From: Niveibacterium sp. 24ML
GTDB taxonomy: Bacteria; Pseudomonadota; Gammaproteobacteria; Burkholderiales; Rhodocyclaceae
DNA length: 64,000 bases
Direction: 5' to 3'
Assembly (NCBI RefSeq): GCF_026586805.1
Contig: NZ_JAPFHA010000017.1
Coordinates: 1-64,000 of the forward strand
Shown: positions 1-64,000 of the stretch, one piece after another
How positions within the stretch are numbered: position 1 is the stretch's first letter
Layout: each line of letters starts with the position of its first letter
Program-made: the position numbers and the translations under genes
Notes under the pieces: model-generated
The model's database searches: none
The model's input: only the letters and a program-made list of their open reading frames with translations
What the model was told of the DNA's origin: nothing

Positions 1-290
1 CCGACGTGCGCAGCACGGCGGGGCCGAGGACTGTTTGAGCACCGAGCGTAGCGAGGGCGAGTTCCGCAGGCCCCCGGTGACGCGAGCAGCACAGGGGACC
101 GTGCGCGCAGCGCGCGGCGTTGAAGCGGGGGCCGCTTCTTTGGTTCCTTTCTTGTCGGCACAAGAAAGGAACCCGCCCGCCGGGGCGGGACCCGGCTTGG
201 GCGGGAAGGCCGTCGCAAACCGGCAGCGCCAACCGCAAGCCGACCAAAACGAAAGGTCGGGCCAAGCGGCCCAAACCCGCCCCCACCCCC
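1..290. other. Non-coding left edge with repeat-like sequence
   Basis: This stretch lies downstream of the cupin gene and holds no gene I can support. Open frames cross it on both strands but none has a recognisable product. It contains a perfect inverted repeat (142-173, listed separately) and C- and G-rich stretches. The composition resembles the dispersed intergenic repeats of many Rhodocyclales and Burkholderiales genomes; that it is repeated elsewhere is an inference, because only one copy is in this window. Confidence 0.5.
142..173. repeat. Perfect 14-bp inverted repeat with 4-nt loop
   Basis: The left arm GGTTCCTTTCTTGT at 142-155 is exactly complementary to the right arm at 160-173, with loop CGGC at 156-159. 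The hairpin has no clean T-run after it on either strand, so it is not an ordinary intrinsic terminator. It sits about 120 bp beyond the end of the minus-strand catabolic operon and could still protect or end that transcript, or be the core of a dispersed palindromic repeat. Confidence 0.75.
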
Positions 291-788
291 TTACTCCCCT
301 TCCCAATAATCCACCCCATCCCCTCGCCGCCCGACATGGCGAAAGCTCGCCTGCCCCTCGGCGCCCGGCGCCTTGCCCGCCATCACGAGAAACTTGTCCG
401 AATCCGGGTACTCGCACACATCCGGTTCGCGCATCGAGCTGATCACCAGCACCCGCAGCGGCACGCTGCCAGTGTTGATGAGGTGGTGCGCAGTGTCGCG
501 ACCACCAGCCGGCGCGCCCATCACGTCACCAGCACGCACTGGGTGGCGCTGTTCGCCCAGACGGTAGGTGCCTTCGCCTTCGAGCACCACGTAGAACTCG
601 TCGTTGGCGTGGTGGTTGTGGAAGGGGCAGATGGCCTTGCCGGGCGGGATCACGTCGTAACTCACGCCAAGGTGTTTGAGCCCCAGCAGCGCCCCAACCG
701 CGGCATAGGCATCGGCAAAGCGCTCGCCACGCTCGAACACTTCGAGCGGCAGCTCACTCAGGTGCAGAACCGGCTTGTGCTCACTCAT
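291..788 (-). CDS. Cupin-domain protein
   Basis: This 165-residue protein is a single-domain small beta-barrel cupin. The first metal motif is visible as PFHNHHANDEFYVVLEGEG, with the histidines and glutamate that normally hold a divalent metal. The second motif is present as GRDTAHHLINTG. I chose the ATG at 788 (MSEHKP) because it follows the hydratase stop by 4 bp; a longer frame would run into that gene. It is the last gene of the collinear acyl-CoA/leucine catabolic run. The substrate cannot be read from the sequence: the family includes dioxygenases, isomerases and plain binding proteins. Confidence 0.8.
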   Translation of the reverse strand: MSEHKPVLHLSELPLEVFERGERFADAYAAVGALLGLKHLGVSYDVIPPGKAICPFHNHHANDEFYVVLEGEGTYRLGEQRHPVRAGDVMGAPAGGRDTAHHLINTGSVPLRVLVISSMREPDVCEYPDSDKFLVMAGKAPGAEGQASFRHVGRRGDGVDYWEGE

Positions 789-792
789 CGCG

Positions 793-1581
793 TCAGCCTT
801 GCGGCACCCAGTTCGGTTTGCGCTTTTCCAGGAAGGCAGCAATGCCCTCTCGCCCCTCATGGCTGGCGCGGATCGCCGCCAGGCGCCGCGCAGTCTCGTC
901 GGTCAGCTCACGCGACGGCGGTTCGCCTTCGACATCGCGAATCAAATCCTTCACTGCAGCCTGCGCCCCGGGCCCACCTTGCAGCAACAGGGCGATGACC
1001 CGCTCGAGCTCGGCATCCAGCTGATCGGCAGCCACTACTTCGTGCAGCAAGCCGTAGGCCTTGGCACGGTGAGCGTCGAAACGCTCGCCGGTCAGCACCA
1101 GGCGCCGCGTCTGGCGCATGCCCATCGCGGCCAGCACGTAGGGGCTGATGGTTGCCGCCGCGATCCCGAGGCGCACTTCAGTCAGCGCAAACTGTGCCCC
1201 CTCGACGCCCACGGCAATGTCGCACACGCTGATCAGGCCGACCCCGCCGCCATAGGCCGCGCCCTGCACCCGCGCGACGACCGGCTTGGGGCTGGTCGAC
1301 AGCGCAAAGAGCAAAGACGCCAACTGGCGTGCATCCTGAAAGTTGGCTTGACCATCCAATTGCGCGGCACGCTTCATCCATTCCAGATCGGCGCCAGCGC
1401 AGAACGACGGCCCCTCGGAGCACAGCACGATGACCCGCACCGCCGGGTTGCCGACCAGCAAATCAAGCCCACGATGCAAGTCGTGAATCAACTGCTCGTC
1501 GAGCGCGTTGTGGCGCTCAGGCCGATTAAGCTTGAGACGGCCGACCGCGCCGGCCACTGACATCTGTACGACTTCGCTCAT
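793..1581 (-). CDS. liuC: Enoyl-CoA hydratase family, probable methylglutaconyl-CoA hydratase
   Basis: This 262-residue crotonase-fold enzyme probably hydrates 3-methylglutaconyl-CoA to HMG-CoA in leucine breakdown. The first oxyanion-hole segment reads FCAGADLEWM and the second reads AAYGGGVGLISVCDIA. The stretch FALTEVRLGIAAATISPYV is typical of methylglutaconyl-CoA hydratases rather than of general crotonases. The gene starts 11 bp after the methylcrotonyl-CoA carboxylase beta subunit, which supplies its substrate in the known pathway, and this context is the main reason for the specific call. A broader enoyl-CoA hydratase role is the alternative. Confidence 0.85.
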   Translation of the reverse strand: MSEVVQMSVAGAVGRLKLNRPERHNALDEQLIHDLHRGLDLLVGNPAVRVIVLCSEGPSFCAGADLEWMKRAAQLDGQANFQDARQLASLLFALSTSPKPVVARVQGAAYGGGVGLISVCDIAVGVEGAQFALTEVRLGIAAATISPYVLAAMGMRQTRRLVLTGERFDAHRAKAYGLLHEVVAADQLDAELERVIALLLQGGPGAQAAVKDLIRDVEGEPPSRELTDETARRLAAIRASHEGREGIAAFLEKRKPNWVPQG

Positions 1582-1592
1582 GTTGTTCTCCC

Positions 1593-3200
1593 TTACATCC
1601 GGAACACGCCGAAGCGAGTTGCTTCAATCGGCGCATTCAGCGAGGCGGCGATCGCGAGGCCCAGCACGCGGCGGGTGTCGGCCGGGTCGATGATGCCGTC
1701 GTCCCACAGGCGCGCGCTGGCGTAGTACGGGTGGCCCTGGGTTTCATATTGCTGGCGGATCGGCGCCTTGAAGGCCTCTTCCTCCTCCGCGCTCCAGCCG
1801 CCGCCCTTGGCCGCGATGCCATCCTTCTTGACCTGCGCGAGCACGCTCGCGGCCTGCTCGCCGCCCATCACCGAGATGCGCGCGTTGGGCCACATCCACA
1901 GGAATCGCGGTGAGTAAGCACGGCCACACATGCCGTAGTTGCCGGCGCCGAAACTGCCGCCGATCACCACGGTGAATTTCGGCACCTTCGCGCAGGACAC
2001 GGCGGTGACCATCTTCGCACCGTCCTTGGCGATGCCGCCGTTCTCATACTTGCGGCCGACCATGAAGCCGGTGATGTTCTGCAGGAACACCAGCGGGATG
2101 CCGCGCTGGCTGCACAGTTCGATGAAGTGCGCGCCCTTCTGTGCGCTTTCCGAGAACAGGATGCCGTTGTTCGCGACGATGCCGACCGGGTGGCCGTGGA
2201 TGTACGCAAAGCCGGTGATCAGCGTGCTGCCGTAGCGCGCCTTGAATTCATCGAAGCGGGAACCGTCGACGATGCGCGCGATCACCTCGCGCACATCGAA
2301 GGGCTTCTTCGCATCGGCGGGAATCACGCCGTAGAGCTCGGCAGCGTCGTACAGAGGCGGCTCGGGCTCCGCGATGGCGGGGCCGGCGGAGCGCTGCGTG
2401 TTCAGGTGCGAGACGATGCGGCGCACCTGACCGAGGGCGTCGTGGTCGTCTTCGGCAAGGTAGTCGGCCACACCCGAAAGCCGTGTGTGCACATCGCCGC
2501 CACCGAGGTCTTCGGCACTCACTTCTTCGCCTGTCGCGGCCTTCACCAGCGGCGGCCCGCCGAGGTAGATCGTCCCCTGGTTCTTCACGATCACCGTCTC
2601 GTCGCTCATCGCCGGCACATAGGCGCCGCCCGCGGTACACATGCCCATGACGCAGGCGATCTGCGGAATGCCCGCGGCACTCATGTTGGCCTGGTTGAAG
2701 AAGATGCGGCCAAAGTGATCGCGATCGGGGAAGACCTCGTCCTGCATCGGCAGAAAGGCACCGCCAGAGTCGACGAGATAGATGCAGGGCAAGCGGTTTT
2801 CGGCCGCGATCTCCTGCGCGCGCAGGTGCTTCTTCACGGTGATCGGGTAGTAGGTGCCGCCCTTCACCGTGGCGTCGTTGGCGATGATCAGGCACTCGCG
2901 GCCCGAGACCCTGCCGATGCCGGCGACCACACCGCCAGCGGCGACGTCACCGCCGTACATGCCCCAGGCCGCCATCGGCGAGAGTTCCAGGAATGGCGTG
3001 CCGGGATCGAGCAGCGCTTCGATGCGTTCGCGTGCCAGCAGTTTGCCGCGTGCGCGGTGCTTGTCGCGCGCATCGGCGCTACCCCCTTGCGCCACCTGCG
3101 CGAGCTTTGCGCGCAAATCCGCAACCAGCGCGCGCATCGCCTCGGCATTGGCCTGAAACCCGGCGTCGCGCGGGTTCAGTTGTGAATGCAGAACAGTCAT
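1593..3200 (-). CDS. liuB: Methylcrotonyl-CoA carboxylase, carboxyltransferase (beta) subunit
   Basis: This 535-residue protein has the usual length of the carboxyltransferase subunit that moves CO2 from biotin to 3-methylcrotonyl-CoA in leucine catabolism. It shows the two crotonase-like halves of acyl-CoA carboxylases: an N-terminal half with the glycine-rich segment [17 protein letters not shown] and a C-terminal half with [19 protein letters not shown]. The signature [17 protein letters not shown] matches methylcrotonyl- rather than propionyl-CoA carboxylases. The biotin-carrying alpha subunit (liuD) is not in the window; the operon reads out of the left edge region through the hydratase and cupin without it. 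Confidence 0.93.
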
Positions 3201-3230
3201 CGGTACAGGCCACCCCCATGGCCGGATACT

Positions 3231-3989
3231 TCAGAATGCGGCAGTGGCGAACACCGTCGCTCGGTAGTTCAGCGTGTAGCGGCCCCCCGCCGCGTACCTC
3301 GCAAATGCAGTCTCGATTGCCGCCTCGGCTTCCGCCCGGCGCGCGCTGTTGGGCCGCGGCATGTACGAACGCGAGAAGACCAAAGCGCTGAAGGCGGCCT
3401 GATCGAGCGAGAGCCGGTGGCCCAGTTCGAAATGCAGGGCCCCGGCGCCGAGAAAGCCGGCCGGCGCGCAAGCCTCAAGGGCGCGCATCTGTTCATGGGC
3501 GTCACTGCGGAACTGCGCCAGCAAACTGGCGAGCGCGGCATCGGCACCGCTCACGACATCGCGCTCATTGCCCACCAGGGCAACCCAGCCCCCCGGCCGC
3601 AGGATGCGAGCAAACTCGGCGCGCGTTGGCGCCTGATCGAACCAGTGAAAGGCGGTACCGACGACGATGCCGTCGACCGACGCGTCCGGCAGGCCGGTTT
3701 GTTCAGCGGTACCGCTGAACATCTGGAACGAGGGCAGCACCGCCAGCAGCTGCGCCCCGGCTTCACGCATCGCGTTGTTCGGTTCGATGCCGGTGACCGT
3801 GTAGCCATGCTGCAGGAAGGTTTGCGCGAGCAGGCCGGTACCGCAGCCAATATCGGCCAGATGCTGGCCCGCGCGTGCCCCCACCCGCTCCGCCAGGCGC
3901 GCGACCAGCGCATCCGGGTAGCCGGGCCTGCCGACGATGTAGTCGCGTACCTTCTCGGTGAACAGACCACGTGTTTCTGCTCTGGACAC
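3231..3989 (-). CDS. Class I SAM-dependent methyltransferase
   Basis: This is a 252-residue Rossmann-fold methyltransferase. Motif I is LADIGCGTGLL at about residues 44-54, followed by an acidic strand end (TGIEPN) and the post-motif region GTAFHWFD and LRPGGWVALVG. It resembles ubiquinone/menaquinone-type small-molecule methyltransferases. I chose the GTG at 3989, one base after the stop of the preceding isomerase-like gene; an upstream ATG at 4022 would overlap that gene by 32 bp. The substrate is unknown. It lies between two isomerase-like genes and mccB, which suggests operon membership but not a reaction. Confidence 0.8.
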   Translation of the reverse strand: MSRAETRGLFTEKVRDYIVGRPGYPDALVARLAERVGARAGQHLADIGCGTGLLAQTFLQHGYTVTGIEPNNAMREAGAQLLAVLPSFQMFSGTAEQTGLPDASVDGIVVGTAFHWFDQAPTRAEFARILRPGGWVALVGNERDVVSGADAALASLLAQFRSDAHEQMRALEACAPAGFLGAGALHFELGHRLSLDQAAFSALVFSRSYMPRPNSARRAEAEAAIETAFARYAAGGRYTLNYRATVFATAAF

Positions 3990-3990
3990 C

Positions 3991-4593
3991 TTAGAACGCC
4001 CCCTCCGCAAGCCAGCGCTCAAGCTGCGGCAGACGATCTACGCCCCAGAACGGCTCACCCTCGACAATAAAGAAGGGCGATCCGAAGACCCCACGCGCGA
4101 TGGCCACATCAACCTCGGCCTTGAAACGCTCCTTCAGCACCCCGCTGGCAACTGCGGCGGACAACTCGGCCCGCTCGACGCCCAGGTTCGCGGCGATTTC
4201 AAGCACCACATCGGGCTCGGAGATATTGCGGTCTTCAATAAAGTAGGCGCGGTAGACCGTGCGCGCAAACTGGCGCGCCAGATCGGTGTTGCGATCGTTG
4301 AGCCACAGGAAAGCGCGCGCAGCATGCTGCGTCGGCACCGGAAAGTGTGTGGGCGCCTTGAAGGGCAGCCCGAGAAAGCGCGCCGAGCGTGCCACATCGC
4401 GCTCGACGTACTCACCCTTGAGCGGCACATTGGGCAAAGGCTGCGCACCCATCGCCTTGAATGCAACGCCGAGCAGGATCGGGTGCCACAGCACCGCGCG
4501 GCCGTGCTTGTCGGCAATCGCGTCGATCACCTCGGCGGCAAGGTAGCCGTAGGGCGACGAGAAATCGAAATAGAAGTCAATCGGAGCTGGCAT
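3991..4593 (-). CDS. DsbA-fold 2-hydroxychromene-2-carboxylate isomerase-like protein (copy 1)
   Basis: This 200-residue protein belongs to the thioredoxin-fold, GST-kappa-like family that includes 2-hydroxychromene-2-carboxylate isomerase. The N-terminus DFYFDFSSPYGY carries the family Ser-Pro-Tyr active-site region, and no CXXC pair is present, so it is not a disulfide oxidoreductase. The C-terminal GVFGSPFFIVEGEPFWG is the characteristic cis-proline and substrate-wall segment. It lies 11 bp after a paralogue of the same length. Known members use glutathione; the natural substrate here is not evident, and naphthalene or aromatic catabolism genes are absent nearby. Confidence 0.85.
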   Translation of the reverse strand: MPAPIDFYFDFSSPYGYLAAEVIDAIADKHGRAVLWHPILLGVAFKAMGAQPLPNVPLKGEYVERDVARSARFLGLPFKAPTHFPVPTQHAARAFLWLNDRNTDLARQFARTVYRAYFIEDRNISEPDVVLEIAANLGVERAELSAAVASGVLKERFKAEVDVAIARGVFGSPFFIVEGEPFWGVDRLPQLERWLAEGAF

Positions 4594-4604
4594 CGGCAGA
4601 GTCC

Positions 4605-5207
4605 TCAGAACGGCCCTTCAGCCAGCCACTTTTTCAGGATCGGCAAACGCGAGTAGCCCCAGAACGGCTCACCATCAACGATGAAGAAAGGCGCGGCAAA
4701 CACGCCTCGCGAGATCGCAAGTTCGGTCTCGGCCTTCAGGCGCTCCTTGAGCTGCGAGCCGGTCAGCGCTTCGTGCGCAGCGGCGCGCTCGAGCCCGAAG
4801 GATTCGATGATTTCGAGCACGACATCCAGATCCGCAATGTTGCGGTTCTCGACGAAGTAGGCATGAAACACCTTGCGGGCGAATTCCTTGGCCCGCTCCG
4901 GGTCGCGATCCTGCCCCCAGAGGAAGGCGCAGGCCGCGTGCTGGGTCGGGATCGGGTAGGCACTTGGGTGCTGATAGGGCAACCCAACGAAACGCGCCAG
5001 CCGCGACACATCGCGCTCGACGTAGTCGTTGCGCAGCGGAATCGTCGGCAACGGTGCGCCACCCACAGCCTTGAAGGCGGTGCCGATGACGATCGGATGC
5101 CAGATCACGGTGCGCTTGTGGCGCTCGGCAATCTCCTCGATCAGGTGGGCGGCAACATACGAATAGGGCGAGGCAAAATCAAAATAGAAATCAACAAAGG
5201 CGCTCAC
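4605..5207 (-). CDS. DsbA-fold 2-hydroxychromene-2-carboxylate isomerase-like protein (copy 2)
   Basis: This tandem paralogue of the next gene is also 200 residues and aligns with it end to end with few or no gaps. Shared blocks include DFYFDF.SPY.Y, YVERDV, PTQHAA.AFLW and PFFIV.GEPFWG. I chose the GTG at 5207 because a GGAGAG ribosome site lies about 8 nt upstream and because it gives the same N-terminus as the paralogue; an ATG at 5258 would add 17 arginine- and proline-rich residues with no family match. The acyl-CoA dehydrogenase stop is 87 bp upstream. The duplication is clear; whether the two act on different substrates or as a heterodimer is open. Confidence 0.85.
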   Translation of the reverse strand: MSAFVDFYFDFASPYSYVAAHLIEEIAERHKRTVIWHPIVIGTAFKAVGGAPLPTIPLRNDYVERDVSRLARFVGLPYQHPSAYPIPTQHAACAFLWGQDRDPERAKEFARKVFHAYFVENRNIADLDVVLEIIESFGLERAAAHEALTGSQLKERLKAETELAISRGVFAAPFFIVDGEPFWGYSRLPILKKWLAEGPF

Positions 5208-5294
5208 GCGAGCTCTCCAGGGCGGGATGGGACGAATGCTTCGCCGCCGATGCGGCACCCGCGCATCGTAGTCGAAGGCGGTCCCGATGTGGGG

Positions 5295-6431
5295 TTAGCT
5301 GGCCGCCAAAGCGCGCGCAATGACCATCCGCTGGATGTCGCTGGTGCCTTCATAAATCTGACACACCCGCACGTCGCGATAGATGCGCTCGACCGGGAAA
5401 TCGCTGACATAACCATAGCCGCCATGGATCTGGATCGCATCGGAGCAGATCCGCTCTGCCGCCTCGCTGGCGAAGAGCTTGGCCTGTGAGGCTTCCTTCA
5501 GGCATGGGCGTCCGGCATCTTTCATTGCGGCGGCATGCCAGACCATCTGGCGTGCGGCTTCCAGGCGGGTCGCCATGTCGGCAAGGCGAAACCCCACTGC
5601 CTGGTGCGCAATGATCGGCTGGCCAAAACTCTCGCGCTCTTTCGCGTAGCGCAGCGCCGCCTCAAACGCTGCCCGCGCCATGCCCACCGACTGCGCTGCA
5701 ATGCCGATGCGGCCGCCTTCAAGGTTGGCCAGCGCGATGCGGTAGCCCTCACCCGCCGCACCGAGCAAGGCTTTGGGCCCGACCAGGCAGTCGTCGAACG
5801 CAATCTGCGCCGTATCGGATGCATGTTGCCCGAGCTTGTCCTCAAGATGGGTCACGGTGTAGCCCGGGGTCGCGGTCGGTACGATGAAGGCTGAAATCCC
5901 CTTCTTGCCGGCGGCCGGGTCGGTGACCGCAAACACAATCGCGACGTCGGCGTGTTTGCCGGTCGTGATGAACTGTTTGACGCCCTTGATGCGCCAGCCC
6001 TCGCCGTCGCGCGTCGCGAGGGTGCGAATCGCGCCGGCATCCGAGCCGGTATGCGGCTCGGTCAGGCAGAAGCAGCCCAGCATCTGGCCGCGCGCCAGCG
6101 GATCAAGCCACTGACGCTTCTGCGCCGCGCTGCCAAACGCGTTCAAAGGCCCGCATACAACCGAGTTCTGTACGCTGACGATCGTGGAGGTGGCGCCATC
6201 GGCGGCGGCAACTTCTTCAATCGCCAGCGCAAGCGACACGTAGTCGAGCCCCGCCCCGCCAAATGCTTCGGGCACCACGATGCCCAGCACGCCCAAGCCG
6301 GCCAGGCCGGTCAGTGCCTCACGTGGAAAGCGGTGTTCGCGGTCCCATGTGGCCGCGTGCGGTGCGATGCAGTCCTGCGCGTAGGCGCGCACCGCATCGC
6401 GGATCATTTCCTGGTCCTGATTGAGCAGCAT
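5295..6431 (-). CDS. Acyl-CoA dehydrogenase, short-chain/butyryl type
   Basis: This 378-residue FAD enzyme oxidises an acyl-CoA to the 2-enoyl-CoA and passes electrons to ETF. The three-domain family pattern is complete: an N-terminal helical domain from [14 protein letters not shown], the beta domain with [14 protein letters not shown], and a C-terminal helical domain. The catalytic base is the glutamate in YEGTSDIQR, about residue 361. This is the short-chain/general position, not the one used by isovaleryl-CoA dehydrogenase, so this gene is probably not the leucine-specific enzyme. I chose the ATG at 6431, with GAGGAG upstream. It heads the collinear minus-strand run that ends at 291. Confidence 0.9.
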
Positions 6432-6640
6432 CCTGCCTCCTCGCGAAGTGGGACACACCCGGGTGCAGGTGCCGTCCCCCCTCAACACCCCAGGTCGGGG
6501 CTCTCTCCGAGGCAACGCTTGTGGCGCCCCTCGCAGGGCGCCGAGTATTCCAAAACAACGTGCAGGAAACTGCCTTCCGGAAGACGATCACGAAACGAGC
6601 CACACAAGCGGGCGGCTCATTCGTCGACAAAAGCAGTTTC
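6432..6640. other. Intergenic region before the acyl-CoA dehydrogenase operon
   Basis: No gene is visible in this 209-bp gap. It must hold the promoter of the operon running down to 291, but I cannot pick a convincing -35/-10 pair. A hairpin with 7-bp arms GGCGCCC/GGGCGCC lies near 6523-6542 and could end transcription of the upstream lipoprotein gene. A 9-bp sequence GGAAACTGC near 6567 recurs inverted as GCAGTTTCC near 6631. Confidence 0.4.
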
Positions 6641-6898
6641 CTACAGCCCACCGCCCGCCGGGCCGGCACTGGACTGGGTCTTGGTGCCGACCGCACCCCG
6701 GACATCATCCGGGTTCAAGGTTTTCACCTCCCCCGGCCGCGCTTTACGGGGAATGATGCTACCGGTCACCATCACACGTTCGCCGTCATCCTCATCCGCT
6801 GCGGCGACTTGAGATGATCCGGTTTCGTCGGTCGTCGCGCACGCGCCCAGCATCATCAAACTTGCTGCGGATAGCAGCGCCATCAAGGTCTTGTTCAA
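6641..6898 (-). CDS. Small predicted lipoprotein, unknown function
   Basis: This 85-residue protein begins with a basic residue and a hydrophobic stretch ending in a lipobox (MMLGAC), so it should be lipid-anchored after cleavage. The rest is acidic and then Gly/Ser-rich and ends GPAGGGL, with no domain I recognise. The TTG at 6898 is preceded by GGAGAG at good spacing; the in-frame ATG at 6883 is the alternative and still keeps most of the signal peptide. It stands apart from its neighbours and could be a small envelope or stress protein. Confidence 0.6.
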   Translation of the reverse strand: MNKTLMALLSAASLMMLGACATTDETGSSQVAAADEDDGERVMVTGSIIPRKARPGEVKTLNPDDVRGAVGTKTQSSAGPAGGGL

Positions 6899-7057
6899 GG
6901 TTTTCTCTCCACAAGGGGTTGTCCTGGCACCTGTTGGATGCCAAGGCAGAAGCCTAGCGGTGTTCAGCTTCCTTGAACAGATTGCGGCGAGAGGCGGCAT
7001 CGGCGCACTTCGATGCCGCTGATCGGCGGCGCGCCGCGTGACCGTGCAAGGGCCTGA

Positions 7058-7174
7058 TCAGCCCCGCTCGGTGCGGTGTTTGTTCTCCAGCGTGGTGGCG
7101 ATACCGATTAGCAGTGCGCCGACAACGATGGTCACAACATAGCCGCCGACAAAACACATGAACCCGACTGACAT
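7058..7174 (-). CDS. 38-residue single-span membrane peptide
   Basis: A very short frame, MSVGFMCFVGGYVVTIVV and on, encodes one long hydrophobic helix followed by a charged tail ending NKHRTERG. The ATG at 7174 has a GGGAGAA ribosome site about 6-8 nt upstream, which is the main reason for accepting it. The topology would place the basic tail in the cytoplasm. Function is unknown. It lies between the small lipoprotein and the thioredoxin-like lipoprotein and may be a stand-alone small membrane protein. Confidence 0.5.
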   Translation of the reverse strand: MSVGFMCFVGGYVVTIVVGALLIGIATTLENKHRTERG

Positions 7175-7320
7175 GGCGCTTCTCCCTGGCTGTGGGCGCG
7201 CGGTAACGCGCGCTTCTGGCGACGCCGCCGCCGATTCGCCACGAAGACCCCCTCCGCAGCCTGGCCGCATCGCATCCGGCCAATCATTGGTGCGACGCGG
7301 GCAGGCAGCGTTGATGCGCG

Positions 7321-8883
7321 TCAACCGGGTTTCGCCGGGCGAAACACGCCTGCACAGGCAGCACGTTGCGGATCGTCCCGCGGCAGCCGTTCGCACAAGG
7401 CCTTGCCTTGCGCGATAAGGCGATCATGGGCCGCGGCGCGCGCGCCCGGTTTGCGCCACTCGGCGAGCTTGCCGGCACTGCGGGTGAGCACGCCGAGGTT
7501 GCGCTCGTAGAAGGCATTCGGTGTATTCGCGGCTTCGGAGAGCAACTTGGAGGCCGCCGCCTCGATCTTCACCACCTCATCCGGCGCCAGTTCGAGCAGG
7601 CCGTTAACGTATCCGGCGCCCCACTGCAGGCGGGTGGCACCGCCCTTGGCGGTATCCCAGGCCGCTTCGTACCATTTGAGCGCCGAGGCCGTGTCGCCAC
7701 GCTTCTTGGCATTGCTGCCGAGCATGCGCATGAAGTAGTACGGCGCGTGCGAACGCTTGAGTTCTGCCGCGAGCAAGGTGTCCGAGTCATCGAGCAGGCC
7801 GGCCTCGGTGAGCACCCCGGCGGCGGTGTAGATCACCGACTGCCGCTCGTAGCGGTTTGTCGTCGCTTGGTCGGCGGCCTGGATCTGAGCCTTGATTGCG
7901 GGCACCGCGACCGGGCTCACGCCGTCAAGCTCGCCCAAAGCGACGCGGCCGCCCAGCGCAACCAGCCGATCCGCAGTGGACAGGGTGGCGTCCTGCGCCA
8001 GCGCCGCCAGGGCGGCATCCCACCTGGTCGCGAGCAGTACGCGCTCGGGCCCCGCCACGGTGAGCGACGTCACCATCTTCGCCGGGTTCGCAACCAGCAA
8101 GTCGAAGTGGCTTCGAACCAGCGCAGGATCGCCGAGCACGTGGTTCAACAAGCCCGCGCCCGACGCATCGCCCGGCGCCGGCTGCGGCGAGACCTCGGCC
8201 TGTGCCGACAAGGCCTTGAGCGCCAGCCGCGTGGCCAGTTCCGGTTCGGTGGGTGGCACCGCCGCCGCCAGCTGCGCCAGCGTACCCGCCAGGCGGCCCT
8301 TGGCAATCAACTGTTCTTCGTCGGCATCGAAGGCGTAGTAGGCGAGCAATCGCCAGTCATCCGGCGCGAGCGTCTTGCCCGCCAGCGCATCGGCCAGCAC
8401 CGCCTTGACCGGGCGATTGGCGTTCATGCCCAGTGCCAGCACCTGCAGGTAGCGCTGGGCATCCACCTCGCCCGGCAGGCGCGTGAGCTCAAGCCCATCG
8501 GGGCTGAAGAGGATCATCGTCGGATAGCCGCGCACCTTGAAGCGGGCAGCGAGTTTCTGGCCTTGCGGCGAATCACCGTCGAGTTCGACCGGAATGAAGT
8601 GCCGCGCGCGTTCTGCGAAATCGGCGCGGTTGAACAGCGTGGCTTTCACCTGATTGCAGTAAGGGCACCAGACAGCGCCCCAGTACAGGAACAGCGGCTT
8701 GTTGGCACGCTTGGCCTCGGCGAAGGCGGCGTCGACATTGCCCTTGAACCAGGGCACCGCAGCCGCGCCACTGACGGCAGGCTGGCTTTGCGCGGCCGGC
8801 GCTGGCGTGGCGGGGGTGTCAGGTGATCGGGAACAAGCTGCAAGCAGCAAGAGCGGCGCAAAGCGCCATACGCGAAGGGTCAT
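7321..8883 (-). CDS. Thioredoxin-fold lipoprotein with long C-terminal domain
   Basis: This 520-residue exported protein starts with a type II signal peptide (LLLLAAC, lipidated Cys about 17) and a Pro/Ala-rich linker. A thioredoxin-like domain follows at about residues 43-150, with the redox pair WCPYC (Cys73, Cys76) and the cis-proline region VRGYPTMILF. The remaining 350 residues are helical and alanine-rich, with repeat-like stretches, but I cannot assign a family. The WCPYC motif and the lipid anchor suggest thiol reduction or disulfide handling in the periplasm, perhaps like DsbD C-terminal or thiol:disulfide interchange proteins; the partner is unknown. Confidence 0.8.
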   Translation of the reverse strand: MTLRVWRFAPLLLLAACSRSPDTPATPAPAAQSQPAVSGAAAVPWFKGNVDAAFAEAKRANKPLFLYWGAVWCPYCNQVKATLFNRADFAERARHFIPVELDGDSPQGQKLAARFKVRGYPTMILFSPDGLELTRLPGEVDAQRYLQVLALGMNANRPVKAVLADALAGKTLAPDDWRLLAYYAFDADEEQLIAKGRLAGTLAQLAAAVPPTEPELATRLALKALSAQAEVSPQPAPGDASGAGLLNHVLGDPALVRSHFDLLVANPAKMVTSLTVAGPERVLLATRWDAALAALAQDATLSTADRLVALGGRVALGELDGVSPVAVPAIKAQIQAADQATTNRYERQSVIYTAAGVLTEAGLLDDSDTLLAAELKRSHAPYYFMRMLGSNAKKRGDTASALKWYEAAWDTAKGGATRLQWGAGYVNGLLELAPDEVVKIEAAASKLLSEAANTPNAFYERNLGVLTRSAGKLAEWRKPGARAAAHDRLIAQGKALCERLPRDDPQRAACAGVFRPAKPG

Positions 8884-9005
8884 GCATTGTCCTTGTCAGG
8901 CACAGGCTTGTCGGCCCGCCACCGGTGAAAACGGCCGCGCTTCTGGCACGGCATGAGGCCGGCATTCTGCCTTCAAGCGCGCCGCTGCGCCCGCCGCGGG
9001 CGCGG

Positions 9006-9689
9006 CTACCAGGCCAGCGGCGTACCGTCGTAGTTGAAATAGCCGCCGTTGTCGGCCGGGCCGATGCGTTCCAGCACGCCGCGCATGCCAACCACCGAGT
9101 CGTAGGCCTCGATCTGCGCGTTGGGGCCGCCCATGTCCGTCTTCACCCAGCCCGGATGCAATGTCACCACCGTCACACCCCGCGGGCCGTATTCGTTGGC
9201 GGCACACTTTGCGACCATGTTCACCGCCGCCTTCGATGCGCGGTAGAGCAAACCGGTGCTGCTGCGGGTGCCGCTGATCGACCCCATCATCGACGAGATC
9301 ACCGCGATCTTGCCGCCCGTACCCACCACCGAATCGGCAAAGGCCTGGATCACCCGCATCGGCCCCAGCACATTGGTATGCATCACGGCATCGAAGTCGG
9401 CGTCGCCGGGCGCCAGAAAGCTGCTTGTCTCCGGCCCGTAGAGCCCGGCGCACACGATCAGCAGATCGAGAGGATCCTCATCGGCATGCCAGGCCGCGCC
9501 GGCGATCGAATTGGCCGAGGTCACATCAAGCGGAATCACCTCGACGCCCTTCACCCGCATCAAACCGGTGGCGGCGGCCGGGCTGCGCACCCCGGCGTAC
9601 ACCTTCCAGCCCTGGATCGCATACTGCCGCGCGAACTCCAGCCCGATGCCGCGTGAAGCGCCTGCAATCAATACGGTCTTGCGGGTCAT
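9006..9689 (-). CDS. Short-chain dehydrogenase/reductase
   Basis: This 227-residue classical SDR carries the cofactor motif GASRGIG near residues 11-17, the catalytic serine in VISSMMG (about 132-133) and the YRASK pair (Tyr149, Lys153). The segment LHPGWVKTDMGGPNA, with the usual PG turn, follows. It resembles the C-factor/sniffer-like SDRs, which reduce small carbonyls or quinones; the substrate is not readable. The start ATG overlaps the stop of the EamA gene upstream by 4 bp (ATGA), so the two are translationally coupled. Confidence 0.88.
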   Translation of the reverse strand: MTRKTVLIAGASRGIGLEFARQYAIQGWKVYAGVRSPAAATGLMRVKGVEVIPLDVTSANSIAGAAWHADEDPLDLLIVCAGLYGPETSSFLAPGDADFDAVMHTNVLGPMRVIQAFADSVVGTGGKIAVISSMMGSISGTRSSTGLLYRASKAAVNMVAKCAANEYGPRGVTVVTLHPGWVKTDMGGPNAQIEAYDSVVGMRGVLERIGPADNGGYFNYDGTPLAW

Positions 9690-10594
9690 GCCTTGATCCC
9701 TCCCGGATGCTTTCGATTTGTCAGCCACACGCCCAGCAGCACCATGGCGCCACCGGCCAGCACCGACAGGCCGACATGTTCGTTCAGCAGCAAGGCCGCG
9801 AGCAAGACCGCGCTGACCGGCACCAGATTGATGAAGGCCGCCGCGCGCGCCGCGCCCAGCCGCATCACGCCGTTGGCGTACCACACATAGGAAAACCCGC
9901 TGCCGAGCACCCCCAGGTAGAGCAGCGCCGCCCACGCCTGCCAGGAAAGCACCGGCAGGCTGCGCAGCGACCCATCGACCAGCCCGGCGATCAGCAGCAT
10001 CAGGCCGCCAGCCAGCGAGGCGTAGAAGGTCATGCTCAGGGGCGAGAGCGTGCGACTCGCGCGGCGGCCGATCAAGGTGTAGGCGGTCCAGCCGGCAACG
10101 CAGCCGAGAATGGCCACTTCGCCACGACCGATCTCGCCGCGCAACAGGGCAAAGGGATCCCCGCGGCCAATCACCAGCAGGCAGCCGACCAGCGCAATCG
10201 CCACGCCAAGCAGGCGGGCCGGGCGCAGTGACTCGCCCATCAGCAGCCATGCCGCCAAGGCAACCGCCACCGGATTGAGGGCTATCACCAGCGCGCCGCG
10301 CCCCGCCTGCACCTGCTGCAGGCCGTAGAAGAAGCAAAGGTTGTAGAGCAGGATCCCGGTGGCGCCCATCGCCACGACACGCGCGGCATCCGCCCCGGTG
10401 ATCCGCGGCAGCCCGGCCGAGGCCCGCCACACCAGGGCTCCGAGCGTCAGGGTGCCGAGCACGAATCGCCAGCCCGCCGCCGACAGTGGCGGCATCTCGG
10501 CGGCAAGGATGCGCCCGGCGATCCAGGTACCACCCCAGATGATGGCAACGAGCACTTGCTGGGCGACGACGGCAAACGGCGGCGAGGCGGGCAT
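9686..10594 (-). CDS. EamA-family (DMT) transporter
   Basis: This 302-residue membrane protein has ten predicted hydrophobic spans arranged as two EamA repeats. Family landmarks include IIWGGTWIAGR in the first helix, GALVIALNPVAVALAAWLLMGE in the first repeat and LVPVSAVLLAALLLNEHVG in the second. Proteins of this type export metabolites, amino acids or drugs across the inner membrane. I chose the ATG at 10594 (MPASPPF), just before the first helix; a longer frame adds a polar N-tail with no family support. It is coupled to the downstream SDR. Confidence 0.87.
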   Translation of the reverse strand: MPASPPFAVVAQQVLVAIIWGGTWIAGRILAAEMPPLSAAGWRFVLGTLTLGALVWRASAGLPRITGADAARVVAMGATGILLYNLCFFYGLQQVQAGRGALVIALNPVAVALAAWLLMGESLRPARLLGVAIALVGCLLVIGRGDPFALLRGEIGRGEVAILGCVAGWTAYTLIGRRASRTLSPLSMTFYASLAGGLMLLIAGLVDGSLRSLPVLSWQAWAALLYLGVLGSGFSYVWYANGVMRLGAARAAAFINLVPVSAVLLAALLLNEHVGLSVLAGGAMVLLGVWLTNRKHPGGIKA

Positions 10595-10665
10595 CAATGC
10601 GCAGACCTTTGGCGCAAAACAGATTGCAGAATGATACGGGCCGCACCGCTGCGGCGCTCGCAGGC

Positions 10666-12396
10666 TCAAGCCGCCACGCTGCTGACGATGGCAGCAAGCT
10701 CGGCACTCACCCGCTCCGGAACGCGCGCCGCGATCTGCGATTCGATTGCCTGCCGTGCAGCGCTGTCACCGCCGGCGCAGACCGCCTCGGCCCAGGCGAT
10801 GGCCAAGGCCAGCGGCTCGGCCGCTGCTGCCGCCACGTTGTGCCGCGTGCGCAACCAGTGCAGGACGTTGGGTGGAACATGCCAGGAGGCCAGCATCAAC
10901 CAGGTCTCGTCAATGCCGTCCACCACGCGCATCGCCCGCGATGGCAGGGCAAGCCGAGCGAGATCGCAGGCGAAAGCCGCGAGCGCCAGCGCGGCCGCGT
11001 CGGCCGGTGCAAGATGGCGTGCCAGCACGCACGCCGCGCGCGAAGCCAGCGCCCCACGGCGCCAGATTTCACGCAGCTGCGCGGGCGAATCGGCAGATGC
11101 CGTCGGAACGCAAGCCTCGACAATGCTCCGCAGCGCGTCGGCCGGAATCCGGGCGAGGAGCGCGGCATCCAGGATGCAGGTCTCGCGCGCACCCTGAGCG
11201 GCCTCCGCGCAGTAAGCCAGCACGCGCAGGTGCAGGACCGGATCCTCGGCCAGCGCCTCACACAGTTCAGCCGGCGTGGCACCGCCCTCGGCCAGCACGC
11301 CCCTGAGCCATGGCAGGCGCGGGCTATGGCGCGGCCAGCTCGGCGATGTATTCCAGTGCTCGGCGCGGCGCGCTCCAAACAGTTGTTGCGCCGCGCGCCG
11401 GCACAGCGCCGGCGTGACGCCGAAGCGATCGCGAAAGGCACGCTCAAAAGTATTGCGGTCGGCGTAGCCGATGCGCTGCGCCAGATCGTCGGTCTTTTCG
11501 TCCGAGCCGAGGATCGCGTCCATCGCAAGCCGCGCGCGATGCGCTGCAAGCAGCGCCGAGAAGCGGCACCCCTCATCGGCCAGTTGGCGGCGCAGCGTAC
11601 TGGCGCCGATCGCCAGCGCGGCGGCGGCGGCATCGAGGCCAAGGTTGCGCAAATCAGGCTGAGCCGCCAACCAGCGGGCGACGCGAGACGCCGCCGTGTC
11701 CGATTGCCTGACCGCCGCGAGGCGCCCTTCATACATGGGCCTGATCGTGCGACGAAGGGCTGCGCTGGCCCCCGGCAGATGCAGCGTGAGCACCGCGGCC
11801 GGATAGCTCAGCGCGAACTCATCGGCTGCCATGCGCGGCGTAATGCCCAGCAAGCCGGACAGAGTCGCCAGGTCACCGACATCGCGCGTCATCAACTCGG
11901 CCTGCCGCATCGGCAGCGCAACGCCACTGATGTAGCTGAGCACGCGCGACAGCCAGACCAGGATCGACTCGTAGCGCAGGCGCACGCCCAGGCGCGCCGG
12001 CCGATGCATCGGAGCGAGCGCGATCCTCACCAGGCCCCCGTGACAGCCGCAGTGAAAGCGGCCATCGGGGAACAGCAGACCCGCCAGCCGCCCCATCTCG
12101 TCGAGCGCAGCGCCAAGGGAGTCATGGGCACGCAAGTAGTACACCAATCCGTCGCCGGCCGCCATGTCGAGCTCTGCCGCCAGCCACGCGAACGCATGCG
12201 GATCGCCGGCGGCATGGAGCCACTCGCTCATCTGCAGCGCCGTCTCGGCAGGCAGCGGCGTGGTGTCGGACGGCGCCACGCGGGTCAAACCAAAGCGCGA
12301 CTGCAAGACCTTGAGCCGCTCCGGCTGATCGCGATAGCGCACAAACAAGGCCTGGAAGTGCCGCATCTGCGGCACGTACTCATGCTCGTCGCTCAT
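10666..12396 (-). CDS. AraC-family regulator with HDOD-like C-terminal extension
   Basis: This 576-residue protein is much longer than the roughly 340 residues usual for its class. The N-terminal part (about 15-200) looks like the arabinose-binding-type domain of OruR/ArgR-like regulators. An AraC helix-turn-helix pair follows (about 240-340), with STLRRQLADEG and the second-helix signature IGYADRNTFERAFRDRFGVTP. Residues 341-576 are an all-helical alanine-rich extension whose pattern (LCEALAEDPVLHLRVLAYC, then an IWRRGALASRAA-like helix and AAFACDLARLAL) resembles an HDOD output domain without intact HD residues. The HDOD reading is my inference. The ATG at 12396 has GGTGGAG upstream. It is divergent from the ImpA-like protease gene, a possible target. 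Confidence 0.78.
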   Translation of the reverse strand: MSDEHEYVPQMRHFQALFVRYRDQPERLKVLQSRFGLTRVAPSDTTPLPAETALQMSEWLHAAGDPHAFAWLAAELDMAAGDGLVYYLRAHDSLGAALDEMGRLAGLLFPDGRFHCGCHGGLVRIALAPMHRPARLGVRLRYESILVWLSRVLSYISGVALPMRQAELMTRDVGDLATLSGLLGITPRMAADEFALSYPAAVLTLHLPGASAALRRTIRPMYEGRLAAVRQSDTAASRVARWLAAQPDLRNLGLDAAAAALAIGASTLRRQLADEGCRFSALLAAHRARLAMDAILGSDEKTDDLAQRIGYADRNTFERAFRDRFGVTPALCRRAAQQLFGARRAEHWNTSPSWPRHSPRLPWLRGVLAEGGATPAELCEALAEDPVLHLRVLAYCAEAAQGARETCILDAALLARIPADALRSIVEACVPTASADSPAQLREIWRRGALASRAACVLARHLAPADAAALALAAFACDLARLALPSRAMRVVDGIDETWLMLASWHVPPNVLHWLRTRHNVAAAAAEPLALAIAWAEAVCAGGDSAARQAIESQIAARVPERVSAELAAIVSSVAA

Positions 12397-12735
12397 CGCT
12401 CCACCCGTGATAGCCCCATTTCCACAGTCTACCCGCGCACTCAGAGCGCGGGAGCAGCAGTGATGAGCGGCTTTGCGGTAGGCGGCCCGCGCCTTAATCG
12501 CTAGGATGCCGCATCCTGTGGGTTGCCCCGAGGCCCCTGCCGCGCGCTGTGGCGCGGCCGCGCCGCACGCCAACCCGCAGCACCGGACGCGACACCCGCC
12601 CCACTGTGGCCCGGATGTCCTGCGCCCCAACGCCGCGCAACCCAAGGATGTGCGCGGGCTCACGTTCGAGATTCCTTCACATTGACTCATGGCGCCGTGA
12701 ATCGCGGCGCCGGCTTTTCTATTTCCGGAAGACGC
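12397..12735. promoter_or_regulatory. Divergent intergenic region between araC-type gene and ImpA-like protease
   Basis: This 339-bp gap separates two divergent genes and must carry both promoters. I see no strong -35/-10 pair. Candidate elements are an inverted repeat CCCGCGC-N7-GCGCGGG at 12432-12452, a short palindrome AGGATG-CCG-CATCCT at 12503-12517, and a GC hairpin at 12691-12711 just before the protease start. The first two could be operators for the AraC-type regulator, but with one copy each this is speculative. Confidence 0.4.
12691..12722 (+). terminator. GC hairpin followed by T-rich run in the protease leader
   Basis: GGCGCCG at 12691-12697 pairs with CGGCGCC at 12705-12711 around a 7-nt loop, followed by GGCTTTTCTATTT. 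This looks like an intrinsic terminator, yet it lies only about 25 bp before the start codon of the ImpA-like gene on the same strand. It may be a leader attenuator, the end of a short upstream transcript, or a hairpin that affects ribosome access. Confidence 0.4.
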
Positions 12736-15552
12736 ATGTTCAAGCTCCCCTTCAATACTTTCATCGCCCCGCTTGCGGCCTGCGCGATCGCCGCGACTCT
12801 GGCCGCGTGTGGCGGAGGCGGCGGCGACACGGCCGGCCCCGGCAGCGGCGACCCTGGCAATGGCAACAGCACCGGCGGATCAGGTAACAGCGGTAACACA
12901 GGCGGCTCGGGAAATACCGGCGGCGGCTCTGGCGGCACCACGCCGCCCGACCTTATTGCCCAGGCACTGCAAAGCGGTGACGCGAGCGCGCTGACCGCGC
13001 AGGATCGCCCCGCCCTGCTCGCGCGTGCAGTGAGCGCCGCGAACACGCTCGGCGCGAAACAGACCCAGGCGCTGGCCTCGATCTATGGCACCGACGTCAC
13101 ACAACTGGCGCTGAACCACAGCACCAACAGCAGTTCGATCACGGCCGCCAAGACGACGATCGCGACGCCGCTGATCGTGTCGGACGACGGCACCGGGATG
13201 GCGGCGATCGCACAGGTCGGCCCGGGACGCGGGCTCGCCTACGGCGCCAACGTACTGAGCTGGATGGCCGGCACCACGCGCGAGCAGCAGCACCTGCCGC
13301 TGTTCAACCGCGCCTTCGCCTGGCTGCTGACGGGCGACGGCGCCGCGAAGCTTCCGGCCACCCTCACGGTCGGCAGCGCGGGCTACGATGCCAACACGGT
13401 GAAAACCTACCTTGCCCGCGTGGGCAGCACCGCAAGCCTGACGAGCTGCAAGGTCGACGACCCGGCAAACACCTGCTGGAAGGATCTTGACCTGATCGTG
13501 TTCGGTTCAGGCACCACCGACAGCGCGGGGCTCTCCGCGCTGGTGCGCGGCTATCTGGAGGCGGGCAAGCCGGTGATCTACATGCACCCGAGCTGGGTGG
13601 ATTCGGCCGGCGGCCGCACCGTGCTCAGTGCGATGGGCATGAACCTCGGTGGCTACCCGGGCAACTACTTCGCCAGCGCCGAAGCGGTATCGGTTGGCGC
13701 CACACGCACCCGTGCCGACAGCCTCGCGCGCGGCGATCAGTTCGGCGCGCTGCTCAACACCCTCAATCTGCTCAGCCGCACCGACCTCACGCTGGACTTC
13801 ACTGACACCACGCCGCTGAGGCCGATCGACGCGGTGCAGACCGCGCTGTCTTCGATGCAGGCACGCGGCATCAACGTGTTCGCCGACCCGGACAGCGAGT
13901 TGTACCGCCTGCTGGTGCTGTGGGCCGACCAGGTTCGCACCGGCGTGGTCTACGGTGCACCGCTTTCCAGTAAGGGCGACTCGGACGACTTCCTGCGCGC
14001 CTACGCATCCGACTCCTGGCTGGTGTTCAACCGCGCCGCGACCACGATCCCGCCCAAGGGCGCCGGCGACTTCATGCCGGCAACAGCGAACAACATCGCG
14101 GTGAGCAGCGACTTCGAAGAGATCGAGGTGACGATCCCGCAAAGCGGCGGCATCACGCTGATCGGCCGCGCGGCGATCCCCGGCAAACCGGTGACGATCC
14201 AGGTCGTCGATACCGCCGGCGCCACCAGCCTCGGCGTGCAGACCAGCTACCTGCGCGCGTATGGCAAACCGCTCTCGGACACGAACTACGCACGCCCGCG
14301 TCGCCCGCACTCCTACACCATCCCGCTCGCCGCGGCCGGTGACACGAAGTTCATCACCCCGTTCGGCGGCCCGCTGATGCTCAACTACGGTGGCGCCACG
14401 GCAGGCACGGTGGTGAAACTGCGCATCAAGGGCAGCGCAAAGTACGGGCATTTCGATTTCACCGGCAATCCGTCACAGACGGAGATCGACGCCGCGTCGG
14501 CAGCCGTCGTGCGGGGCGAATTCGGCTGGCAGACCGCCAAGTTCATCGGCGGTGAGGTGCAGCAGTTGAACAAGTTCGCGCAGAACGTGCTGAGTCAGAT
14601 GAGCGCGCAGGAGTACGTGGTGGTGCGCCTCAAGGGCATGCTCTTCGACAGCAACCACTTCGCCAATGGCTACAACAACATGCCGATGTCGGCACTGGCG
14701 CAGAGCGTCTGCAGCCAATTGGGCTGGAACTGCGATGGCCCGCTCCACCGCGCTCCGAATGTGCAGCACTTCATCGGCTGGCTGGCTGCCTGCGGCTTCC
14801 TCTGCTCGGGCAATCCGTCCGACGGCAGCGCCGGCATCGGCAGCGGTTGGGGGCATGCCCATGAACTGGGTCACAACACGGTGCAGCGCGTGATGCACAT
14901 CGCGCCCAACGGCAAGGGCTGCGTGGTGGAGTGCGACAACAACATCCTCGCCAGCGCAACCATGATGCGGCAGTACGCGCTGATTGGCCTGGATACCGGC
15001 CACGCCACCGATCACCCGGGGCTCTACGCCGACATCGTCGCCAACCGCGCCACCGGGCTGACTGACGAAGCCCTTCGCGCCGACATGGAAACGCGCCTGT
15101 GGGCCTACGGTACCTCGCGCCAGGATCCATTGCGCGCGGTGCACTTCCAGATCGCCTTCCAGTACGCCAAGCTGCGCGGCGGGCTGGCGAAGCCGACCAT
15201 GGAAAGTACGCTGGAGTTCTTCCAGCTGCTGACCAAGGCCGACCGCCTCGTCGCCAAGGCCTGGGACGCCAACAACAAGGCCAAGTACGGCATGGGCCGC
15301 TTCGCCGACAACAAGATCAGCAACGAAGACCTGTTCTACGTGCTGAGCTCGAAGATCATCGGCCAGGACATGCGCAAACACTTCGCGATGTACGGCATCC
15401 CGCTCAGCCAGACTGCGCTCGACTCGATCGCCGATCTCGGCCTGCCGTCCGCATCGCGTAGTTTCTACGCGCTGGCCAAAGGCAAACACAACCAGCCGGC
15501 CACCGGCGCGTGGATGGACATTGAAAGCAGCACCCCGGCTTACGCATTCTGA
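12736..15552 (+). CDS. ImpA-like secreted metalloprotease lipoprotein
   Basis: This 938-residue protein has a signal peptide ending in a lipobox (ATLAAC) followed by a long Gly/Ser/Asn linker that would hold the enzyme away from the membrane. The catalytic zinc motif is HELGHN (His709, Glu710, His713). The overall build, with a central beta-rich domain before the HEXXH motif, matches the ImpA family of M88 metalloproteases. In Pseudomonas aeruginosa that enzyme cuts O-glycosylated mucin-like proteins; whether this one does is an inference. The ATG at 12736 is preceded by GGAAG. A strong terminator follows the stop. The AraC-HDOD gene is divergent upstream. Confidence 0.8.
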   Translation: MFKLPFNTFIAPLAACAIAATLAACGGGGGDTAGPGSGDPGNGNSTGGSGNSGNTGGSGNTGGGSGGTTPPDLIAQALQSGDASALTAQDRPALLARAVSAANTLGAKQTQALASIYGTDVTQLALNHSTNSSSITAAKTTIATPLIVSDDGTGMAAIAQVGPGRGLAYGANVLSWMAGTTREQQHLPLFNRAFAWLLTGDGAAKLPATLTVGSAGYDANTVKTYLARVGSTASLTSCKVDDPANTCWKDLDLIVFGSGTTDSAGLSALVRGYLEAGKPVIYMHPSWVDSAGGRTVLSAMGMNLGGYPGNYFASAEAVSVGATRTRADSLARGDQFGALLNTLNLLSRTDLTLDFTDTTPLRPIDAVQTALSSMQARGINVFADPDSELYRLLVLWADQVRTGVVYGAPLSSKGDSDDFLRAYASDSWLVFNRAATTIPPKGAGDFMPATANNIAVSSDFEEIEVTIPQSGGITLIGRAAIPGKPVTIQVVDTAGATSLGVQTSYLRAYGKPLSDTNYARPRRPHSYTIPLAAAGDTKFITPFGGPLMLNYGGATAGTVVKLRIKGSAKYGHFDFTGNPSQTEIDAASAAVVRGEFGWQTAKFIGGEVQQLNKFAQNVLSQMSAQEYVVVRLKGMLFDSNHFANGYNNMPMSALAQSVCSQLGWNCDGPLHRAPNVQHFIGWLAACGFLCSGNPSDGSAGIGSGWGHAHELGHNTVQRVMHIAPNGKGCVVECDNNILASATMMRQYALIGLDTGHATDHPGLYADIVANRATGLTDEALRADMETRLWAYGTSRQDPLRAVHFQIAFQYAKLRGGLAKPTMESTLEFFQLLTKADRLVAKAWDANNKAKYGMGRFADNKISNEDLFYVLSSKIIGQDMRKHFAMYGIPLSQTALDSIADLGLPSASRSFYALAKGKHNQPATGAWMDIESSTPAYAF

Positions 15553-15570
15553 GCACGCTATGCCAAGAAA

Positions 15571-15598
15571 AAAGGCCGCCCGAGGGCGGCCTTTTTCA
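15571..15598. terminator. Bidirectional intrinsic terminator
   Basis: AAAGGCCGCCC and GGGCGGCCTTT form an 11-bp stem with a 2-nt loop, with A-runs before and T-runs after. It lies between the convergent ImpA-like gene (+, stop 15552) and the thiolase (-, stop 15613) and can serve both. Confidence 0.9.
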
Positions 15599-15612
15599 TA
15601 TGCGGAAACGCG

Positions 15613-16809
15613 TCAGAACAGCTCGACTGCCATCGCCGTTGCTTCGCCGCCGCCGATGCACAGGCTCGCCACGCCGCGCTTGAGGCCGCGCTTCTTCAAT
15701 GCGCCGATCAGCGTCACGATCACGCGGGCACCAGAGGCACCGATCGGGTGGCCCAGCGCGCAGGCGCCGCCATTCACGTTGACCTTCTCGTGCGGCAGTT
15801 TGTGGTCGTGCATCGCGGCCATGGTGACCACCGCGAAGGCTTCGTTGATCTCGAACAGATCCACGCTGTCGGTGTTCCAGCCGGTCTTGGCGTAGAGCTT
15901 TTCGATCGCGCCAACCGGGGCGGTGGTGAACCAGGCCGGCTCATGCGCGTGGGTGGCGTGGCCGACGATCTTGGCGATCGGCTTGAGGCCCAGCTTGTCG
16001 GCGGTCGAGGCGCGCATCAGCACCAGCGCAGCGGCGCCGTCGGAAATCGACGACGAAGTGGCCGCCGTCACCGTGCCATCCTTCTTGAATGCCGGCTTGA
16101 GCGAAGGGATCTTCTCCGGCTTGGCCTTGAAGGGCGATTCGTCCTTGCTGATCTGGACTTCACCGCCTTTGCCGGCAACGGTCACCGGCGCAATTTCCCA
16201 ATCGAAGCTGCCGTCGGTGTTGGCGGCCAGCGCGCGGCGGGTCGATTCGATCGCAAACGCATCCTGCGCTTCACGCGTGAAACCGTACTTGCTCGCGGTT
16301 TCCTCGGCATAGGTGCCCATCGACTTGCCGCCGCCGTTGGGCGTCTTCTCGTAGGCGTCTTCCAGGCCATCGAGCGCCATGTGATCGAAGGTGGTGGCGT
16401 GGCCGTAGCGATAACCGCCGCGCGCCTTGGGCAGCAGGTAGGGCGCGTTCGACATGCTCTCCATGCCGCCGGCGACGATCACGTCGACCGAGCCGGCCAG
16501 CAGCTGATCGTGCGCCATCATCGCGGCCTTCATGCCCGATCCGCAGACCTTGTTGATCGTCGTCGCCACCGCCGACAGCGGCAGCCCTGCCCCCAGCGTG
16601 GCCTGCCGCGCAGGCGCCTGGCCCTGGCCGGCCGGCAGCACGCAACCCATGATGACTTCCTGCACCTGCTCGGGCTTCAGACCGGCACGTTCCACCGCGG
16701 CCTTGATCGCAACACTGCCGAGCTGGTGGCCGGTAAAGCCGGCGAGTTCGCCCATCATGGCGCCGATTGGCGTGCGGGCAACGGAAACAATGACGACGGG
16801 ATCAGACAT
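15613..16809 (-). CDS. Acetyl-CoA C-acetyltransferase (thiolase)
   Basis: This 398-residue thiolase condenses two acetyl-CoA or cleaves beta-ketoacyl-CoA. The nucleophile is Cys89 in KVCGSGMKA, the general base region is GHPIGASG with His354, and the second cysteine is Cys384 in LCIGGGEATA. The length and VARTPIGAMMGELAG N-terminus fit the biosynthetic/acetoacetyl-CoA type (AtoB/PhaA-like), used in polyhydroxybutyrate synthesis or ketone and amino acid catabolism. It stands alone between convergent and codirectional genes; no phaB or phaC is nearby, so the physiological direction is open. Confidence 0.92.
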   Translation of the reverse strand: MSDPVVIVSVARTPIGAMMGELAGFTGHQLGSVAIKAAVERAGLKPEQVQEVIMGCVLPAGQGQAPARQATLGAGLPLSAVATTINKVCGSGMKAAMMAHDQLLAGSVDVIVAGGMESMSNAPYLLPKARGGYRYGHATTFDHMALDGLEDAYEKTPNGGGKSMGTYAEETASKYGFTREAQDAFAIESTRRALAANTDGSFDWEIAPVTVAGKGGEVQISKDESPFKAKPEKIPSLKPAFKKDGTVTAATSSSISDGAAALVLMRASTADKLGLKPIAKIVGHATHAHEPAWFTTAPVGAIEKLYAKTGWNTDSVDLFEINEAFAVVTMAAMHDHKLPHEKVNVNGGACALGHPIGASGARVIVTLIGALKKRGLKRGVASLCIGGGEATAMAVELF

Positions 16810-17057
16810 GGTGCTTCTCCTCAGATCAGGTTGGGCGCGCGGGCCAAGCGTGCGCGCAGGCGTCTCGGAACAACAAGCAGCCTAGGGTACGCGCGCATGA
16901 TGACCGTACGCCATCAGGGTTCGCCGCAGTGCAGCATTGAAAACTGGCGCGATCCTACAAGGAATCGCCCGCGCCCCGCCAATGCTGTTCGGGCAGGAAT
17001 GAAGCCGCTGCTTGCGCGGCCCCGCGACAGGGGTGTACGGGGCGCTGCGCCGAGCTG

Positions 17058-18014
17058 TCAGTTGTCGCCGCCGATCGCCGCCAGCAAGCCACGCGCTTCG
17101 CCGCCCACGCTGGGCAGCACGCTTTCGCCGGCGATTTTCTTGAGGGGCTCGCGCGCTTCGCGTTGCAGCGTGAAGCGGATGTCGGGGTAAAGAGCGTAGA
17201 GCTGGGCAATGATCGCCAGCGCGCGCGCGCGGTCCGAGTGGCTCGGGAGACTCAGCACCTTTGATGCGGTCGACGCAATCGCTTCGGCGGTATCCGGGTC
17301 GCGCAAGCGCTCCATGAAGGTGAGGATGAAGCGCGAGGTGAAGTTGCGGACATCGGTATCCGGGTCAAGCAGGCGGCCCTGGATCGCTGCGATCGAAACG
17401 CCCGGGTTGCCCGTCCACTGCAGCATAGAGATCGCGTCGCGGCGTTCGGGGTGGTTGGCGTCCAGCGCGATCGCGATCATCCGGTCTTGCTGGCCCATCG
17501 CAAAATCGCGCAACTGGGCATCGAAGGCGCGCAGCTCAGAATCGTCCGACACCAGCACCCCCGAAGGCGTGATCTGCTCGCCGGGCAAATAGCCGTCGGC
17601 AATGACTTCCTGCACCCGGTGCTCACGCTGCACGAGCAAGAGTCGCGCGTCCGGCGGCACGCGGCCGGCGGCGCGCGGCGCGGTCGACGGCTGCAGCATC
17701 GCGTCCGACTCGTCGTCCTCAAGGATCTCGACAATGTAGTGAACCCGTTTGCCGATCACCGTGCCATTGCAGCTGACCGCCAGCACCGGCAGCTTTCTGA
17801 GCGGTTCGCACCACTTGAGCATTTCTTGTTCTTTTTGCTCGACCGGCGCGCCGACCTTGATCGGCAGCAGCGCGGTGACCTGCTCGCGCTTGATGCGCTT
17901 GAGGCCGATCACTTCGGTTTCGCCCCAGTTCATCTGCTTGGGCTGTGCCTGCGCGTGCGCGGCGAGCGGCAGGCCTGCGATCAGGGTAAGGGCAAGGCTC
18001 AGGGCAAGGCGCAT
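17058..18014 (-). CDS. Exported protein with POTRA-like N-terminus, unknown function
   Basis: This 318-residue protein has a Sec signal peptide cleaved near AHAQA. The first 75 mature residues (VIGLKRIKREQVTALLPIKV and on, with a later GTVIGKRVHYIVEILED) follow the beta-alpha-alpha-beta-beta pattern of POTRA domains of outer-membrane assembly and two-partner secretion proteins. The rest is helical and looks like HEAT-type repeats (RRDAISMLQW, DVRNFTSRFILTFMERL). No beta-barrel is present, so it would be a soluble periplasmic protein. The POTRA call is my pattern reading; function and partner are unknown. It is divergent from the dienelactone-hydrolase gene. Confidence 0.7.
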   Translation of the reverse strand: MRLALSLALTLIAGLPLAAHAQAQPKQMNWGETEVIGLKRIKREQVTALLPIKVGAPVEQKEQEMLKWCEPLRKLPVLAVSCNGTVIGKRVHYIVEILEDDESDAMLQPSTAPRAAGRVPPDARLLLVQREHRVQEVIADGYLPGEQITPSGVLVSDDSELRAFDAQLRDFAMGQQDRMIAIALDANHPERRDAISMLQWTGNPGVSIAAIQGRLLDPDTDVRNFTSRFILTFMERLRDPDTAEAIASTASKVLSLPSHSDRARALAIIAQLYALYPDIRFTLQREAREPLKKIAGESVLPSVGGEARGLLAAIGGDN

Positions 18015-18171
18015 GGGGGCAATCCGGCGGAGGCAAAGCGGGGATTGTCCGGGGATCGCGATCTATGCTCAAGTGCAGGCCGCAGCCCCGAGTCGGATCG
18101 AATTGCTGCATGGCAGGGAATCTTCGGGGCTGGCCTCAGTCCATTGCTTACCCAACCCACGGAGGTCACTG

Positions 18172-19056
18172 ATGGAACCCACACAGAAGAGCCCGCTGCA
18201 AAGTGAATTCGACAGCCTCGCGCCCGCGCTCAAGGCAGACCGGCGCGGCTTCATCGCCGGCATGGTCGCAACCGGCTTTGCCCTCGCGGTGCAGCCGGTG
18301 GCCGCGCAGACGGTGATCAAGACCCCGGCCGACGGCCTGGTGGCAGGCCCGGTCGATATCCCGGCGGGCGACATCACGATGCGCGCCTACCGCGCGATGC
18401 CGGCGGGCAAGGGCCCCTTCCCGGTGGTGATGGTGGTTGAAGAGATCTTCGGCATCCACGAATGGATTCAGGACATCTGCCGCCGCCTCGCCCGCGCCGG
18501 CTACCTTGCGGTGGCGCCCGACCTCTTCGCACGCCAGGGCGACCCGACCCAGTACGACTCGATCCCCAAGATTTTCGAGAACGTGATCTCCAAGGTGCCC
18601 GATGCGCAGGTGATGCGCGATCTGGACGCCACGGCCGCCTGGGCTGCCACGCAGGGTGGCGACGCCGCGCGCCTGGGCGTGACCGGCTTCTGCTGGGGTG
18701 GGCGCATCACCTGGCTGTATGCCACCCACAACCCCAAGCTCAAGGCGGGCGTTGCCTGGTACGGGCGGGTGGTCGGCCAGGCGTCGGCGCTCACGCCCAA
18801 GGCGCCGAGCGAAGTGCTTGCCGATCTCAAGGCGCCGGTACTTGGCCTCTACGGCGGCAAGGACAAGGGCATCCCGGTCGAGCAGGTCGAAAAGATGCAG
18901 GCCGCGCTAAAAGCGGCAGGCAGCAAATCGGAGATCCGCATCTACCCCGAGGCGGACCACGGTTTTCTTGCCGATTACCGCCCGAGCTTCAATGCCGACG
19001 CTGCGGCCGACGCCTGGCCGCGCGCGCTGGAGTGGCTCAAGCGGCACGGGGTTTAA
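18172..19056 (+). CDS. Dienelactone hydrolase family protein with Tat-type signal
   Basis: This 294-residue alpha/beta-hydrolase has the dienelactone hydrolase triad Cys174 (GFCWGGR), Asp231 (YGGKDKG) and His263 (ADHGF). The N-terminus carries a twin-arginine motif RRGFI at residues 24-28 ahead of a hydrophobic stretch ending VAAQ, so it should be exported folded to the periplasm. Members hydrolyse dienelactones or other small esters; the real substrate is unknown. I chose the ATG at 18172, with GGAGG about 7 nt upstream. Confidence 0.88.
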   Translation: MEPTQKSPLQSEFDSLAPALKADRRGFIAGMVATGFALAVQPVAAQTVIKTPADGLVAGPVDIPAGDITMRAYRAMPAGKGPFPVVMVVEEIFGIHEWIQDICRRLARAGYLAVAPDLFARQGDPTQYDSIPKIFENVISKVPDAQVMRDLDATAAWAATQGGDAARLGVTGFCWGGRITWLYATHNPKLKAGVAWYGRVVGQASALTPKAPSEVLADLKAPVLGLYGGKDKGIPVEQVEKMQAALKAAGSKSEIRIYPEADHGFLADYRPSFNADAAADAWPRALEWLKRHGV

Positions 19057-19136
19057 GCCGGCGGCTTGGCCGGGGACAAATGCTGCGGGCGGGCGGCGGC
19101 GTATGCTTGGCCGCTTCGCCCGCCAACTGCCGTGCC

Positions 19137-19775
19137 ATGCAACTACCCACCAACCCCGCCACGATCAGCCTGCTCGGATACTGGATCGGCATCGCCGCGG
19201 TGGCCGCCTGCGCTGCCGCAGCCGTGCTTGAAGTGGGGCGCAAGCAGTTCGATGCTTTCGGCGTAGTAGTGGTGGCCTTCGCCGCGGCACTGGGCGGCGG
19301 CACCACGCGCGATCTGCTGCTCAACCGCACCGTTTTCTGGATCGCCGACCCCACCTACCTGATCGCGGCAGCGCTGGCAGGCCTGGGCGCCTTCATGCTG
19401 GCGCGCCGCATGCCACTGCCGGCCAGGCTGTTCCTGATCCCGGACGCCATCGGGCTGGCGCTGTTCACGATCATCGGCACCAAGCTGGCGATGAACATGG
19501 GCACACACTGGACAGTGGCCGCGCTGATGGGCGTGATTACCGGCGTGATGGGCGGCATCCTGCGCGACGTGCTGGCGAACGAAGAACCGGTGATTTTCAG
19601 CGGCGAACTCTATGCCACGGCCGCCGGGGCTGGCGCACTGGCACTGATCGGCCTGCTGCACATTGAAACCGACCCGCGCTGGGCCGCATTCTGGGCCGGC
19701 AGCCTGATCTTCGGCCTGCGGCTGGCGGCGATTCGCTGGCACCTGAGTCTGCCAAAATTCGAAGCGCGCCGTTAA
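19137..19775 (+). CDS. Trimeric intracellular cation (TRIC) channel family protein
   Basis: This 212-residue inner-membrane protein has about seven hydrophobic spans and the two-fold repeat of the TRIC/UPF0126 family. Both glycine-rich repeat motifs are visible: ALGGGTTRDLLLNR in the first half and GVMGGILRDVLANEEP in the second. Bacterial homologues form homotrimeric channels for potassium or other monovalent cations. The ATG at 19137 starts just before the first helix. It follows the hydrolase by 80 bp and precedes the pseudouridine synthase by 48 bp, so the three may be cotranscribed. Confidence 0.88.
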   Translation: MQLPTNPATISLLGYWIGIAAVAACAAAAVLEVGRKQFDAFGVVVVAFAAALGGGTTRDLLLNRTVFWIADPTYLIAAALAGLGAFMLARRMPLPARLFLIPDAIGLALFTIIGTKLAMNMGTHWTVAALMGVITGVMGGILRDVLANEEPVIFSGELYATAAGAGALALIGLLHIETDPRWAAFWAGSLIFGLRLAAIRWHLSLPKFEARR

Positions 19776-19823
19776 GGGCAAGTCGGCGTATAGTCCGCGC
19801 CTTCGCGAAAAAGGAATCCACCG

Positions 19824-20534
19824 ATGCAACTAGACCGCATCCTCCAGTCTCAGGGTTTTGGCAGCCGCAAGGAATGCCGCGGCTTGGTTCGCCACGGCTT
19901 CGTGCGCATTGGCGGCGAAGAGATGGACGACCCCTTCGTCGAACTCGATCCGCAGGGGCTGGAATTCGAAGTGGACGGCGAGTTGTGGCAATACCGCGAA
20001 GTGGCCTACCTGATGCTGCACAAGCCGGGTGGCTACGAGGTTTCACACAAGCCCAAGCACCACCCCAGCGTGTTTTCGCTGCTGCCCACCCCGCTGCGGG
20101 AACGCGGCGTGCAAGCCGTGGGCCGGCTCGATGAAGACACCACCGGCATGCTGATCCTGACCGAAGACGGGCAGTTGATCCACCAGCTCAGCTCGCCCAA
20201 GCGGGCGATTCCCAAGGTCTACCAGGTCACGCTCAAGCACCCGGCCACGCCTGAACTCGTGTCGGCCCTGCTGGCCGGCGTGGAATTGCACGACGAACCG
20301 GCGCCCGTGGTCGCCGCCGGTTGCGAAATCATTGAGGAATGCCTGCTGCGGCTCACCATTACCGGCGGCAAGTACCACCAGGTCAAGCGCATGATCGGCG
20401 CCGCCGGCAACCGGGTTGAAGCGCTGCACCGCAATGCGATCGGGCGGCTCGAATTGCCCACCGATCTTGCGCCCGGCAAATGGCGCTGGCTCAGCGACAC
20501 CGACCTCGCCGCCCTGCGCTGCGACGAAGCGTAG
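19824..20534 (+). CDS. rsuA: 16S rRNA pseudouridine synthase, RsuA family
   Basis: This 236-residue enzyme converts a uridine in rRNA to pseudouridine. An N-terminal S4 RNA-binding domain (LDRILQSQGFGSRKECRGLVRHG) precedes the catalytic domain, whose active aspartate is in GRLDEDTTGMLILTEDG. The motif LHKPGGYEVSHK and the length fit RsuA, which modifies position 516 in E. coli; RluE or RluB would be the close alternatives. A GGAAT sequence precedes the ATG. It ends at a hairpin shared with the convergent META-domain gene. Confidence 0.88.
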   Translation: MQLDRILQSQGFGSRKECRGLVRHGFVRIGGEEMDDPFVELDPQGLEFEVDGELWQYREVAYLMLHKPGGYEVSHKPKHHPSVFSLLPTPLRERGVQAVGRLDEDTTGMLILTEDGQLIHQLSSPKRAIPKVYQVTLKHPATPELVSALLAGVELHDEPAPVVAAGCEIIEECLLRLTITGGKYHQVKRMIGAAGNRVEALHRNAIGRLELPTDLAPGKWRWLSDTDLAALRCDEA

Positions 20535-20541
20535 GCAGATT

Positions 20542-20566
20542 GCGGCCGGGCGCCCTGCCCGGCCGC
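20542..20566. terminator. Hairpin between convergent rsuA and META-domain gene
   Basis: A 10-bp perfect stem, GCGGCCGGGC at 20542-20551 with GCCCGGCCGC at 20557-20566 and a 5-nt loop, fills the 36-bp gap between the two stops. The following T-tract is weak, so termination may be partial. Confidence 0.65.
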
Positions 20567-20570
20567 TTGA

Positions 20571-21002
20571 TCACTGCGCCGGCTGCATCTGGTAGCCCAG
20601 CAAGGTGCGATCGCCGCTCAGAAGCAGCAGCATGTCACCCTCGATCCGATAGCGGTCGGTCTGCGCCAGCAGCGTCAGGTAGCGCTGCTCCAGTTCCATG
20701 CCCTCAACGCAGGCCATGCGGGTGCCGGCCAGCGGCCCGAACTTCAGCTTGGCGCCCGACACCGTTGCACTGCCGGTGTAGCGGTTGCAGCCACTGAAGC
20801 CCGATACCTTGCCCGCCGCGCTGTCCAGCCGCAGGCTGGGCGGTCGGCCACTCGATACCGCCTGCCCTTCGATCTGCTTCAACACCCAGTCGCGGCCTTC
20901 AAGCGGCACAGCACCGGCTCCACCAGCCTGAGCGCAAGCGCCCAACGCACCCAACGCACCCAACGCTGCAAGAAGACCCAAGACGCGAAACAAACGGCTC
21001 AT
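20571..21002 (-). CDS. META-domain lipoprotein (HslJ-like)
   Basis: This 143-residue predicted lipoprotein has the lipobox GALGAC. Its single META domain is recognisable from WVLKQIEG, FSGCNRYTGSA and the C-terminal LLLLSGDRTLLGY segment, with a cysteine pair (GCNRYTG and MACVEG) as in HslJ. META proteins are envelope or heat-shock-associated proteins of poorly known function. I chose the ATG at 21002: the GGAGG upstream is about 8 nt away, whereas it is only 2 nt from the ATG at 21008. The signal peptide contains a 9-bp tandem repeat. It follows the metzincin gene by about 30 bp on the same strand. Confidence 0.8.
   Translation of the reverse strand: MSRLFRVLGLLAALGALGALGACAQAGGAGAVPLEGRDWVLKQIEGQAVSSGRPPSLRLDSAAGKVSGFSGCNRYTGSATVSGAKLKFGPLAGTRMACVEGMELEQRYLTLLAQTDRYRIEGDMLLLLSGDRTLLGYQMQPAQ
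20941..20967. repeat. Three 9-bp tandem repeats in the META signal peptide
   Basis: The unit CCCAACGCA occurs three times in a row (last copy ends in T). On the coding strand it encodes a repeated Leu-Gly-Ala unit in the hydrophobic core of the signal peptide. Copy-number change would alter signal length in frame. Confidence 0.85.
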
Positions 21003-21032
21003 GCACATGCCCTCCGGGTTTTGTGGCTTTGA

Positions 21033-23498
21033 TCAGCGTGTCACCGATGTCACGCGCGCGTTGAAACCCGCCGACAGGCTGAATTCCCACTGCCCGCCGG
21101 CCGGGATGCCGTCCAGCGGCAATTCGGCTTGCCCACCAGTGAGGCGCAGCGCGAGCACCGTGGGCTGGCTGCCCAGGTGCCGCACCCGCAGCACCGGGTA
21201 GCGCGCCGCATCCCAGGCAAGCTTGAGGCGACCACCCGCCTCGCTCCAACTGACCTTGCCGGCATCGGCACTGGCGGTATCGCCCAGCGCCAGCGCTGCC
21301 GCACGCGGCGGTGCGTCCAAGGTCACCGGGAAGTTCTGCGTGCCGCGCAGCACCTCGATACGCGAAATCTCGCCCGGATTGGGCAGCGCAACATGGAAGT
21401 GCGCGAGGCCCGCTTCGCCGTCGGCCACCTTGACCGGGGTGAAGGGCACCTCGACCACCGCACCACTCACCGTCGTCACCCGCAGCGTGTGGTCGCCGCC
21501 CCCCGCGTAAGGCAGCGTCGCCATACGGGCGCCGGGCGGCGCAAGGCTGACCTTGCCGTCCTTGATGGCGCCGAACAGATCGATCATTTCCACCGGCTGT
21601 GCGAAGGGCTTGATCTGCGGATACGCAAAGCTTTGCAGGAAGGTCTGAACGCGGCCGTAGTTGTAGTCCGAGAACCACTCGCCGTCGCAATAACCCATCA
21701 CGTCGTTCGCGCTGCTGGGGAAGTAGACAGCCTCCGGGCCAGCACTGCCGTTGCGGTCGCTGTCGAACTCATGCACCGGATACGGGCCAAGGCCACCGCT
21801 GCTGTAGGGGAAGTCGGTTTCGGCATCGGGCGGGTTGCCACAGGGCGCATGCCCGAGACTCATGTTGTGGCCGACTTCGTGGGTCATGGTGTCGAGCCAG
21901 GCGTTGGCCGCGAAGCGCGGCGCCCCCAGAGCCACCGAATCAAGCCCCACCGCCGAAATCCACGCGCTGTTGCCACCATTGGTGGGGCCGTTCTGGTAGG
22001 CCAGCCCCGAGGTGCCACCGTTGAAGCCCGGCGAGGGCACCAACCCGTAGTAATGGCGGCCGTTACCCTCGAGCTTTCTCAATTGATCAAGTTCCGACAG
22101 CGCTGCACTCCAGCTTCCGCTGACCGAACCGCTCACCGCGGTGGTGTTAAGGCGGAAGGGTGTGCGAACCGTGATATTGATGTCGGCCGCATCCAAAGGA
22201 TAGGCGCGCGCAAACATCCGCCTGACCGTTTCGATATCCGGCGTGGCGCCGGTCGAATTGTTGGTAATCAGCGGCACCAGCACGAGCGTCAGATTAGTCG
22301 GCTGTCCCACGCCAGGCGTTTCGGTAATCGTTGCGCCGCTGTTGGCCGGCGAGCTGTTGGCCACGGTGACCGTCACCCGCAGTCCACTCTTCACGCAAGA
22401 TGCCGGAATCTGCGCGCTGAAGGTGCCCGCCAGATCATCCGTGGCCGGCATGTTGAGCGGCAGTACCGATGGGCCGCTCAGCGTCAGGCTGGGGCTGGCC
22501 GCGCAGTTGCTGATCGTGGCGCTGACGCGCGGGCTCGCAATGCGCTGGCTGGCGCTGACGTAGGCGCGCAGCAGGGCCGCCTTGTCCGGCACCAGGAGTT
22601 GCCCGTTCGCGCCACTGGGCTGCGAGTAGGCCTGCGCCACATCCACCCGCACGATCGACACACCCGGCACGCTGCCGGCGGTGAGTGTAAAACTGCCGGC
22701 ATTCACTGACTGGCCGCCGGGTGCCGACAAGAGCACCGCACCGCTGTTGGCCGGCACGGAGAAATCCAGCGTCGATGCCGTCTTGGCGATGATGGTGGCC
22801 GCGAGCCCACCGACCGAGACCGAGCTGACGGTATCCAGGCCCGCGCCCGTCACCCGCACGACACTACCCTCCGGCCCGCTGGTCGGGCTCATGCCCGTTG
22901 TGCTCACCAAGATAAACATCAATACAAAGGTTTGCGATACGGCGCGCGTGCTGCCGTTCGACAGAACCAGCTCCAGCGCGCCGCTGCTCGCCCCGCCAGG
23001 CACCGTGACCACCAGTTGCGTGCCGCTACGCGAATTGGGCGTCACCAGCACCCCACCCACCCGCACTTGCGTGACGTTCGCCAGGTTGGTGCCACTGAGC
23101 GTGAGCTGATCGCCCGGCCGCGCGCTGGCGGGCGAAACCGCGCTCACCTGCGGCAAGCCCAGTATCGTCAGCAGGGTCGGCGAACTGACGACGGCGGTGC
23201 CCGCCACTACGTCCACCGTGCCGCTCTCGGCGCCCGCCGGCACGATGAAGCTCAGGCGCGTACTGTCAATCGGCGCGAAGGCGATGCTTGCGCCGTTCAG
23301 ACGCACATCGGTCACGCTGCCGAAGGATGTGCCAAGCACGGTGACGGTATCGCCCGGGAAGGCGAAGGACGGCGACAGGCCGCTCACCGTCACCGGATTC
23401 GTCGCGGGAGGGGGCGAGGTTCCCCCTCCGCCACCACCGCACGCGGCAAGCAAAGAAAGCGACAGCAAGACGAGCAGCGAGCGGAGGAAACGATTCAT
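21033..23498 (-). CDS. TIG-repeat lipoprotein with metzincin-type protease motif
   Basis: This 821-residue predicted surface lipoprotein starts with a signal peptide and lipobox (SLLAACGGGGGG). Three IPT/TIG immunoglobulin-like repeats follow (about 35-115, 116-195 and 200-280). A catalytic region carries the long zinc motif HEVGHNMSLGH (His540, Glu541, His544, His550) and a Met-turn NDVMGYC, which defines a metzincin. The motif is close to that of M66 (StcE-like) enzymes that cut mucin-type glycoproteins; this substrate is an inference. A C-terminal beta-rich domain follows. The ATG at 23498 is preceded by AGGA; the ATG at 23507 is possible. Confidence 0.78.
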   Translation of the reverse strand: MNRFLRSLLVLLSLSLLAACGGGGGGTSPPPATNPVTVSGLSPSFAFPGDTVTVLGTSFGSVTDVRLNGASIAFAPIDSTRLSFIVPAGAESGTVDVVAGTAVVSSPTLLTILGLPQVSAVSPASARPGDQLTLSGTNLANVTQVRVGGVLVTPNSRSGTQLVVTVPGGASSGALELVLSNGSTRAVSQTFVLMFILVSTTGMSPTSGPEGSVVRVTGAGLDTVSSVSVGGLAATIIAKTASTLDFSVPANSGAVLLSAPGGQSVNAGSFTLTAGSVPGVSIVRVDVAQAYSQPSGANGQLLVPDKAALLRAYVSASQRIASPRVSATISNCAASPSLTLSGPSVLPLNMPATDDLAGTFSAQIPASCVKSGLRVTVTVANSSPANSGATITETPGVGQPTNLTLVLVPLITNNSTGATPDIETVRRMFARAYPLDAADINITVRTPFRLNTTAVSGSVSGSWSAALSELDQLRKLEGNGRHYYGLVPSPGFNGGTSGLAYQNGPTNGGNSAWISAVGLDSVALGAPRFAANAWLDTMTHEVGHNMSLGHAPCGNPPDAETDFPYSSGGLGPYPVHEFDSDRNGSAGPEAVYFPSSANDVMGYCDGEWFSDYNYGRVQTFLQSFAYPQIKPFAQPVEMIDLFGAIKDGKVSLAPPGARMATLPYAGGGDHTLRVTTVSGAVVEVPFTPVKVADGEAGLAHFHVALPNPGEISRIEVLRGTQNFPVTLDAPPRAAALALGDTASADAGKVSWSEAGGRLKLAWDAARYPVLRVRHLGSQPTVLALRLTGGQAELPLDGIPAGGQWEFSLSAGFNARVTSVTR

Positions 23499-23651
23499 TC
23501 GACACATCCTGTGGCCGATACATGCGGCCAAAATTGAGCCCGGATTATGACAAAGGCTTCGTCCCGAAACCGTCGCCATGCCAGCAGCGAGCGGCCAAGG
23601 GCCGCATCAATTGCAAGGACTTATTGCGTGACAGCCGGTCCGATCCTGCGT

Positions 23652-24122
23652 TCAATGCGCGTTGCCACGCATCGCATGCTCGCGAATCAGCCGCACCGTA
23701 TCTATATCGGCCGCACGGTAGGCAGACTTGATGTAGCCAGCGTATTCGGCGTCCGCAGCGCCTGCGCTTTCGTCGAAAGTCGTGGCGTAGGCAAAGCGCA
23801 GCACCAGCGCGCCCTCGATCGGGATTTCGATGCTGATCGTCAATTGCGCCGCCGCGCGCGCGCCATCGGCTTCCGACTCGAAGCGCAGGGCCTGCTGGTC
23901 CAGCAGGTGAACCGTGTCGCGCATGCGGAAGCTGCCGAAGTCCAGCGCCCGTTCCACCCGGGTGTTGCTGCGCGTGATGATTTCGCAGCCCACCAGCGAG
24001 GGCTGGAATACGCACGGATCTTCCACCCGCCACATGAGCCCGGCCCAGACCTGCGCGCGCGAAAGCGGCGCAACGAGGGCTTCACGGGGATCGTTGACGA
24101 CGACGACATGTTCAAACTGCAT
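23652..24122 (-). CDS. SRPBCC-superfamily protein (DUF1857/AtaL-like)
   Basis: This 156-residue soluble protein has the START/SRPBCC-type pattern: an N-terminal strand (MQFEHVVVVNDP), the helical segment LSRAQVWAGLMWRVEDP, and beta strands ending in a long C-terminal helix (YIKSAYRAADIDTVRLIREHA). It matches the DUF1857 group, small ligand-binding or cyclase-like proteins with no settled role. I chose the ATG at 24122; a longer frame reaches 24200 but adds residues unlike the family. It is divergent from the ahcY operon. Confidence 0.75.
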   Translation of the reverse strand: MQFEHVVVVNDPREALVAPLSRAQVWAGLMWRVEDPCVFQPSLVGCEIITRSNTRVERALDFGSFRMRDTVHLLDQQALRFESEADGARAAAQLTISIEIPIEGALVLRFAYATTFDESAGAADAEYAGYIKSAYRAADIDTVRLIREHAMRGNAH

Positions 24123-24219
24123 GAAGATTCTCGATGGATTCCGGATGCCGAAGTCTCGCACACGCGCGCCACCCAAGCCGCCCGCGCGCGGGGTTTTCAT
24201 TTGAATTCAGCAAGATAGC

Positions 24220-24247
24220 TTGGCAATCGGTGTGCGTCGTCTATAAT
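24220..24247 (+). promoter_or_regulatory. Sigma-70 promoter of the ahcY operon
   Basis: TTGGCA at 24220-24225 and a perfect TATAAT at 24242-24247 are separated by 16 bp. The predicted start near 24254 falls exactly at the first nucleotides of the SAH riboswitch, which supports the assignment. Confidence 0.8.
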
Positions 24248-24254
24248 CCAGAGT

Positions 24255-24352
24255 CTCCGAGGAGCGCTGCGAGAAGCGGGCATGGCCCGAATCCCAGGCT
24301 CGGACCCTGCCAAGGCGGATTCGCTGCCGCGGGCAAGAACTGCGCTCACCCT
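24255..24352 (+). ncRNA. SAH riboswitch
   Basis: The sequence upstream of ahcY matches the SAH riboswitch. P1 arms CCGAG (24257-24261) and CTCGG (24299-24303) pair; the block CCGAGGAGCGCTGC and the block CCCAGGCTCGG are both present in order. The pseudoknot arm GAGCGC (24262-24267) pairs with GCGCTC (24342-24347) before CACC. A hairpin CGGGC-ATG-GCCCG sits inside P1, and a GC-rich variable hairpin lies between 24304 and 24337. Known members bind S-adenosylhomocysteine and turn expression on when SAH builds up, to drive its hydrolysis. Here control would extend to lipoprotein, tlyA and metF. Confidence 0.9.
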
Positions 24353-24447
24353 GTCCAACCCTCGCCGGGCTTGGGTAGCGTGAGCGAACCGGAACTTGCC
24401 GGTCACATCCCTGCTTCCCTCCCGGCCACACCGTTCAAGGAGTTCGT

Positions 24448-25856
<1,409 letters not shown>

Positions 25857-25857
<1 letters not shown>

Positions 25858-26432
25858 TGCGCGCCCGCGTCGCCACCGGCGTCGCGCTCCTGCTGCTGGC
25901 TGCCTGTGGCGGCCCGCAGTGGGTGCGCTTGACGCCAGAGGAACAGCAGAAGCTCGCGACGCCCGGCATCCGGATCAACGCGATCGCAGAGCAAGCCACG
26001 CCCGTCGTGGCCGAGCTGCTCGCCCGCACGGAGGCCGAGGTGCTGGCCGCCGGGCGGCCCTTGAGCGATGCCGAACGCGAGCTCGCCCGCTCGCTGGGTG
26101 TTGCGGCACCGGAGAAGGTCCGCATCGAAGTGCGGCAGCGCTTCCCGATGCCGGAAGATCCACGGCTGCTTGAGATCGCGCGCGAGCTGGGCCTGATCTT
26201 TGGTACCGACGAGGAAGCCGGACGCACGCAGGGCTACGCGATTCTGGTCAAACCCGGTTTCACGGAATCGCGCCGCGTGATCTCGCACGAGTTAGTGCAC
26301 GTCGCGCAGTACGAGCGCCTGGGTGGCGTTGCGCCTTACGCAAGGCAGTACCTGATCGAGATGCTGGCGCTGGGCTATGGCCGCTCGCCACTCGAACAGG
26401 AAGCCTACGCGCGGCAGATCACGGCACCCTGA
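25857..26432 (+). CDS. Predicted lipoprotein with HEXXH motif
   Basis: This 191-residue protein begins immediately within the ahcY stop (TGATG overlap). It has a signal peptide with the lipobox LLLAAC. The C-terminal half contains ISHELVHVAQYERLGG, a HEXXH zinc-protease-like motif, with a downstream glutamate in EQEAYARQ. It is annotated in relatives only as a hypothetical or DUF-type protein as far as I recall, and I do not assign a family. Coupling to ahcY puts it under SAH riboswitch control, which is unexpected for an envelope protein. Confidence 0.7.
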
Positions 26433-26435
26433 GCG

Positions 26436-27299
26436 ATGTCGATGAATTCCTTCCACGCGCGCAACAGCAAGCCGCGCGCCGCCCCCAGCAAACGCAGCGT
26501 CACTGCGCATGCCGGTACCCGCGCCGACCAGTTGCTGGTCGAACAGGGGCTCGCGGCGTCGCGCACGGCCGCGCAACGGCTGATCGCGGCGGGCCGCGTG
26601 AGCTGGCGTTCGCCGCAGGGTGAGCAGTGCGTGAGCAAACCGGCGGATTACTTGCCGGATAGCGCCGAGCTGATCGTTGCCGCGGATGCGGAGGATCGCT
26701 TCGTTTCGCGCGGCGGCCACAAGCTCGCTGGCGCGCTCGCCCAGAGCGGCGTCGCGGTTGCCGGACGTCGCTGCCTCGACCTGGGCCAAAGCACCGGCGG
26801 CTTCAGCGACTGCCTGTTGCAGGCGGGCGCGGCGCAGGTGGTCGGCGTGGAGGTCGGGCACGGCCAGTTGCACCCGCGCCTTGCGGGTGACGCGCGCGTC
26901 GTGACGCTGGAGCACCTCAACGCCCGGTCGCTCTCCACGGCGGATCTGGGCGAACACTTTCCGCAAGGCGGCTTCGATCTGGTCACCGGCGACCTGAGTT
27001 TCATCTCGCTGACCCTGATCCTGCCCGCCGCCACCGCACTGATGCACCCGCAGGCCGACCTGCTGATGCTGGTGAAACCGCAGTTCGAAGTGGGCCCACA
27101 AGGCCTTGCAAAAGGCGGCATCGTGCGTGACGTGGCGCTTTACCCGGAAGTCGAGGCCAGGATCCGCGCGGCCTGTGCCGACTGCGGCCTCAAAGTACAA
27201 GGCTGGTACGACTCGCCGATCACCGGCGGCGACGGTAACCGCGAATTTTTCGTCCATGCGCGCCGCGCAGTGGACACCCCCGAATCAGCAGGTCAGTGA
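26436..27299 (+). CDS. tlyA: TlyA-family rRNA 2'-O-methyltransferase
   Basis: This 287-residue protein combines an S4 RNA-binding domain (RADQLLVEQGLAASRTAAQRL, about 28-85) with a FtsJ-like SAM-binding domain. The family signature reads DLGQSTGGFSDCLLQAG, and KPQFE with VRDVALY is the catalytic-side region. TlyA enzymes methylate ribose 2'-OH in 16S and 23S rRNA, and haemolysin-like activity has also been reported. Each reaction makes one SAH, which links it logically to ahcY two genes upstream. The stop overlaps the metF start. Confidence 0.88.
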   Translation: MSMNSFHARNSKPRAAPSKRSVTAHAGTRADQLLVEQGLAASRTAAQRLIAAGRVSWRSPQGEQCVSKPADYLPDSAELIVAADAEDRFVSRGGHKLAGALAQSGVAVAGRRCLDLGQSTGGFSDCLLQAGAAQVVGVEVGHGQLHPRLAGDARVVTLEHLNARSLSTADLGEHFPQGGFDLVTGDLSFISLTLILPAATALMHPQADLLMLVKPQFEVGPQGLAKGGIVRDVALYPEVEARIRAACADCGLKVQGWYDSPITGGDGNREFFVHARRAVDTPESAGQ

Positions 27300-28135
27300 T
27301 GACAGACAAACCCACATTCAGCATTGAATTCTTCCCGCCCGCGACGCCCGAAGGCGTCGAAAAGCTACGCCTTGCGCGCGCCCAGCTGGCGCAGCTCAAC
27401 CCGGCATTTTTCTCGGTCACCTACGGCGCCGGTGGCTCGACGCGCGACCGCACGCTCGAAATCGTGCGCGAGATCCAGGCCGAGGGCCTGCACGCGGCGC
27501 CGCACCTGTCGTGCATCGGCGCAACGAAAGAGAGCATCCGCGACCATCTGGCGGAGTTCCGCGAGATGGGCGTCACCCGGATCGTCGCGCTGCGCGGCGA
27601 TCTGCCTTCCGGCATGGCCGACCCGGGCGAGTTCCGCTACGCCAACGAGCTAGTCGCCTTCATCCGCGCCGAAACGGGTGATGCCTTCCACATCGAGGTG
27701 GCCGGCTACCCCGAATTCCACCCGCAGGCGCGCAGCGCCACCGCCGACCTCGACGCCTTCGCAACCAAGGTGCGCGCCGGGGCCAATTCCGCGATCACGC
27801 AGTACTTCTACAACGCCGACGCCTACTTCCAGTTCGTGGATGAAGCCTGGGCCCGCGGCGTGGAGATCCCGATCGTGCCGGGCATCATGCCGATCGCCTC
27901 GTTCAGCAAGCTCGCGCGCTTCTCGGACGCCTGCGGGGCGGAGATCCCGCAGTGGATGCGCCGCCGTTTCGAGGCGCTCGGCGACGACACGGCGAGCGTG
28001 AAGGCCCTGGGCCTGGATATCGTGACCGAGCTGTGCGAGCGCCTGCTTGAAGGGGGCGCGCCAGGGCTCCACTTCTACACGCTCAACCAGGCCGGGCTGA
28101 CAAGCACGATCTGGCAGCGCCTCGGGCTCGCCTGA
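27299..28135 (+). CDS. metF: 5,10-methylenetetrahydrofolate reductase
   Basis: This 278-residue FAD enzyme reduces methylene-THF to 5-methyl-THF, the methyl donor for homocysteine remethylation to methionine. The start MTDKPTFSIEFFPPATPEG shows the FEFFPP-type active-site glutamate, and the barrel segments VTYGAGGSTRDRT, SCIGATKESI, ALRGDLP and GIMPI are all present. I chose the ATG at 27299 in the TGATG overlap with tlyA; a GTG at 27296 adds one residue. With ahcY this closes the methyl cycle: ahcY makes homocysteine, metF supplies the methyl group. Confidence 0.95.
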   Translation: MTDKPTFSIEFFPPATPEGVEKLRLARAQLAQLNPAFFSVTYGAGGSTRDRTLEIVREIQAEGLHAAPHLSCIGATKESIRDHLAEFREMGVTRIVALRGDLPSGMADPGEFRYANELVAFIRAETGDAFHIEVAGYPEFHPQARSATADLDAFATKVRAGANSAITQYFYNADAYFQFVDEAWARGVEIPIVPGIMPIASFSKLARFSDACGAEIPQWMRRRFEALGDDTASVKALGLDIVTELCERLLEGGAPGLHFYTLNQAGLTSTIWQRLGLA

Positions 28136-28161
28136 GCCCGCCCGGGCGCCTATGCGGGCTC
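28134..28161. terminator. Hairpin spanning the two convergent stop codons
   Basis: GAGCCCGC at 28134-28141 pairs with GCGGGCTC at 28154-28161. The left arm starts in the metF stop codon and the right arm enters the stop codon of the minus-strand DUF924 gene. No strong T-run follows, so I call it a probable 3'-end hairpin rather than a full intrinsic terminator. Confidence 0.5.
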
Positions 28162-28741
28162 AGAAGCCCGCGCCGGGCTGGGCGAGATAGTGACGCTCCA
28201 CCTCAGTCGTCGCTCGCCCGAGTTGGGCATTGCGGTGCGGAAAACGCCCGAAGCGAAGGATCACATCGCGGTGGCGCCGGGCGTAGTCCAGGTAAGGCGC
28301 AGCTTGCGGCCATTGCGCCGCGAGCAGCCCAAACAGCGTCACCGCGCGATCCTGATGGGCAACCGACTCGGCATGCTCGAACGGCAGGTAGGCAAACACG
28401 CGCATCGCAGGCGATAGGCGCTTGTCATCGCCGTCCGCCACCAGCGCTTCGGCCGCAGCCAGGGCCAGCCTGTCACCGGCAAAGGCACGCGCGGTATCGC
28501 GAAACACGTTACGGGTGAATTGGTCCAGCACAAGGATGTAGGCCAGCGCGCCTTCGGGTTCAGCCGCCCACTCGCGAAAGGCGCCGTCCAGCGCCCCCTC
28601 GATCACGGAACCGAAGCGGCGCGCAATCTGCGCATCAAAGCCGGCATCCTTGCTGAACCATTCCTTGCGCGCTTCGCCGTGCGCCGGGTCGTGCCGTGGC
28701 AGGAACCAGAAGTCGAGCACCGCATGCGCACAGAGGCTCAT
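28160..28741 (-). CDS. DUF924 family protein
   Basis: This 193-residue all-helical protein starts VLDFWFLPRHDPAHGEARKEWF and carries the block LVLDQFTRNVFRDTARAFAGD and the later YLPFEHAES, which are the hallmark segments of DUF924. The fold is predicted to be TPR-like. It is widespread in proteobacteria and has no established function. Its ATG overlaps the stop of the GFA-family gene by 4 bp (28738-28741), so the two are coupled. Confidence 0.9.
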   Translation of the reverse strand: MSLCAHAVLDFWFLPRHDPAHGEARKEWFSKDAGFDAQIARRFGSVIEGALDGAFREWAAEPEGALAYILVLDQFTRNVFRDTARAFAGDRLALAAAEALVADGDDKRLSPAMRVFAYLPFEHAESVAHQDRAVTLFGLLAAQWPQAAPYLDYARRHRDVILRFGRFPHRNAQLGRATTEVERHYLAQPGAGF

Positions 28742-29226
28742 GCCTGCCCCTGCGCCGCGCGCACCGTCGCCAGGCCCGGCGCGGCATCGCCATAGGCCTT
28801 CTGCCAGCGCGCGTTGAGGGCGGCAAAGTCGGCCGCGCGCTCTTCGGGCAAGCCGTCCGGCACATGCCAGGTCGCAACCCGGGTTTCAATCGCGAAGTGG
28901 CTGACCGGGCGAATGCGATCTGGCTGATCAAAACTGCCGATCGAAAGATCCATGCGGGGCGAGTCATTGAAGTGAAAGCTCAAGGGCGTTCCGCATTGAC
29001 CGCAGAAACCGCGCTCGGCAATGCGTGACGAGGCGTAGCGCTTGGGCAAGTCACCCAGCCATACAAGGTCGGCCACTGCAACGTTGATCCAGGGCGCGAA
29101 GACTGATCCAAAGGCCAGCTGACACATCCGGCAATGGCAGTAGTAGCCTTCTGCCTTGTCGAGTCGCACCCGGTAGCGGATCGCACCGCACAGGCAACCG
29201 CCTTCGAAATCGCCCGCATGCTCCAT
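28738..29226 (-). CDS. GFA-family zinc protein (glutathione-dependent formaldehyde-activating-like)
   Basis: This 162-residue protein has the zinc-binding cysteines of the GFA/CENP-V family: GCLCGAIRY, YYCHCRMCQ and GFCGQCGTPLSF. Some members speed the reaction of formaldehyde with glutathione, but most have no proven activity, so the name should be read as a fold assignment. It is coupled to the DUF924 gene downstream. No formaldehyde dehydrogenase is nearby. Confidence 0.88.
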   Translation of the reverse strand: MEHAGDFEGGCLCGAIRYRVRLDKAEGYYCHCRMCQLAFGSVFAPWINVAVADLVWLGDLPKRYASSRIAERGFCGQCGTPLSFHFNDSPRMDLSIGSFDQPDRIRPVSHFAIETRVATWHVPDGLPEERAADFAALNARWQKAYGDAAPGLATVRAAQGQA

Positions 29227-29270
29227 GCTTCAGCCCCTTCCGCGCCCTTGGCGCAAGATTGGTCCGTCGT

Positions 29271-30332
29271 TCAGCGCGCTTTTGCGTACCCCGCCATCAG
29301 GCGTTCCCAGTACAAGGCGCGGCGCGGATAGTCTTCCACCGGTTCAAGCCAGATCAGTTTGTCGTCGCGCCGGGCACCCTGCTCAGCGGCCCCGACGAGC
29401 GTGCTGGCAAGCCCCTGACGCACCGGCAGCTGCCCGCTTACCGCAGGGCTGAGCATGTAGTTGATCCACGCCTCGGCGAGCGCGCGATCGCGCCCACCAC
29501 GGAGCACAGCCCAGCAATCAAGCCACGCCAGCGCGCCCTCGCGCGGAATCACGTAGCCGATATCGGCGCCGGCCTTGCGCAGCATCTGGACCTGTTGGTC
29601 GCCGTAGTTGGCATAAATCAGCGCGACTTCATTGCTGCGGAACGCCGCGACCACCTCCTCGGGCTGGCTGTAGAACAGCTGCACGTTGTCGCGCAAGCCT
29701 TGCAGACGGGCGACCGCACGCGAGAATTCCTTCTGGCTCAGCCGGAAGGGGTCAGGAAAACCCAGCGATAGCGCCGCCAGGCTGAAGTTATGGCTGCTGC
29801 CGTTGTAGGCCAGTACCTTGCCGCGGTACTGCGGATCCCACAGCGCGTTGAGCGAAGTCGGAGCCTTGGCGACAAGCTTGCGGTTGTAGATCAAGCCCAT
29901 CGCCGAGTAGGTGTAGGGAATTGCGTAGCGTTCGCCCTTGCGGCTAGTCCCCGGAATGCTGCCCAGATCACGAAAGCGCGGCGCCTGATTGCGCATATTC
30001 GGAATGTTGGCCAGCCGCAAGGGATGCAGCAGACCGCCATCGATATAGCGCTGAAGCTCGGCAGTATTGGCGGCGATCACGTCAAACGCGCCGCCTTCCT
30101 TGATATGCGCACGATCCCAGAGCTCGTCGTCAGATCCGACGAAGCTGACCTCCACCTTGACCTTGAAGCGGTTCTCGAACGCCTCAACCAGATCCTTGTC
30201 GGCGTAGCCGGGCCAGGCCAGCACCCGCAAGGTGTCGGCCGCCGACACGGGCATCGATGGCAAGAGCGGCAAAAGCAGCCAGGCAAACAGCCAAGCCCAG
30301 CACCTCAGCCGCTTTGCCATATGCCCGCTCAC
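29271..30332 (-). CDS. Orphan periplasmic polyamine-binding-like protein (PotD/PotF family)
   Basis: This 353-residue protein has a signal peptide ending VSAAD and a bilobed substrate-binding fold. Family segments include LRVLAWPGYADKDLVEAFE, FDVIAANTAELQRYIDGG and YGDQQVQMLRKAGADIGYVIPREGALAWLD. It resembles spermidine/putrescine-binding proteins, but no permease or ATPase gene is near it. The GTG at 30332 overlaps the topB stop by 4 bp; an ATG at 30320 starts just after. It could be a sensor or a partner of transport genes elsewhere. Confidence 0.82.
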   Translation of the reverse strand: MSGHMAKRLRCWAWLFAWLLLPLLPSMPVSAADTLRVLAWPGYADKDLVEAFENRFKVKVEVSFVGSDDELWDRAHIKEGGAFDVIAANTAELQRYIDGGLLHPLRLANIPNMRNQAPRFRDLGSIPGTSRKGERYAIPYTYSAMGLIYNRKLVAKAPTSLNALWDPQYRGKVLAYNGSSHNFSLAALSLGFPDPFRLSQKEFSRAVARLQGLRDNVQLFYSQPEEVVAAFRSNEVALIYANYGDQQVQMLRKAGADIGYVIPREGALAWLDCWAVLRGGRDRALAEAWINYMLSPAVSGQLPVRQGLASTLVGAAEQGARRDDKLIWLEPVEDYPRRALYWERLMAGYAKAR

Positions 30333-32875
30333 TCGGCTTTCTTGCGCGTGCGCGCCTTGGGCTTGGCGGGCGCCTCATCGGACTCTGGCGCTTTCTTCGC
30401 AGCGGCCTTGGGTGCTTTGGGCGCTTTCTTCTCGAACTCGAAGCCCACTTTGCCGTCTGCCCCCTTGACGAGGAAGGCAGAGAACTTGCGCCGCGTGCGT
30501 GATGAGACAAAGTTCTTCAGCAGATCGGTGCGGCCCTCGGTCAGCAGCTTGTGCATCTGCGCCGGTTCGATTTCTTGCAGCAGGATCACTTTGCCGCTGC
30601 GGAAATCACACGACTTGCCGGGCCCGACCGATTTCTCACAGACGTAGGCCAAACCGTGGTCATACACGTTCGCCTGACACTTCGGACAAGCGCCAAGCGA
30701 GTCCTTGCCCGAGAAATCCACCGGCTCGGCCGCTTCGTCATCCTTGGGCTGGCCGAAGTCGAACTCAGGCTGCTTCTCATCGTTAAGTTTGATGATCGCG
30801 TTGAAGGGCCGCCCCATCTTGTTGCGAAAGCCCACCAGCGGCCCGACCGCGCCATCGGTCAGCAGGGTTTCGATCTCGGTCGGCTCGAACTGCCGCCCGG
30901 CGACGATTTTCCAGAGCGAGTAGTCACAATCGCTGCACTGGAACTTCTTGTAGGTTTCGCGGATCAGGCCACCACACTTCGGGCAGGGCGCGCGAAGAAT
31001 GCCGAAGTCGCCCGGAATCGTGTCGCTGTCGTAGGTTTTCGCGCGCTCGACGATGTGCTTGGTCATCTCGGCGATTTCGCGCATGAAGTCGCTACGCGAA
31101 AGCTCGCCGCGTTCAATCCGGCCCAGCTTGTATTCCCACTCGCCGGTCAGTTCCGGCGAGGTAAGTTCTTCAACCCCCAGCCCCTTGAGCAGGGTGATCA
31201 AGGAGAAAGCCTTGGCCGTCGGGATCAGCTCGCGCCCTTCGCGCAGCATGTACTGCTCGGCGATCAGGTTCTCGATGATCTGTGCGCGGGTGGCTGGCGT
31301 ACCAAGCCCGCGACCGCCCATCGCTTCGCGCAGCTCTTCGTCATCAACCAGCTTGCCAGCCCCTTCCATGGCAGAAAGCAACGTGGCTTCGTTGTAACGC
31401 GCCGGCGGTTTCGTTACGTTGGGCTTGACCAGTACATCGTCGGTCCGCACCACCTCACCCGGTTTCACCGGCGCGAGGGCCGGCGTCGCATCGTCCTTGT
31501 CCTCGGCGCTCGCCGCTTCCTTGCCCCAGATGGCCAGCCAGCCGGCATTGACCAGCACCTTGCCCTCGGTCTTGAAGGCTTCGCCCTCGACACGGGTGAT
31601 GCGGGTCGTCACCAGGTATTCGGCTGCCGGATAGAACACCGACAGGAAGCGCTTGACGACCAGATCGTAGATCTTCGCCTCGGCTTCGGACAAAGACTTC
31701 GGCACCGCCCCGGTCGGGATGATGGCAAAGTGATCCGAGACCTTGGCGTTGTTGAAGATCCGCTTGTTCGGCTTGACCCAGCCTTGCTTGACGATCTGGT
31801 TTGCATACGGCGCATAACGGTCCGGCAAGCCCGCCAGCACCCCACCGACGGTAGCGATGTAGTCCTCGGGCAGGGCACGCGAATCGGTACGGGGATAGGT
31901 CAGCGCCTTGTGCTTCTCGTACAGCGCCTGCGCCAGTTGCAGCGTGGTGCGGGCGGAGAAGCCAAAGCGGCCGTTCGCCTCGCGCTGCAAGCTGGTAAGG
32001 TCGAACAGGAGCGGCGAGAGCTGCGTCGAGGGCTTGCTCTCCTCGTCAACCTTGCCGGGCTTGCCGTCGCACTTGGCGCGGATCGCCTCAGCTCGCGCCT
32101 TGTCCCACAGCCGGCTCGGCGTCGCGTGCTCGTCGTTCTCGTCCTTCTTGAACTTCTCGTCAAACCAGCGGCCCAGGTAGCCGCCCGCCGCGGCACCGAA
32201 GTGGCCCTCAAGCTCCCAGTAATCGCGCGAGACGAACTTGCGGATGCGCTCTTCGCGTTCGATCACCAGCGCCAGGGTTGGCGTCTGCACGCGGCCGACG
32301 GTGGTCAAGTGGAAGCCGCCGCTCTTCGAGTTGAAGGCAGTCATCGCGCGTGTGCCGTTGATGCCGATCAGCCAGTCGCTCTCGGCGCGGCTCATTGCCG
32401 CATGCGCCAGCCCGGCAAGGTCCGCGGCCGGGCGCAGACGCGAAAAACCGTCGCGAATCGCCGCCGGCGTCATCGACTGCAGCCAGAGTCGCTGGGTAGG
32501 CTTGTCGGTCTTCGCGTGCTGAGCAATGTAGTTGAAGATCAGTTCGCCCTCACGCCCCGCGTCACAGGCATTGACCAGGCCGCTGACATCCTTGCGCTTG
32601 ATCAGTTTGGTCAGCAGCTTGAGCCGATCGGCGGTCTTCTCGATCGGGTTCAAGGCGAAGTGCGGCGGGATCATCGGAAGATGCGCGAAGCTCCACTTGC
32701 CGCGCTTGACCTCGTACTCCTCAGGCACTGCCAGCTCAAGGAGGTGGCCGATGGCCGAGGACAGGACGTACTGCTCCGACTCGAAGTAGTCGCCCTCGCG
32801 GGTAAAACCACCCAGCACGCGCGCAATGTCCTGCGCCACGGAGGGCTTTTCGGCAATGATTAGTAGCTTGCTCAT
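30329..32875 (-). CDS. topB: DNA topoisomerase III
   Basis: This 848-residue type IA topoisomerase relaxes and decatenates DNA by passing a strand through a transient single-strand break. The Toprim domain begins KLLIIAEKPSVAQDIARVLGG and has NACDAGREGELIF. The tyrosine active site is in ALTYPRTDSRALPEDYI. Several C-terminal zinc-ribbon-like segments (CPKCGG, CSDCDYS, CPKCQANV) are followed by a Lys/Ala/Pro-rich tail. I chose the ATG at 32875, which starts at MSKLL. It occupies the slot after dprA-smg that holds topA in Neisseria-type genomes. Confidence 0.93.
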   Translation of the reverse strand: MSKLLIIAEKPSVAQDIARVLGGFTREGDYFESEQYVLSSAIGHLLELAVPEEYEVKRGKWSFAHLPMIPPHFALNPIEKTADRLKLLTKLIKRKDVSGLVNACDAGREGELIFNYIAQHAKTDKPTQRLWLQSMTPAAIRDGFSRLRPAADLAGLAHAAMSRAESDWLIGINGTRAMTAFNSKSGGFHLTTVGRVQTPTLALVIEREERIRKFVSRDYWELEGHFGAAAGGYLGRWFDEKFKKDENDEHATPSRLWDKARAEAIRAKCDGKPGKVDEESKPSTQLSPLLFDLTSLQREANGRFGFSARTTLQLAQALYEKHKALTYPRTDSRALPEDYIATVGGVLAGLPDRYAPYANQIVKQGWVKPNKRIFNNAKVSDHFAIIPTGAVPKSLSEAEAKIYDLVVKRFLSVFYPAAEYLVTTRITRVEGEAFKTEGKVLVNAGWLAIWGKEAASAEDKDDATPALAPVKPGEVVRTDDVLVKPNVTKPPARYNEATLLSAMEGAGKLVDDEELREAMGGRGLGTPATRAQIIENLIAEQYMLREGRELIPTAKAFSLITLLKGLGVEELTSPELTGEWEYKLGRIERGELSRSDFMREIAEMTKHIVERAKTYDSDTIPGDFGILRAPCPKCGGLIRETYKKFQCSDCDYSLWKIVAGRQFEPTEIETLLTDGAVGPLVGFRNKMGRPFNAIIKLNDEKQPEFDFGQPKDDEAAEPVDFSGKDSLGACPKCQANVYDHGLAYVCEKSVGPGKSCDFRSGKVILLQEIEPAQMHKLLTEGRTDLLKNFVSSRTRRKFSAFLVKGADGKVGFEFEKKAPKAPKAAAKKAPESDEAPAKPKARTRKKAE

Positions 32876-32977
32876 CTTGGGTCGATTACGGCAACGGCCG
32901 CCGCGTCTTGACGACTCTGACGGCCGGCCTGAATGGGATGGGGTCGCACGCGTTTGCAAGCGGCGACCATGTATGTC

Positions 32978-33466
32978 CTAGTGCAGCTGTTCGGCCCCGT
33001 CGCCGTTGTCGCTCCATGTTGGCTCCTCGGCATTTGACAGCAGCTCTTCCATGATCAGCGCATCCACGTTGTCCTGCTGCTGCCAGAGCACCATGAGCAC
33101 AATGACCTTGAGCTTGGCCAGCGTCAGCTCGACCCCCGGCATCGCCATCGCACGCTCGATGATCCGCTCGCGCCCAAGCGGATCAAGCACGCCAGACGCC
33201 TCAAGGAAGGTAATGAAGCCGCGGCATTCGGTATCGAGCCGCGCCAACTCCGGCCCTGCATAAACGCGGCAGGAGCGGTTACCACGCTCAATGCGTGGCG
33301 AATCGCTCCCGGCCACCCGCTGCAAGCCCGACAGCCACTCGATCGCCGAGTCGATCTCTTCCGCCTCGAAACCCGCGGCGCTGAGCTTGCGCGCGAGCTG
33401 TTCCGGCTCGGGGCAGGCCTCAGGGTAACCATAGCTTTCAAAGACATAAACAAGGATATCGATCAT
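32978..33466 (-). CDS. smg: Smg (DUF494) family protein
   Basis: This 162-residue protein starts MIDILVYVFESYGYPEACPE and has the internal block RGFITFLEASGVLDPLGRERIIERAMA typical of Smg/DUF494. It is of unknown function but strongly conserved next to dprA in beta- and gammaproteobacteria. The ATG at 33466 is preferred to the codon at 33484, which lies 6 residues upstream. It is 14 bp after the dprA stop. Confidence 0.9.
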   Translation of the reverse strand: MIDILVYVFESYGYPEACPEPEQLARKLSAAGFEAEEIDSAIEWLSGLQRVAGSDSPRIERGNRSCRVYAGPELARLDTECRGFITFLEASGVLDPLGRERIIERAMAMPGVELTLAKLKVIVLMVLWQQQDNVDALIMEELLSNAEEPTWSDNGDGAEQLH

Positions 33467-33480
33467 CACGGGGCCACAAG

Positions 33481-34587
33481 TCATTGCAGGCGCTGGAAGC
33501 GTCCGCCGGGCAGTCGCGCGACCCGACCGGCCAGTTCCAGCTCCAACAGAATGGCGAAGAGGGCATCAGGCGTCAACTTGCTGCGGGTGCACAAGGTATC
33601 CGCATCGACCGGATCGAAGCCCAGCGCGGCCAGCAAGTCCGCTTCCGCCCCCGACGCTGGCGGGGGCGCCTGCACGGCCTCGGCACGCCCAAGCGGCGCC
33701 GGGACCGACACCTGCCAGCGAAGCTCTTCCAGCACGTCATGCGCCGACTCGACGAGCTTGGCGCCTTGCTTGATCAATTGATGACAGCCTTTGGACAAGG
33801 GCGAATGAATCGAACCGGGAATGGCAAGAACCTCTCGCCCCAACTCGCCGGCCAGACGCGCGGTGATCAAAGATCCGCTGGCAGGCGCTGCTTCAACCAC
33901 CAGCACCCCTTGCGCGAGACCCGCGATCAGGCGATTGCGCTTCGGAAAGTTGTGCGCGACCGAGGGCGTGCCGAGCGGAAACTCGCTGACGATGGCACCG
34001 CTTTCGGCGATACGCCGGGCGAGGGAAGCATTGCGGGCGGGATAGATCCGGTCGGCCCCGGTGCCGATGAAGGCAAGCGTCCCGCCGACGCCATCGAGTC
34101 CGCCCCGATGTGCCGCCGCATCAATACCGAGCGCCAAACCGCTCACGATCAGCAAGCCGGCAGCCGACAGGGCGCGCGAAAACGCCTCGGCGTTCTCTAG
34201 CCCTTGGGCGCTTGCGTGGCGACTGCCCACGACCGCAAGCGCCGGCCGCGACAACAGTTCGACCCGGCCTTTTACATACAGCAACAGCGGCGGATCTGCC
34301 GTCTGCAACAGCGTTGGCGGATACTCAGGATCGCCAAGCGTCACGATCGCATTGCCGGGCTCGCCGCGCCAGGCCAGCCCTTGCGCGATCGCTTCCGCGT
34401 TGTCGGCATCGAACAGCTTTGCCGCAACGGCATCGCCCACCACCGCCGCGACAGCGCGGCGACCCGACGCAAAAACGGCCTCCGGAAGTCCGAAGGCCGC
34501 TAAGAGTGATCGCTGTTTCTCAGGCCCAACGCCGGGTGCGAGCGTCAGGCGAAGCCAAGCAGCGAGCTCGGCATCCGATTCGGTCAA
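33481..34587 (-). CDS. dprA: DNA-processing protein DprA
   Basis: This 368-residue protein loads RecA onto incoming single-stranded DNA during natural transformation. The Rossmann core shows AVVGSRHASAQG and GLALGIDAAAHRGGLD, followed by PLGTPSVAHNFPKRNRLIAGL. A C-terminal winged-helix-like DprA domain follows. The start overlaps the LysM gene stop by 4 bp, so the two are coupled. Together with smg and topB it forms the standard lysM-dprA-smg-top cluster. Presence does not by itself prove competence. Confidence 0.95.
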   Translation of the reverse strand: MTESDAELAAWLRLTLAPGVGPEKQRSLLAAFGLPEAVFASGRRAVAAVVGDAVAAKLFDADNAEAIAQGLAWRGEPGNAIVTLGDPEYPPTLLQTADPPLLLYVKGRVELLSRPALAVVGSRHASAQGLENAEAFSRALSAAGLLIVSGLALGIDAAAHRGGLDGVGGTLAFIGTGADRIYPARNASLARRIAESGAIVSEFPLGTPSVAHNFPKRNRLIAGLAQGVLVVEAAPASGSLITARLAGELGREVLAIPGSIHSPLSKGCHQLIKQGAKLVESAHDVLEELRWQVSVPAPLGRAEAVQAPPPASGAEADLLAALGFDPVDADTLCTRSKLTPDALFAILLELELAGRVARLPGGRFQRLQ

Positions 34588-35609
34588 GGCTGGCGGACTT
34601 CGTCCGTGATCTTGACCGGACCATCGCTCTCAACCACCAGACCATAGGCGACACGATCAAACACGCGGAAGACAAAGAGGAATCCGATCCGTTCGTCCGG
34701 CAGCTTGATGACTTCCTTGCTGCCGTCCATGTCGTATTTTGCATTCGGTCGCGTGCGGTAGATCGCCAGCACATGGCCCGGCTCGAGCCCCGCAGCACGG
34801 CCGACAGAAATCGTGACCACGCCGAACTTTCCGGTCGACTCAAGTCCGTCCGGAATCTTGACGATGCGCCCGCTCACGGCACCGCTCGGCGCATGGGGCG
34901 CGAGCGAGAAGAATTCGGCCTTGGTCGCCGGCAGCATCCGGTCCCCCACATGAACCTCGTGCTGGACCGACGTGATTTCCATGGTTGCCAGCTCGCCTTC
35001 CTGACTCACACGTGCGGTGCCCAGATCAGCCGCCTCATAGCCAAGCAGCTCGTTCGTCACCGGATCCTTGACGGGCTGGGCACGGCGGTAGATCTGCCAG
35101 TTGCTGACGCCAGCGGTCACACCGCGCGCAAACACGGTATTGCCCGGGCCATTGAGCAAGCGTGCATCACTCGCAACGATGGTCGCGCTGCCGGCCAGGT
35201 CCTTGTCCGAAATAAATAGCGGCCGGGTCAGGAAGCGTTCGATCCGGCTCAGAGGGACGCTCGGAATCGGGCTCAGATCCTCCGCCCGCACCTGCGGCGA
35301 GAGCTTCTCGGTACCACCGCCACCCGGCGGCGTCGTGCTCAGATACGGGCCCGAACGGTCAAGATAAATGGTCTGACCCGGATAGATCCAGTGCGGATCC
35401 TTGATCTGCTCGCGGTTCATGCGCCACACCTGCGGCCACAGCCACGGATGCTTGAGGAACTTGCCGGAGATATCCCACAGCGTGTCACCCTTGACGACGA
35501 CGTAGGAGTCGGGAGCGTTTTCTGCCAGCTTGACCGTGTCAGCGACAGCCGATGCCGAAGCAAACGACAGTCCCAGAGTCAGGGCCAGCACGGATATAAT
35601 GCGGAACAT
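34584..35609 (-). CDS. LysM-domain cell-wall protein
   Basis: This 341-residue protein has a Sec signal peptide ([12 protein letters not shown]) and one N-terminal LysM domain at about residues 36-84 ([30 protein letters not shown]), which should bind peptidoglycan. A long beta-rich region of unknown function follows. It is the conserved neighbour of dprA in betaproteobacteria. I chose the ATG at 35609; a frame reaches 35657 but would add residues before the signal peptide. It is divergent from def, 129 bp away. Confidence 0.88.
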
Positions 35610-35738
35610 GAATGTGCCTCGGTGATGTTGAGCCATGGCGGGCGAGAGCCCAAGCAACCTTCAAACGGTGCTTTAGCACACGGGCATCGAGATTTCACTT
35701 CAGATTCTGCACATAGTCACTTCATCCAGCAAGCATTT

Positions 35739-36242
35739 ATGGCGCTACTGCCCATCCTCCGATATCCCGACCCGCGTCTCCATACCGTTGCGACACCGGT
35801 CACCGAGTTCAACGATGCACTCCGCGAACTGGTGCGCGACATGGCCGAAACAATGTACGAAGCGCCAGGCGTCGGCCTCGCGGCAACACAGGTCAACGTG
35901 CATAAACGCCTTGTCGTGATTGACGTGAGCGAGGACAAGTCCGCGCTGCGTGCCTTCATCAACCCGGAAATCGTCGCGCGCGCTGGCGAACAGATGTGCG
36001 AAGAGGGCTGCCTCTCGGTGCCGGGCATTTACGAGCGCGTGTCGCGTGCTGAGCGCGTGACGGTCCGCGCGTTCGACGAGCACGGAAAGCCGTTTGAACT
36101 CGATGCCGAAGGCTTGCTCGCCGTCTGCATCCAGCACGAAATCGATCACCTTGATGGCAAGGTGTTCGTTGAATACCTCTCCAGCTTCAAGCTGAACCGG
36201 ATCAAGACCAAGCTCGCCAAGAAGGCGCGCATCACGGCTTGA
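35739..36242 (+). CDS. def: Peptide deformylase
   Basis: This 167-residue metalloenzyme removes the N-formyl group from new proteins. All three family motifs are present: GVGLAATQ (44-51), EGCLS with the metal ligand Cys91, and QHEIDHLDG with metal ligands His133 and His137 and catalytic Glu134. It begins the def-fmt-rsmB translation/rRNA cluster, divergent from the lysM-dprA operon. A hairpin separates it from fmt. Confidence 0.97.
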
Positions 36243-36251
36243 GCGCCCTCG

Positions 36252-36278
36252 AATCTGCGGCCTTCAGGCCGCAGATTT
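36252..36278 (+). terminator. Hairpin between def and fmt
   Basis: AATCTGCGGCC (36252-36262) pairs with GGCCGCAGATT (36267-36277) around TTCA, followed by a few T residues. It is an 11-bp stem with a short T-run, so partial termination or RNA processing between def and fmt is plausible. Confidence 0.65.
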
Positions 36279-36308
36279 CCGTGTCACGACCTTGCCCCAG
36301 AGTGCCCC

Positions 36309-37244
36309 ATGCGCGTTGCCTTCGCCGGAACTCCCGAATTTGCAGCCGAAGCCCTGCGGGCAATCCTTGCCGCTGGCTACGACGTGCCCTTGGTACTGAC
36401 CCAGCCTGACCGGCCTGCCGGCCGCGGCATGCAGTTGATGCCCAGCCCGGTCAAGCAACTCGCACTCAAGCACGGGATTCCGGTCGATCAGCCGGAAAAG
36501 CTGCGCACGCCAGAGCAGCAAGCAGCCCTGCACGCGGCAAAAGCCGACGTGATCGTGGTGGCCGCCTACGGCCTGATCCTGCCGCAAGCCGTACTCGATC
36601 TGCCGCGTTTTGGCTGTATCAACATCCATGCCTCGCTACTGCCGCGCTGGCGAGGTGCGGCGCCAATCCACCGCGCCATAGAAGCGGGCGACGCGCAGAC
36701 CGGCATCACGATCATGCAGATGGACGCCGGCCTCGACACCGGTGACATGCTATTGCGACGCGGCATTGCGATCAGTGAAGACGACACCACGGCCAGTCTG
36801 CACGACAAGCTCGCCGTGCTCGGCGGGGAACTGGTAGTCGAGGCGCTGCCGCGCATCGCGCTGTGCGAAATCGCGCCGGCACCGCAACCTGCCGATGGCG
36901 TGACCTACGCGAACAAGATCGCCAAGCAGGAGGCCGCGCTCGATTTTCGTGAGCCCGCCAGCTTGCTGGCCCGTCGCCTGCGAGCCTTCGATCCCTTCCC
37001 AGGGGGGCTGGCGACGCTGGACGGCGTGGCGATCAAGCTTTGGAAGGGCGTCGCGGAAGATGGCCAGGGCGCACCCGGCACCATCATGCAGGCAGACGAG
37101 CACGGCGTCGTCGTGGCCTGCGGCATTGGGCAACTGCGCCTGCTGACGCTGCAGAAACCCGGCGGCAAGCGCCTGGCAGCGGCTGACTTCCTGCGTGGCC
37201 ATCCGCTGCAAGCGGGCCAGCAGTTCGCGCTGCCAAGCGCCTGA
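36309..37244 (+). CDS. fmt: Methionyl-tRNA formyltransferase
   Basis: This 311-residue enzyme formylates initiator Met-tRNA using 10-formyl-THF. The N-terminal domain has [18 protein letters not shown], the catalytic region [22 protein letters not shown] (Asn and His of the active site) and [13 protein letters not shown] with the catalytic aspartate. A C-terminal OB-like tRNA-binding domain follows. The gene partners def functionally. Confidence 0.97.
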
Positions 37245-37317
37245 TTGCAACGGGGCATGATCCGCGCAGCCGCCGCGTGCCCACGCAACTACTCAGGCGA
37301 CGCGGCGGCTTGACGTG

Positions 37318-37767
37318 ATGTCGCCCCGCTTGCCAGCCGATGAGCCAGCGACCACTTTACCCGCTGCGCTGATCGCGGCCTATCGCGCGACCCGCTACAT
37401 TGTTCAGACCGAAGCACCGCTGACGCTGCGGATCAACCAGCCAGAAACGGCGCTGGCGGCTTTGCTCGGATCGCACGCGGTTGCCGAGGCGGCGATCGTG
37501 AGCGCCGCGAATCCGGGCAGCCAGCCGTTGCCCGATAGGGAAAACGCCGCCCGCCACCGCGCCCTCCAAGCCGCGGTCGCACAGCTACGCCTCGCCGCCC
37601 TTCCGACACGGCATGTCGCGGATGCGGGCGATTGGCCGGATGAATCGGGCCTGCTGGTGCTTGGGGCCAATTTGGAGGCCGCCAGCGCACTGGGGCGGCG
37701 TTTCGGCCAGAACGCGATCGTCTCGATCGCTGCCGACAACACGCCACGGCTGCATCTGTTGCGCTGA
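37318..37767 (+). CDS. DUF3293 family protein
   Basis: This 149-residue protein has the DUF3293 features LIAAYRATRYIVQT at the N-terminus, IVSAANPGSQPLPDRENAARHRALQA in the middle and QNAIVSIAADNTPRLHLL at the end. Function is unknown. The ATG at 37318 follows a GTG at 37315 that could also be used. It lies between fmt and rsmB, 100 bp before the latter. Confidence 0.85.
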   Translation: MSPRLPADEPATTLPAALIAAYRATRYIVQTEAPLTLRINQPETALAALLGSHAVAEAAIVSAANPGSQPLPDRENAARHRALQAAVAQLRLAALPTRHVADAGDWPDESGLLVLGANLEAASALGRRFGQNAIVSIAADNTPRLHLLR

Positions 37768-37867
37768 AGCGGCGCGCAGGCAAAGCCCGCTGCGGCTTGC
37801 GCCAAGCCGCCCAAACGGGTAAACGTCATATCCGAACTTCTTACCGGGCCGCCAAGGGCCTTGCCCC

Positions 37868-39268
37868 ATGTCCAGCTTTCGACCCCGCCCCGGCGCCCGC
37901 CCTGCTGCGCGCCATGAACCATCGAGCTCGTCGCGCCCCACCCGGCCAGCGCGCGCGCCTGAACTGCCGCCACTGCCCGCGGACTCGCTCGCCCGGGCGA
38001 TGTGGGTGGCCGCGGAAGCGATTGCCCATGTGCGCGATGGCTATGCGCTGAACGACGGGCTAGCGGGCCTGTGGGCCGCCCACCCCGATCTGCCGCCTTC
38101 CACCCGTGGCGCGGCGCAGGATCTGATCTACGGCACCTTGCGCGACTACGGCCGCGGCGATGCGATGCTGGCGCGCCTGCTACGCCAGCCGCTGACTGAA
38201 CCGACCATCGACGCACTGCTGCGGGTGGCCCTGCATCGGCTTGAAGTGCGACCGGATACCGCCCATACGGTGGTCGACCAGGCAGTCGAAGTCTCCGCGC
38301 GGGTGGCCCGCGGCGGACTCAAAGGCCTGGTGAATGCGGTGCTGCGCAACGCAATGCGGCAACGCGACACCCTCGCAAGCGCACTGGCGCGCAATCCGGA
38401 AACCCACTTCCGCCACCCGCTGTGGTGGATCGAGCGCCTCAAACGCAACATGCCGCAGGGCTGGGAGGCGGCGCTGGAGGCAGCCAATCAGCACCCACCC
38501 ATGACGCTACGGATCAACCCGCGCCGCGGCGATCCCGCCGAAACCCTGGCGCAGCTTGTCGCCGCCGGCCATCACGGCAGCGCGCCGGGGCCGCTGGCCT
38601 GGCGGCTCGACCAGCCGGTGCCGATTGCAAGCATTCCGGGCTTCGCGGAAGGGCGCTTGTCGGTGCAGGACTGGGGCGCGCAGCAGGCCGCGCCCTTGCT
38701 GGATGTTCAGCCCGGCATGCGGGTGCTCGACGCGTGCGCGGCCCCCGGCGGAAAGACCGCTCATCTGCTTGAACTGAGCGACTGCCACCTGACGGCCATA
38801 GATCCCGATCCGCGCCGCCTGCAACGGATTGTCAGCAACCTTGGGCGCCTCGGCCTTGAAGCCGACGTGCGCGGCGGCGACGCCCGCGAAAGCCGCTTCT
38901 GGTGGGACGGCACCCCCTTCGACCGCATCCTTGCCGATGTGCCGTGTTCCGCCTCGGGCGTGGCGCGCCGCCACCCGGACATCAAATGGTTGCGCAGAGC
39001 CGACGATATCGGCAATTTCGCCACAATCCAGCGCGAGATTCTGGACGCGCTCTGGCCGCTCCTGGCGCCGGGCGGCAAAATGCTCTACGTGACCTGCTCG
39101 ATGTTCCCGGAAGAGAACAGCCTTCAAGTGGCACGGTTCGCCTCAAGGCATGGCGACTGCAAGCGCGTCGCAATCGATTCCTCACCCGATGCCGCGCTCG
39201 AAAAGACGCTGCTGCCCAGCCCGGAACATGACGGTTTCTTCTTTGCGCTCCTCGAAAAACTGGCCTGA
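37868..39268 (+). CDS. rsmB: 16S rRNA (cytosine-967 C5) methyltransferase
   Basis: This 466-residue enzyme methylates C967 of 16S rRNA. After a 40-residue Arg/Pro-rich tail, the NusB-like N-terminal domain is present (LRDYGRGDAMLARLLRQPL), then the Rossmann domain with DACAAPGGKTAHL for SAM and the catalytic cysteines in DVPCSASGVARRHPD and VTCSMFPEEN. Homologues start around MWVAAEAIAHV, so the first 40 residues are unusual and the start may lie further in, but the ATG at 37868 is the best I can pick. It overlaps the next gene by 41 bp. Confidence 0.93.
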   Translation: MSSFRPRPGARPAARHEPSSSSRPTRPARAPELPPLPADSLARAMWVAAEAIAHVRDGYALNDGLAGLWAAHPDLPPSTRGAAQDLIYGTLRDYGRGDAMLARLLRQPLTEPTIDALLRVALHRLEVRPDTAHTVVDQAVEVSARVARGGLKGLVNAVLRNAMRQRDTLASALARNPETHFRHPLWWIERLKRNMPQGWEAALEAANQHPPMTLRINPRRGDPAETLAQLVAAGHHGSAPGPLAWRLDQPVPIASIPGFAEGRLSVQDWGAQQAAPLLDVQPGMRVLDACAAPGGKTAHLLELSDCHLTAIDPDPRRLQRIVSNLGRLGLEADVRGGDARESRFWWDGTPFDRILADVPCSASGVARRHPDIKWLRRADDIGNFATIQREILDALWPLLAPGGKMLYVTCSMFPEENSLQVARFASRHGDCKRVAIDSSPDAALEKTLLPSPEHDGFFFALLEKLA

Positions 39269-39848
39269 CGGTTTGGCACCACTGCATCGCCTGCTCTGCA
39301 CGGTTTTGCTGGTACTCGCCTTTGGCAGCGCGGGCGCGGCGGATCAGAACGTTGCATCGATTCGCTACGCCGAGCTGCTGCCGGCCGAAGACCAGTACGT
39401 CCTGAACGCCGACATCACGCTCGATCTCAATCCGCGCCTGGACGAAATCGTGCTGCGCGGGATTCCGCTGCACTTCGTGGCCGAGTGCATCCTGACCCGC
39501 TCGCGCTGGTACTGGCTCGACGAAACCATCGTCGAGCGTCGCACCCCCTACCGCCTGACCTATCACGCGCTGACGCAGAAGTACCGGCTCGCAATCGGGA
39601 CGCTGGGGCAGAACTTCGACTCGCTCGATGAGGCGCTGCGCACCATGACGCGCATCCGCAACTGGGGCATCGTTGATCGCACCCGCCTGCGCGGCGGCGA
39701 GTCCTACAACGTGGCGGTGCGCTTCCGGCTCGACACCGAACAGTTGCCCAAACCCTTTCAAGTGACCGCGATCGGTTCAAGCGACTGGAAGCTCGAAACC
39801 GACTGGTCGCGCTGGACCTTCCTCGCAATCGCCGCCGAGCGCCGATGA
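39228..39848 (+). CDS. DUF4390 exported protein
   Basis: This 206-residue protein has a signal peptide around LLCTVLLVLAFGSAGAADQ and the DUF4390 body: ADITLDLNPRLDEIVLRGIPLHFVAE, WYWLDETIVERRTPYRLTYHALTQKYRLA and the closing WSRWTFLAIAAERR-like end. Function is unknown, but it is almost always found between rsmB and the ntrY-like gene in betaproteobacteria. It overlaps rsmB by 41 bp and the kinase by 4 bp, which suggests tight coupling. Confidence 0.88.
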   Translation: MTVSSLRSSKNWPDGLAPLHRLLCTVLLVLAFGSAGAADQNVASIRYAELLPAEDQYVLNADITLDLNPRLDEIVLRGIPLHFVAECILTRSRWYWLDETIVERRTPYRLTYHALTQKYRLAIGTLGQNFDSLDEALRTMTRIRNWGIVDRTRLRGGESYNVAVRFRLDTEQLPKPFQVTAIGSSDWKLETDWSRWTFLAIAAERR

Positions 39849-41959
39849 GATCAGTCGTTGCCGCCGTTTCCGCGATTGCGGGAATCACGCTGTTCCTGCT
39901 CGCCGCCGCGAGCTCGAAGTCGTCCGTCCTGATCCAGAACTACCCCTTGCTGCTGGCACTCAACGGCACGGTCGCGGCCGTGCTGCTAGGGCTGGTGATC
40001 TTTCAGGTCCGTACGCTCTGGATCGAATACCGCGAGCACCAGTTCGGCTCCCGCCTCAAGGTCAAGCTGCTGGGCCTGTTTGCGGTGATGGCACTGGTGC
40101 CCGGGGTGGTAATCTACGGCGTATCGATGCAGTTCGCCACCCGATCGATCGAGTCCTGGTTCGATGTCAAGGTCGATGCGGCGCTCGATTCAGGCATCGA
40201 ACTCGGCAGAAACGCGCTTGACTACCTTCTCGACCAGCTCGCCGAGCGCACGCTGGACAGCGCCGAAGCCCTCGCCGAGTCCAGTGCGGTGAGCATCTCG
40301 GCCGGCCGCCTTGAACGCCTGCGGGAAGAGGCCGGGGCCGACACCGCAAGCTTGCTCGCCAGCAACGGCCGCATCGTCCTTTCAAGCGTCGCGAGCGGCA
40401 GCCTGCTGAGCCCCGGCGCACATTCCACCGCCACGCTGCGCCTGGCGCGCGGCGCGCGCGGTTTGCGCACGGTCGACGGCGAAGGCAGCGGTGAATTGTG
40501 GCTGCGCGTGATCGTGCCGGTGCCGGCGCGCAAGCTTGCGGTGAACATCGAGTTCCTCGAAATGACCCAGCGCGTGCCATCGAAGATTGTCAGGACGATG
40601 GAGAACATCCAGAACGGCAGCCGCGATTACCAGGAGCTGCTGCTGGGCCGCGAGGGCCTGATTCGCATCTACAGCCTCACGCTCACCTTGACCCTGTTGC
40701 TGGCACTGTTCGCCGCCGTGGCGGCGGCTTTCGAGATTGCGCGTTCCTTGTCGGCGCCGCTTTCCATTCTTGCCGAGGGCACCCAGGCGGTGGCCTCGGG
40801 CGACTTCAGCCCGCGCCAAGCCTTGCCAGGCCGCGACGAGCTGGGTGTGCTGACTCAAAGCTTCAACCGCATGACCCGCCAGTTGCAGGACGCACGCGCC
40901 CAGGCCGAGCGCAACCGTGCGGAAGTGGAGGCGGCGCGCGTGTACCTCGAAAGCGTGCTGGGCAACCTTTCAGCCGGTGTGCTGGCATTTGCCGACAACG
41001 GCCGCCTGCGTGCGGCCAACCGCGGGGCGATGCAGATCCTGGGTGACGATCTAGCCGGTTTCGAAAGTCTGACGCTGGACACCTGGCCCCGTCACCATGT
41101 GTTCCGCGACGCCGCGTTGCGCGGTTTTGAAGCGAACGATGCGGACTGGTCGGGCGAGATCGAGATCACCCGCGAAGACGGCCGCCAGCAGACCCTGCTG
41201 CTGCGTGGCTCACGCCTGCCGCCGGGCAGCGCCGGCGGCTTCGTGGTGGTGTTCGACGATGTGACCGAACTGATTTCGGCGCAGCGTAATGCCGCCTGGG
41301 CCGAAGTGGCCCGGCGCCTGGCACACGAGATCAAGAACCCGCTCACGCCGATCCAGCTCTCGGCCGAGCGGTTGCAGCACAAGCTTTCGGCAAAGCTCGA
41401 TCCGGATTCGCAGGCCATGCTCGCGCGCAGCACACAGACCATCGTGAATCAGGTCGAAGCCATGAAGAACATGGTCAACGATTTCCGCGACTACGCGCGC
41501 ATGCCCCCCTCCAAGCTTGCACCGCTCGATCTGAACGAACTGATCCGCGAAGTACTGGGCCTGTATGAAAGCTCGCGAGTCAAGGTCACGCACGAGCTCG
41601 CGGCCGATCTGCCGCGGGTGCTGGGCGACGCCAGCCAGTTGCGGCAGATCATCCACAACCTGCTCACCAACGCCGAAGACGCGCTCGCCGACGAAGCCGC
41701 ACCAAGCGTGACCTTGCTCACCCGCCGCGATGGCCGCAAGGTCTTGTTTGCCGTGCGCGACAATGGCCCCGGCTTTCCACCCGCGATGCTGGCGCGCGCC
41801 TTTGAACCCTATGTCACCAGCAAGGCACGCGGCTCCGGCCTTGGCTTGGCCATCGTGAAAAAGATCGCCGACGAGCATCGCGGCGAGATTTCGATTCAGA
41901 ACATTGATCCACATGGGGCCGAAGTGCGCCTTCGGCTTCCGCTCGCAATCTCCGTCTGA
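39845..41959 (+). CDS. ntrY: NtrY-like sensor histidine kinase
   Basis: This 704-residue inner-membrane kinase has N-terminal spans (about 1-95), a periplasmic-side region, another span near residues 275-300 (LTLTLTLLLALFAAVAAAF), HAMP, a PAS domain and the kinase core. The phosphorylated histidine is His494 in RLAHEIKNPLTPIQ. The ATP-binding domain has the N box NLLTNAEDAL, DNGPGFP and GSGLGLAIVKK. It is coupled to the DUF4390 gene and followed by its response regulator after 14 bp. NtrY-type kinases have been linked to nitrogen or redox sensing; the stimulus here is unknown. Confidence 0.9.
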   Translation: MRSVVAAVSAIAGITLFLLAAASSKSSVLIQNYPLLLALNGTVAAVLLGLVIFQVRTLWIEYREHQFGSRLKVKLLGLFAVMALVPGVVIYGVSMQFATRSIESWFDVKVDAALDSGIELGRNALDYLLDQLAERTLDSAEALAESSAVSISAGRLERLREEAGADTASLLASNGRIVLSSVASGSLLSPGAHSTATLRLARGARGLRTVDGEGSGELWLRVIVPVPARKLAVNIEFLEMTQRVPSKIVRTMENIQNGSRDYQELLLGREGLIRIYSLTLTLTLLLALFAAVAAAFEIARSLSAPLSILAEGTQAVASGDFSPRQALPGRDELGVLTQSFNRMTRQLQDARAQAERNRAEVEAARVYLESVLGNLSAGVLAFADNGRLRAANRGAMQILGDDLAGFESLTLDTWPRHHVFRDAALRGFEANDADWSGEIEITREDGRQQTLLLRGSRLPPGSAGGFVVVFDDVTELISAQRNAAWAEVARRLAHEIKNPLTPIQLSAERLQHKLSAKLDPDSQAMLARSTQTIVNQVEAMKNMVNDFRDYARMPPSKLAPLDLNELIREVLGLYESSRVKVTHELAADLPRVLGDASQLRQIIHNLLTNAEDALADEAAPSVTLLTRRDGRKVLFAVRDNGPGFPPAMLARAFEPYVTSKARGSGLGLAIVKKIADEHRGEISIQNIDPHGAEVRLRLPLAISV

Positions 41960-41973
41960 TACCGTTGCAGGCT

Positions 41974-43218
41974 ATGGCAAAGATTCTGGTCGTCGACGAC
42001 GAAGTCGGCATTCGCGAACTGCTCTCTGAAATCCTCTCGGACGAAGGCTACGACATCGTGCTCGCCGAGAACGCCGCAGCTGCGCGCAGCGCACGCCTGT
42101 CGGCCCGCCCCGATGTCGTCTTGCTCGACATCTGGATGCCGGACACCGATGGCGTCACCCTGCTCAAGGAATGGGCCGCCAACGATCTGCTGACGATGCC
42201 GGTGATCATGATGTCCGGCCATGGCACCATCGATACGGCCGTCGAGGCCGTGCGCTTGGGCGCGATGGATTTCCTCGAGAAGCCGATCGCCCTGCAAAAG
42301 CTCCTTTCCGCCGTGCGCCGCGGCCTTCAACGCCAGCCCACGGTGCGGCCACGCGCAGCGCTCTCGCTGGCATCCTTTCCGCGATCAGGCCCGCTCAAGG
42401 AACTGCGTCGTCGGCTTGAACAGATCACAGAGAAGTCGCGCGTCCTCACCTTGCGCGTCGGCAGTGGCAGCATCATCGAACTGTGCGCGCGCACGCTGCA
42501 GAAACCCGGCGCAAGCTGGTTCGATCTGGCGACGCTGACGCAACCGATCGACCTCTCGGCGCTTGAAAGCGCGCGGGGTGGCGTCTTGTTTGTCGAAGAC
42601 CTCGGCGCGCTTTCGCGTGCGCAGCAAAAGAACTTGGGCTTCGCACTTGAACGCCTGGACAAATATGAACTGCATGCGGTGGTTGGCGCCAGTTGCGGCA
42701 GCGAAGAGCTGGCCGCCGACGGATGGGATCCGCTGACGCTCAAGCGTTTGTTCGAAGTCACGCTCGCACCGCCGTCGCTGGCCGAACTCAAGGACGAGAT
42801 CCCGGAGCTGGCGAATCAGGCGCTGGTGCAGCTCTCGGAATCCGGCGAGGTGCCGGCACGCCGCTTTGCCACGGCTGCGCTGAACGTGCTGCGCAACAAA
42901 GCCTGGCCGGGCGGTTTCAACGAGCTGCGGGCCGCGGTGCGCTCACTCGCGCTGGGCACCCTGGAAGACGAAATCGGCGCTGAGGACGTCCAACGCCTGC
43001 TTGGCCGCTCGCCCACTGCGGCCGCCTCTGCGCTGCCGCTGGATCTGCCGCTGCGCGAAGCGCGCGAGAGTTTCGAGAGGATGTACTTCGAATACCACCT
43101 GCAGCTTGAAAGCGGGAACATCACCCGGTTGGCCGAGAAGACCGGCCTGGAGCGCACTCACCTCTATCGCAAGCTCAAGCAGTTGGGGATTCCGCTCGGG
43201 CGCCGCAACGAGCTGTGA
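41974..43218 (+). CDS. ntrX: NtrX-like response regulator with degenerate AAA+ module
   Basis: This 414-residue regulator has an intact receiver domain (Asp8, Asp9, phospho-acceptor Asp52 in LLDIWMPDTDG). The central region (about 125-340) is aligned with sigma-54 activator AAA+ domains: GGVLFVEDLGALSRAQQKNLGFALE matches the Walker B neighbourhood. However the Walker A glycine-lysine loop is replaced by LRVGSGSIIELCARTLQ and no GAFTGA loop is seen. A C-terminal Fis-type HTH (GNITRLAEKTGLERTHLYRKL) follows. It should bind DNA but cannot act as a classical sigma-54 ATPase. The ATG at 41974 starts the MAKILVVDD receiver. Confidence 0.88.
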   Translation: MAKILVVDDEVGIRELLSEILSDEGYDIVLAENAAAARSARLSARPDVVLLDIWMPDTDGVTLLKEWAANDLLTMPVIMMSGHGTIDTAVEAVRLGAMDFLEKPIALQKLLSAVRRGLQRQPTVRPRAALSLASFPRSGPLKELRRRLEQITEKSRVLTLRVGSGSIIELCARTLQKPGASWFDLATLTQPIDLSALESARGGVLFVEDLGALSRAQQKNLGFALERLDKYELHAVVGASCGSEELAADGWDPLTLKRLFEVTLAPPSLAELKDEIPELANQALVQLSESGEVPARRFATAALNVLRNKAWPGGFNELRAAVRSLALGTLEDEIGAEDVQRLLGRSPTAAASALPLDLPLREARESFERMYFEYHLQLESGNITRLAEKTGLERTHLYRKLKQLGIPLGRRNEL

Positions 43219-43233
43219 TGGTTCTCTGCGCAA

Positions 43234-43264
43234 AAAGAAAGCCGCCCTTGGGCGGCTTTCTTTT
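43234..43264. terminator. Bidirectional terminator between ntrX and livF
   Basis: AAAGAAAGCCGCC pairs with GGCGGCTTTCTTT around a 4-nt loop, with a run of Ts directly after on both strands. It ends both the plus-strand ntrYX operon and the minus-strand liv operon. Confidence 0.92.
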
Positions 43265-43279
43265 TTTGGTCGGCGCAGC

Positions 43280-44017
43280 TCAGGCAATCTCGCCCAGATA
43301 GGCCTCGCGCACCTTGGGGTCGTGCAGGAGCTCCTGCCCACTGCCTGAAATCGTGATCTTGCCGCCATCCATCACATAAGCGCGGTTGGAGTAGCCCAGC
43401 GCCAGGTTGGCGTTCTGCTCCACCAGCAGCACCGTCACGCCCTGCTTCATCACGGTGTGGATCACTTCGAAAATCTTCTCGACGATAAGCGGCGCTAGCC
43501 CCATCGAAGGCTCGTCAAGCAACAGCAGTTTCGGGCGCGACAGCAAGGCGCGGCCAATCGCCACCATCTGCTGCTCACCGCCAGAAAGCGTGCCGGCCAC
43601 CTGTTGCAGCCGTTCTTTCACGCGCGGCAGGAGTTCGTAAACGCGCTGCATGTCGGCTTCGATTTCAGCCTTGTCCTTGCGCGTGTAGGCGCCCATCCGC
43701 AGGTTTTCTTCGACGGTGAGGCGGGTGAAGATGCCGCGGCCCTCGGGGACCAGCGCAATGCCCGCACGCAAACGCTTGTGCGCCGGCAGGCCGGCAATCG
43801 AATCTCCGCCATAGCTCATGCTGCCGCCGGACAACTGCAGCGTGCCCGCGATGGCATTGAGCGTGGTGGTCTTGCCCGCGCCGTTGGCACCGATCAGTGA
43901 GACCAGCTCGCCCGCGAACAGGTCCAGATCAACACCCTTGACCGCCTGGATCTGCCCGTAGGCCACCTGAGCGCCGCGCAACTGCAGAATTGGCGATGCC
44001 GGATTAGTGTGCGGCAT
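43280..44017 (-). CDS. livF: Branched-chain amino acid ABC transporter ATPase LivF
   Basis: This 245-residue ABC ATPase has Walker A GANGAGKTTTLN, signature LSGGEQQM and Walker B LLLLDEPSMGL. The length and GLAPLIVEKIF segment identify LivF. I chose the ATG at 44017 because GGAGGGG lies about 8 nt upstream; the codon at 44032 lies inside the livG end. It is the last gene of livKHMGF. Confidence 0.93.
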   Translation of the reverse strand: MPHTNPASPILQLRGAQVAYGQIQAVKGVDLDLFAGELVSLIGANGAGKTTTLNAIAGTLQLSGGSMSYGGDSIAGLPAHKRLRAGIALVPEGRGIFTRLTVEENLRMGAYTRKDKAEIEADMQRVYELLPRVKERLQQVAGTLSGGEQQMVAIGRALLSRPKLLLLDEPSMGLAPLIVEKIFEVIHTVMKQGVTVLLVEQNANLALGYSNRAYVMDGGKITISGSGQELLHDPKVREAYLGEIA

Positions 44018-44780
44018 GGTGCGCCCCTCCAAGGTAGGCTTCGATCACCGCAGGATTGCGCTGCACTTCAGCCGGCACGTCTTCGGCGATCTTCTTGCCG
44101 AAATCGAGCACCGCGACGCGGTCGCAGAGGCCCATCACCAGCTTTACGTCGTGCTCGATCAGCAGAACGGTTGTGCCGTCGCTGCGAATGGTTTCGATCA
44201 GGGTCCGCAACTGGCTGGTTTCGGTGGCGTTCATGCCCGCCGCCGGCTCGTCGAGCGCCAGCAGGCGCGGTTCCGTCGCCAGCGCGCGCGCAATCTCAAG
44301 ACGGCGCTGGTCGCCATACGAAAGATTGCGCGACAGCGTCCGCGCATGTCGTTCGATGCCCACATACTTGAGCAGTTCGTAGGCGCGCTCGGTGGTGAGC
44401 TTTTCTTCCTCACGCGTGTGACGCGTCTGCAGCAGTACACCGAGCAGGCCAGTCTTGGTGCGGATGAAATGCCCGGCCATGACGTTTTCGAGTGCCGTCA
44501 TTTCGCGGAAGAGGCGGATGTTCTGGAAGGTGCGCGCGATGCCGCGGTTCACGATGCGATCGGGCTTGCCCAGCGGCAGCTCCGAGCCGTTGAAGACGAA
44601 CTCGCCGTCCTCGGGCGTGTAAGCGCCGGTGAGCACGTTGAAGAAGGTGGTCTTGCCGGCGCCGTTCGGGCCGATCAGGCCATACACCTCGCCCTTGTTG
44701 ATCGTCAGCGAGACTTCGGTGAGCGCACGCAAGCCACCGAAGCGCTTGCCGATGCCACGCGCCTCAAGCAGCTTGATCAT
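44004..44780 (-). CDS. livG: Branched-chain amino acid ABC transporter ATPase LivG
   Basis: This 258-residue ABC ATPase has Walker A GPNGAGKTTFFN, the LivG-specific insertion NVMAGHFIRTKTGLLG, signature LSYGDQRRLEIARAL and Walker B LLALDEPAAGMN. The ATG at 44780 has AAGGAGG 7 nt upstream, so the earlier codon at 44801 is unlikely. It overlaps livM by 17 bp and livF by 14 bp. Confidence 0.94.
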   Translation of the reverse strand: MIKLLEARGIGKRFGGLRALTEVSLTINKGEVYGLIGPNGAGKTTFFNVLTGAYTPEDGEFVFNGSELPLGKPDRIVNRGIARTFQNIRLFREMTALENVMAGHFIRTKTGLLGVLLQTRHTREEEKLTTERAYELLKYVGIERHARTLSRNLSYGDQRRLEIARALATEPRLLALDEPAAGMNATETSQLRTLIETIRSDGTTVLLIEHDVKLVMGLCDRVAVLDFGKKIAEDVPAEVQRNPAVIEAYLGGAHHAAH

Positions 44781-45882
44781 GGCGTGCCTCCTTGTCACCA
44801 AGCAGGTCAGCGCGCGAGTAGCGCGACTGGGCCGGGATCAGGCCGGCCGGCTTCATCAGCATCATCAGGATCATGGCCAGCGAAAGCAGCAGCATGCGGA
44901 GGACTTCAGGATCGAGGTAGACCTTGCCGAAGAGCGCCTGCTGGATCGGCAGCGCAATGTGGCGCAGCACTTCAGGCAGGAAGGACAAGGCCAGCGCACC
45001 GACGATCACACCGGCCAGATTGCCCATGCCACCAAAGACGATCATCGTGAGGATCGCGATCGACTCCATCAGCGTGAAACTCTCCGGGCTGACGAAACCC
45101 TGGAAGGCACCGAACAGGCCGCCCGCGACGCCGCCAAAGGTTGCGCCCATCGCAAAGGCAAGCAGCTTGAGGTTGCGCGTGTTGATGCCGATCGCCTTGG
45201 CGGCCAGTTCGTCATCGCGGATCGCGGCCCACGCCCGCCCGATGCGCGACACCTGCAGGCGTTTGACCAGAATCACCGCGAGCACGACGAAGGCGAGGAA
45301 GACGTAGTAGTACAGGAACAGGCTGGAGATCTTGAAATCATCGGTCACCTGCAGGCCGCGGTTGAGCTCCAGCCCCACCAGCGGGATGGTCATGCCGTCG
45401 ATCTGGTCGATCCCCTGCGGGCCGTTGGTGATATTGACCGGGTGGGTCAGGTTGTTCATGAAGATGCGGATGATCTCGCCAAAACCGAGTGTCACGATCG
45501 CCAGGTAGTCACCGCGCAATCGCAGGGTCGGGAAGCCCAGCGCGATGCCGGCCAGGGCCGCAAAGGCCGCGCCCACAGGCAGCACCACATAAAACGGCAG
45601 ATGCAGCCCGAAATGCGGTGAAGCAAGGAAGGCCCAGGTGTAGGCCCCCACGGCATAGAAAGCGATGTAACCCAGATCGAGCAGACCGGCGAAGCCGACC
45701 ACCAGGTTCAGGCCAATCGCCAGCAGGATGTAGAGCAGGGCAAAGTCGAGAATCCGCACCCAGGTGTTGCCGAACAGGCCCGCGAACAGCGGCGCGGTCA
45801 GCACCAGGACGACCAGCGTGATCAACGCGGCCTTGGGGTTGCGCGAGCCGAGGAAGGGGATCGCTTGAGAGATGTTGTTCAT
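44764..45882 (-). CDS. livM: Branched-chain amino acid ABC transporter permease LivM
   Basis: This 372-residue permease has about ten membrane spans. The family core LNLVVGFAGLLDLGYIAFYAVGAY and the cytoplasmic EAA-like segment RAWAAIRDDELAAKAIGINTRNLKLLAFAMGA are present. It pairs with LivH to form the channel. The ATG at 45882 gives MNNISQAIPFLG; the codon at 45912 would overlap livH more. Confidence 0.93.
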   Translation of the reverse strand: MNNISQAIPFLGSRNPKAALITLVVLVLTAPLFAGLFGNTWVRILDFALLYILLAIGLNLVVGFAGLLDLGYIAFYAVGAYTWAFLASPHFGLHLPFYVVLPVGAAFAALAGIALGFPTLRLRGDYLAIVTLGFGEIIRIFMNNLTHPVNITNGPQGIDQIDGMTIPLVGLELNRGLQVTDDFKISSLFLYYYVFLAFVVLAVILVKRLQVSRIGRAWAAIRDDELAAKAIGINTRNLKLLAFAMGATFGGVAGGLFGAFQGFVSPESFTLMESIAILTMIVFGGMGNLAGVIVGALALSFLPEVLRHIALPIQQALFGKVYLDPEVLRMLLLSLAMILMMLMKPAGLIPAQSRYSRADLLGDKEARHDQAA

Positions 45883-45895
45883 GGTCGTCGATGCC

Positions 45896-46828
45896 TCAGG
45901 CGCGGTCCGCAACCCGCTCGCCGAGCAGGCCGGTGGGGCGGAAGATCAGCACGATGCCGAGGATCAGGAAGGCGAAGATGTCCTGATAGCTTGAGTTGAG
46001 CCAGCCGCCCGTCCAGGTTTCGATATAGCCGGCCCCGATGGCTTCGACCAAGCCGAGCACGATGCCACCGACCATGGCGCCGGCAAGGTTGCCGATACCG
46101 CCCAGCACCGCCGCGGTGAAGGCCTTGAGCCCCGGCAGGAAGCCCATCGAATAGTGCGCCACGCCGTAGTTGGAGGCGATCATCACACCGGCCACCGCCG
46201 CGAGGGCCGAACCGATGATGAAGGTGAGCGCGATGATGCGGTTGGTGTCCACGCCCATCAGGCTGGCGACGCGGTGGTTTTCGGCCGTCGCCCGCATCGC
46301 GCGGCCCATGTTGGTGCGCGTCACGAGAATCACGAGGCCGATCATCATGGCGGCCGACACGCCGACGGTAGTCATTTGCACCGGCGTCATGAACACGCCC
46401 GCGACGATCTCGATCGGCGCGGTCTGAATCAGTTGCGGGAAGCTGTGGTAGTTGCGGCCCCAGATGATCATGGCCAGCGTCTGCAACAGGAAGGAGACGC
46501 CAATTGCGGTGATCAGCGGTGCGAGCCGCGGCGCATTGCGCAGGCGCCGGTAGGCGGTGCGCTCGATCGTGTAGCCCACTGCCATGCACACCGGCATCGC
46601 CACCAGCAGCCCCATCACGAAGTACGCAATCGGATGCAGGTCGGGCAGCACGGACTGGAAGAAGGTGATCGCCGACAGCGCGACCAGCGCGCCGACCATC
46701 AGCACTTCGCCATGGGCGAAATTGATCAGGCCAAGAATGCCGTAGACCATCGTGTAGCCGAGCGCGACGACGGCATACACACTGCCGACGACCAGCCCGT
46801 TCACGATTTGTTGAAGCAGCGTTTGCAT
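45896..46828 (-). CDS. livH: Branched-chain amino acid ABC transporter permease LivH
   Basis: This 310-residue permease has about eight spans. The start MQTLLQQIVNGLVVGSVYAVVALGYTMVYGILGLINFAHGE is the family hallmark, and the EAA-like loop RATAENHRVASLMGVDTNRII is present. It follows livK by 138 bp, with several hairpins between, and precedes livM by 13 bp. Confidence 0.94.
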   Translation of the reverse strand: MQTLLQQIVNGLVVGSVYAVVALGYTMVYGILGLINFAHGEVLMVGALVALSAITFFQSVLPDLHPIAYFVMGLLVAMPVCMAVGYTIERTAYRRLRNAPRLAPLITAIGVSFLLQTLAMIIWGRNYHSFPQLIQTAPIEIVAGVFMTPVQMTTVGVSAAMMIGLVILVTRTNMGRAMRATAENHRVASLMGVDTNRIIALTFIIGSALAAVAGVMIASNYGVAHYSMGFLPGLKAFTAAVLGGIGNLAGAMVGGIVLGLVEAIGAGYIETWTGGWLNSSYQDIFAFLILGIVLIFRPTGLLGERVADRA

Positions 46829-46876
46829 CACGATAGGAATCCTCGCGGAAGGGGCGATCGGCCCCCGTTCAGGAAA

Positions 46877-46956
46877 GGCTTGCGCCCGTCTGGGTCGCAA
46901 GCCTCAAACCCCTTGCGGGGTCAATCCGCGTGCAGCGCGCGCCGGCCGGCGCGCGC
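46877..46956 (-). other. Three consecutive hairpins between livK and livH
   Basis: GGCTTGCG (46877-46884) pairs with CGCAAGCC (46896-46903); ACCCC-TTGC-GGGGT follows near 46908-46921; and a 22-bp perfect GC palindrome occupies about 46935-46956. On the minus strand they lie just after the livK stop. Hairpins in this place commonly stabilise the binding-protein part of the mRNA and lower expression of the membrane genes; that role here is inferred. Confidence 0.65.
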
Positions 46957-46966
46957 CTTGAGCAGA

Positions 46967-48082
46967 TCAGTTCTTCAGCGCCTTCCAGGCACCGTTCTCG
47001 AACTGATAGACCGTCACGGAACCGGCCTTGATGTCGCCCTTGTCGTCGAACGCAACCACACCGGTCACGCCCTTGAAGTTGCTGCTCTTGAGCGCAGCCA
47101 GGTACTTCGCAGGATCGGACGAGTTAGCCTTCTTCATTGCCTCGATGATCGCCGCAGCAGCGTCGTAGGCGTAAGGCGCGTAGATCTGCACGTCGGCGCC
47201 GAACTTCTTCTTGAAGCGCTCCTTGAAGTCCTTGCCGCCCGGCATCTGGTCAAGCGGCAAACCAGCCTGGGTGCAGTAGGTGTTGGCGTTGATTGCATCG
47301 CCTGCGAGCTTGATGATCTCGCCGGTGCAGCCGCCGTCGCCGGTGATCCACTTGGCGTTGATACCCAGTTGCTTGAGCTGCTTGAGCATCGGGCCGCCCT
47401 GGGCGTCCATGCCGGAGTAGACGATGACGTCCGGGTTCGTGGCTTTGATCTTGGTGAGGATCGCCATGAAGTCGGTGGCCTGGTTGTTCGTGAATTCACG
47501 TGCAACCACCTGTCCACCACCGGCCTTCACGCCCTTGTCCACTTCATCGGCGAGACCCTGACCGTAAGCGGTGCGGTCATCAATGATCGCAACCTTCTTG
47601 CCCAGTTTCTGTGCCGAGTACTTGCCGATCACCGCGCCTTGCTGCACGTCGTTGGCGATCGTGCGGAAGACCGCTTTGTAGCCCTGCTGCGTGAGCTTCG
47701 GGTTGGTGGCCGACGGGGTGATCACCGGAATGCCGGCCTGATCGTAAATCCGCGAAGCCGGGATCGTGGTGCCCGAGTTCAAGTGACCCACCACACCCTT
47801 GACGCCGGCATCCACCAGGCGCTGCGCCACCGTGGTGCCAGTCTTCGGGTCAGCCGCATCGTCTTCGCCGATCAGCTCGAACTTGACCGCCTTGCCACCG
47901 ATCTTGATGCCCTTGGCGTTGTATTCCTCAACGGCGAGCTTGGCGCCGTTTTCGTTGTCCTTACCGAGGTGGGCAATGTTGCCGGTCAGCGGGCCGACGT
48001 GGCCAATCTTGATCACTTCTTGTGCCTGGGCGGCAGAGATGCCGAGGCCGAGCAATGCGAGGGCAATTACGGTCTGCTTCAT
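46967..48082 (-). CDS. livK: Branched-chain amino acid ABC transporter binding protein
   Basis: This 371-residue periplasmic protein has a signal peptide (ALALLGLGISAAQAQE) and the type I bilobed fold of leucine/isoleucine/valine-binding proteins: IKIGHVGPLTGNIAHLGKDNENGAKLAVEEYNA at the start and VVGHLNSGTTIPASRIYDQAGIPVI in the first lobe. The ATG at 48082 has AGGAGAA upstream. It is the first gene of the operon. Specificity may be leucine or broader amino acids; the leucine catabolic genes at the left end of the window are consistent with this but far away. Confidence 0.93.
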   Translation of the reverse strand: MKQTVIALALLGLGISAAQAQEVIKIGHVGPLTGNIAHLGKDNENGAKLAVEEYNAKGIKIGGKAVKFELIGEDDAADPKTGTTVAQRLVDAGVKGVVGHLNSGTTIPASRIYDQAGIPVITPSATNPKLTQQGYKAVFRTIANDVQQGAVIGKYSAQKLGKKVAIIDDRTAYGQGLADEVDKGVKAGGGQVVAREFTNNQATDFMAILTKIKATNPDVIVYSGMDAQGGPMLKQLKQLGINAKWITGDGGCTGEIIKLAGDAINANTYCTQAGLPLDQMPGGKDFKERFKKKFGADVQIYAPYAYDAAAAIIEAMKKANSSDPAKYLAALKSSNFKGVTGVVAFDDKGDIKAGSVTVYQFENGAWKALKN

Positions 48083-48814
48083 GAGTGCGTTCTCCTGTTG
48101 AGACAACGATCTGGATTGAGCGTGAAACACAAACGGGTACGTCTGCACGTATTCGTAGCAAGGGGCTGCGCATACGGCGGACACATTCCGGAACAAGCCG
48201 GAGGGCCTTACGTATCCGTGCGACGCAATGGTACTCAAAGCGGCAAGGCGCCGGGCATTATGCCCCACGGTGGCGCACGGCATGGCTCGGAATCTACGTA
48301 TTCCGGCTCCCCCTGGTGTGTTTCGCAAACACCATGCCAAGGCAGTCTGCAAGCCGCGCGAAAGATGCGCTGGATCAATTGGCAGCGCGCTTCGGCAGCT
48401 GCTCGAGCGGCGCTGAATGGAATTCGGATAGCGATCGTCGGTCCCTCACACAGGAGACGGGCGATGCGATGTCGTGAAAGTAACTCCCAGGCACTGATCG
48501 GGTGCCATCGCGCCAGGGCGTGGTTCACGAGGCACGCCGACAGGCGCCAGCCGCTGCGGACTCAGGGTCTGTCGGCTGTTTCGAAGAAGACCTTGGGGAT
48601 CACGGCGCAACCCGCGGCGTAATGCATCCTCCCGCCGAGGGGGAAAGATACTGCGGGGTCGCAGTGCCGCAGATCCGGGGCGCGCACCTCGCCTGACATG
48701 CCGAGGCGGCGGGCGCGGGCGCCCTCAAGCGCCCACGGCGATCAATGTGCTACCGCGCAAGGCAAGGCCGTCGCGCCCTCCAGCATGGGGCATGCGCATC
48801 GGCCAAGCGGCGGC
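48083..48814. other. 732-bp gap between livK and dadA
   Basis: No gene can be supported here. Short frames exist on both strands (largest about 97 residues, at 48235-48528 minus) but none has a good ribosome site or a recognisable product. The right part of the gap lies beyond the dadA stop and the left part must hold the liv promoter, for which I see only weak -35/-10 candidates such as TTGCTA on the minus strand near 48157. It could hold a small RNA, a decayed gene or simply a long leader. Confidence 0.45.
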
Positions 48815-50113
48815 TCAGGCGCTGACCGCACCCGGCTTGAGTTGCCAGCCGCTGGCCCCGCCCTGGTAGCGGGCAAGCGACAGGTCGTCGCAGCGGATAG
48901 CCGGCGTGCGGCCCAGCACCAGATCGGCAAGCACATGGCCCGAACCGCAAGCCATCGTCCAACCCAAGGTGCCGTGGCCCGTGTTGATGAAGAGATTGCT
49001 CAGCGCAGTGCCACCAACAATGGGCGTGCCGTCCGGCGTCATCGGGCGCAGGCCGGTCCAGAACTCCGCCTTGGGAAGATCGCCGCCGCCCGGAAAGAGA
49101 TCATGGGTGACCATCTCCAGGGTTGCACGGCGGCGCGGATTCAGGCGCAGATCGAAACCGGCCAACTCAGCCATACCGCCTACACGAATGCGTTGGTCAA
49201 AACGGGTGATCGCGATCTTGTAGGTTTCGTCGAGCACCGTTGATGTCGGCGCACACTCGGCGTCCAACAGAGGCGCCGTAAGTGAGTAACCCTTGACCGG
49301 ATAGACCGGCAGATCAAGGCCCAGCGCCTTGGCCAAACCCCGCGAGTAGCTGCCGGCCGCCAGCACGTAGCGATCTGCGCTGAGCCGCTCGCCCCCGACT
49401 TGCACGGCCTCGATTCGCCCACCGTGTGCCTCGATGCCGTCGAGCGTTTCGCCGAGGCGGAAACGCACGCCAAGGCGTTCCGCCTCGGCAGCAAGGGCCA
49501 TGGTGAAGCGTTGGCAGTCACCGGTTTCGTCCTTGGGCAGACGCAGGCCGCCGCTCAGACGATGAGCCGCCTTCGCCAGCGCCGGTTCGACCCGCGCGAG
49601 TTCCGACGCAGCGAGCAACTCGTGCGCAACCCCCAGTTCGCGCAGCACGGCCACGTCGCGCTCTGCGGCATCAAGCTGTGCCTGGGAACGGAAGAGCTGC
49701 AAGGTGCCGCGGGTGCGCGCCTCGTAGCTGATTCCGATCTCGTCGCGCATGTCGCGCAGACAATCGCGCGAGTATTCCGCCAGCCGCATCATCCGCGACT
49801 TGTTTTCCGCGTAGCGGGAAGATGTGCAGTTGGCCAGCATCTGCAGCATCCAACGCAGCTGGAACAGGCTGCCGTCGGGCCGGATGGCGAGCGGCGCGTG
49901 CTTCTGGAACAACCACTTCATTGCCTTGAACGGGATGCCAGGCGCCGCCCAGGGCGTGGAGTAGCCCGGCGAAACCTGGCCAGCATTGGCAAAGCTCGTT
50001 TCGAGTGCTACGCCGGGCTGACGATCGATCACCGTGACCTCGGCGCCACCGCGGGCAAGGTAGTAGGCGGTCGTCACGCCGATGACACCACCACCCAGAA
50101 CTAGTACTTTCAT
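48815..50113 (-). CDS. dadA: D-amino acid dehydrogenase, small subunit type
   Basis: This 432-residue FAD enzyme oxidises D-alanine and other D-amino acids to 2-oxo acids and feeds electrons to the membrane chain. The N-terminal FAD loop is [21 protein letters not shown], and [21 protein letters not shown] and the C-terminal [27 protein letters not shown] are family signatures. It is divergent from an Lrp/AsnC gene with 132 bp between, the usual layout for Lrp-type control of alanine catabolism. No alanine racemase gene follows. Confidence 0.93.
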
Positions 50114-50245
50114 AGCCCGTCTCGCAGGAAGTTCGTTGATGGCGAAAGTCTATTGAGGCTGGACCAGTGCTTTTCACCTGCTTTTTGGTGCATTAGAGTG
50201 GATTCAACGCGCCATACCGGCGCATTGCCCAGGGCTTCCAGCAAA
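50114..50245. promoter_or_regulatory. Divergent dadA / lrp control region
   Basis: This 132-bp gap must hold both promoters and, by analogy with other dad loci, Lrp sites. I see an imperfect repeat CACC-N8-GGTG near 50176-50191 and AT-rich stretches, but no clear consensus match. Confidence 0.45.
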
Positions 50246-50710
50246 ATGCGCCAACTCGATAAAACCGACCGGAAAATCCTCGACCTGCTGCAGCAAGACG
50301 GGCGGATGACGATGACCGAACTGGCCGAGAAGGTGGGCCTTTCAACAACGCCGGTTGCCGAGCGGGTCAAGCGGCTCGAACGCGAGAAAGTCATCACCGG
50401 CTACCACGCGCGGATCGACCCCCATGCGCTCGGCTTCAACCTGTTGGTATTCGTCGAGATCCGCCTCGCGTCCAAATCTGGCGAACTGTTCGACGAGGTT
50501 AAACGCGCATTGGCCTGGATGCCCGAGGTCATGGAGTGCCACCTTGTGTCGGGCGATTACGACTACCTGATCAAGGCGCGCATCACCGAGATGGCCGACT
50601 ACCGCCGGCTTCTGGGCCACGTGCTCAATCGCTTGCCCGCCGCAGCAGAATCCCGCAGCTATGTGGTGATGGAAGAGGTCAAGGAGACGCTTTACCTGCC
50701 GACACTGTAG
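50246..50710 (+). CDS. Lrp/AsnC family transcriptional regulator
   Basis: This 154-residue regulator has an N-terminal winged HTH (LDKTDRKILDLLQQDGRMTMTELAEKVGLSTTPVAERVKRLE) and a C-terminal RAM/Lrp domain with VMECHLVSGDYDYLIKARI that forms octamers and binds an amino acid. I chose the ATG at 50246. It is divergent from dadA and is the likely regulator of it, as in known dad and bkd systems; amino acid ligand not identified. Confidence 0.93.
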   Translation: MRQLDKTDRKILDLLQQDGRMTMTELAEKVGLSTTPVAERVKRLEREKVITGYHARIDPHALGFNLLVFVEIRLASKSGELFDEVKRALAWMPEVMECHLVSGDYDYLIKARITEMADYRRLLGHVLNRLPAAAESRSYVVMEEVKETLYLPTL

Positions 50711-50719
50711 GCAGGTGCT

Positions 50720-52117
50720 TCAAGTCGCCTCGACCGGCTCTGCGTAGCAGGGTTGCTGGGCAAGGATGCGGCGGCGCGTGGCGCGCGCATGCGATACCCA
50801 GGCAAGGCAGCGCCAGCGGATATACATCGCGATGCCTCGCACCCACTCGTCGGCAGCCATCGCCAGCCAGATCCCGAGCAAACCCCATCCCGCACTGACG
50901 CCAAGCAGCCAGGCCAGGCCGACGGCAACGCCAAACATCGAGAAGACACCGAATGCCACCGGGAACTTTGCATCGCCGGTGGCGCGAAGCGCGTTGATGA
51001 CGACCAGATTGAATGAGCGGCCGGGTTCGAGCAGAACCAGCACCCAAAGTAGCTGGCTGCCGACCTGAACGATCGTCGGGTCGTCCGAGAAGAAGCCGAA
51101 GATCGCCTTGCCGGACACGGCGGCAATCAGTGCAACGCAGGTCGAGACACCCAGCCCCCAGGCGAGCGCCTTCTTGACGACCCGATTGGCGTCATGGAGA
51201 TCGCCCGCCCCGATCTGGTGCCCGACAACGATCTCGGTGCCGAAGCCTATCGCCAGTCCGGTCAGCAGGATGAAGTAGCTCACTTGCAGCATGTAGGTGT
51301 GGGTGGCGAGTTCGGTCGCGCCCATCGCCGCAACGAAGCTCAGCACCCAGGTGAAGGCCACGCGGTAGGCAATGTTCTCCCCGGCGCCGGGCAATCCGAT
51401 GTGCGCCATTTCAGCCAAGGCCCCGCGTCGCAGGGTCCACCAGTCGCGGCCCGCAGGCGTGATCGCCAAGCGCTTTCGCCAAAGCACCAGATGCCAGACA
51501 AGCGAAGCGATGCGGGCGAGCAGGTAGCCCACGCCGATGCCGACCAGCCCCAGCTTCGGGATCGGGCCAAAGCCAAACATCAAGGGCAAGCCCGCCAGGA
51601 GCGACATGGCGTACATCAGCAACATCAACATCAGGGTGTCGCGCGTGAAGGTGTAGGCGCGCAGGACCGATGACATCGTCGCAATCAACGCATCCACGGC
51701 CAGGACGACACCCAGGATCACCAGATAAGGCTGTGCCTCGGGCCGCAACGCTTCCGGTAATTTCATCAAACTGAGCAGCGGACCCGCACCGAATGCCACC
51801 AGCGCTGCCGAAGCAATGCCCAGCCAGAGCGCGGCCGCAAGGCTCGCGCGAGCGATCCGCTCCGCGCCAGCACGATCATTCGCGCCAAGGTACTGGGTGA
51901 TCACCACGCTTGCGCCCACCCCGACAAGCCGGAACAGGATGATGAAGAAGGCCATGATCTGGTTGGATAGCCCGAAGGCCGCCGCGGTGTCGTCAGAGAT
52001 GCGAGCCGTCAGCCAGACAAACAGAAGGCCAATCGATGCATGGAGCAGATGCTCAGAGAAGATCGGCCAGGTGATGGCGAAAAGTCGCGGACGCGGCGGG
52101 GTGAGGTGCGTACTCAT
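50720..52117 (-). CDS. MATE family efflux transporter
   Basis: This 465-residue membrane protein has about twelve hydrophobic spans in two halves. The N-terminal ITWPIFSEHLLHASIGLLFVWLTARISDDTAAAFGLSNQI, the segment GASVVITQYLGANDRAGAERIARASLAAAL and the second-half GTEIVVGHQIGAGDLHDANRVVKKALA are the repeated MATE/NorM-type pattern. It should export cationic compounds using a sodium or proton gradient. It converges with the lrp gene (9-bp gap). Confidence 0.9.
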   Translation of the reverse strand: MSTHLTPPRPRLFAITWPIFSEHLLHASIGLLFVWLTARISDDTAAAFGLSNQIMAFFIILFRLVGVGASVVITQYLGANDRAGAERIARASLAAALWLGIASAALVAFGAGPLLSLMKLPEALRPEAQPYLVILGVVLAVDALIATMSSVLRAYTFTRDTLMLMLLMYAMSLLAGLPLMFGFGPIPKLGLVGIGVGYLLARIASLVWHLVLWRKRLAITPAGRDWWTLRRGALAEMAHIGLPGAGENIAYRVAFTWVLSFVAAMGATELATHTYMLQVSYFILLTGLAIGFGTEIVVGHQIGAGDLHDANRVVKKALAWGLGVSTCVALIAAVSGKAIFGFFSDDPTIVQVGSQLLWVLVLLEPGRSFNLVVINALRATGDAKFPVAFGVFSMFGVAVGLAWLLGVSAGWGLLGIWLAMAADEWVRGIAMYIRWRCLAWVSHARATRRRILAQQPCYAEPVEAT

Positions 52118-52243
52118 TACTGCGCTTCCTTGAAAACGTTTGCCCTTTGGTCGGGCGAGGTGCCATCAGCAAAGTATGCGGCCCTCCGGCGCCGCCGACA
52201 CGGTGGAATTTCGGGGGTGGAGCGCAAAAGCGCAAGACAGAAA

Positions 52244-52275
52244 CGACTCAGGGCAGCTTGCGCTGCCCTGAGTCG
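52244..52275 (-). terminator. Intrinsic terminator of the ATP synthase operon
   Basis: A 14-bp perfect stem (CGACTCAGGGCAGC with its complement, loop TTGC on the plus strand) lies 24 bp after the atpC stop. On the minus strand it is followed by TTTCTGTCTT, a good U-tract. Confidence 0.9.
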
Positions 52276-52298
52276 GGTATTGCCAATTCCTACGGCGC

Positions 52299-52724
52299 TT
52301 AGTGACCGCGCTTCTTCATCCGCTCGATCATCGCCAGCTGCGCTGCCGCTTCGGCGAGTTCCGCCTGTGCGCGTGCGTAGTCAAGCTTGGAGCCCTGGTT
52401 CGCCATGGCCTCCTCGGCCTGACGCTTGGCGTCCATCGCCTTGGCTTCATCGAGGTCACGCCCGCGAATTGCCGTGTCAGCCAGAACGGTGATCAGTCCG
52501 GGTTGAACTTCGAGCACGCCGCCCGCAACGAAAACCAGCTCATCCTGCTCCTGATTCGGCAGCTTGAGCCGGACCGCGCCGGGGCGGATGCGAGTCAGCA
52601 GCGGTGTGTGACCGGGCAGAATGCCCAATTCGCCAGCTTCACCCGGAAGCGAAACCGACTCAGCCAGGCCCGAGAAGATCTGCTCTTCGGTACTGACCAC
52701 GTCGACATGAACCGTCATTGCCAT
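52299..52724 (-). CDS. atpC: ATP synthase epsilon subunit
   Basis: This 141-residue subunit has the N-terminal beta-barrel ([42 protein letters not shown]) and a C-terminal helical hairpin from [15 protein letters not shown]. It couples rotor and catalytic head and can inhibit ATP hydrolysis. It ends with a terminator 24 bp on and lies 60 bp after atpD. The ATG at 52724 has GGAG upstream. Confidence 0.95.
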
Positions 52725-52784
52725 TTGCGTATCTCCGCTCGAGAGGCAACGCGCGACCTCGGGCCGCGCGTCACAGATCTCGCA

Positions 52785-55083
<2,299 letters not shown>

Positions 55084-55098
55084 GTCGTTCTCCGTCCC

Positions 55099-56637
55099 TT
55101 ACTGCCAGGACTTCTTGAACGCTTCGATCGCAGCCGCGAGGGTCTTCTCGCCTTCGGCGTCGAGATCCTTGGTCTGTTCAATCTTGGCGTGGAGATCGGC
55201 GACTTGCGCGCGCACATGCTGCTGCATGGCAGCTTCGCACGCGAGCGCACGATTCACCGGCACGTCGTCGAAGTAACCCTTGTTGACAGCAAACAGCGTC
55301 ACGGCCATGTCGGCAACCGACAGCGGTGCGTACTGCGCCTGCTTCATCAATTCGGTCACAAGACGGCCGCGATCGAGCTGCTTGCGGGTTGCTTCATCAA
55401 GGTCCGACGCGAACTGGGCGAAAGCTGCGAGTTCGCGGTACTGCGCGAGAGCGAGACGCACACCGCCGCCGAGCTTCTTGATGACCTTGGTCTGCGCTGC
55501 ACCACCGACGCGCGACACCGAGATACCGGCGTTGATTGCGGGGCGGATACCTGCGTTGAACAAGTCGGTTTCAAGGAAGATCTGGCCGTCGGTAATCGAA
55601 ATCACGTTGGTCGGAACGAAGGCCGACACGTCACCCGCTTGGGTTTCGATGACCGGAAGAGCGGTCAGCGATCCTGTCTTGCCCTTGACAGCACCATTGG
55701 TGAACTTCTCGACGTAGTCTTCGTTCACACGGGCTGCGCGCTCAAGCAAGCGCGAGTGCAGGTAGAACACGTCGCCCGGATACGCTTCGCGGCCCGGCGG
55801 GCGGCGCAGCAGCAGCGAGATCTGGCGATAGGCCCAAGCTTGCTTGGTCAGATCGTCATACACGACCAGCGCGTCCATCCCGCGGTCGCGGAAGTACTCA
55901 CCCATCGTCGAGCCGGCATACGGCGCAATGAACTGCAAGGCGGCGGATTCCGATGCGGATGCGGCGACGACAATGGTGTATTCCATCGCACCGTGCTCGG
56001 TCAGCTTGCGCACCACGTTGGCGATGGTCGAGGCCTTCTGGCCGACCGCCACGTAGATACACATCATGTTCTGACCTTTTTGGTTGATGATCGCATCAAC
56101 CGCAACGGCAGTCTTACCAGTCTGGCGGTCGCCAATGATCAGCTCACGCTGACCCCGGCCAATCGGCACCATCGAGTCGATCGACTTCAAACCGGTCTGC
56201 ACCGGCTGCGACACCGAACGACGCCAGATCACGCCCGGCGCGACCTTTTCGATCTTGTCGGTTTCCTTGGCGTTGATCGGGCCCTTGCCATCGATCGGTT
56301 GGCCGAGCGAGTTGACGACGCGACCAATCAGTTCCGGGCCAACCGGCACTTCCAGAATGCGGCCGGTGCACTTGACCGTGTCGCCTTCCGAAATGTGCTC
56401 GTACTCGCCCAGCACCACGGCGCCGACGAAGTCGCGCTCAAGGTTCATGGCGAGGCCAAAGGTGTTGCCCGGGAACTCGAGCATTTCACCCTGCATGACG
56501 TCGGTCAGGCCGTGCACACGGCAGATACCGTCAGTCACGGAAACCACGGTGCCTTCGTTGCGCGCCGTCGCCCCCAGTTGCAGGTTCTGAATGCGACTCT
56601 TGATGAGATCGCTGATTTCAGACGGGTTGAGGTTCAT
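55099..56637 (-). CDS. atpA: ATP synthase alpha subunit
   Basis: This 512-residue subunit has the non-catalytic nucleotide site [15 protein letters not shown] and [32 protein letters not shown], both standard. It forms the head with beta. It is 11 bp after atpH. Confidence 0.98.
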
Positions 56638-56648
56638 ACCTAAAGCTC

Positions 56649-57182
56649 CTAATTCTGTAGCGCGGCGGCCATCGCGGCGAGCTTGCCGCGGACCGAGGCG
56701 TCGATCACTTCGTCGCCAACGGCGATCTTCACTCCGCCGATCAACTCACGGTCGATCTGCACGGTCGCTTTGACCTTGGACTTGAAGCGAGTCTCGAGAT
56801 CGGCAACGAGGCGAGCGAGCGTCGCGTCATCAATCGGAAAGGCGGAACTCACCAGCGCATCCTTGACCCCTTCATGCGCATCTTTCTGCGCCGAAAAGAG
56901 CGAAAGGATTTCAGGAAGAACGGCCAAGCGATCGCTTTCGGCGAGAATGGTCACGAAGTTCTTCTGATCTGCGGTGAGGTCGCCAGCGACTTCAACGAAC
57001 AGTTGTGCAGCCGCGCTAGCGGACACACTCGGGTCGTCGATGTTCGCCCGGATACGCGGTTCGCTCGCGACCGCCGCCAAGCGCGCGAGCGCTTGAGCCC
57101 ACGCGTTCAGTGCGTTGGCATCACGAGCCAACTTGAACGCCGCTTCGGCATACGGGCGAGCGACGGTGACGTTTTCGGCCAT
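56649..57182 (-). CDS. atpH: ATP synthase delta subunit
   Basis: This 177-residue stator subunit starts [17 protein letters not shown] and ends with the conserved [29 protein letters not shown]. It joins the head to the b subunits. It is 6 bp after atpF. Confidence 0.95.
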
Positions 57183-57188
57183 GGCGTC

Positions 57189-57659
57189 TTACAGTTCCTG
57201 TTTCAGGTTGGCCAACAGGTCGCTATGGACTTCGGCGTTGATTTCCTTGCGCAGGATCCGCTCTGCACCGACCACGGCAAGCTGTGCGACTTGGTCGCGC
57301 AGGCCTTCCTTGGCTTTCTGCATGGCGGCGCCAGCTTCCTGTTCAGCGGCAGTCCGCGCAGCGGCAACGATGCGCGCCGCTTCGGTACGAGCCTCTTCAA
57401 TCAGGATGGCAGCCTGCTTCTCGGCAGTGGCACGAACGTCGGTTGCGGATTCACGCGCTTTGCGCAGCTCCTCGACAACCCTCTTTTCAGCCAGCGCGAG
57501 ATCGGTCTTCGCCTTGTCCGCAGCAGCGAGCCCATCTGCGACTTTCTTTGCGCGTTCGTCGAGTGCCTTCACGATCGGCGGCCACACGAATTTCATCGTG
57601 AACCACGCGAGGATGAAGAACACAACGAACTGGGCAAACAGCGTTGCGTTCAGATTCAC
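57189..57659 (-). CDS. atpF: ATP synthase b subunit
   Basis: This 156-residue stator subunit has one N-terminal membrane helix ([21 protein letters not shown]) followed by a long charged coiled-coil to the end. Length matches the bacterial single-b form. It is 40 bp after atpE. Confidence 0.96.
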
Positions 57660-57699
57660 GGCATCACTCCCGGAAAATCAGTGGATTTGATGTGCGGAA

Positions 57700-57960
<261 letters not shown>

Positions 57961-58014
57961 TCAGAAAAAGTGGGGTTGAATCAAAAACTTAACAGCGCTG
58001 GTACGACGCTAGCG

Positions 58015-58875
58015 TCAGTGACTTTCGTGAGCCTGACCCACATATACGAGGGTCAGCATCATGAAAATGAATGCCTGCAGGGTAATGATCAGGATGTGGA
58101 AGATTGCCCACGCAGAACCGGCCAGAACGTGGCCGACAAACAGTAGCGGACCTGCAACGCCAGCAGTGCCCCAAGCAGCACCCATCAGCGCGATCAGCAT
58201 GAATACCAGCTCGCCTGCGTACATGTTGCCGAACAGTCGCATGCCGTGAGAGATGGTTTTCGCGGCGAACTCGATCAACTGCATCATGAAGTTAACCGGG
58301 TACAGGAACCACTTGTCGCCGAACGGCGCGGCAAACAGCTCATGCACCCAACCGCCAAAACCCTTGATCTTGATGTTGTACCAGAGGCAGATCGTCAGCA
58401 CGCCGATCGACATGCCAAGCGTCGCGTTCAGATCGGCCGTAGGAACGATGCGCATGTACGCATGGCTGTTGCCGGTTGCGAGCTGAAATAGCGTGGGCAG
58501 AAGATCGAGCGGCAGCAGGTCCATCGCGTTCATCATGAAGATCCAGACGAACACGGTTAGCGCCAGGGGTGCAACGAATTTGCGCGACTCGGCGCTATGA
58601 ACGATGCCCTTGGCCTGATCTGCAACCATCTCGACGATGATTTCGACTGCTGCCTGGAAGCGACCCGGCACCCCGGAAGTTGCCTTCGAGGCCGCGCGCC
58701 AGAGGAAAAACAACGTAATGACACCGATCGTGATGGACCAGAACATCGTGTCGATGTTGATGAGCGACCAATCGACGATGTTCTGCTGCGGATGACCCGT
58801 CTGATTCAAGTGGGTCAGGTGGTGATTAATGTACTCGCCGGCGGTGGGCGCTTGCACTTCGTGTCCGGTGGCCAT
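58015..58875 (-). CDS. atpB: ATP synthase a subunit
   Basis: This 286-residue membrane subunit forms the proton half-channels beside the c-ring. The essential arginine is Arg213 in [15 protein letters not shown]. The C-terminal helix region [23 protein letters not shown] is also conserved. It overlaps nothing and starts 1 bp after the atpI stop. Confidence 0.96.
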
Positions 58876-58876
58876 G

Positions 58877-59239
58877 TCAGGTCTTAACTAAAAATGCAAA
58901 AAAGTTCGCTTGGAGCGTCACGACCAGCCCGATGACAACCGCGCCCCAATGGACGTCGGGATACACCAGGCGGACGCCCGCCAGTAATCCGATACACAAC
59001 GCGATCTTGATCAGTTCGCCAATAAAAAAGGCAACCGCATACGAGGCGCCTGGGCGCTTTGACGCTGCGTGGAGCCTGATTGCAAACAGCCAAGTGGGAA
59101 GGACGCAGGCGGCGCCCCCCAACGCCGCCGAGAGCGCACCGCGTGACCCGAAAAACACCGCTGCAAGAGCGATGCCGATCAGGGCGGTTGCCAATTGCAG
59201 GACAACAACTTTGTACATTCCCTGCAGTGCCGCGTACAT
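58877..59239 (-). CDS. atpI: ATP synthase I subunit
   Basis: This 120-residue protein has four hydrophobic spans and the usual place at the head of the atp operon; it helps assemble the c-ring or import magnesium in other bacteria. I chose the ATG at 59239: GAGG is about 8 nt upstream, and the predicted transcription start near 59257 leaves the GTG at 59260 outside the transcript. Confidence 0.85.
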
Positions 59240-59263
59240 CTGCGCGCCTCGAAAAACCACGCA

Positions 59264-59292
59264 ATGTTAGGTATTTAGCTGATCGAAGTCAA
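59264..59292 (-). promoter_or_regulatory. Candidate sigma-70 promoter of the atp operon
   Basis: On the minus strand TTGACT (59292-59287) and TAACAT (59269-59264) are separated by 17 bp. The predicted start is near 59257, giving a leader of about 18 nt before the atpI ATG. Confidence 0.6.
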
Positions 59293-59467
59293 ACTTAGTA
59301 GTTGCCCTATGAGGGCAAATCCGCTGCGCTGCAGCACGCAAATGAGGCGGCGCAGCACCGACCGGGCCGCGCGCTCCACACCCCTCTTTCAAATCTGCAG
59401 CCAGGATTCATCTGGCCCGGCATAATCGCTGCGCCGGGAAGCCCCCCGGCGCCTGCCACGCCAAATC

Positions 59468-61348
59468 ATGACAATCGCGCACAACCCCTTGTCTCTACTT
59501 AAGACCCGCCGTTTTCTGCCGCTTTTTACAACGCAGTTCCTCGGCGCGTTCAACGACAACGTGCTCAAGCAGGCACTGTTGCTGCTGATCACCTTCCAGG
59601 GGGGCAAGGTCATGGGGCTGTCGCCGGCCCTGATGGTGCAAGTGGCCTCGGGCCTGTTCGTGCTACCGATGTTCCTGTTCTCAGCCTCGGCGGGGCAGAT
59701 CGCCGACGCGTTTGACAAGGCACGCCTCGTCCGCTGGGTGAAGCTGGCGGAGGTCGGCATTGCGCTGATTGCCGCGGCGGGTTTCTTTTTCAAGCAGGTG
59801 CCATTGCTGCTTTCGGCATTGTTCCTGATGGGCCTGCATTCAACTGTCTTTGGCCCCTTGAAGTACTCGATACTCCCGCAGCATTTGCACAATGACGAGA
59901 TCGTCGGCGGCAACGCATGGGTTGAAAGCGGCACCTTCGTCGCGATCCTGCTCGGCTCGATCCTCGGTGGCGTGCTGATCGCCATTCCTGATACCGGCCC
60001 GATTTGGGCGGGCGGGGCCTGCGTTCTGCTGGCGGTGTGCGGCTGGCTGACAAGCCTGTCGATTCCCGATGCGCCACCGCTGGCCAAGGTTGCCCTCAAC
60101 TGGAATCCGTTCAGCGAGATCGCGCAGAACATGCGCATCGCCGGCCGCAACCGTGCCGTGCTGATGGGAATGATGGGGATCTCGTGGTTCTGGTTTTATG
60201 GCGCGATGATGCTTTCGCAGTTCGGGCCCTTCGTGAAAGACGTAATCGGGGGGAGCGAGCACTTATCGACCTTCCTGCTCTCCACGTTCATCATCGGCAT
60301 CGCCCTCGGATCGCTGCTTGCGGAACGGGCATCCGGCGGCAAGGTCGAGCTTGGCCTTGTCCCGCTCGCTTCGATCGGCATGACCGTCTTTGGCGTTGAT
60401 CTGTACTTCGCAAGCCCCAGCGCCCCGCATCCCGGCCTGGACGTAGCAGGCTTCATCGCGCAACCCGGCGCTTGGCGCCTGATGGCGGATCTGGTGCTGA
60501 TCGGTGTTTTCGGCGGCCTCTACACGATTCCGCTCTACGCATTGATCCAGACGCGCTGCGATCCGGAATATCGCTCGCGCATCATCGCCGCGAACAACAT
60601 CCTCAACGCCGGCTTCATGGTTGCGTCGGCCGGCTATGCGTTCTTCGCGCTGAGCCAGGGCGCTTCGATCCCGCAGATGTTCCTCTACGCCGCGTTGATG
60701 AACATTGCGGTGGCAATCTTCATCTACAGCGTGGTGCCGGAATTCCTCCAGCGCCTGATCGTATGGCTGCTGGTGCATACCTTCTACCGCGTCGAGGCCA
60801 AGGGCTACGCCAACATTCCTGCCGAAGGCCCGGCAGTGATCGTGTGCAATCACGTCAGCTTCGTCGATCCGCTGATCCTGATGGCGGAGAGCCGCCGCCC
60901 GATCCGTTTCGTCATGGATCACCGGATCTTCAAGATGCCGATCATCAATTTCGTCTTCCGCGAAGGCCGTGCCATTCCGATTGCCCCAGCCAAGGAAGAC
61001 CCCGCCATGCTTGAGGCCGCCTACGACGAAGTCGCCAAGACGCTTGAAGCGGGTGAGCTTGTGGGCATCTTCCCGGAAGGGCGGATCACCGATACCGGCG
61101 AGCTCAACGAGTTCAAGAGCGGCGTCACACGAATCGTCGAACGCACCCCGGTGCCGGTGGTGCCGATGGCCTTGTCGGGGCTGTGGGGCAGCTTCTTCTC
61201 GCGCAAGGACGGCCCGGCCATGAGCAAGCCGTTCCGGCGCGGATTCTTCAGCCGCATCAAGCTGAGCATCGGCGCACCCATCGCGCCCGGCAACGCAAGG
61301 CCCGAAATCTTGCAAGCCGAGATCGCCCAGTTGCGCGAACGCCCCTGA
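59468..61348 (+). CDS. LplT-like transporter fused to PlsC-like acyltransferase
   Basis: This 626-residue protein joins an MFS transporter (about 1-420, twelve spans, starting RRFLPLFTTQFLGAFNDNVLKQALLLL, typical of LplT lysophospholipid flippases) to a 1-acylglycerol-phosphate acyltransferase domain (about 430-626). The acyltransferase motif is NHVSFVDPL with His462 and Asp467, followed by FPEGRITDTGELNEFKSG and VPVVPMAL. In E. coli lplT and the Aas acyltransferase-acyl-ACP synthetase are separate; in many bacteria all three domains are fused. Here the synthetase part is absent. The likely role is import and re-acylation of lysophospholipids at the inner membrane. Confidence 0.88.
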   Translation: MTIAHNPLSLLKTRRFLPLFTTQFLGAFNDNVLKQALLLLITFQGGKVMGLSPALMVQVASGLFVLPMFLFSASAGQIADAFDKARLVRWVKLAEVGIALIAAAGFFFKQVPLLLSALFLMGLHSTVFGPLKYSILPQHLHNDEIVGGNAWVESGTFVAILLGSILGGVLIAIPDTGPIWAGGACVLLAVCGWLTSLSIPDAPPLAKVALNWNPFSEIAQNMRIAGRNRAVLMGMMGISWFWFYGAMMLSQFGPFVKDVIGGSEHLSTFLLSTFIIGIALGSLLAERASGGKVELGLVPLASIGMTVFGVDLYFASPSAPHPGLDVAGFIAQPGAWRLMADLVLIGVFGGLYTIPLYALIQTRCDPEYRSRIIAANNILNAGFMVASAGYAFFALSQGASIPQMFLYAALMNIAVAIFIYSVVPEFLQRLIVWLLVHTFYRVEAKGYANIPAEGPAVIVCNHVSFVDPLILMAESRRPIRFVMDHRIFKMPIINFVFREGRAIPIAPAKEDPAMLEAAYDEVAKTLEAGELVGIFPEGRITDTGELNEFKSGVTRIVERTPVPVVPMALSGLWGSFFSRKDGPAMSKPFRRGFFSRIKLSIGAPIAPGNARPEILQAEIAQLRERP

Positions 61349-61368
61349 CCCAGCCACGGACACACACC

Positions 61369-61767
61369 ATGCACGCCTATCCCCTGACCGCCGGCGTCAC
61401 GCTTCTACTGGTGCTGCTGATGTTCGGCACCGCCTGGAACGTGGGCCGCGCGCGCGAGAAGTACGGCATCAAGGCGCCCGCCACCACCGGCAACGAATAC
61501 TTCGAACGCGCCTACCGGATCCAGCTCAACACCATCGAGTGGGCGCTGATTTTCCTGCCCACCCTGTGGATCTTCGCCGCCTATGTGAACGACCTCTACG
61601 CGATGATCGCCGGCCTCGTCGGGCTCGCTGGACGCATCCTCTACGCGGTGAGTTACCAGCGAGATCCCGCAAGCCGCGGCGCCGGCTTCATGATCGGGAT
61701 GCTGGCGTTTGGGGTGTGCGGGCTATGGAGCGGCTTCGCGGTGTTGCGGGTCATCACCGGATTCTGA
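61369..61767 (+). CDS. MAPEG-family membrane protein
   Basis: This 132-residue protein has four predicted helices and the MAPEG signature around NEYFERAYRIQLNTIEWALIFLP, with the later AGRILYAVSYQRDP. The family includes microsomal glutathione transferases and eicosanoid enzymes; bacterial members often act in detoxification with glutathione. The ATG at 61369 lies 20 bp after the fusion gene stop. Confidence 0.88.
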   Translation: MHAYPLTAGVTLLLVLLMFGTAWNVGRAREKYGIKAPATTGNEYFERAYRIQLNTIEWALIFLPTLWIFAAYVNDLYAMIAGLVGLAGRILYAVSYQRDPASRGAGFMIGMLAFGVCGLWSGFAVLRVITGF

Positions 61768-61818
61768 CGCCCTGCTCACCAATAGCGCCGCAGCAACCCA
61801 GCCCTTGAGTGCCGCCTC

Positions 61819-61836
61819 CTGACACCACGCTGTCAG
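61819..61836. promoter_or_regulatory. Palindrome CTGACA-N6-TGTCAG, candidate operator
   Basis: The perfect 6-6-6 palindrome CTGACACCACGCTGTCAG lies 50 bp before the start of the VOC-VOC-YafY genes and just after a possible -35 (TTGAGT, 61805-61810), so it would cover the -10 region. It is a plausible binding site for the WYL regulator encoded two genes downstream. Confidence 0.55.
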
Positions 61837-61885
61837 TAGCCCCCCTGCATCCTGTCTGCACCTCAACCGCAACAGGAGCAGCACC

Positions 61886-62272
61886 ATGGACACAGCACTC
61901 CGCGAGCAACAGCGCGCTGTCTGGTTTGAAATTCCGGTCGTCGATCTGGATCGCGCAGCAGCCTTCTACGAACAGCTGTTCGATGAATCGCTCAGGCGCG
62001 AAGAGATGGGGCCAGAGGGGACGATCGCGGTGTTTCCCTATGACGGCACCGGCGTTTCGGGTTGCCTGATGCGTGCGCCAGATGCACGGCCGGCGGCGAG
62101 CGGCACGCTGGTCTACCTCAACGCCGATTCCGGGCTCGATACGCTGCTTGCGCGCGTTGAAGCCGCCGGCGGTAAAGTCGCACTTCCGCCAGTTGCGCTG
62201 CCCGAGGGCATGGGCCGCTTTGCGCACATCATCGACACCGAGGGCAACCTCGTCGGGCTGCACGAAGCCTGA
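61886..62272 (+). CDS. VOC-family protein (glyoxalase/bleomycin-resistance fold), copy 1
   Basis: This 128-residue protein has the paired beta-alpha-beta-beta-beta modules of the vicinal-oxygen-chelate fold: VWFEIPVVDLDRAAAFYEQLF at the start and FAHIIDTEGNLVGLHEA at the end with the metal-binding Glu. It resembles the bacterial VOC proteins often found next to YafY regulators. Substrate unknown. It precedes a second VOC gene by 17 bp. Confidence 0.87.
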   Translation: MDTALREQQRAVWFEIPVVDLDRAAAFYEQLFDESLRREEMGPEGTIAVFPYDGTGVSGCLMRAPDARPAASGTLVYLNADSGLDTLLARVEAAGGKVALPPVALPEGMGRFAHIIDTEGNLVGLHEA

Positions 62273-62289
62273 TGCGAAAGGACGCTGCC

Positions 62290-62679
62290 ATGAAGTTCGC
62301 CTACACCATCGTCTACGTCGCCGACGTCAGCGCGACGCTCGATTTCTATCGACGTGCATTCGGGTTTGCCACGCGCTTCGTCACCGACGACGCGCAGTTC
62401 GGTGAGCTGGATACCGGCGGCACCGCGCTCGCCTTCGCGCGCCACGACGTGGCCGCCAGCAGCCTGCCGCAGGGTTACCGGCCGCTGGATGCCGATGCGC
62501 AGCCAGCCGGCATCGAAGTCGGCTTCACCACCAGTGATGTGCCAGCGGCCTTCGATCATGCGGTGGCGGCGGGCGCCACGCCGATCACCGCGCCGCTCAC
62601 CAAGCCCTGGGGGCAGACCGTCGCCTACGTCCGCGCGCCGGAAGGCACACTGATCGAACTCTGCACGCCGATGGGCTGA
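62290..62679 (+). CDS. VOC-family protein, copy 2
   Basis: This 129-residue VOC protein has FAYTIVYVADVSATLDFYRRAFGF and the closing YVRAPEGTLIELCTPMG with the metal glutamate. It is only distantly like copy 1, so it is not a recent duplicate. I chose the ATG at 62290, with GAAAGGA upstream; a frame starting at 62272 would overlap the first VOC stop. The YafY gene starts 6 bp after it. Confidence 0.88.
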   Translation: MKFAYTIVYVADVSATLDFYRRAFGFATRFVTDDAQFGELDTGGTALAFARHDVAASSLPQGYRPLDADAQPAGIEVGFTTSDVPAAFDHAVAAGATPITAPLTKPWGQTVAYVRAPEGTLIELCTPMG

Positions 62680-62685
62680 GCCCCG

Positions 62686-63363
62686 ATGCGCCGCGCCGAC
62701 CGCCTCTTCCAGATCACGCAGATCCTGCGCGGCCGCCGGCTGACGACGGCGGCGCATCTGGCGGAGCGGCTCGGCGTTTCCGAGCGCACCATCTACCGCG
62801 ACGTCGCCGACCTTTCCACCTCCGGCGTACCGGTGGAAGGCGAGGCGGGTGTCGGTTACCGGCTGCGGCCGGGTTTTGATTTGCCACCGCTGATGTTCAG
62901 CGCCGACGAGCTGGCCGCGCTGGCGCTCGGCGCACGCATCGTTGGCGCCAAGGGCGGCAGCGAGCTTGCCCTTCACGCCACCAGCGCGCTCGAGAAAATC
63001 AGCGCCGCCGTGGGCCCGGCGCTGCGCATCCGGCTCGAAACCACCGCTTTGCATGTGCCGGATTTCAACATCACGCCCGGCACCCAGCACATCGAAACGC
63101 TGCGCCATGCGGTTGATCGCCGCCTGCGGATCGCCTTCGACTATGCCGACGAAGAAGGCACACGCACCACGCGCTTCGCGTGGCCGCTCGGCCTCTTCTT
63201 CTGGGGCCAGGTCTGGACGCTTGGCGCCTGGTGCGAGCTGCGCGAGGACTTCCGCAGTTTCCGCCTTGACCGCCTGCTGAAGCTTGAACTGCCGGGCGAC
63301 CACTTCCCCGACACCGAAGGCCGCCGCCTCGCCGATCTGTTGCGCTACTGCCACGCAAGCTGA
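62686..63363 (+). CDS. YafY-type WYL-domain transcriptional regulator
   Basis: This 225-residue regulator has an N-terminal HTH_11 domain (RRADRLFQITQILRGRRLTTAAHLAERLGVSERTIYRDVADLS) and a C-terminal WYL-type ligand domain (around 135-215; RRLRIAFDYADEEG and GLFFWGQVWTLGAWCELREDFRSFRLDRL). WYL domains sense nucleotides or other ligands. It is the third gene of the VOC-VOC-YafY operon and probably controls it through the upstream palindrome. Confidence 0.9.
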   Translation: MRRADRLFQITQILRGRRLTTAAHLAERLGVSERTIYRDVADLSTSGVPVEGEAGVGYRLRPGFDLPPLMFSADELAALALGARIVGAKGGSELALHATSALEKISAAVGPALRIRLETTALHVPDFNITPGTQHIETLRHAVDRRLRIAFDYADEEGTRTTRFAWPLGLFFWGQVWTLGAWCELREDFRSFRLDRLLKLELPGDHFPDTEGRRLADLLRYCHAS

Positions 63364-63412
63364 AGCCCGCAAGGCGCACAATGTCTGATCGCGCAGACAC
63401 CCGGGGTGGCCC

Positions 63413-64000
63413 ATGAGCAAGCAGCACGACAAGCCAAAAGCGCACTACGCACCCGCCTTGCAACGCGGGCTGCATGAGTTGAGCCACCAGGTCGAGGCGA
63501 TGCACCGCGCGATTGCGGGCAAGACTTTCGGCGCACTCAAGCAGGTACCGGTGGTGTCGCTGCCCGCCGCGCTGATCGAAACCGTGCACGACGCCATCAG
63601 CAGCGGCATCCACGCCTCGGTGCGGCTGGGCAATCGCGGCCTGATGGGCTTGGCGGGCGATGCCGAGCAGGCGCTCAAGCGCGATGCGCCACCGGGCCGC
63701 CGTGAAAGCAATCTGCGCGCAGCGATCAACGGCGTGTTCGGCGACCACCTCGCCGCCAACGGCGAAGCGCTGGCAACGCCGATGCAGTTGTTCGCGCGCG
63801 GCCAGAGCACCCCGCTTGATCTGGCGACGCTGAAGGTTCCGCACCGCCGGGTCTGCATCTTCCTGCACGGCCTTGCCTGCGACGAGCACTGCTGGACGCC
63901 CGCAGCCGACAGCGACGAGCCCGATTACGGCGCGCGGATCAAGGCGGATTTCGGCTACACCCCGCTCTACCTGCGCTACAACACCGGCCTCACGATCCCC
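63413..64000 (+). CDS. Alpha/beta-hydrolase-like protein, cut by window end
   Basis: The first 196 residues of a longer protein are visible. An N-terminal helical region (about 1-135) precedes a strand VCIFLHGLACDEHCWTP, which is the oxyanion-hole entry (HG) typical of lipases and PGAP1-like esterases. The nucleophile serine would lie beyond the window. The product is likely a lipase or esterase, but function is not fixed. The ATG at 63413 starts 49 bp after the YafY stop. Confidence 0.7.
   Translation, partial: MSKQHDKPKAHYAPALQRGLHELSHQVEAMHRAIAGKTFGALKQVPVVSLPAALIETVHDAISSGIHASVRLGNRGLMGLAGDAEQALKRDAPPGRRESNLRAAINGVFGDHLAANGEALATPMQLFARGQSTPLDLATLKVPHRRVCIFLHGLACDEHCWTPAADSDEPDYGARIKADFGYTPLYLRYNTGLTIP

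Follow-up and report, generated by a model that had tools for sequence, protein, structure and literature searches.

The window, that is, the whole stretch of 64,000 nt analyzed here, belongs to the genome that we designate G000 and contains on its minus strand a gene for a 576-aa protein (the window protein) with a start codon at 12396, a last sense codon ending at 10669 and a stop codon extending to 10666. In this protein, an N-terminal domain of the AraC ligand type is followed by an AraC helix-turn-helix and then, at the C-terminus, by a divergent HDOD domain that is probably non-catalytic. The features that we annotated in and around the gene are as follows:

10666..12396, minus strand: AraC-HDOD fusion gene, open frame of 576 aa plus stop.
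11779..12297, minus strand: Arabinose_bd-type (PF12625) N-terminal sensor domain, residues 34-206, from a Pfam match.
11395..11625, minus strand: AraC-type DNA-binding domain (HTH_18), residues 258-334, from a Pfam match.
10669..11376, minus strand: C-terminal region with a degenerate HDOD domain, residues 341-576; the aligned core comprises residues 361-519.
12465..12512, no strand assigned: 48-bp element conserved in four genomes, a putative operator or promoter for the regulator gene.
12629..12664, no strand assigned: conserved ImpA-proximal block, which moves with the ImpA gene in genome G007.
12736..15552, plus strand: divergent gene, starting at 12736, for an ImpA-family metalloprotease of the HExGH type (NF038322), a probable lipoprotein with a lipobox-like LAAC.

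Orthologues with an intact frame of 574-592 aa are found in three other genomes, G120, G184 and G007, and are 66, 58 and 60 % identical to the window protein over their full length. As to whether the fusion is conserved in relatives, it is kept in four of the seven genomes of the genus, G000 included. These four are also the only carriers among the 297 family genomes sampled, the other 293 having no fusion, and searches of class (369 genomes) and phylum (398 genomes) samples retrieved a fusion match in G000 only and none outside the genus. The genome sets for family, class and phylum overlap, and the corresponding searches were restricted to a handful of best candidates in each genome and to E limits of 1e-20 to 1e-30; unrelated AraC-HDOD fusions that arose independently could therefore have escaped them. 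A search with the AraC half alone (E 1e-25, 199 family genomes) returned the same four genomes only, a scan of genome contigs for the fusion gave one locus, apparently contig C14 of G184, and a plasmid search for the fusion at E 1e-8 gave no match.

The N-terminal part is that of an ordinary AraC regulator. HTH_18 was matched by Pfam at residues 258-334 with an E-value of 1.7e-12 (47.9 bits against a cut-off of 33.6), and PF12625 exceeded its cut-off at residues 34-206 in a scan of residues 1-340 (32.7 bits against 27.6), being absent from the match list when the whole 576-aa protein was scanned with Pfam; both domains were matched in all four orthologues. The best NCBIfam model for residues 59-333 was QhpR (NF049968), whose 112.1 bits are below the cut-off of 250 and do not place the protein in that family. 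Residues 341-576 had no NCBIfam match.

The only Pfam match of residues 341-576 was HDOD (PF08668), which did not reach the gathering score of 22.9 bits either for the region alone (15.5 bits, E 0.012) or in a scan of the whole protein (11.4 bits, E 0.23); the region is therefore best called HDOD-like or a divergent HDOD. Among the orthologous C-terminal regions, three of the four had an HDOD match in Pfam (best E 5.9e-4), and one other family, CRAL_TRIO_N, appeared in a single region at E 0.036. When the four orthologous regions were compared by hhalign with eight HDODs from the same genome, homology was recovered over 161 columns with a probability of 93.5 and an E-value of 2.3e-7, against a probability of 0.2 and an E-value of 0.27 for the AraC part aligned to the same eight HDODs as a control. 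Searching solved structures with the single sequence gave one match at E values up to 10, namely 3m1t (E 0.0024); with the orthologue profile, 3m1t was found at E 0.0012, the other match being a designed knot protein (E 2.1). Entry 3m1t is itself an HDOD, matched at 2.4e-41 by a profile of eight ordinary HDODs. Over 199 family genomes, the orthologue profile detected the four fusions plus six weak places (5.9e-6 to 9.8e-5); those in G120, G184 and G007 fall inside PF08668 matches and, of the other three, one contains stop codons.

The sequence-only reading had proposed an HDOD-like region at residues 341-576 behind the AraC regulator, and this assignment is borne out, with the significance coming from the orthologue profile and its control and not from Pfam alone. 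The motifs that it had named could also be located: the DP helix at residues 385-386, the lWr motif at 445-446 and a degenerate LLHDIG at 475-480. Apart from this sub-threshold region, G000 has 13 HDOD matches that exceed the cut-off; the genome is rich in HDOD signalling proteins.

Conservation within the fused domain is uneven. Tryptophans W445 and W505 are present in all four fusions, as they are in most of the other aligned HDODs (25/27 and 23/27, respectively). The HD pair is broken in the four fusions (the window protein has CD, the three orthologues HN), and a segment of 15-25 residues (about 24) present in the 27 other aligned HDODs is missing from all four; the domain is thus not a complete HDOD with the loop and helix that follow the LLHDIG region. 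The missing segment and the broken HD pair therefore make phosphohydrolase activity of the fused domain unlikely, as judged from the alignment. According to the available part of a previous report, many HDODs lack such activity (PMC4114195). In a phylogeny, the four fusion HDODs formed a single clade on a long branch, with 3.54 changes per column, and the origin of the domain was not placed.

These features raise the question of whether the fused HDOD is a relic with no role beyond stabilising the dimer or the fold, all regulation coming from the ordinary AraC part. The loss of 15-25 residues against 27 other HDODs together with the broken HD pair, the long branch and the weak constraint on the last 30 residues would be expected of such a relic. 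Likewise, the HDOD part evolves faster, with pN/pS values of 0.41-0.50 for residues 361-545 and 0.19-0.41 for residues 1-340, values that are to be read with synonymous sites close to saturation. However, purifying selection acts on the HDOD core in all six orthologue pairs and the core retains invariant stretches such as GID.TW.L.A.WHV, and we regard a purely structural relic as somewhat doubtful. The conserved intact frame and the purifying selection thus indicate that the frame of the fusion is genuine and maintained by selection, rather than an error of assembly.

The gene divergent from the regulator, which the sequence-only reading had described as a secreted protease, codes for an ImpA-family metalloprotease according to NF038322 (867.4 bits against a cut-off of 250); its start codon and the lipobox-like LAAC were read from the sequence. 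The ImpA relative IMPa of Pseudomonas aeruginosa cleaves before O-glycosylated serine and threonine, as stated in the available part of PMC10010678. The protease encoded here probably cuts sugar-coated (O-glycosylated) proteins. ImpA occurs in the same four of seven genus genomes and the same four of 297 family genomes as the fusion, and both genes are divergently oriented in all four. As to whether an ImpA-like gene always lies beside the fusion, ImpA is nearby in every case; direct adjacency is seen in three genomes, the two genes being 4.3 kb apart in G007. Among 194 class genomes, ImpA was found only in G000 and G486, and the gene upstream of ImpA in G486 codes for a SAM-guanylate cyclase-AAA-TPR protein (L070 6538-9897, minus strand) and not for an AraC regulator.

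The neighbourhoods differ among carriers. G120 keeps the full order of thiolase, ImpA, regulator, EamA transporter, SDR, thioredoxin-like gene and acyl-CoA dehydrogenase. In G184, one copy of ImpA lies beside the fusion on contig C14, and a second, on contig C137, faces the EamA gene without an AraC-HDOD gene between them. In G007, two genes separate ImpA, which starts at 10201 of locus L032, from the regulator, whose start is at 14520. The corresponding features are:

G184, L033 11350-13470, L035 2-685, L034 7230-7913 and L013 3-1976: two ImpA copies, each truncated at a contig end.
G007, L032 10633-12321 and 12688-14049, minus strand, the same as ImpA: genes between ImpA and the fusion, coding for a protein of CHASE8-PAS-GGDEF architecture and one of 454 aa that has no Pfam match.

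A diguanylate cyclase gene is in this way found inside the divergent fusion-ImpA locus of G007. Additionally, a gene for a HATPase_c histidine-kinase-type protein is convergent downstream of the fusion in G184 (L013 4160-5644) and G007 (L032 16511-17989), on the minus strand; it is not beside the fusion in G000 or G120.

Within the intergenic region, the 48-bp element shows constant length and spacing in the four fusion genomes. A search of the seven genus genomes allowing up to three mismatches retrieved a single site per fusion genome, at the regulator, and no site in the three genomes without the fusion; the backward control pattern gave no site. The search pattern was written from the sequences of the four fusion genomes themselves, and the sole informative outcome is therefore that other sites are absent. 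The second conserved block, near ImpA, has 29, 26 and 26 of 36 identical positions in the pairs among G000, G007 and the C14 copy of G184, as compared with 21-23 at most in controls of 10 shuffles per pair, and was not above the shuffle control in G120 or in the C137 copy of G184. In G007 the 48-bp element remains with the regulator; together, element and block fit an intergenic region that was split by an insertion in this genome. Between 12380 and 12760 we found no sigma-70-like promoter and no clear direct or inverted repeats. A terminator-like hairpin of 10 pairs with a T-rich tail lies on the plus strand at 12690-12712, just before the ImpA start (shuffles average 0.3), and could allow attenuation control of ImpA via a leader.

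The position of the element bears on whether ImpA is a target at all, since the regulator might serve its own gene or other targets with ImpA as a mere physical neighbour. The element lies closer to the regulator start (68 bp) than to ImpA (223 bp), in G007 it is the regulator that it accompanies, and the second ImpA copy of G184 has neither the regulator nor the element, which a simpler search expression did not find at its loci. The intervening genes in G007, the element staying with the regulator and this lone second copy indicate that ImpA need not be the target and can stand alone. Against a chance association, the two genes share the same 4 of 297 family genomes, are divergent in all four, and their linkage survives two different gene contexts. 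Such linkage, seen in a single genus, does not amount to independent support for a function. On balance, we consider it unlikely that ImpA is simply a bystander.

The reading that we favour, with a probability of about 0.55, is that the window protein would be a one-component regulator acting locally on the protease locus. Its N-terminal Arabinose_bd-type domain would sense a small molecule, and the protein would bind the candidate 48-bp element upstream of its own gene, controlling that gene and probably also ImpA where ImpA is the divergent neighbour. The probably non-catalytic HDOD domain would tune DNA binding, either as a second input or as a contact surface for a dimer, a partner protein or a nucleotide. 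The hairpin before ImpA, with the attenuation that it could mean, counts against this reading. The suggestion, made with the original assignment, that the fusion links transcription to stress or phase signalling is a guess.

It might alternatively be that the HDOD domain reads a cyclic nucleotide or second messenger directly, coupling messenger state to a surface protease for O-glycosylated proteins, with the N-terminal signal acting alongside; we consider this quite improbable. In the available parts of the literature, c-di-GMP binding is reported for SadB, a YbaK-HDOD protein, the binding domain being not established (PMC6543031), an EAL-HDOD protein is linked to metals (PMC12607878), and the working mode of HDOD domains is still described as not established (PMC6543031, PMC11004494).

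Structure prediction also bears on the domain assignment. The full-length AlphaFold model made from the four orthologues was poor (pLDDT 54.9) and its fold matches give weak support; with this low-confidence model, Foldseek placed CdpR first (E 5.5e-8) and an N-terminal fragment of VirS second (E 0.0064), followed at ranks 3-5 by HDOD entries (E 0.042, 0.11 and 0.18). A model of residues 341-576 reached a pLDDT of 81.3 and a pTM of 0.79. Since 27 of the 31 rows of its alignment were ordinary HDODs, the predicted fold is consistent with the sequence result but not independent of it. The six best Foldseek rows for this model were all HDODs (E 0.015-0.085, none at or below 0.001), and the best VIA-align Z values were for 3p3q_B (17.0; 3.6 A over 216), 3ljx (14.8) and 1vqr (13.5), followed by 3m1t (11.2), 3hc1 (10.2), 3mem (8.8) and then HD-GYP domains (8.7). 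The six best VIA-align entries are all among the eight chains found by sequence with an HDOD profile. The C-terminal region is thus predicted to adopt the HDOD fold in the model with HDOD rows and, tentatively, also in that built without them. An unrelated fold, which would have contradicted the sequence-only reading, did not appear, and solved HDOD proteins are the first matches of the predicted fold. Although the Pfam score is sub-threshold, no Foldseek E-value is below 0.001 and high Z values can arise by chance among helical proteins, it is very improbable that the C-terminal helices are another helical fold matching HDODs fortuitously, because several model-free sequence comparisons, with a negative control, point to HDOD and because HDOD structures rank 3-5 even for the poor model built without HDOD rows.

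AraC-HDOD is a new combination of two known families. We found no such fusion in the openly accessible HDOD literature that we searched, and an earlier notice elsewhere, in subscription papers or architecture databases, is possible. Its reach is limited, being confined to part of one genus, and it adds an AraC plan that has a sensor ahead of the helix-turn-helix and a signalling domain behind it. CdpR, VirS and QhpR-like regulators share with the window protein the Arabinose_bd-type N-terminal domain and the AraC helix-turn-helix, but their models and structures stop there and have no C-terminal HDOD. Rob-type AraC proteins do carry a further domain C-terminal to the helix-turn-helix, as the window protein does, but theirs is of the GyrI-like kind and Rob is not known to have an N-terminal sensor, whereas the window protein has an HDOD and a sensor.

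As for the HDOD part, the fold predicted for residues 341-576 is that of MmoQ of Methylococcus capsulatus (3p3q, 3ljx), 3m1t, 3hc1, 3mem and Cj0248 (1vqr). These solved proteins are 17 % or less identical to the window protein and, as far as the entries show, have no AraC module; the window protein, in turn, lacks about 24 residues and has a broken HD pair. Other close parallels in the available parts of the reports are SadB of Pseudomonas (YbaK-like plus HDOD; PMC6543031) and GsmR of Xanthomonas (an HDOD response regulator; PMC4114195), which are, as proposed for the fusion, HDOD signalling proteins without catalytic residues or activity and affect gene expression or motility. No AraC DNA-binding module of their own is described there for SadB or GsmR, unlike the window protein, in which the HDOD domain is fused to a DNA-binding module that has a candidate site adjacent, so that DNA binding or transcription could serve as a direct readout of the effect of an HDOD.
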